A stretch of 25,022 nucleotides of DNA from a virus. Positions within the stretch are counted from its first letter, which is position 1. Each line of letters starts with the position of its first letter. The stretch spans positions 1 to 25,022 of IMG/VR virus record IMGVR_UViG_3300034518_000018; one strand, 5' to 3'. The translations under genes were made by a program, and so were the position numbers. A model generated the notes under the pieces. The model saw nothing but the letters and a program-made list of their open reading frames with translations. It ran no database searches and was not told the origin of the DNA. Positions 1 through 25,022 of the stretch are shown here, piece after piece.

Positions 1-770
1 ACCCAATTGAAATAAGATTACTTGGAGGTGAGCCCACATTACACAAAGATTTCTTTAAAACCATAGACATAATTTATGAGGCTGGACATTCATGTTATCT
101 ATCAACGAATGGATATAGAATAGGACGAGATATAGAGTTTGCTAAAAAACTAAAAGAACATAGTAAAAAAGGAAAGATGCGAATACACATGGATTTTAGT
201 TGCGGTCTAAGTGAACGTTTAGCAGAAATACATCATGCAGATAAAAATAGTGTCATTAAAAAATTAAAAATGTTAGATGTTTGTACTGAAATAGGATTAG
301 GCCGTATTACTATTGGTATGGTACTTACAAGGGGAGTTAATGAATCTCATATGGAAGATGTATTTACTATAGCTAAGAGATATCCTAAAGTTATACGAGA
401 AATTGCCTATAGGTCACAAGGAAATATTGGTCGTTATATTAAAGATAAAGATGGCAATGATTTAAAACCATATACCACAAATGAATGGCTAAATCTAATG
501 TTAGAAAAGAAATTAACGACTAAAGAAGATTTAAGTAAAACAATTATGGCTGGATTTATGGATAAAAGATGTAAAGGTAAAAATTGTTGTTATCATTATG
601 CAGTAGATAGAAAATTGTATATATCATGGTTAGATTTTTTAAATGATACTTGTTGGATGAGAGGTCAATTACGAGAAAAAGATGGTGAAGTTTTACCAGA
701 GGTTGAATACATGTTTGAATCATTAGAAGCTAATGATATAAATAAATTTATTAAAGTTGAAAATATATAA
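1..770 (+). CDS. Radical SAM protein, 5'-truncated by window edge
   Basis: The reading frame is open from base 3 with no start in the window, so the gene begins to the left. The ATG at 177 is internal. Bases 24-38 encode GGEPT, the SAM-contacting motif of the radical SAM fold, preceded by a beta strand (IEIRLL) and followed by LHKDFF and a strand ending STNGY, as in MoaA/PqqE-type proteins. The CxxxCxxC iron-sulfur motif must lie upstream and cannot be seen. The C-terminal third has a cysteine group (CKGKNCC, then DTCW about 30 residues later) that could bind an auxiliary cluster; this is inference. It is the first of four radical SAM cores on this strand. The next gene starts 37 bases downstream. 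The substrate is unknown. Radical SAM membership is fairly sure from motif order, the exact family is not. Confidence 0.8.
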   Translation, partial: PIEIRLLGGEPTLHKDFFKTIDIIYEAGHSCYLSTNGYRIGRDIEFAKKLKEHSKKGKMRIHMDFSCGLSERLAEIHHADKNSVIKKLKMLDVCTEIGLGRITIGMVLTRGVNESHMEDVFTIAKRYPKVIREIAYRSQGNIGRYIKDKDGNDLKPYTTNEWLNLMLEKKLTTKEDLSKTIMAGFMDKRCKGKNCCYHYAVDRKLYISWLDFLNDTCWMRGQLREKDGEVLPEVEYMFESLEANDINKFIKVENI

Positions 771-807
771 TGGTAGATGTAAAACCTGAAATGGAGGAAA
801 TTGTAAA

Positions 808-1761
808 ATGGATGCAGTATTAGAAGAACACTACATAGAAAAATTAAATAAAGTAATTGATCTAGTAATCACTCCTGAAATGGATGAGATTATACAAGCA
901 CAAGAATTGATAGGTATGAGAATAAGTGGAGGTATCGACTCTGCATTTATGACCTATCTTATGATGAGTAGATACCCTAATAAGAAATTATTACCTGTTA
1001 CAATGTTTAATAAGTTAAGACCTGCAGCTATGGACGCAGTATTAAATGTTGAAAGTAAATTAAGAGAACTAAATCCTGATAGCACATTGTTAGAAAGTGA
1101 AGTAGCATTTTTTGATACGTCTAATTGGAAAAAAACTAAAGAGATGGTAGAAGAATCTGAAAAGACAGGAAAAAAATATAACCCTAAAGATATATTTCAA
1201 CAAAAATATTACGAAGATTTATATAAAAGATATCCTGAACTAAACGTATATATGTCTGGTGAAACTCTAAACCCACCTATAGAAGAACAACCTAATATAA
1301 TTACAGATGACTTTGCTGGTTTTCCTAATGATAGAAACTTCAAAAAGAATCCTATATCAAAAAGAATAAAGAAAATGATTGACGGAAAACTTGTTTATTA
1401 TGATACTCACAAATATGAAATAAGACCATTTCGTAATACTAATAAAAAACAAGTTGCACAATGGGTAAAAAAACTTGGTTTAGATAAGACTTTATTTCCT
1501 GTGACTGAAACTTGCGAAACAGAAATCTTTATGTATAATGTATATGCTAGAGATTTTAATATGCCTTATACAAAACCTGGTGCAGAACCTTGTAAAAGAT
1601 GTTGGCCTTGTAGAGAAAAATATTGGGCATATGGATACTATGACTTTAATAATATAGAAACGGTTGCTGAATATAAGTTATCCAAACAAGTGGAAGATAA
1701 AGTGGAAGAAGTCAAAGCATTAAAAATGAAGTTAGAGGAGCTTAACTCTAACAATGATTGA
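808..1761 (+). CDS. PP-loop ATP pyrophosphatase, QueC/ExsB-like
   Basis: This 317-aa protein has the PP-loop motif SGGIDSA near residue 40, which binds ATP and adenylates a substrate in QueC, TilS, NadE, asparagine synthetase and sugar amidotransferases. Near the C-terminus a cysteine in VTETCETE is followed about 27 residues later by PCKRCWPC, a C-x2-C-x2-C group like the zinc site of QueC (7-cyano-7-deazaguanine synthase). In QueC the first cysteine is closer, so spacing differs. The last 30 residues look helical and charged. GGAGG at 793-797 supports the start, with a 10-base spacer. No QueD, QueE or FolE partner is recognised here, so a deazaguanine role is only one option. A sugar amidotransferase of PseA/WbpG type, or another adenylating enzyme, is also possible. 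PP-loop membership is secure; the substrate is open. Confidence 0.8.
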   Translation: MDAVLEEHYIEKLNKVIDLVITPEMDEIIQAQELIGMRISGGIDSAFMTYLMMSRYPNKKLLPVTMFNKLRPAAMDAVLNVESKLRELNPDSTLLESEVAFFDTSNWKKTKEMVEESEKTGKKYNPKDIFQQKYYEDLYKRYPELNVYMSGETLNPPIEEQPNIITDDFAGFPNDRNFKKNPISKRIKKMIDGKLVYYDTHKYEIRPFRNTNKKQVAQWVKKLGLDKTLFPVTETCETEIFMYNVYARDFNMPYTKPGAEPCKRCWPCREKYWAYGYYDFNNIETVAEYKLSKQVEDKVEEVKALKMKLEELNSNND

Positions 1762-1787
1762 TCTACAACTCTATTTAGGACCAAGAA

Positions 1788-3203
1788 ATGGAAAAGATAT
1801 TTAAAGATAAAAGTATGGCAGCTGTTACAAACAGTATGCCTGGTAACGTAGATACCTCTGATTGGTTTAATACATTATCAGACAAAGGTCTAGAGCGTAA
1901 AGAAGATCCTAAATCTATAATGAATAGAGCAAAGAAAAAAGATAGTTGGTTTTGTGTTCATCCTTTTGCTGAAATGTTTATTGAACTAGATGGTTCTTAT
2001 AAGGCCTGTTGTCTTGCAGAAAAATCAGGTCAACATATTGCAACAACATCTATAAAAGATTGGATGCAAAGTGATAACTTAAACAAATTAAGACAGCAGA
2101 TGTTAGACCCTAGTAAAGGTAGGGACGCAATAGAAAAGAATTGTGTTAGATGTGTTAGTGATGAAAAGAGATATGGTAAATCTCGTAGAACTCACCATAT
2201 GTGGCGTGAGTCAAATAGTAAAAATCGTTGGGATAGAATTGAAAGACACGTTAGAATGTTTGAAAAGACAGGTGTATGGGATTTTGATGAAAGAATTATG
2301 CAAATACAATTAAAGTCTTTTGGTATAGAATGTAATTTAGATTGTCATATGTGTAACCACGACAGCTCATCTATGCGTATTGATATGATGAACAAACACA
2401 ATGTTTATAGTGAAAAAATGTTTGGGTCTATGGAAAAAACACAAAGAAAAATAAAACTAGTTGAAGATAATCTAAACAAGATAGATAAAAAATCTGTTGT
2501 AGAACAAATTAAAGAACTTGTACCTTATCTTAATAGTATAAAGATAATAGGTGGCGAACCATTAATTATGAAAAAGTATTTTGATTTTTTAAGTGAGATA
2601 TTAAAGACAGGACACGCTGAACACATAACGGTTAAGTTTCAAACTAATCTTACAAAGTTAGGCGAAGGTAATCATAAGTTTATAAACTTTGTACCTCACT
2701 TTAAACAAACATCATTTACTGCTTCTATTGATGGTGTAGGACAGTATGCAGAATATTTAAGAAGAAGATCAAACTGGCAAGAAATATTAGACAATATAGT
2801 TTTACTTGCTTCAGACAAATACAAAGGTAAAGCATTTGTTGATGTTAATTCTGTCATCACTTGTTTTAGTGTATTACGTTTTGATGAAGTAATTAAATTT
2901 TGTGCTGAGAATCCAGGTATAAGAAGTGCTGGTTGGTTGATGATTGAAAGACCTGAACCATTAAGAGTAAATAACTTACCTAAAAAATTAAAAGATCAAC
3001 TTATACCAAAGTATGAAGGCTGGCCAGATATACAATCTGCATTAAGAATGCCAGAAGAACCTGACAATGATTTTCAGGACACGTTGAACTATATGTTACA
3101 ACAGGATAAAGCATACGAAGGAACAAAATGGGAATCACATTTGTTTGACGTATTCCCAGAACTAAAGGAGTATTATGACGGCACCTATCCAAAGAATGCC
3201 TAA
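1788..3203 (+). CDS. Radical SAM protein with N-terminal twitch-like domain
   Basis: In this 471-aa protein the order of domains is unusual. A cysteine-rich region comes first (C56, then DGSYKACC with C74 and C75, then CVRC at 119-122). This resembles the twitch/SPASM auxiliary-cluster module that normally follows the core. The radical SAM core then begins at residue 180 with ECNLDCHMC (C182, C186, C189, the CxxxCxxC motif), followed by GGEP at 255-258. The arrangement matches the family I know as twitch domain-containing radical SAM proteins, seen in marine phages and bacteria with unknown substrates. AGGA lies about 8 bases before the start. The 3' end overlaps the next gene by 29 bases, so the two are probably translated together. 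Radical SAM assignment is firm; function is unknown. Confidence 0.87.
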   Translation: MEKIFKDKSMAAVTNSMPGNVDTSDWFNTLSDKGLERKEDPKSIMNRAKKKDSWFCVHPFAEMFIELDGSYKACCLAEKSGQHIATTSIKDWMQSDNLNKLRQQMLDPSKGRDAIEKNCVRCVSDEKRYGKSRRTHHMWRESNSKNRWDRIERHVRMFEKTGVWDFDERIMQIQLKSFGIECNLDCHMCNHDSSSMRIDMMNKHNVYSEKMFGSMEKTQRKIKLVEDNLNKIDKKSVVEQIKELVPYLNSIKIIGGEPLIMKKYFDFLSEILKTGHAEHITVKFQTNLTKLGEGNHKFINFVPHFKQTSFTASIDGVGQYAEYLRRRSNWQEILDNIVLLASDKYKGKAFVDVNSVITCFSVLRFDEVIKFCAENPGIRSAGWLMIERPEPLRVNNLPKKLKDQLIPKYEGWPDIQSALRMPEEPDNDFQDTLNYMLQQDKAYEGTKWESHLFDVFPELKEYYDGTYPKNA

Positions 3204-4656
3204 AGATGGTGTAGATGTTCTTTTATTTACAGACACTAATAATGCGTACGGTCATGGTAGAGATGTTGGCTGTTACACCCTTGCTGGTATTTTAAGAGAA
3301 CACGGTTATATAGTACAAGTCGTTGATTTTTTCGCAAGCTTATCTTTAGACAAAGCAAAGGATATAGTTAGAAAATATGTATCGTCAAAAACAAGATTCG
3401 TTGGATTCTCAGCAACACATTTCTCTCTTGCTAAATATAATTTAAAAGAAGAATTAAGTCCCTATCACCCTCAAGTAGTAAGAAAAAGATATAGGGGTGC
3501 TAAACCATTTCCTCAATCTAGTGGGTGGATAACTGAATTATTATATTTTATTAAACAATCATCACATGCAAAAATTATTGTAGGTGGTGATAAATTTACA
3601 CATGAATTTAATAATGATTTAATTGATTTGTGGGTTCACGGTAGAGCAGAAAAAACAGTACTTGAATTTATGACTGATACTATTCCTTCGGGACATGTGT
3701 ACGCAGAAGAAGGAAATCATTTTAATACATCACAAGGTATTATATGGGACAAGTCTGACCATTTATTTAAAGATGAATTTGTGCCAATAGAGTGGGCAAG
3801 GTCGTGTATTTTTAATTGTTCATTTTGTAATTTTACAAAAAAGAGAACTGGTGAAAAAGTAAAAAGTGTAGACACTATTAAAGAAGTACTTCTTAGAAAT
3901 TATAACGAACATGGTCTATCAAAATATATAGTTTGTGACCCAACCATTAATGATAACAATGAACGAATAAAAGCTTTACATAAGATGATAACAAGTTTGC
4001 CATTTGATATTGAATTTACTGGGTATATTAGAGTTGACTTAATACATAAATTTAGAGAACAACGAGAATTATTATTAGAGATGGGTGCTAAAGCATTCCA
4101 TTTTGGTATAGAAACATTTAATCCAAAAACTGCAAAAGCAATTAAGAAAGGTTTACATCCCGATAAAGTTAAAGAATTATTATATTATTTAAGAGAAACA
4201 TGGGAAAATAAAATTGTTATGGGTTCTGGATTTGTTATAGGTTTACCATATGAAACAAAAGAATCTGTTTATAATACTTTCAAATGGTTGCAAAAACCAG
4301 ATTGTCCATTAGATGCTGCCACCTTTATTGCAATGTATATACCTGAACCATTATATAAAGATATTGATTATTCGGATATAAGTAAAAATCCTAATGAATT
4401 TGATTTTGATTTAAAAGACGGTTCCTATAATAGATGGGAATCAAAAGAAATGACACATGATGAAGCATTAGAAATATCTTCAAAATTTTCTAATGATTTT
4501 GTAAATCCAGCATATCATTACTATTATAGCAGAATTAGAAATTTAGGATTTAGTCATGAAGAATGTTTAAAGATGAAGCTGGATTATGATGAAACATATC
4601 TTATGACAGAAAAGATACGAGATAAAATGGCAAAGGAATATCATGAAAAATTATGA
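3175..4656 (+). CDS. Radical SAM protein with B12-binding-like N-terminal domain
   Basis: This 493-aa protein has an N-terminal alpha/beta region (about residues 10-175) with the pattern of the cobalamin-binding domain of B12 radical SAM enzymes: a VDVLLF strand, CYTLAGILREHGY, a VGFSATHF strand, KIIVGGD, and the late HGRAEKTV segment. The core starts with ARSCIFNCSFC (C211, C215, C218) and continues with GIETF near residue 315 and GFVIGLP near 355, typical of the Elp3/MiaB/BchE branch. Such proteins methylate unreactive carbons or rearrange rings, but many relatives carry the fold without proven cobalamin binding. The start is chosen from AAGGAG at 3165-3170, four bases ahead; the in-frame ATG at 3196 lacks such a site. 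It overlaps both neighbours, which suggests coupled translation. The substrate is unknown. Confidence 0.85.
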   Translation: MTAPIQRMPKDGVDVLLFTDTNNAYGHGRDVGCYTLAGILREHGYIVQVVDFFASLSLDKAKDIVRKYVSSKTRFVGFSATHFSLAKYNLKEELSPYHPQVVRKRYRGAKPFPQSSGWITELLYFIKQSSHAKIIVGGDKFTHEFNNDLIDLWVHGRAEKTVLEFMTDTIPSGHVYAEEGNHFNTSQGIIWDKSDHLFKDEFVPIEWARSCIFNCSFCNFTKKRTGEKVKSVDTIKEVLLRNYNEHGLSKYIVCDPTINDNNERIKALHKMITSLPFDIEFTGYIRVDLIHKFREQRELLLEMGAKAFHFGIETFNPKTAKAIKKGLHPDKVKELLYYLRETWENKIVMGSGFVIGLPYETKESVYNTFKWLQKPDCPLDAATFIAMYIPEPLYKDIDYSDISKNPNEFDFDLKDGSYNRWESKEMTHDEALEISSKFSNDFVNPAYHYYYSRIRNLGFSHEECLKMKLDYDETYLMTEKIRDKMAKEYHEKL

Positions 4657-5422
4657 AGAATTATTCAATGATAATGAATTAAAGATTTGGGCAGATGTAA
4701 CAACATATTGTAATGCCAAATGTCCACAATGTCCTAGAACAGATCCGAATGGACTAGGTAAAGCAGAATGGTTAGAGTTAAATCAGTGGTCACTTCAACA
4801 ATTTCAAGAAAACTTTCCTATATCAATTTTAGAAAATTGTCAGCAATTTGAATTTTGTGGTGAATGGGGTGATGCCATAATGAATAAAGATATATTTGAA
4901 ATGTGTAAATATGTTATTGATAACTCAAATTCCACAATAGCCATACACACAAATGGTAGCATTAGAACGCCCAAGTGGTGGAAAGAATTAGGAGAAATGT
5001 GTGGTGATAGACTTGTAGTTACTTTTGATATTGATGGATTTACACAACAACAACATGAACATTATAGAGTGGGCACAGATTTAAAATTAATTTGTGACAA
5101 TTTAAAAGCATTAAATGACACAGAATCAGAAGTAGAAGTATTTACTATAATATTTAAACACAACGAAGATGATATTCCAAAGATAGCAAAATTTGTAAAA
5201 GAATTGGGTGTAGAAAAAATTATGTTTATTCTTTCTAGTAGATTTGCTAAAGTTGCAGAAATTAATAGTCGTAAAATATTTGAATACACAGATAATAATA
5301 ATAAGATAAATATTCTTGAACAAAGTAGATTTAATGCCGATGCCGGAAGTATATTTTTGAAAGACATAATTTTAAATAATGAAAGTATAAACATATTAGA
5401 GGATTATGTTAAAAACAACTAA
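4643..5422 (+). CDS. Radical SAM core protein (SPASM half in next frame)
   Basis: This 259-aa protein has TYCNAKCPQCPR (C23, C27, C30), a canonical CxxxCxxC cluster motif. FCGEWGD at 71-77 takes the place of GGEP, and AIHTNGS and VVTFDIDG strands follow. This is the layout of SPASM radical SAM proteins, but the protein stops just where a SPASM domain should begin. That domain is encoded immediately downstream in the +1 frame (see the next entry and the finding). AAAGGA at 4632-4637 supports the start, and the start overlaps the previous gene by 14 bases. It could be a genuine two-gene enzyme, a recoded fusion, or a single frameshift. Radical SAM assignment is firm; the substrate is unknown. 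Confidence 0.85.
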   Translation: MKNYEELFNDNELKIWADVTTYCNAKCPQCPRTDPNGLGKAEWLELNQWSLQQFQENFPISILENCQQFEFCGEWGDAIMNKDIFEMCKYVIDNSNSTIAIHTNGSIRTPKWWKELGEMCGDRLVVTFDIDGFTQQQHEHYRVGTDLKLICDNLKALNDTESEVEVFTIIFKHNEDDIPKIAKFVKELGVEKIMFILSSRFAKVAEINSRKIFEYTDNNNKINILEQSRFNADAGSIFLKDIILNNESINILEDYVKNN

Positions 5423-5816
5423 TAAATGTGGAGTAAGGTGTTACTGGATGCTAGAAGGAAGAATAGTTATCAGTCCAGATGGTCAAGTAATGCCATGTTG
5501 TTTTTTTGAAAATCAAATTTATAAAGATATGAAATCAGTGGAAGGACATCCAACATATCTTCATTATGATATACCAATGGCAGAAAATAAAATGATAGTA
5601 GATTACATTGAACATAAGGATGAATTAAATATACATAATCGTCCGCTTAAAGAGATATTAGAACATTCATGGTTTCAACGATTATATGAATCATGGGATG
5701 ATTTTGATACTATAGATCCATTATGTATACGAATGTGTTCACGAGATAATGACAACTTGGAAGAAGAAATAAATGATACAATCTCAAAAAAAAGATTCTT
5801 TAAATTTAGAAGTTAG
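5406..5816 (+). CDS. Stand-alone SPASM-like iron-sulfur domain protein
   Basis: This 136-aa protein has NKCGVRC (C8, C12), then ISPDGQVMPCC (C31, C32) and a late CIRMC (C107, C111). This is the cysteine layout of a SPASM domain, which holds auxiliary 4Fe-4S clusters at the C-terminus of radical SAM enzymes that modify peptides or sugars. There is no radical SAM core of its own. It overlaps the end of the preceding radical SAM gene by 17 bases, one frame forward. GAGG at 5399-5402 sits only three bases before the ATG, a tight but possible ribosome site. The frame is closed by TAG at 5397-5399, so fusion to the upstream gene could occur only between 5400 and 5422. It probably works with the preceding protein. 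Confidence 0.72.
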   Translation: MLKTTNKCGVRCYWMLEGRIVISPDGQVMPCCFFENQIYKDMKSVEGHPTYLHYDIPMAENKMIVDYIEHKDELNIHNRPLKEILEHSWFQRLYESWDDFDTIDPLCIRMCSRDNDNLEEEINDTISKKRFFKFRS

Positions 5817-6471
5817 AAAATATAAACCAGGCCAAGTATTAATGCTGGGTAATATAGTTGAGTTAGTTTCAGATGACCTTGTTAATCTGGTAAAAAGTCA
5901 TTCAACAGAGGAACAACGTTCCATACAGACCCTTGAAAAATGGCAAGGCATAGGACATACCTTGTATAAATTTGATGAAATGACAAAATATTCTCCAGAT
6001 TTACATGAGATTCATAGTATATATAGCAAAAATGGACTTGACATTGATATAGATGAATATGCAAAGTCACATTTAGAACGACTTAAGCCTTATCCTGCTA
6101 ATATAAAATTTGATATGGATTTAACGACCAACACTCAACAAATATTAGATTTTCTTGAAATAGATTATGCTATAATTAAAACAACTCGTCAACCACCAGG
6201 CGCATTATATCCAATTCACTATGATAAAATGCATTCTTTAAGAGAATTGTCAGGAGAAGAAAATCAAACTGTTTTGCGTTTTTATATATTTTTAGAAGAT
6301 TGGAAACAAGGACAATTTTTGTTTGCTAATGATTCTGTGTTACAATGGAAAAAAGGTGATATATACTGTTGGGACGATAATGTGCTACACGGTTCGGCTA
6401 ATTCAGGTATACATCCAAAAATGGGATTGACTATTACTGGACCTTTAAAATTAGATAAGTATGAAAGGTAA
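5773..6471 (+). CDS. 2OG-Fe(II) oxygenase-like hydroxylase
   Basis: In this 232-aa protein the C-terminal half reads as a double-stranded beta-helix. HYD at 149-151 gives the HxD pair, a strand RFYIFLEDW follows, then GQFLFANDS, the KKGDIYCWDD turn, and H206 in NVLHGSAN as the distal iron ligand. This fits 2-oxoglutarate/Fe(II) dioxygenases of the aspartyl/asparaginyl or prolyl hydroxylase type. The 2OG-anchoring residue, usually Arg a little after the distal His, is Lys216 here, so co-substrate use is not certain. The start overlaps the SPASM-like gene by 44 bases and has GGAAGAAG at 5759-5766. Its place among radical SAM genes suggests that it oxidises the same product. Fold assignment is likely, substrate unknown. 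Confidence 0.72.
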   Translation: MIQSQKKDSLNLEVRKYKPGQVLMLGNIVELVSDDLVNLVKSHSTEEQRSIQTLEKWQGIGHTLYKFDEMTKYSPDLHEIHSIYSKNGLDIDIDEYAKSHLERLKPYPANIKFDMDLTTNTQQILDFLEIDYAIIKTTRQPPGALYPIHYDKMHSLRELSGEENQTVLRFYIFLEDWKQGQFLFANDSVLQWKKGDIYCWDDNVLHGSANSGIHPKMGLTITGPLKLDKYER

Positions 6472-6475
6472 AATA

Positions 6476-7063
6476 ATGAGAATAATATGTTGCAGATTTG
6501 GTAATAAGTTTACCGACTGGCACGTTAAAAATTTAAAACATATGATAGACACTTATTCAGGTCTAAAGTATGATAATTTTGAAGTAATAGATACTGATTT
6601 GTATGGCAACTGGTATAATAAACTTCAAATGTATGACAAGTTTAGAGATGGAGAAAATTTATACCTTGATTTAGATGTAGTTATCTATAATAAGTTACCA
6701 AACTTAATTAGAAAAGAATTTACATTGTTAGATGATACTTGGTGGAGAAAACCTGCTCATACACCATTAAACTCTTCCGTTGTATCTTGGACAGGAGATA
6801 AGTCTTGGATATGGGATAAGTTTAAATCAAATGATACAGAATACTTAAAAGTATATAATAAAGGAAGTGATGAGTTTTATTATAAACAAATAGTATATGA
6901 AACATATGATAAAGTTTGTCCTTCTATCAAAAATTATATGTATGAAATGCCACCAAAAGAATTTAGTATTTGTACTCTAGGTCAAATGAACCACATAATG
7001 GAAGAAGGTTGGACTGGTTGGTGGGATAATTATTTTTTACCTAGACAATCCATTGCAGCCTGA
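6476..7063 (+). CDS. Glycosyltransferase-like protein (GT-A fold, DxD)
   Basis: From this start the protein is 195 aa. It opens with a strand RIICCRFG, has VIDTDLYG near residue 40, and ENLYLDLDVVI with DLD at 65-67. That resembles the DxD metal/nucleotide-sugar motif of small GT-A transferases (GT8 or capsule-synthesis type). The rest is rich in Trp and Tyr and has no membrane segment. I chose ATG 6476 because AAAGG at 6464-6468 lies seven bases ahead and the previous gene stops at 6471. ATG 6461 would add five residues but has no ribosome site. The 3' end overlaps the convergent gene on the other strand. The acceptor is unknown; phage product, fibre or host envelope are all possible. Confidence 0.65.
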   Translation: MRIICCRFGNKFTDWHVKNLKHMIDTYSGLKYDNFEVIDTDLYGNWYNKLQMYDKFRDGENLYLDLDVVIYNKLPNLIRKEFTLLDDTWWRKPAHTPLNSSVVSWTGDKSWIWDKFKSNDTEYLKVYNKGSDEFYYKQIVYETYDKVCPSIKNYMYEMPPKEFSICTLGQMNHIMEEGWTGWWDNYFLPRQSIAA

Positions 7064-7524
7064 AAAACATCAATCTTATTTTTAGCTTGTCTTAATGTCT
7101 TTTTAGCTTTAGCGTTTTTAGAATCTCTAATCTTTACAACGTCAAATAAAGCAAGTTTTAATGCAAACAGATGGTCTGCATTATCAACATCTTCAAATAT
7201 TGCTTGACATAATTTTGGGAAAAACTTACTATCTATTTTATCAGAATCAAATACTAAACCTTCTTTTTTAGCGATTCTCATAACAGATTCTTCAAACGCT
7301 TTTCTTTCTTTTCGTTTTTTTTCGTAAGTTGCTTCATGGATTTTATCTATATCCATAAACTTTGTAAGCGCTATGTATTGAGGATGATTTTCCTCATAAG
7401 GTAATACAGTAGTAAAAACCTTTTGTTTATCGTCTGTGGTTGTCAACATCTCTATATTTTTTCTTTCACTATCAACAAAATATGATGTTATTAAATTTTC
7501 TTTTAAATATTCTTCAGTTAACAT
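7030..7524 (-). CDS. Unrecognised 164-aa protein
   Basis: I do not recognise a family. The protein is soluble-looking and charged. Residues 1-50 look like a small alpha/beta piece (a strand around YFVDSERKNIEML, then VFTTVLPYEE), and the remainder is strongly helical with many Lys, Arg and Glu (KKRKERKAFEES; KNAKAKKTLRQAKNK). There is no signal peptide, membrane segment or metal motif. The start is well supported: AGGAG on the minus strand (7532-7536) lies seven bases before the ATG, inside the end of the epimerase gene, with an 11-base overlap. It is the last gene of the minus-strand block and overlaps the plus-strand glycosyltransferase-like gene tail to tail. A clear ribosome site and long frame make it a real gene. 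Confidence 0.7.
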   Translation of the reverse strand: MLTEEYLKENLITSYFVDSERKNIEMLTTTDDKQKVFTTVLPYEENHPQYIALTKFMDIDKIHEATYEKKRKERKAFEESVMRIAKKEGLVFDSDKIDSKFFPKLCQAIFEDVDNADHLFALKLALFDVVKIRDSKNAKAKKTLRQAKNKIDVFQAAMDCLGKK

Positions 7525-8245
7525 TTCTATTCTCCTCTATATAATTGTATAAGTTAATCTTTGGTAACCAACCAAGATTATTTAGTAGTGTATTATCAGC
7601 CTTATTATCCAATCTTTCAAATTCATTTCCAAGGACAAATTTATCACAACTAACTTTAAAATAATCAACTAGGTCCATAAGTTTGTTTGTAATACCAGCA
7701 CCAAGATCAGTTACACCAGTTAAATCTGTTTTCATTAAAGTATTTATCCCTCTCACTAAATCGTCAACGTGTATAAAATCTCTGCTGTGGTTTATATTTA
7801 TAAATGGAACGTCATCTCTTAATATTCTAGGAATCAACATACTCTCTCTAGCATTTGGTCCATAGACAGTTGTAAATCTCATTCCTAAACTATTTGTAGG
7901 TGCTATTTGCTCTAAGCTGTATTTGCTCATAGCATATGGATTTCTCCAAGGTTCGTGTGATGTTGATGAACTTGCGTATAAGATTCTTGTATCTTTGAAG
8001 TAGTCAAAAAGTCTTTGACCTGCGATTACATTTTGTTCCCAATATTCAGTAGGTCGTTCCAAACTATCTCTAACGCCAGACAACCCAGCAAGATGTATAA
8101 CTAAATCTACATTATGCTTTAAGTCACAGGATAATAAATCATTACCTGTTAACTTGTCTAAACAAGTTATTTTATGATTGGGTTTTAAAAATTTAAATAA
8201 ATGTTGGCCAACGAAGCCTTCACTACCTGTTAATAATATATTCAT
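7514..8245 (-). CDS. NAD-dependent epimerase/dehydratase (extended SDR), short
   Basis: In this 243-aa protein, MNILLTGSEGFVGQHL gives the Rossmann GxxGxxG-type motif (residues 7-13). LVIHLAG follows, then the SSS patch at 92-94 and PYAMSK, with catalytic Tyr104 and Lys108 (YxxxK). GMRFTTVYGP and DFIHVDDLVRG are further hallmarks of nucleotide-sugar epimerases and dehydratases. The usual length is 300-340 residues, so the C-terminal substrate domain is trimmed. No Shine-Dalgarno sequence is seen before the ATG. The first residue is fixed by the Rossmann strand, so this looks like weak or coupled translation. It lies next to virion genes and near the glycosyltransferase-like gene, which suggests sugar work on a surface glycan or fibre. 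The exact sugar substrate cannot be read. Confidence 0.85.
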   Translation of the reverse strand: MNILLTGSEGFVGQHLFKFLKPNHKITCLDKLTGNDLLSCDLKHNVDLVIHLAGLSGVRDSLERPTEYWEQNVIAGQRLFDYFKDTRILYASSSTSHEPWRNPYAMSKYSLEQIAPTNSLGMRFTTVYGPNARESMLIPRILRDDVPFININHSRDFIHVDDLVRGINTLMKTDLTGVTDLGAGITNKLMDLVDYFKVSCDKFVLGNEFERLDNKADNTLLNNLGWLPKINLYNYIEENRNVN

Positions 8246-8262
8246 AATTCATAATATAATTT

Positions 8263-8282
8263 ATAAGTCTATTAAGACTTAT
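8263..8282 (-). terminator. Perfect 8-bp stem, 4-base loop, at a stop codon
   Basis: Arms 8263-8270 and 8275-8282 are exact inverse complements around loop 8271-8274. The TAA stop of the 313-aa virion gene (8272-8274) lies in the loop. No strong T-tract follows on the minus strand, so intrinsic termination is doubtful. It could instead protect a 3' end or limit readthrough into the epimerase gene. An imperfect late-box sequence (TATAAATT, 8258-8265) overlaps its lower arm. Confidence 0.45.
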
Positions 8283-9213
8283 TTATTCTTAAATAATATG
8301 TTGCAGCTGTTGTAGTAGAACCATTAGGAAATTCCTGTGCTCTATAATCGTCTGTATTAACATATCTTTGTTGATAGTTACCAGCACCATCTAAAATGGT
8401 ATCTACAATACCAGAACCTCTAGTATTACCTGAACCACTTGCACCTATATTATAAGCAAGTGAATAACCATCACCTGAAGATACAGCAGTATATCTAGTC
8501 CATTCTTGTATCAAAGAATTAAAAGCTGCTGTAGTATATTCTTTTATATTACTTGAAGCGTCTAGGTAATAAGGTTCAGTATATGAAATAACAGCACCAG
8601 TAACTCTATGTAAATAATAACTTGTTATATTTTCCGGTTGATCCAGTGTTTCTGGAATAGATCCAGCTGTATATTCACTAACGTCAGCTCTTGTATCTAC
8701 AAATATTGCTGTTGAGGCACCTGAAACTTCAGTTGAACCTGCTACGGAAGTTGATGTTGAAATATGGTATGTTCCACCTTGTTGCGTTCCTGTAGTTGCT
8801 GCAGCAAGTAAATCAATCGCTGGGTGTAAAAATGTATCTTTTACATCCGTTAGACTCATTGCTTGTATGTTACCACTTCCATTGTAATAGATTGGCCAAG
8901 TTTTTCCTGTATCAGATGTTGGTGATACGGATGCCCTAGTTTCTGAAATTTTGTCGTAAGTAACTGTAACTGTTGATGGTTCAGCTGTTGTTCCTTCACT
9001 TGGGTAAGATGAAACGTGTGTTGAATACGCACCAGCTTGTTTTCTTGTATCGTTAATTGCCGCTAATGATCCACTATTACTAACCACTGATAGCGACACA
9101 CTAGGGTTTAGTGAATATTGATATACACATTGGTCTACAATTTGGTTAACCAAAGTAGTATCCATCTCTTTAAGATTTCCACTTGTGTAATATAAAGGTT
9201 TTACTACTGCCAT
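8272..9213 (-). CDS. Virion structural protein, marine T4-like type
   Basis: This 313-aa protein opens with MAVVKPLYYTSGNLKEM and continues with NPSVSLSVVSNSG. I recognise this N-terminal pattern from structural proteins of T4-like marine cyanophages and pelagiphages. The body is rich in Ser, Thr, Gly and Tyr with many short beta stretches and no catalytic motif, as expected of a tail or fibre accessory protein. It has a good ribosome site (GAGGAA on the minus strand just before the ATG) and its own late-promoter-like box 54 bases upstream. It ends in the stem-loop at 8263-8282. Exact position in the virion is unknown. Confidence 0.68.
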   Translation of the reverse strand: MAVVKPLYYTSGNLKEMDTTLVNQIVDQCVYQYSLNPSVSLSVVSNSGSLAAINDTRKQAGAYSTHVSSYPSEGTTAEPSTVTVTYDKISETRASVSPTSDTGKTWPIYYNGSGNIQAMSLTDVKDTFLHPAIDLLAAATTGTQQGGTYHISTSTSVAGSTEVSGASTAIFVDTRADVSEYTAGSIPETLDQPENITSYYLHRVTGAVISYTEPYYLDASSNIKEYTTAAFNSLIQEWTRYTAVSSGDGYSLAYNIGASGSGNTRGSGIVDTILDGAGNYQQRYVNTDDYRAQEFPNGSTTTAATYYLRINKS

Positions 9214-9266
9214 AATTTCCTCATTTATTTTTTCTGATACTTATCATTTCCAAAGTACCTTCCTTT

Positions 9267-9274
9267 TATTTATA
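9267..9274 (-). promoter_or_regulatory. T4-type late promoter box before the 313-aa virion gene
   Basis: Minus-strand TATAAATA is identical to the T4 late-promoter core recognised by gp55. It lies in the 65-base gap between two genes, with 53 bases between the box and the ATG at 9213, so it would give a normal leader. Confidence 0.6.
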
Positions 9275-9278
9275 TGTT

Positions 9279-10103
9279 TTAAGCGCCTGCAGCATACATT
9301 GTTTTTACAACAGTTCCTGTTGAATTGATAATCTGTAATGTTACAACACTTTTTAGTTGATCTTGCCCGATAGCATCGTTGGCCATATTGGCTTCTGCGA
9401 CTGTATCAAGGGCAATAATTGTACCTGTCACTACTCCAGAACTCCCAGTAGTTACTAGGGTTCCTGTTTCGTTAGGTATTGTTATTATTCTATCTGCTGT
9501 TGGATCTGCAACTGAAATTGTTGTTTCAAAATCGTCAGCTGTTGCGCCTTCAAAAATCATAGAAGAACCTTGAAGAACAGGTATAGCGTTAAAAACTAAA
9601 AGGTCATCGCCTCTAGTTGATGAAATTCTAGGGTAACCTGATGTTTCATCTATTGATAATGTACCTACTGTGAATGTTTTGCCTGCTGAAAGTGATAAAT
9701 TATCATCTATTGTAACTGTAGCACTATCACTTGATGAAATAGTGTTTCCACTTATTGCTATCGTACCTAAAGCGTGAGTTGTACCACTGACTGTTATATT
9801 ACTTGCTAAACCTAATGTTAATGTATCTGTTGCTGAAACAACTGCTGTAACTTGGTTCGCTGTTCCAGAAATCGTAATAGTTTGAGCGTTTGCAATGGTT
9901 TGTGTATTTGAACCATCTGTTATATTAAATGATAAACTTCCTGCAATAGCAGAATATAATTCATTTACAGCGCCTATTACAGACGTTGCAGAAAGAGCGT
10001 TGTCTAGTGTAGCAATATCGCCAAAGTCAGTTTCAGACAATGCGTTAAATTGTGTTCTAAACGTTTCTAATGTATCTGTTGTTGCTATTGTTCTTGCAGC
10101 CAT
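9279..10103 (-). CDS. Tail-fibre-like structural protein
   Basis: In this 274-aa protein the N-terminus (TDTLETFRTQFNALSETD) is a short helical region. A phrase SVIGAVNELYSA near residue 40, common in phage fibre proteins, follows. The rest is low-complexity beta sequence rich in Thr, Ser, Ile and Gly (repeated TITI and TLTLG phrases). This suits a trimeric beta-rich fibre shaft. The C-terminus, TLQIINSTGTVVKTMYAAGA, resembles the last residues of the gp10-like fibre protein at 17942-19114. AAGGAG on the minus strand precedes the ATG by an unusually long 13 bases. The upstream small gene ends on the same bases as this start, so translation may be coupled. Receptor binding is possible but not shown. 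Confidence 0.65.
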   Translation of the reverse strand: MAARTIATTDTLETFRTQFNALSETDFGDIATLDNALSATSVIGAVNELYSAIAGSLSFNITDGSNTQTIANAQTITISGTANQVTAVVSATDTLTLGLASNITVSGTTHALGTIAISGNTISSSDSATVTIDDNLSLSAGKTFTVGTLSIDETSGYPRISSTRGDDLLVFNAIPVLQGSSMIFEGATADDFETTISVADPTADRIITIPNETGTLVTTGSSGVVTGTIIALDTVAEANMANDAIGQDQLKSVVTLQIINSTGTVVKTMYAAGA

Positions 10104-10333
10104 TAGTTTTTAATTACTCCTTTAATCTCATTAAACAATTCTTTTATTTCTCTTAATTCTTTCTTTAGATTATTTATTTCTTTTACTGTATCTCTTAAAA
10201 CATCACTTTGTTTTTCTCTTGCTTTAAATCTTGCCATATACAAAGAATAGTCCGAAGTACTTGTATTAACAATTGCGTTAGAGCTTGTATCTCTTATTAA
10301 GTGGTTGTATCCTTCAACTATTACTTTTGCCAT
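10103..10333 (-). CDS. Small coiled-coil protein of unknown function
   Basis: From the ATG at 10333 the protein is 76 aa. A TTG at 10354 would add seven residues but overlaps the end of the giant upstream gene, while the ATG sits four bases after that gene's stop, so I prefer it. Residues 1-30 (AKVIVEGYNHLIRDTSSNAIVN) look like a small folded head, and from about residue 40 to the end there is a heptad-like charged helix (LRDTVKEINNLKKELREIKEL). Similar small proteins sit among structural genes in T4-like cyanophages, to my memory, without a known role. The last base overlaps the next gene's ATG. A minor virion part or fibre chaperone is possible. Confidence 0.65.
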   Translation of the reverse strand: MAKVIVEGYNHLIRDTSSNAIVNTSTSDYSLYMARFKAREKQSDVLRDTVKEINNLKKELREIKELFNEIKGVIKN

Positions 10334-10337
10334 ATCT

Positions 10338-13300
10338 CTATACCGCCAACGCAATACCTCTCATATCTCTAAGCACTGGTGGATATGATGAGTTGGTTCC
10401 TTTCATAACTATTTTAAGTTGAAATGATGTAAAATCATTTATATCGTTTGCTGAATATTGATACTCTCTAAATGTGAAATCATCCTCAGCAGGTGTTATT
10501 GATGAGTCTGGACTACCATCTGTATTAAAAGGTGTCCAACTTATATCACCTATTTTTCTTTCTTCATCTGGACCAGATGTTCTATAAAACATCTCAATTT
10601 CAGATGTTGATCTTACATTAGCAGTTAATCTAATGTCAAGTGCTTTTGATTTGTTTTCCAAACCTACTGTTTTTGTACAATAGATAGCAGCAGATGATGA
10701 ACCTGTAGAAGCAACATCATCAACAAAATCTGGTGTGTTACTAGATGTTGGATTGTTTATTCTATTTGAAATTGTGAAGGCACTCATTCTTTGAGTATCT
10801 AATACTGGAGACAATTTAGTATTTGTTGTTGACATTTCTAATTGTGTATAAAAAGATTTACCACCACTAATACTTTCATTTGTTTCATTTATTTCACTTA
10901 CAATCACTTGAGGTGCTGTCCAAGAAATATTATCATTATTAACTACGGCAACTTTATTAGCAGCCGTTGTTAAATTAAATTCTGTTTCTGAACCGTGTAG
11001 TGTTTTTCCTGTTGTTGTTCTAATATAATATTCTATATTTGTATCTGGTACGGTAACAGTTTGAATACCACCAAGGTTTACAACATCAAACAATCTGTTT
11101 TGAGTTGCAGTTACAGCATTACTACCAATATCTCCAGTAGCATTTGCGGTACCAGTTGTTGTAACATCATAACTGTCTAAAGTTATATTTGATATGGAAG
11201 TATATGTTCCATTAATTGCTGTATGAGCAATACCATTGTGAGTACCAGCTGGAACCCCAGCGATTGTAACATTATTACTTGTTCCGTACATACCGTGATT
11301 TGGATGGAACACTCTAACCACTCCAGAACTATTTGTTGTTCTTATTGGATTATTTTTAAGTGTTCTTGCAGGTAAAGTATCATTTGTTAATGTAACTGTA
11401 CCAGTTACTTGACTAAATTCTGCTCTTCTTAATTTAAATTTCATATCTTCATTTTGTTCAGCACTCCATGTCTTACCATTTTGTGATTTAAACATTACGC
11501 CAGCGTAAGGCTGAGCAGATATGGTTCTATTTGAATCTAATGATGTTTCACCAATTCTTGCTACATAAGCATTATAATCTTGTGAGTTTGCCATAACAAC
11601 AAAACAATATTCTATATTAGCCTGTATATAAACAGGAGAAGCAAATGTAAATGTAGTAGCTGTAGTACCATCTGTACTTATATTAACATCAGCTGGATTC
11701 TTTGTAACTTCCGAGAACGGTAATATTTTTTGTCCTGGATAACCATTAACAACGTTTCTTAATTGTACGGTTAATGGAATAGCTGCGTCTTTTGTACTAA
11801 AGAATAAATCAACGGATGTTAAAAATACTCCGCCTTTATCATCAACTAAAAAAGTTTGTGCTAAAGGATCGTGGTAGCTAACTTGTCTTTCTTCCGTTCT
11901 TGTAGATGTTCTTGTTATAGTTTGTGTATCTGTAACACTTCTCATTTCAACTTTAAATTCTCTACTTGAAATAATAGTTTCTCTTACAGTTTCTATCAAG
12001 CCTCTAGCAACATATTCAACATTAGCTGCTGTTTCAACATTAGCATTTGTTAAACTATTTGTAGATGAACTTGTTAATCTGAATAATCTTTGACCTGTTC
12101 TCCATCTTGGATTTGCATCCACTTTTGGATCTGGTATAGCAAATGTACCTTCAACTTTACCATTTGCGTCTGTAACTAAATTTCCTCCTAATGAACCACC
12201 ATCTGGTGTTACATATGCAGTTACAGCAACATTATCAAAGAAAGGATAAACTCTTGTATTTGGTTTTAATCTTGTTGCATTAAATGTTATTGTTTTACTT
12301 CTTACAAATGGAACAAATGCAACAGATACAACTCTATCACCCATTGATGTTCTTACTGTTTGAGGAATTGCAACTGCTCTTATACCTGCTCTTGTTTGTG
12401 AAACTTGTTGTGTTGTTGTAATTTCTTCTTTGGCCATAACTCTCCAACCATGACCGCCTCTTCTTTCGGTTGTACCAACTCGTCTTCTTCCACTTTCAAC
12501 AGGTTTTCCTGTCCAAGTATCTTGCCAAGAGTTCCAAACTGTTGACATAGGAAATTCTGATAACTGACCAGAGTTACCTGTTTGTTTAGTTAAGTTGTCC
12601 CAACCTCCATTAGGGTTGTTTATAACTAATTCTGGAGCTCTTTCTGTTTCTTTCCATTCATCACCTGGAGGTGTTAATTCTATTGAACCTATCCATGTAA
12701 ATACTCCAAATGGATTTACATTGATAGCCTTACTTGCATAAGGTTGGTCTATTAAAGTTGTTTCAGTATAAGGTAAAGTAATTATATCACCAGTTTTTTG
12801 ATATTGTGCGTCTGTTCTATCTACAGCAGCAATAGCAGTACCATCATCATCTCTTTCAATTAATTGTACAGCGTCTTCATGGAATGTTGGTCTCATTTCT
12901 CCATTAGCATAATCTATTGAAACTTTGTAATCTCTATTACCTACATCACCAATATTATGTCCTGTAAAATTATCTACTACAAAACCATTTTTAAATCTGT
13001 CAAAACCATTTGAATCTTGTATTTGTAAATTTTGTGCGTTTGCTTCTAATAAAGATAATTGAGTATAATATTCAATCGTATCAATTCTATCATCAATACG
13101 TCCAATATCTCTCATTGTATATCTTTTATTATCAACGTGTTCAATAGTTACGTCAGCAGTATCTAATGTATAAGAAGGTAAAAATAATGTGTATAGGTGC
13201 ATAGCGTTTTCTAATGTACCTGGTATTTTTGGTGAATGTGAACTAGCACCTTTTAATACTTTAAAATTACCATCTTTGTCTAGGAATATTTTATCTATTC

Positions 13301-16300
13301 TTCCTAAATAATATTCAAAATCAGCTCTTACGTCTGAATTAACTTTAACAGGTTGTACTACAGAAGCACCTGATCCGTCAAATGATCTATCTTGTACACC
13401 AGCGTCTATTGTTGAAGCGTCATCAACTCTTGGTCTGAAATCTAAAGCATCCCTTAACTCATATCTTACACCACTTGTAGAAGAAGTGTAAACAGGAATA
13501 TCTTCATAATCAACAGAATAAGAATCAACATCAAAATAATCTCCTGTACTATGTGAGAAATAATCAAAATTAACTAGTAATCTTCCTGTTGGAGTTAGTT
13601 CACCAGTCTTTAATTTAATTCTTCCAATGTCATAAAAGTTATCTCTTTGTCCTGTGTCTAATTCAAATCTATCACTAACATCCGTATGACTTGTTGTTGC
13701 ATCCGTACTAAAGTCAGGTGCCATATAAACACTATTAAGTGTATTAACGTCTGCTTTACCTAAACCAACAGCACTTGCCTCAACGGCTGCCTGTGTAGCA
13801 ACTTGTATAGTTGAAGCTGCATTTAATGTTTTTGTTTTTGAAGTTCCTACAGATTTATTTAATGTTAATAATGCTTTAATATCGTGGGCAGCATAATTAG
13901 CACCAAAGTCTATAGTTAAAGTTGTTTTAGCACCGTTCAATGCAAATATAGCAGAACTTTCGTGGTTGTTACCTGTTAAACTTAATACATCTCCAACAGC
14001 ACCTGTTCCACCAGAACCTGTAGCTTTTATAGAGATTGTAAAATCACCTTCATCTAAAGTTGCAAAAGTTTCATTTACACCAGCAGAGAAAGTAGCGATA
14101 CCATCTCCAGTTAGTGTTGCAATTTGGTGTTTTCTAAATGTGTAAGTTGTATCTGAAGCATTACTATTAGCTGCTGTCTTTAATGTTTTTATATTTTCAT
14201 AAGGCAGATTAAAAATTGCTATATGTTTTTCAGGTGATTGAGTTTTTGCTCTACGTCTTGTTGCAATTGTTTTAGTTGAAGCAGCAGCTGAAACAGCTGT
14301 CATTGTTAAACTAGAACCTGATATAATAGCTTCTACTATTTTTGTTTCTGTATTACCACTATCGTTTGTAAATGAGATTGAATCTCCTGGGACTAATTCT
14401 TCAGTAAATCTTGTATTAATACCTGTAACACTAGCACTGCCATTTGCAATATCTAATGAACCTGTAAGTATAGCATTTTCGCCATTCGTAGCATCAAGTG
14501 CTGTATCAGCAGTAAATGTAGGACTACCTGCCATCGCAACTTGTTTAACTGATGGTAAATCATATGAAGTAACACCTTTTTGACCAACAGCGTCTGCTTG
14601 AATAACAGATGTAGAACTTCCGTCTGTTATTGTTTCTCCAGCAGTAAATATACCTTGTACGTTTGATAGTATAACAACACCGTGTGCAGCTGTACCACCT
14701 GAACTATAAGCACTAAATCCACTACTATCAATTGCAGTTGTTCCATCTGTGTCGTATAATTGGAAGTTTGAAGCGCTTGGATTTCTTACTGTATAAACAT
14801 TACCATTTAATTGAGTCATACCAGAAACACTAGCAATAGTAACTTGTTGACCTTCTTTAAATTTATTTGAAGATGTTACAACACAAGGATCAGCCTGTGT
14901 TGCACCAGTAATTGTAGCACTTTCTGTAGTAGAATATTCTTGTTTAACACCAGTAGCACCTGAACTATTACCTGTAATAGTAACTCCGTTTGTATATGCT
15001 TGAGCAGTTTTAATATTTAAGTGTGTAAATAAAACAACATCAAATAGATATTGTTTGTAAATAGCACTTGTTATACTTGCGTTTGAAAAAATATTAGCAG
15101 CAGCAGTACCAGAAGAATATTCAAAGCCTCTAGTTTTTGCTCTACCGATTGTAGTTATACCTGAACTTGATCCTGTATTTGCTGTACCACGAGAACTTGT
15201 TGCTGTATCGTGTAAAGTTATTCCTTTAAATGCTTCTACACCAGACGTTGACACTATGTCTGGAGTACCATAAACATTGGTTACATTTATATAATTACCT
15301 ATATCAAATCTTGTACTAAAATTATTTTGTGTGTCGTAATCTCTAGCTTTATCTACTGCTGTCCATGTTGTAGCAATAGTGTCAATTTCATATCCTTGTA
15401 CATATGCTTTTCCAGGAGAAATTCCCATTGCAAGTTTTGTTGCGTCTCCACCATCACTAGAAGCATAAACACCTCTATTTGTTCCTGAAATTAAATGTTC
15501 TCTTATGTCTATATCAAAAGGTTTTACAATATAGTCACCTGATTCGTCAAATGTTCTACGAGCAAGTGTATCTTCTAATACGGCATATTCAGTTGTTCTA
15601 ACTTGATTTTGTAAATTACCTTCAGATAATCTTAACAATTCATAAAAATTATTATCATCGGTACTAGATAATGCTTTTTTAGAAAGTGTTAATAAAATTT
15701 TTAATCTATGAGAGCCAGGTGCATTATTATTTGATGTACCTTGAGCATTATCATTTAAAGATGAATCATCTCCTGATGTTACAAAAGATTCTGTAACTCC
15801 TAATCCTACTCTATAAGAAGGTGTATTTGTATATTTGTCTAATATTAAAGTTTGTTCAGATACTTGAACGTGAAAACCATTAATGTAATAAATTCCTTGT
15901 TGTACTTGAGCAGCACAGCCTGTAGCAGTTGAAGCAACAACAGCTGTATCAGCACTAGAACCTGTTATTGTTTCTCCATTTGAAAAAGAAATTGTTGAAC
16001 CATCTGAAGCTGTATTAAAGTATTTTACAAAAAGAGTATCTGGATCAGTACCATCTGTAGCAACAGCATTTATACATTTAGCAGTAACACCTGATGTGTC
16101 ACCTGTTAAAGTTTGGCCAACATAGGTAGCAATTGTTGAATTACTTTTTGATGTTAATTTTATAGCATAATAATTTAAATCATATCCAATTTCACCTGGA
16201 ATAACCATTGCACCTTTATCAAAAATATGATCTGATAAATTTTCAATTTGATTTTGTAATTGTGTTTGTGCTTGAGTTAGCTCCCTTGCTTGAACAGCAA

Positions 16301-16391
16301 ATGCTGGTCTAAAAAGTATCCTATGGAACTTCTTTGACTCGGCAAAATCGTCATAGTAAGGACTGACATTAAAATCAGTTGGTGATGGCAT
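10338..16391 (-). CDS. Giant DUF4815-type baseplate/tail structural protein
   Basis: This 2017-aa protein has an N-terminus (DFNVSPYYDDF, FHRILFRPAFAVQARELTQAQ, QIENLSDHIF, GAMVIPG) matching the DUF4815 phage structural family, common in T4-like marine phages beside gp8. Several short beta motifs of the form GxTITGxSSGAT recur in its first third. The middle and C-terminal parts hold large beta-rich regions, including LDTGQRDNFYD, a LRDALDFRPR phrase, KPNTRVYPFFDNV, and a late DPLAQTFLVDDKGGVFLTSVD segment that is typical of the family. No enzyme motif is visible. It lies 17 bases after gp8 with AAAGGA as ribosome site. A wedge-attached fibre or large baseplate-edge protein is the likely role. 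Its size is consistent with a major tail structure. Confidence 0.8.
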   Translation of the reverse strand: MPSPTDFNVSPYYDDFAESKKFHRILFRPAFAVQARELTQAQTQLQNQIENLSDHIFDKGAMVIPGEIGYDLNYYAIKLTSKSNSTIATYVGQTLTGDTSGVTAKCINAVATDGTDPDTLFVKYFNTASDGSTISFSNGETITGSSADTAVVASTATGCAAQVQQGIYYINGFHVQVSEQTLILDKYTNTPSYRVGLGVTESFVTSGDDSSLNDNAQGTSNNNAPGSHRLKILLTLSKKALSSTDDNNFYELLRLSEGNLQNQVRTTEYAVLEDTLARRTFDESGDYIVKPFDIDIREHLISGTNRGVYASSDGGDATKLAMGISPGKAYVQGYEIDTIATTWTAVDKARDYDTQNNFSTRFDIGNYINVTNVYGTPDIVSTSGVEAFKGITLHDTATSSRGTANTGSSSGITTIGRAKTRGFEYSSGTAAANIFSNASITSAIYKQYLFDVVLFTHLNIKTAQAYTNGVTITGNSSGATGVKQEYSTTESATITGATQADPCVVTSSNKFKEGQQVTIASVSGMTQLNGNVYTVRNPSASNFQLYDTDGTTAIDSSGFSAYSSGGTAAHGVVILSNVQGIFTAGETITDGSSTSVIQADAVGQKGVTSYDLPSVKQVAMAGSPTFTADTALDATNGENAILTGSLDIANGSASVTGINTRFTEELVPGDSISFTNDSGNTETKIVEAIISGSSLTMTAVSAAASTKTIATRRRAKTQSPEKHIAIFNLPYENIKTLKTAANSNASDTTYTFRKHQIATLTGDGIATFSAGVNETFATLDEGDFTISIKATGSGGTGAVGDVLSLTGNNHESSAIFALNGAKTTLTIDFGANYAAHDIKALLTLNKSVGTSKTKTLNAASTIQVATQAAVEASAVGLGKADVNTLNSVYMAPDFSTDATTSHTDVSDRFELDTGQRDNFYDIGRIKLKTGELTPTGRLLVNFDYFSHSTGDYFDVDSYSVDYEDIPVYTSSTSGVRYELRDALDFRPRVDDASTIDAGVQDRSFDGSGASVVQPVKVNSDVRADFEYYLGRIDKIFLDKDGNFKVLKGASSHSPKIPGTLENAMHLYTLFLPSYTLDTADVTIEHVDNKRYTMRDIGRIDDRIDTIEYYTQLSLLEANAQNLQIQDSNGFDRFKNGFVVDNFTGHNIGDVGNRDYKVSIDYANGEMRPTFHEDAVQLIERDDDGTAIAAVDRTDAQYQKTGDIITLPYTETTLIDQPYASKAINVNPFGVFTWIGSIELTPPGDEWKETERAPELVINNPNGGWDNLTKQTGNSGQLSEFPMSTVWNSWQDTWTGKPVESGRRRVGTTERRGGHGWRVMAKEEITTTQQVSQTRAGIRAVAIPQTVRTSMGDRVVSVAFVPFVRSKTITFNATRLKPNTRVYPFFDNVAVTAYVTPDGGSLGGNLVTDANGKVEGTFAIPDPKVDANPRWRTGQRLFRLTSSSTNSLTNANVETAANVEYVARGLIETVRETIISSREFKVEMRSVTDTQTITRTSTRTEERQVSYHDPLAQTFLVDDKGGVFLTSVDLFFSTKDAAIPLTVQLRNVVNGYPGQKILPFSEVTKNPADVNISTDGTTATTFTFASPVYIQANIEYCFVVMANSQDYNAYVARIGETSLDSNRTISAQPYAGVMFKSQNGKTWSAEQNEDMKFKLRRAEFSQVTGTVTLTNDTLPARTLKNNPIRTTNSSGVVRVFHPNHGMYGTSNNVTIAGVPAGTHNGIAHTAINGTYTSISNITLDSYDVTTTGTANATGDIGSNAVTATQNRLFDVVNLGGIQTVTVPDTNIEYYIRTTTGKTLHGSETEFNLTTAANKVAVVNNDNISWTAPQVIVSEINETNESISGGKSFYTQLEMSTTNTKLSPVLDTQRMSAFTISNRINNPTSSNTPDFVDDVASTGSSSAAIYCTKTVGLENKSKALDIRLTANVRSTSEIEMFYRTSGPDEERKIGDISWTPFNTDGSPDSSITPAEDDFTFREYQYSANDINDFTSFQLKIVMKGTNSSYPPVLRDMRGIALAV

Positions 16392-16408
16392 TATCTTTTG
16401 ATCCTTTA

Positions 16409-17905
16409 TTAAAATTCAATTATTAACTTAATATTTTCTGTTTGGTCAGTTGCTCTTGTAATTTTTGTTCTATTTTCAACATAAAGTAATTCACCAGAAT
16501 CGTGTTGTATTTCTGGAGCAGAATATCCAGAAGTAAAGACAACATTGTTTACTGTTTGAGTTGTTGTATCTGGAGTACCTGTCGCACTTGAAGTCTGTCC
16601 TGTAATTACGTTTGCAGCTGAAAACGCTGTAACATTTCCATTTGTATCAGCACCAGCATCGTTGTGCCTTGTCTGGATATAATACAAAATTTTATTAGTA
16701 GCATCCCATTCAACAACTTTTCCAACCGCACCAGTTGTTGCTTGATTTATTTCTTCATCAGCAGTAAATGTTCCTGGCGATGGAGAAGCAGCAATTTTAA
16801 CAGCATTTGTTGCTCTCAAAGTTGCAGCTGAAGCAGCTGAACCAGCTGTGTTGTTAGGATTTTTAATTAAAGTAATTTTTCTAAAATCGTTTGCGGCTGT
16901 AAAGTCACCAGAGTTAGAACTTTCTGTTCCTTCTAATGAAGTATTTAACATTACAAAAAATCCACCTAATTCTTCTACTGCATTTTTACCATGGCCACCT
17001 TTTGGTGGAATAATTACATCTAATTCTGCACCTGATCCTGCACCGCCAGCATTTGTAGCTGCAATAATATCAGCGTTTCTAATATAACCAGATGTATAAC
17101 CTGTTCCAGCAGTTGTTACTGTAACAGCTGAAATGGCACCTGAAGTGAGTACAACTGAACATACACCACTTGAACCGTCTCCTCTTATAGGGACAGCAGT
17201 AATTGTTCCTGATGTTGCACCACCTGAAACTGTATAACTTGAACCTGCAGTTTTAATTTTTACTATGTCTAATGCACCATCAACAGCAGCTGCAGCCACA
17301 GTTGAGTTTGTTGAAACTCCCATAAAATCTGTTGATAAGAAATTTGCTTGTTCTGAAGATGAAAGAGTGTACATATATTTCCACTTATATCCATCACCTG
17401 TTGTAGTAACTGATGTTGCTGTTCCTGATGGTTCAGCTGTAGAAGCAGTACCACCATTGTTATCTAAACATTTATAAACATTTGAATCACTTGATTTAAC
17501 ATAAAAAGTAGAATCAAATAAAGTCGTTGCAGTACTTGTTGATGTTACTCTTGTTGATGTACTTCCAGTTACATATTCCTCATAGTCGTGTCTGTAAATA
17601 TCATAAACTGTACCTGTTGTCCAGTTTCTTCTTGGTATTACAAAACTAACACCTGAACCTGTGATTTTTTTAACTGCTAATAAGTCATCATAATTTTTAA
17701 ATTCATTTAATACACTATCACCTGGTGTAATTGGGGCAGTTTCAGTGCCCTCATAATCTGTTCTTCCATCTGGTCTTGTTAAAGTACCATATGCTTGAGC
17801 TCTACCTATTCCTAGATAGTAAACTGTTGGGGTCGCCTCTGAAAATGATTCCTCAAATTGTTCAGCGTTGTTCATTCTAAATTTGTTTGTTATTATTGCT
17901 GGCAT
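16409..17905 (-). CDS. 8: Baseplate wedge subunit gp8
   Basis: In this 498-aa protein the N-terminus AIITNKFRMNNAEQFEESF, the IPRRNW motif (90-95) and DGYKWKYMYTL (171-181) correspond to T4 gp8 (VTSKFR, IPRRDW, DGYVWEYLFEI). The last residues, HDSGELLYVENR and ATDQTENIKLIIEF, match the T4 gp8 end (HSGEMIYMENR, AMDQTEEINILFTF), as I recall that sequence. gp8 is a structural wedge component between gp6/gp7 and the fibres. T4 gp8 is 334 aa; the extra length here is mostly a middle insert of Gly/Ser/Thr-rich beta repeats (TAGTGYTSGY and similar, about 210-290, and a second near 375-450). The ribosome site is AAGGAA, and a late-promoter box lies 18 bases upstream. Confidence 0.9.
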   Translation of the reverse strand: MPAIITNKFRMNNAEQFEESFSEATPTVYYLGIGRAQAYGTLTRPDGRTDYEGTETAPITPGDSVLNEFKNYDDLLAVKKITGSGVSFVIPRRNWTTGTVYDIYRHDYEEYVTGSTSTRVTSTSTATTLFDSTFYVKSSDSNVYKCLDNNGGTASTAEPSGTATSVTTTGDGYKWKYMYTLSSSEQANFLSTDFMGVSTNSTVAAAAVDGALDIVKIKTAGSSYTVSGGATSGTITAVPIRGDGSSGVCSVVLTSGAISAVTVTTAGTGYTSGYIRNADIIAATNAGGAGSGAELDVIIPPKGGHGKNAVEELGGFFVMLNTSLEGTESSNSGDFTAANDFRKITLIKNPNNTAGSAASAATLRATNAVKIAASPSPGTFTADEEINQATTGAVGKVVEWDATNKILYYIQTRHNDAGADTNGNVTAFSAANVITGQTSSATGTPDTTTQTVNNVVFTSGYSAPEIQHDSGELLYVENRTKITRATDQTENIKLIIEF

Positions 17906-17923
17906 TTTTCTATTCCTTAATTA

Positions 17924-17931
17924 TATTTATA
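17924..17931 (-). promoter_or_regulatory. T4-type late promoter box before gp8
   Basis: Minus-strand TATAAATA lies in the 36-base gap between the gp10-like gene and gp8, with 18 bases between the box and the gp8 ATG. AAGGAA sits between box and start, so a short leader with a ribosome site is possible. Confidence 0.62.
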
Positions 17932-17941
17932 ATCATTTTAT

Positions 17942-19114
17942 TTAACTTCCTGCACCTATTATTGTTTTCTGTGTAACATCAGCAGAATTAATTATCAGTA
18001 AAGTAGTTGCACCTACTAATTCTGTAGATGATACAGTATTTGCTTGTAGAGCTGCAACACCCGTAACATTGCCTGATCCATCAAAACTTGCTGATGTCCA
18101 TACTACGTCACCTGACATACCTATTGTACGACCTGTTGCTAATGCAGTTGCAGTATCAGCGTTTCCTGTAAGGGCTCCTGTAACATTACCTTCTATATTT
18201 GCCACAAGAGTTCCTGTAGCAATTGTTAAGTTTCCTGTATCAGAAGCAGTTGCTGTTGTAGTACCCATAACGAACTTGTCTGCCGACTCGTCCCAGGCTA
18301 CAATTGCGTTATCACCAGTAGAACCTCTTTCCATAATGATACCTGTATCATTGGCATTTGAAGTTGCACCAGAATTTAATTCTAATAAATTATCATCTAC
18401 AGTAGTATTAGTAGAATTAACTGTAGTTGTTGAACCATTAACTGTTAAAGTTCCTGTAACAGTAAGATCACCATTAGCAGTTGTATTTGCACCTGCAAAG
18501 GTCATTGCAGTTCCTAGTGAAGCGCCTGATCTTAATTGCATTTCACCACTATTATTAATTACAGCACCAAAGATAGTACCACCATCTTTAAATGCGATTG
18601 TAGCACCATCACTATCAAGCGTTAAGTCACCTGATACGTCTAGTGTAAAATCTCCTGTTCTAGTAATTGTGTTGATTTCAGGACTTGTAAGTGTTGGTGT
18701 ATTAATCGTTGGACTCGTTAAAGTTTTGTTTGTTAATGTTTCTGATCCTGTTAATGAAACAAAACTATCACCTTGTAAGGCAGTATTAAATTCAGCTAAT
18801 GAACCTGTTGCTGTATTATCACCTAAATCAATAGTCTTATTTGTGAAAGTTGTAGTTGAAGCTGCTGTAGTAAAAGTATCACTTTGTAATGCAGTGTTAA
18901 ATTCAGCTAATGAACCTGTAACTGTATTAGTACCTAAATCAATAGTTTTATTAGATAATGTTTGTGTTTTACTAATAATTGCTAAAGTTGTTCCATTACC
19001 TAATTCTGTATAAATTTCGTTAAAATTATCGTTAACTAGATCACCACCAGCACGTAAAGACGAACCTGTCCCATCATTTGCTGTTGTACCTATATTGATT
19101 GTTTGTTTTGCCAT
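17942..19114 (-). CDS. gp10-like baseplate/fibre protein with 37-aa repeats
   Basis: In this 390-aa protein, residues 1-41 (KQTINIGTTANDGTGSSL, then VNDNFNEIYTELGNG) match the N-terminus of T4 gp10 (NINIGNVVDDGTGDYL, INENFDELYYELGDG), the part that joins gp10 to the wedge. The rest is unlike gp10. It has 37-residue repeats starting at NKT in residues 55, 92 and 129, then fibre phrases TTVDDNLLELNSGA (236-250) and GNADTATALATGRTIG (318-332). The C-terminal SSTELVGATTLLIINS resembles the end of the fibre-like protein at 9279-10103. It may be a wedge-anchored fibre using the gp10 docking domain. AGAGGC precedes the ATG, and a late-promoter box lies 13 bases upstream. Confidence 0.78.
   Translation of the reverse strand: MAKQTINIGTTANDGTGSSLRAGGDLVNDNFNEIYTELGNGTTLAIISKTQTLSNKTIDLGTNTVTGSLAEFNTALQSDTFTTAASTTTFTNKTIDLGDNTATGSLAEFNTALQGDSFVSLTGSETLTNKTLTSPTINTPTLTSPEINTITRTGDFTLDVSGDLTLDSDGATIAFKDGGTIFGAVINNSGEMQLRSGASLGTAMTFAGANTTANGDLTVTGTLTVNGSTTTVNSTNTTVDDNLLELNSGATSNANDTGIIMERGSTGDNAIVAWDESADKFVMGTTTATASDTGNLTIATGTLVANIEGNVTGALTGNADTATALATGRTIGMSGDVVWTSASFDGSGNVTGVAALQANTVSSTELVGATTLLIINSADVTQKTIIGAGS
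18731..18952 (-). repeat. Two tandem 111-bp coding repeats in the fibre gene
   Basis: Two in-frame units of exactly 111 bases (18842-18952 and 18731-18841) encode 37 residues each, opening NKTIDLG and containing TGSLAEFNTALQ. About 75 bases of each are nearly identical at DNA level, and the remainder diverges. A third NKT at 18728-18730 opens a different sequence. Such repeats can change number by recombination and so alter fibre length. Confidence 0.82.
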
Positions 19115-19127
19115 ACTGCCTCTTATC

Positions 19128-19135
19128 TATTTATA
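19128..19135 (-). promoter_or_regulatory. T4-type late promoter box before the gp10-like gene
   Basis: Minus-strand TATAAATA lies in the 23-base gap after gp7. Thirteen bases separate it from the ATG, with AGAGGC close to the start. The leader would be very short. Confidence 0.6.
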
Positions 19136-19137
19136 TG

Positions 19138-21756
19138 TTATACCACATCCATTGTAACACTATCTGAATCAAATGTTGTGTATGTTTCGTCCATTGTATT
19201 TGCTGAATAATCGCCTATTTGTGCAGGAATAGTAAAATTTGTTTTCATCTTTCTACCAGCTTCGTTTGAAGTCAGTAAAAATATTGCATTTGAACCATCT
19301 AAAATTGTTCTAGTCCCTTGTACTTTAATACCATTTAATGCTTGAAACGTAATTCCACTTCCTCCAGCACTACCTCTAGCATTAGCAGTAATACCAAATA
19401 CAGTATTTGCCCATTTATCTAACACACCTAATCGTGGCCCAGCATATACAAATGCTTGTCTTACATTTACAACATTACCACTTGAATCTGTAATATTTCT
19501 TCTAACCCTACTTACATAATTAATATCAATAGCAGGTCTTGTTAAGGTTACATCTCTTGTTGTTTTAGAAAATTGTGTAATTGTATCCTGATCAAAATCA
19601 GCAGATACAGTTGCTTTTGCGTTTGCTCTTAAACTTGTTCCATCATCTTCTGTTCCTAATCTACGACCTATAATTTGTGAATATATTTTAGTTAGTGCTG
19701 ATCTTAATATACCTTCTGTACCACTATTTAATCCAGTTATTGTTCTAATTTGAAGATCCAATTGATTTGCAATAGCAATCTCTCCTTGAAAATAAAACCC
19801 AGCAGGATGTAATGTTTTTATATAACTATCTCTCCATTCATTAATGGATCTACCTACTTTAATAACATAAGAATAATCCTGATATAATAAACTGTCTTGG
19901 GTTTTCATAGTGTTTTCAGATATCCATCCATCTTCATTTATATAAGAACCATCTGTTGTAACTAAAGGAGAAACACTAACAGTTCCTTCTGCTTGTTCTA
20001 ATCGTACAATAATACCTGTAGCACCAGCTGCACCTGTAAGTGTTACATCTGTTCCATAAATGCCTGAAGCACCTGATAATTTTAAAATTTGTGTATCTGT
20101 ATCTAATGAAACTACTTTAGCTGTTACAACTGTTGAACCATCTGAACCTAAACCAGAAACTGTTTCACCTATTACATATGTTCCTGAAATATCTTTAAGT
20201 AAGGCGTATGTTGGAAAAGTAAGTGTAGGCGCTGGAGAAGCTTGATAATTATATCCTGACTCAATAACATTAACAAGTAATGCACGACCTATTTCTGAAC
20301 CATATGCTAAAAGTTTTGCACCTGATCCACTACCACTTGTAACTGTTAAAGTAGGTAAAGAAATATAAGCATTACCATGGTCAATCATTCTTACATCGGT
20401 TATATCTTCATTACCACTACCACTTTCTTGTACAACTTTATCTCCTGAATAAGGATCTCCTTTTCCTGTTTCGTTTTCTAAAACTAATTGTCCTGTTCCA
20501 GTACCACTTTCTAAAGTTACACCACCATTTACAACTGAAACTTTTGCTGTAGCATTTCCTGTGCTAAAATTAACAACATCACCTACAACGTATCCTGTTC
20601 CACCATCATCAATAATAACTTCTTGTATTGCACCAGATCCCACAGGTCCTACTTTTAAAGATGAACCTGTTCCACCAGCAGCTAATGTAATCTCATCATC
20701 TTCATTATATAATGCACCATCTGTTGTCATTGTTCTATCAGAAATAATACCTGTAAGAGTACACTTAATTGTTACATCTGAATCTGTATTATCTATTCCA
20801 GTAATATTTTGGTCAGAAATAAAAGTACCTACTACCGAAGTATTTCCCAATACTAATTCTGTAACTGTAGTACCACCAATAATAAATTTAAATACATCTT
20901 CTACAATACCAGTGGCTTCATTAATAGCAGTATTAGTTGGACTATCTGCTTGTGTAATCGTTTGACCTATAAGGTTGGAAGCATCTGAAGTTCCAACTTC
21001 TAAACAACGTAATATTAATCTAGTGTCCCATTTACCATCAGACAATCTTAAAACATTATCTTTTGGATGTCTTATTTCAGCAACTTCATTAAACAATAAT
21101 TTAAAAAATATTTCACTAGCACGTTTTGTTCCTTTTGATTGATAAAGAGATTTAATATTCTTTATAAGTTTTCTTTTATCTACATTCTCATCTAATCTAT
21201 CTGGAATAGATGTTAAAAATGAATTTCTAAATTGTGATAAAAAACCTTGAATTGTTTTATCCACATCAGCATAATCTAAAAGTTGTTGTATGTTTTGAAC
21301 TGGATTGGCTCTATATTTTAATATAGTAGCTTGAGCATTTGAAGTTGAACCTGTAATTAATTCACCTTCTATAAATTTGTTTTGATGTGCTACGAATAAA
21401 CGAGCACCTACGTCCACATCTTCAATTAAGATTGTAGTAGTAGCACCAGACGTTGAACCTGTAATTATTTCTCCATTTATAAAGTCACCATAAGTAGTGT
21501 CTTCTAAAAGTAATCTATCATCTTCATCATCACTACTAACATTTGTTCCATTTAATGATATAAAATTAATTTGACCTGTTTGACTATTAAGTTGTATATG
21601 GTCTGGATCACCAATATTTGTTAATTTAATTTCTGCTGATTCTAATAGTTGATAATAAGCTTTTACAAAGTCTAAAAATAATGGGTGGTCCTCAAGTACA
21701 TAATCAGGTACTTGTGAACTTAAAAGATTTGATAATTTATTTCTGAAGTCAGCCAT
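19138..21756 (-). CDS. 7: Baseplate wedge subunit gp7
   Basis: This 872-aa protein has HPLFLDFVKAYYQLLES near residue 25, then DENVDKRKLIKNIKSLYQSKGTKRASE (189-215) and IFFKLLFNEVAEI. These follow T4 gp7 (NADKRDAV, FYSTKGIEASYKFLFKVLYNEEVEI). A later stretch, SYVIKVGRSINEWRDSYIKTLHPAGF (628-652), follows T4 gp7 SYYVMKI, RWKSDVIRFVHPVGF. T4 gp7 is about 1030 aa, and its large N-terminal part is missing here, so only the C-terminal wedge core is kept. Beta motifs INGEIITGSTSGAT and IEGELITGSTSN (93-140) are inserted, and a Gly-rich beta region lies at 350-520. gp7 is the wedge scaffold that binds gp10, gp8 and gp6. The start lies five bases after gp6 with no clear ribosome site, implying coupling. 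Confidence 0.83.
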   Translation of the reverse strand: MADFRNKLSNLLSSQVPDYVLEDHPLFLDFVKAYYQLLESAEIKLTNIGDPDHIQLNSQTGQINFISLNGTNVSSDDEDDRLLLEDTTYGDFINGEIITGSTSGATTTILIEDVDVGARLFVAHQNKFIEGELITGSTSNAQATILKYRANPVQNIQQLLDYADVDKTIQGFLSQFRNSFLTSIPDRLDENVDKRKLIKNIKSLYQSKGTKRASEIFFKLLFNEVAEIRHPKDNVLRLSDGKWDTRLILRCLEVGTSDASNLIGQTITQADSPTNTAINEATGIVEDVFKFIIGGTTVTELVLGNTSVVGTFISDQNITGIDNTDSDVTIKCTLTGIISDRTMTTDGALYNEDDEITLAAGGTGSSLKVGPVGSGAIQEVIIDDGGTGYVVGDVVNFSTGNATAKVSVVNGGVTLESGTGTGQLVLENETGKGDPYSGDKVVQESGSGNEDITDVRMIDHGNAYISLPTLTVTSGSGSGAKLLAYGSEIGRALLVNVIESGYNYQASPAPTLTFPTYALLKDISGTYVIGETVSGLGSDGSTVVTAKVVSLDTDTQILKLSGASGIYGTDVTLTGAAGATGIIVRLEQAEGTVSVSPLVTTDGSYINEDGWISENTMKTQDSLLYQDYSYVIKVGRSINEWRDSYIKTLHPAGFYFQGEIAIANQLDLQIRTITGLNSGTEGILRSALTKIYSQIIGRRLGTEDDGTSLRANAKATVSADFDQDTITQFSKTTRDVTLTRPAIDINYVSRVRRNITDSSGNVVNVRQAFVYAGPRLGVLDKWANTVFGITANARGSAGGSGITFQALNGIKVQGTRTILDGSNAIFLLTSNEAGRKMKTNFTIPAQIGDYSANTMDETYTTFDSDSVTMDVV

Positions 21757-21761
21757 GTCAT

Positions 21762-23618
21762 CTAATAACTACTTGTTGTGGTATATCCTATACCAGCGTT
21801 TGCTGAGCCTCCCACTAGTGTATCAGCCTCAACATTAACCGTGCTGTTTGCTACATCCACTTCTAATATTTGATTTCTAATTGGAACTAAATCATTTGAA
21901 TTTGGTTTTACTGTAATCTCAATAACTGTTGAAGCTGTACCTCTTACATTTTCAATATTGGATACATTTAAAGAATTAACTTCAATAAGACCTGTATCAT
22001 AATCTATTGTACCTTGTGTACTATTACCATAGGTTCTTATAGCACCATCCATTCTATATCTTCTAACATTACCATCTCCATCATCATCTAAATACCAAAC
22101 GTTTGTAGTATCTCCATCTATTTTAAATCCTGTTGATACTACAATACCACCGTCAGTAGCATTATGACCAGAGTGTGGATTATATAATGCGTTAGAAAAA
22201 TTAACTGAATATTTTAATGAAGAACCTAATGTTGGACTAAAAGATTTTCTTAATTTTACTGTTGTTATATTTGATAAGATACTAATATCTGTTTCATCAA
22301 TCAAACCTGTTAGTTTTGAATATCTAAAAATTGTATCAAATTTTTGTAAAGTACTTGCGCTGTAATCTGTAATTGTAGTAATAACATCTGACTTTATAGT
22401 TTCGGAAGTTTTTGGTGTTGCTGCTTCATCAAATTTTACTGTTGAAGTTAATATGATACTTGTAGTTTCTGGATCAATAATTACTGGTGTAACTGAAGCA
22501 ACTGAATATTTTTTTAGACTTGTAACAATTCTATCTTTTGTTGAAGCAGTAAGATTGGAACCACTTATTGGTAAAATAGAAATATAAACTCTACCATAAA
22601 AAGGTGTTTCAGCGTCTTCACCACCCCAAGCAGATACCGATTGAGAGTTAGCATATAATTGTTTAACTTTAGCTTTGTAATCGTCTATTGTAACTGCCCT
22701 ATCTTGTGATGAATAAAAATGAGGAGTATTCCTTCTTATACTATCTATAGATTCTGGTTCAGCACCACCTTGCGCCGATGAATTAACCGTAGTAGTTATA
22801 TCTGTAAATCCAGTTATTGTTCCTGCTAAAGTAAATGCTGTAGCACCATTAGCTTCTGTTTTATTTGTTACTACATAACTTATATTAATAATATTACCGT
22901 CATTTAATTCTTTACCAATTACTCCATCACCAAAATATATTTCATATTGACCACCTTCAGCTTCTTGTAAAAAATAAACTTTACTTGTACCATCTAATTC
23001 TGTAATTGAAGTTGCTTTAGCATAAATGGCTGTTGTTATATCTGAACCACTATTTTGAACAGCAACTTTTACTGTTGTAGTATCTACTCTATCACTTGGA
23101 ATTAAAAATCTTTGGTCTACATCACCAGCGTCATAAGTGTGATTATAACTTACATATGTACCTTCATAAAAATTTAAACTTTGGCAAGTATAAACACCAT
23201 CAACAGGTTGAACAACTTTATCCGATACTGAAACAAACGTGTATGTAAGTCCATCTATAACGGATGTATATTTTGTACCTGCAGGAATTGTAATTGAAGA
23301 TCCTGTTCCATCATTAATAACTATTTTTAAATCTGCGATTGGTGCTCTGGATGAGTTTGGTGTATAACCAACTAATTTTGCTAATGAGGAAACACTTGTT
23401 CTTAATTGTGCTGTGTCCATAAACATTTCGTTTGCTACGAAATTTGCATTGTAAGCCAAGTAGTGTGTATTGTATGCTAAAACGTCTAATAAAACATTAA
23501 GAGAACTTCCTTCAAAATCATAATCCTTAAATTCGTTTTGATTTGATAAAAATGTTTGTAATGATTGTTTTATATTAGCAAAATCTAATTCTGATATATC
23601 TAGTCTGTGCTGTGCCAT
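21762..23618 (-). CDS. 6: Baseplate wedge subunit gp6
   Basis: In this 618-aa protein the N-terminus (FANIKQSLQTFLSNQNEFKDYDFEGSSLNVLLDVLAYNTHYLAYNANF, residues 13-60) is the well-known gp6 signature of T4-like phages. The middle contains a baseplate J-like region (ADLKIVINDG, SITIPAGTKY at about 94-121, and QGGAEPESIDSIRRNTP near 290). gp6 forms the inner ring of wedge dimers that lock around the hub and move on contraction. T4 gp6 is 660 aa, so length is near normal. It starts one base after the gp25 stop and shows only a weak AAGA-type ribosome site, so coupled translation from gp25 is likely. Assignment is firm. Confidence 0.92.
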   Translation of the reverse strand: MAQHRLDISELDFANIKQSLQTFLSNQNEFKDYDFEGSSLNVLLDVLAYNTHYLAYNANFVANEMFMDTAQLRTSVSSLAKLVGYTPNSSRAPIADLKIVINDGTGSSITIPAGTKYTSVIDGLTYTFVSVSDKVVQPVDGVYTCQSLNFYEGTYVSYNHTYDAGDVDQRFLIPSDRVDTTTVKVAVQNSGSDITTAIYAKATSITELDGTSKVYFLQEAEGGQYEIYFGDGVIGKELNDGNIINISYVVTNKTEANGATAFTLAGTITGFTDITTTVNSSAQGGAEPESIDSIRRNTPHFYSSQDRAVTIDDYKAKVKQLYANSQSVSAWGGEDAETPFYGRVYISILPISGSNLTASTKDRIVTSLKKYSVASVTPVIIDPETTSIILTSTVKFDEAATPKTSETIKSDVITTITDYSASTLQKFDTIFRYSKLTGLIDETDISILSNITTVKLRKSFSPTLGSSLKYSVNFSNALYNPHSGHNATDGGIVVSTGFKIDGDTTNVWYLDDDGDGNVRRYRMDGAIRTYGNSTQGTIDYDTGLIEVNSLNVSNIENVRGTASTVIEITVKPNSNDLVPIRNQILEVDVANSTVNVEADTLVGGSANAGIGYTTTSSY

Positions 23619-23619
23619 A

Positions 23620-24048
23620 TTATCTTACTCTTTTTAAAAATGTTGATACGGTTACTGGTTCTTCTGATCCTGTTACTAAAAATGAAACCATAATATTTAC
23701 TCCATTTTTTCCATCATCTTTTATGACAATATCCTCTACCGTAACTCTTGGTTCATATTTTTCTATTGCTGTTGAAATTCTATCCTTCATTAATACAAGG
23801 ACAGGATCAGTTAAATTTTCAAAAAGAAATCCTCTTAAATTGCAACCAAATTCTGAATTAAAAGGTTTCTCATATCTATTTGTTAATATAATATTTTTAA
23901 CAGCTCTTTTAATTGCCTGTACATCAAAGACTTTTGCAACATCCTTTGTAGCAGGATTTTTAGTAAAGTTTAAATTCAAATCACTATAGATACGATTTGA
24001 TCTTTTACTTTGATTCGTTGTAGTTGCGTCATAGTTTGAGTAGGCCAT
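23620..24048 (-). CDS. 25: Baseplate wedge subunit gp25
   Basis: This 142-aa protein (T4 gp25 is 132 aa) has the family signature VQAIKRAVKNIILTNRYEKP (43-62), FNSEFGCNLRGFLFENL, and a C-terminal alpha/beta region (VEDIVIKDD). gp25 is a lysozyme-related fold without activity in T4 that joins gp6 and gp53 in the wedge core and starts sheath assembly. The ATG is only five bases after a TATAAATA box, so transcripts from that box would have almost no leader. The only ribosome-like bases are AGG, one base from the ATG. Upstream the PAAR gene ends 18 bases away. Assignment is firm; translation from the late promoter is a puzzle. Confidence 0.92.
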   Translation of the reverse strand: MAYSNYDATTTNQSKRSNRIYSDLNLNFTKNPATKDVAKVFDVQAIKRAVKNIILTNRYEKPFNSEFGCNLRGFLFENLTDPVLVLMKDRISTAIEKYEPRVTVEDIVIKDDGKNGVNIMVSFLVTGSEEPVTVSTFLKRVR

Positions 24049-24053
24049 ACCTA

Positions 24054-24061
24054 TATTTATA
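24054..24061 (-). promoter_or_regulatory. T4-type late promoter box before gp25
   Basis: Minus-strand TATAAATA lies in the 18-base gap between the PAAR gene and gp25. Only TAGGT separates it from the gp25 ATG, so transcription would start at or about the start codon. See the finding on leaderless gp25. Confidence 0.5.
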
Positions 24062-24066
24062 AGATA

Positions 24067-24375
24067 TTACAGACCATTTGCAAATACATTCAATGATCCT
24101 CTTATCATAGAGCCTGCGTCAGCACTATCAGTAACTCTACCCCAAGGTATACCGCTTATTTTAACATTTGGTGATCCAGCATTTAAAAACATAATGTGTG
24201 GACAACAAATATTAGGTGGTGGACATATAGGAGCGTTATGTGGGATAGTAGGTGTACCTACAACAGCACCAGCAATACCGTTTGCTTTCACTGTTCTAAC
24301 TAGTGAAAGTGATAATGTTGTTGTAAAATCACAACTATGTCCTGTTGATAACATATCAAAATCTCTTACTGCCAT
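24067..24375 (-). CDS. PAAR-like spike tip protein (gp5.4-type)
   Basis: This 102-aa protein has STGHSCDF (H13) near the start, a central IPHNAPICPPPNICCPH (H46, Cys51, H60), and a C-terminal SLNVFANG phrase. These are the hallmarks of PAAR proteins, which form a metal-sharpened cone on the gp5/VgrG spike. T4 gp5.4 is the counterpart. It would sit at the tip of the central spike and pierce the host envelope. The metal ligands are inferred from His and Cys spacing. GGAAGAGGAG just upstream gives the best ribosome site of the block. The ATG overlaps the stop of the SGNH-like gene by one base, which links the two. Confidence 0.85.
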   Translation of the reverse strand: MAVRDFDMLSTGHSCDFTTTLSLSLVRTVKANGIAGAVVGTPTIPHNAPICPPPNICCPHIMFLNAGSPNVKISGIPWGRVTDSADAGSMIRGSLNVFANGL

Positions 24376-25022
24376 TATGCTCCTCTTCCTTGTGAATTGT
24401 ATGGTTTATAACTACGTTCTTTAGACTTATTCATAGTACTAAACCTGTCATATAAAAACTCCGCTATTTTTTCGTGCCCTTTTGCATTAGGGTGATTATC
24501 TAAATCTGAAATACAATATGTTCTCTCATTTGCATAAATATCCAATATATCATCACAAAAATTAAATCCGCCTAATCTTCTTTCAGTAGGCCAACCAATA
24601 AAATTATTATCTATTTTCTTAAAATAAGGATTATTATAAAGAATATTGACCTCACGAGTACAAATTAACAAACCTTTTGGCAGTTCTTTGTTAGAACGAA
24701 AAAAAGGTAACATTTGAAATTGCTTTAATGGTATTTTTTTTGATTTACATATTTCTTGAAGACTATAGTAATATCTTATACTTCTATCTGTATTACCAGC
24801 TATAGACTTAGGGGGCATCTTATTGTGAATAGCAGTATAGTCTGGTTTATAAAACCCATCGATATGTTTCCATATGCCTCTTACTTTAATATCTTTCCTG
24901 TTAGTTTGAGTCCAAGCTGATATTACTAATCCTATATTATCTTTATTCGTTTGTTTTATTTGATCTAACAAACTAGAAAAAATATATTCATTACCAGCTC
25001 CACTACGACCTAAATTAATACA
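24375..25022 (-). CDS. SGNH-hydrolase-like protein, 5'-truncated by window edge
   Basis: The frame stays open to the right edge, so the start is outside. The TTG at 24971 is internal. 215 residues are visible. Near the visible N-terminus, INLGRSGAGNEYI resembles the block I/II region of SGNH/GDSL esterases. VISAWTQTNR could be block III. DLDNHPNAKGHEKIAEFLY near the C-terminus is the block V pattern DxxH, with Asp175 and His177 of the visible chain as candidate catalytic residues. The catalytic serine, if present, may be outside the window. SGNH enzymes deacetylate or de-esterify sugars. Its position next to the spike tip and baseplate suggests a tail-associated esterase acting on host envelope glycan, but this is inference. 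Confidence 0.68.
   Translation of the reverse strand, partial: CINLGRSGAGNEYIFSSLLDQIKQTNKDNIGLVISAWTQTNRKDIKVRGIWKHIDGFYKPDYTAIHNKMPPKSIAGNTDRSIRYYYSLQEICKSKKIPLKQFQMLPFFRSNKELPKGLLICTREVNILYNNPYFKKIDNNFIGWPTERRLGGFNFCDDILDIYANERTYCISDLDNHPNAKGHEKIAEFLYDRFSTMNKSKERSYKPYNSQGRGA

Follow-up and report, generated by a model that had tools for sequence, protein, structure and literature searches.

Radical-SAM genes beside the tail module of a pelagimyophage-like virus and their probable place in a host-surface glycan cluster

The gene block and its phage setting

What might a phage do with four radical-SAM genes placed ahead of its baseplate genes? The question was raised by the window, the whole 25,022-nt stretch analyzed here (positions 1 to 25,022 of IMG/VR record IMGVR_UViG_3300034518_000018). 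Nucleotides 1-7063 held eight tightly packed genes (A to H), all on the plus strand and heading toward the baseplate genes. Neighboring genes overlapped or lay 26-37 nt apart, and the window beyond them consisted of baseplate and tail genes, in agreement with the first-pass annotation of packed genes on a structural segment. The 5' end of the contig fell inside A. Judged by its gp6-like protein, which was 58.5% identical to that of Pelagibacter phage Mosig and 52.4% to that of HTVC008M, the virus is a pelagimyophage-like, T4-like phage close to the Pelagibacter myophages. Mosig suggests a SAR11-type host; the Methylophilales phages Melnitz were nearly as close (51%, gp6-like). As in the pelagimyophage host recognition cluster (HRC), a variable region with glycosyltransferases adjoined the tail genes. 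No tRNA genes were found in the window, and a repeat scan and a promoter/terminator scan gave nothing above chance.

The four radical-SAM cores that had been read from the letters were all present; every named motif was in place, and the Pfam Radical_SAM scores of A, C, D and E exceeded the gathering score. Gene A (3..770; Radical_SAM 6e-10), an accessory cassette, carried GGEPT at nt 24-38, and its CxxxCxxC was missing only because the contig begins within the gene; a full copy in contig L062, 98% identical, contained CDYSCNQC. A viperin-type antiviral or defense reading of A was rejected (NF038283, 20 bits vs. a cut-off of 180; PADLOC pVip, 3e-8 only). Gene C (1788..3203), a conserved cluster member, encoded an N-terminal twitch/SPASM plus radical-SAM enzyme (N_Twi_rSAM) with CNLDCHMC at residues 182-189 (Radical_SAM 7e-9). 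It matched NF033640, "twitch domain-containing radical SAM protein", over residues 53-463 (E = 7e-84; 282 bits vs. a curated cut-off of 170), a family for which we know of no assigned reaction. C was 71-84% identical across relatives with a dN/dS of about 0.08-0.11, and both C and H were under purifying selection. The start codon of D (3175..4656), another accessory cassette, lay within the 3' end of C. D resembled the B12-binding radical-SAM enzymes PhpK, HpnJ, BchE and AprD4 (Pfam 2e-17 and 1e-6, with NCBIfam matches), carried CIFNCSFC at residues 211-218 and matched the AprD4 structure 6fd2 at 1.5e-4. Genes E (4643..5422) and F (5406..5816) formed a split pair. E was the radical-SAM core half (CNAKCPQC at residues 23-30; Radical_SAM 2.6e-7) and F the SPASM half (Pfam SPASM 3.6e-6, above the gathering score), confirming the SPASM-like module proposed earlier. 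Wherever a carrier had a complete E, F came after it. A CxxxCxxC motif occurred by chance in 0.1-0.5% of shuffled C, D and E sequences.

Gene B (808..1761), a conserved cluster member, was a PP-loop ATPase, as had been claimed, with SGGIDS and a QueC-like C-terminal cysteine motif (C236...C262xxC265WPC268); SGGxDS and CxxCxxC were invariant in 13 homologues. It matched phrog_1550 (QueC-like) at 9e-10 and scored below the Pfam QueC cut-off (12.7 vs. 22 bits). Its structural model matched TtuA, MnmA, QueC and NadE in Foldseek at E of about 1e-5, all PP-loop ATPases. Gene G (5773..6471) is a probable 2OG-Fe(II) oxygenase. This earlier assignment is weak: the protein had an HYD...H pattern (HYD at residue 149) and low-scoring profile matches (PADLOC 2OG 0.005; Pfam Asp_Arg_Hydrox 0.09). 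PDB sequence searches with B and G returned nothing firm. Gene H (6461..7063), the fixed 3' end of the cluster, was glycosyltransferase-like as first described (phrog_1962, 1.4e-6). It had a DxD motif (DLD), shared the DxD and WW positions with a second glycosyltransferase of the cluster, and was 67.5% identical to its Mosig homologue; comparison with relatives placed its true start at the second ATG, near nt 6476. On the minus strand, convergent with the block, followed I (7030..7524), a conserved protein syntenic in relatives and Mosig, and J (7514..8245), an SDR nucleotide-sugar epimerase (Pfam Epimerase 2e-24; phrog_540 1e-42).

Conserved frame and plug-in slot

The eight genes had been proposed to travel as one block, a view that the comparison with relatives did not bear out. 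B, C and H belonged to a conserved parent cluster and kept their order in all 26 contigs that spanned the three, while A, D, E/F and G were rare, exchangeable cassettes found elsewhere or nowhere else. Apart from the full copy in L062, A occurred among relatives in L002 only; D occurred in L002 and, partly, L050 only; E/F pairs also occurred in L016 and L028. D to G occupied a plug-in slot bounded by C and H. The slot opened at one common overlap within the last part of C, with a shared start, MTAPIQR/MKAPIQR, ahead of D, NTR10 or f31. Homology broke close to gene ends at 780, 1681 and 1768. A 17-mer at the L050/L062 junction was considered as a recombination site and rejected; in the scan, L063 and L067 were the L050/L062 contigs again, and the other eight loci were unrelated coincidences.

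The parent cluster was visible in complete relatives including Mosig. It contained a DegT aminotransferase of the sugar type, an O-carbamoyltransferase, SGNH, a methyltransferase, nitroreductase-like flavoenzymes, split rSAM/SPASM pairs and three or four glycosyltransferases, with an SDR epimerase at the edge. The frame ran from a GT-B-like protein (U20) through a split rSAM/SPASM pair, SGNH, the DegT aminotransferase, rSAM12, the carbamoyltransferase, nitroreductase-like proteins, PP-loop B, the methyltransferase, two glycosyltransferase-like proteins and C to H; order and overlap were kept in nearly all carriers, and synteny was conserved in the contigs with complete clusters and in the cultured phage Mosig. 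The window lacks most of the sugar enzymes because its contig ends inside A. The DegT protein matched its superfamily at 4e-82 and was PseC/LegC-like, scoring below the PseC equivalog cut-off (186 vs. 423 bits). The carbamoyltransferase was of the NodU/TobZ type, with both Carbam_trans N and C domains (3e-17 and 2e-66), and was fused to rSAM13 in one ORF in L052. The U20 model resembled GT-B enzymes, and a second glycosyltransferase-like protein matched phrog_1962 at 6e-14. An SGNH homologue of the cluster adjoined the PAAR gene.

Relation to known phage clusters

Although the first-pass annotation could name no known phage pathway for this set, the setting has precedent: radical SAM cassettes in pelagimyophages were mentioned, without explanation, in 2020 (PMC7029224). 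Such cassettes have thus been seen before, but not dissected. The pelagimyophage HRC of that account and the window share the phage group, the place beside the tail genes, glycosyltransferases and radical-SAM cassettes. In the part of the account drawn on here, unlike in our parent cluster, no carbamoyltransferase, nitroreductase or aminotransferase is mentioned, and neither the slot architecture, the split rSAM/SPASM genes nor the PP-loop family is described. Mosig (EXVC030M; MT647606, 60990-71305) had the same frame, order and boundary (H, I, J, K) but had neither B nor C, nor any of A, D, E/F and G. HTVC008M (KC465899, 124379-132312) also held radical-SAM, methyltransferase, carbamoyltransferase, PP-loop and UDP-glucose/GDP-mannose dehydrogenase genes together, but in other families and another order, with a NadE-like PP-loop protein and a carbamoyltransferase about 31% identical. 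In Vibrio phage K566 (OZ196521), C-like radical-SAM genes were interleaved with GT8 and GT4-like genes, yet this is an unrelated large phage with about 23% identity and no B. Phage searches found no relatives of B, D or G, and none of B were found in plasmids. Two scans of bacterial genomes found no relatives of B or C, so there is no bacterial polysaccharide locus to anchor the function.

Proposed product and rival readings

Most likely, the cluster uses radical enzymes to make and decorate a surface sugar of an unusual kind, and its purpose is probably the remodeling of the host cell surface. With moderate confidence, we take the block to be the 3' portion of a cluster by which the phage makes and decorates a glycan, located in the pelagimyophage host recognition region; the product, an amino-sugar glycan bearing many modifications, would most likely be placed on the host surface. 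This reading draws on the conserved synteny, the sugar-type enzymes, the GT-B-like U20, the second glycosyltransferase and the rSAM-carbamoyltransferase fusion, on the separate assembly of a similar kit in HTVC008M and K566, and on the common slot start. A further argument is that freshwater pelagimyophages were reported to have neither LPS-related nor radical-SAM genes (PMC7029224). The DegT enzyme would supply an amino sugar. B may use ATP to activate a carboxylate or an amide, in preparation for amidation or some similar step. O-carbamoylation would fall to the carbamoyltransferase and methylation to the methyltransferase and the B12-rSAM enzyme D; the rSAM/SPASM pairs and flavoenzymes would perform redox or rearrangement steps, and G may hydroxylate. 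Glycosyltransferases would then transfer the product to a host surface glycan during infection and so alter receptors, by which competing phages may be excluded; through exchange of the slot contents, the decoration would differ from one phage lineage to the next. It is possible, if doubtful, that this modular, virus-specific pathway yields a new class of modified amino sugars (carbamoylated, amidated, radical-rearranged and C-methylated), the slot delivering a lineage-specific radical enzyme that diversifies the host-surface glycan.

The same pathway could instead decorate the virion, on tail fibers or baseplate proteins. This would suit the convergence of the cluster on the baseplate/tail module and the position of an SGNH homologue of the cluster beside the PAAR gene, but the published reasoning on this region favors host O-chain modification (PMC7029224), and a gene annotated as PagP, a lipid A enzyme, is found close to the Vibrio relatives; we consider virion decoration rather improbable. 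More unlikely still is a grab-bag of unrelated auxiliary genes piling up in a hypervariable region. Such a pile-up would suit the rare, mosaic A, D, E/F and G and the homology breaks near gene ends, but is opposed by the order and overlap kept in the frame, the purifying selection on C and H, and the fusion in L052.

tRNA and peptides, too, are substrates of radical-SAM and PP-loop enzymes, and the earlier proposal of a modification pathway named nucleotide, sugar, tRNA and peptide substrates; the sugar option was supported and the others were disfavored. RiPP or protein modification, with SPASM-type radical-SAM and tailoring enzymes acting on a peptide, appears very unlikely. SPASM proteins are often peptide maturases, and E gave weak NCBIfam maturase matches, but all of these scored far under the equivalog cut-offs, YcaO, ThiF and LanB-type partners were absent from the Pfam results, and neither the window nor the complete clusters, in which almost every adjacent gene pair overlaps, had room for a precursor gene. 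We give equally little credence to nucleic-acid modification, in which B would be a tRNA modifier or a 7-deazaguanine enzyme of the QueC type, and DNA or RNA would be the substrate of the glycosyltransferases. The QueC-like label of phrog_1550, the Foldseek matches of B (mostly tRNA modifiers, QueC, NadE and GuaA) and the resemblance of U20 to T4 AGT/BGT speak for it. Against it, a TGT/DpdA-type gene occurred in none of 20 records, most of them fragments, and PTPS/QueD in one, and no thymidylate-synthase-family hydroxymethylase was found in Mosig (75.7% complete according to its authors) or HTVC008M.

Because Mosig is in culture and carries most of the cluster, the host-surface glycan function can be tested. 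Its product, if shown, would explain what is done by the radical SAM genes that recur in marine phages, where they tend to be filed under generic auxiliary metabolic genes. It would also offer a mechanism, open to testing, by which superinfection is excluded in SAR11, and it might bring to light a new family of PP-loop enzymes and a split rSAM/SPASM architecture.

Domains, selection and mosaic structure of the eight genes

All motifs and coordinates that the first-pass annotation gave for the radical SAM genes were correct on recheck of the sequence. In Pfam searches, Radical_SAM scored above the gathering threshold in genes A (3-770), C (1788-3203), D (3175-4656) and E (4643-5422), as did SPASM in gene F (5406-5816); C was an NF033640 protein, scoring 282 bits where the cut-off is 170. 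Gene A is incomplete merely through the contig end, because a complete copy in contig L062 was 98% identical and carried CDYSCNQC. The PP-loop protein B (808-1761) contained SGGIDS and an invariant C-terminal CxxCWPC, and its AlphaFold model (pLDDT 73) matched TtuA, MnmA, QueC and NadE, none of which was singled out. At its C-terminus, B extended some 26 residues (1682-1758) beyond most relatives. The 2OG oxygenase-like call for gene G (5773-6471) remained a weak assignment in Pfam and PADLOC profile matches. Purifying selection was clear for C and the glycosyltransferase gene H (6461-7063), with dN/dS of 0.08-0.15; over short divergences, the nonsynonymous/synonymous ratio was 1.0 for B against its nearest relative, L004, and 1.3 for D (4153-4653) against L050.

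The eight genes did not form one block: B, C and H belonged to one cluster, with their order kept in 26/26 viral contigs spanning B to H, and the other five were rare, with no more than four contigs carrying each of A, D, E/F and G. In 24 of the 26, a methyltransferase gene and the glycosyltransferase-like genes U289 and U267 separated B from C; the two exceptions were the window and L002, its near-twin. Nucleotide homology of the window broke near gene ends (780, 1681 and 1768), and the nearest relative differed among A, B and C. The near-identical relatives L062 (1100-1200) and L050 (455-640) switched to a shared tail-gene flank at GATGT/CTTTGATTTACC; the junction fell directly after A in one and 15 codons into E in the other. 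Nested deletions, edge recombination or assembly chimeras are the alternatives.

The window comprises an entire virus contig of 25,022 nt. T4-like baseplate and tail proteins occupied its right two thirds on the minus strand. The gp6-like protein was 58.5% identical to that of Pelagibacter phage Mosig and 52.4% to that of HTVC008M, suggesting a SAR11 host; Methylophilales phages were nearly as close (51%). An SGNH-like gene cut by the contig end (24375-25022, minus strand), 35% identical in protein to the SGNH member of the parent cluster, adjoined PAAR and baseplate genes.

The slot and the parent cluster

Across the 26 contigs, the interval between C and H held NTR10 alone in 13, nothing in four, and D-E-F-G in two (the window and L002). 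Two contigs carried a second Twi-type radical SAM gene with a second PP-loop gene, two carried NTR10 with an rSAM13 relative, and single contigs had E-F or f31, a putative 2OG protein, in addition. D, NTR10 and f31 all started in the same 29-nt overlap with the 3' end of C and had the protein start M(T/K)APIQR in common, which points to genes being inserted and swapped at one fixed site, here termed a plug-in slot.

In contigs with the upstream part, the cluster ran U20, rSAM13, SPASM14, SGNH, DegT aminotransferase, (SPASM14, rSAM13) and rSAM12, followed by a carbamoyltransferase, zero to two nitroreductase-like genes, B, the methyltransferase, U289, U267, C, the slot and H. Minus-strand genes came next, among them those for conserved protein I (7030-7524) and SDR epimerase J (7514-8245). 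Cultured phage Mosig had the same frame at 60,990-71,305 without B and C. To the left of its cluster, a divergent arm (L055, 1-5955) carried genes for a fatty-acid desaturase, an aminotransferase, an FMN reductase, a peroxiredoxin, a taurine dioxygenase and an Asp_Arg_Hydrox protein; this arm may be a second module, acting on lipids or the surface. More distant contigs (L035, L052-L054) retained U20, B, the carbamoyltransferase and an rSAM half, a SPASM half or both, and most also the methyltransferase. H and U267 matched one phage glycosyltransferase family. The U20 model (pLDDT 82) resembled GT-B glycosyltransferases (E ~3e-4), a fold-level hint at a GT-B-like enzyme because TM-scores were around or below 0.5. 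A single 790-residue frame in L052 (8449-10821) joined rSAM13 (radical SAM core, CILRCPQC; N-terminal part, E=5e-43) to C-terminal carbamoyltransferase domains, evidence that the two act in one pathway. In a third PP-loop family (L034, 3042-3833), an SGNH-like motif (DDHPNEKGHKKIAEF) closed the C-terminus; fusion or recombination may have produced it.

A candidate glycan pathway and its proposed target

Radical SAM genes accompanied carbohydrate enzymes in two other phages. Elsewhere in its genome, HTVC008M had radical SAM, methyltransferase, carbamoyltransferase, NadE-like PP-loop and UDP-glucose/GDP-mannose dehydrogenase genes in a row, and Vibrio phage K566 alternated Twi-like radical SAM genes with GT8 and GT4-like genes. 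The K566 block (L060, 5204-15498) included at least four radical SAM genes and lay near an annotated PagP gene. From these parallels and the cluster's content and order, we infer a glycan pathway. The analysis shows gene content, order, folds, the fusion and the slot; all the reactions and the target proposed here are predictions. The pathway would combine an aminotransfer step, an ATP-dependent amidation or comparable reaction catalysed by B, O-carbamoylation, methylation (B12-type D among the enzymes), redox steps of radical and flavin enzymes, hydroxylation by the putative oxygenase G, and transfer by three or four glycosyltransferases.

The first-pass annotation had left nucleotide, sugar, tRNA or peptide modification open; gene content favoured sugar, and gene searches and gene spacing disfavoured the others. 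A RiPP system, in which the cluster modifies a peptide, would need a precursor, but none fits in complete clusters because nearly all adjacent genes overlap. B could suggest 7-deazaguanine or tRNA modification, but it fell under the Pfam QueC cut-off, and TGT-type genes were found in 0/20 records and PTPS in 1/20, most records being fragments. DNA hydroxymethylation was likewise disfavoured, as a thymidylate-synthase-family gene was not found in Mosig or HTVC008M.

Radical SAM genes have been named among viral auxiliary genes (PMC7150976; PMC9301287), and a 2020 paper mentions radical SAM cassettes as part of the host recognition clusters of pelagimyophages (PMC7029224). An account of the cluster as a pathway was not found in a literature search with most subscription journals outside its scope. 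The main rival for the target is virion glycosylation. Modification of the host surface is preferred, because the pelagimyophage region has many LPS-type glycosyltransferases and has been argued to alter host receptors (PMC7029224).
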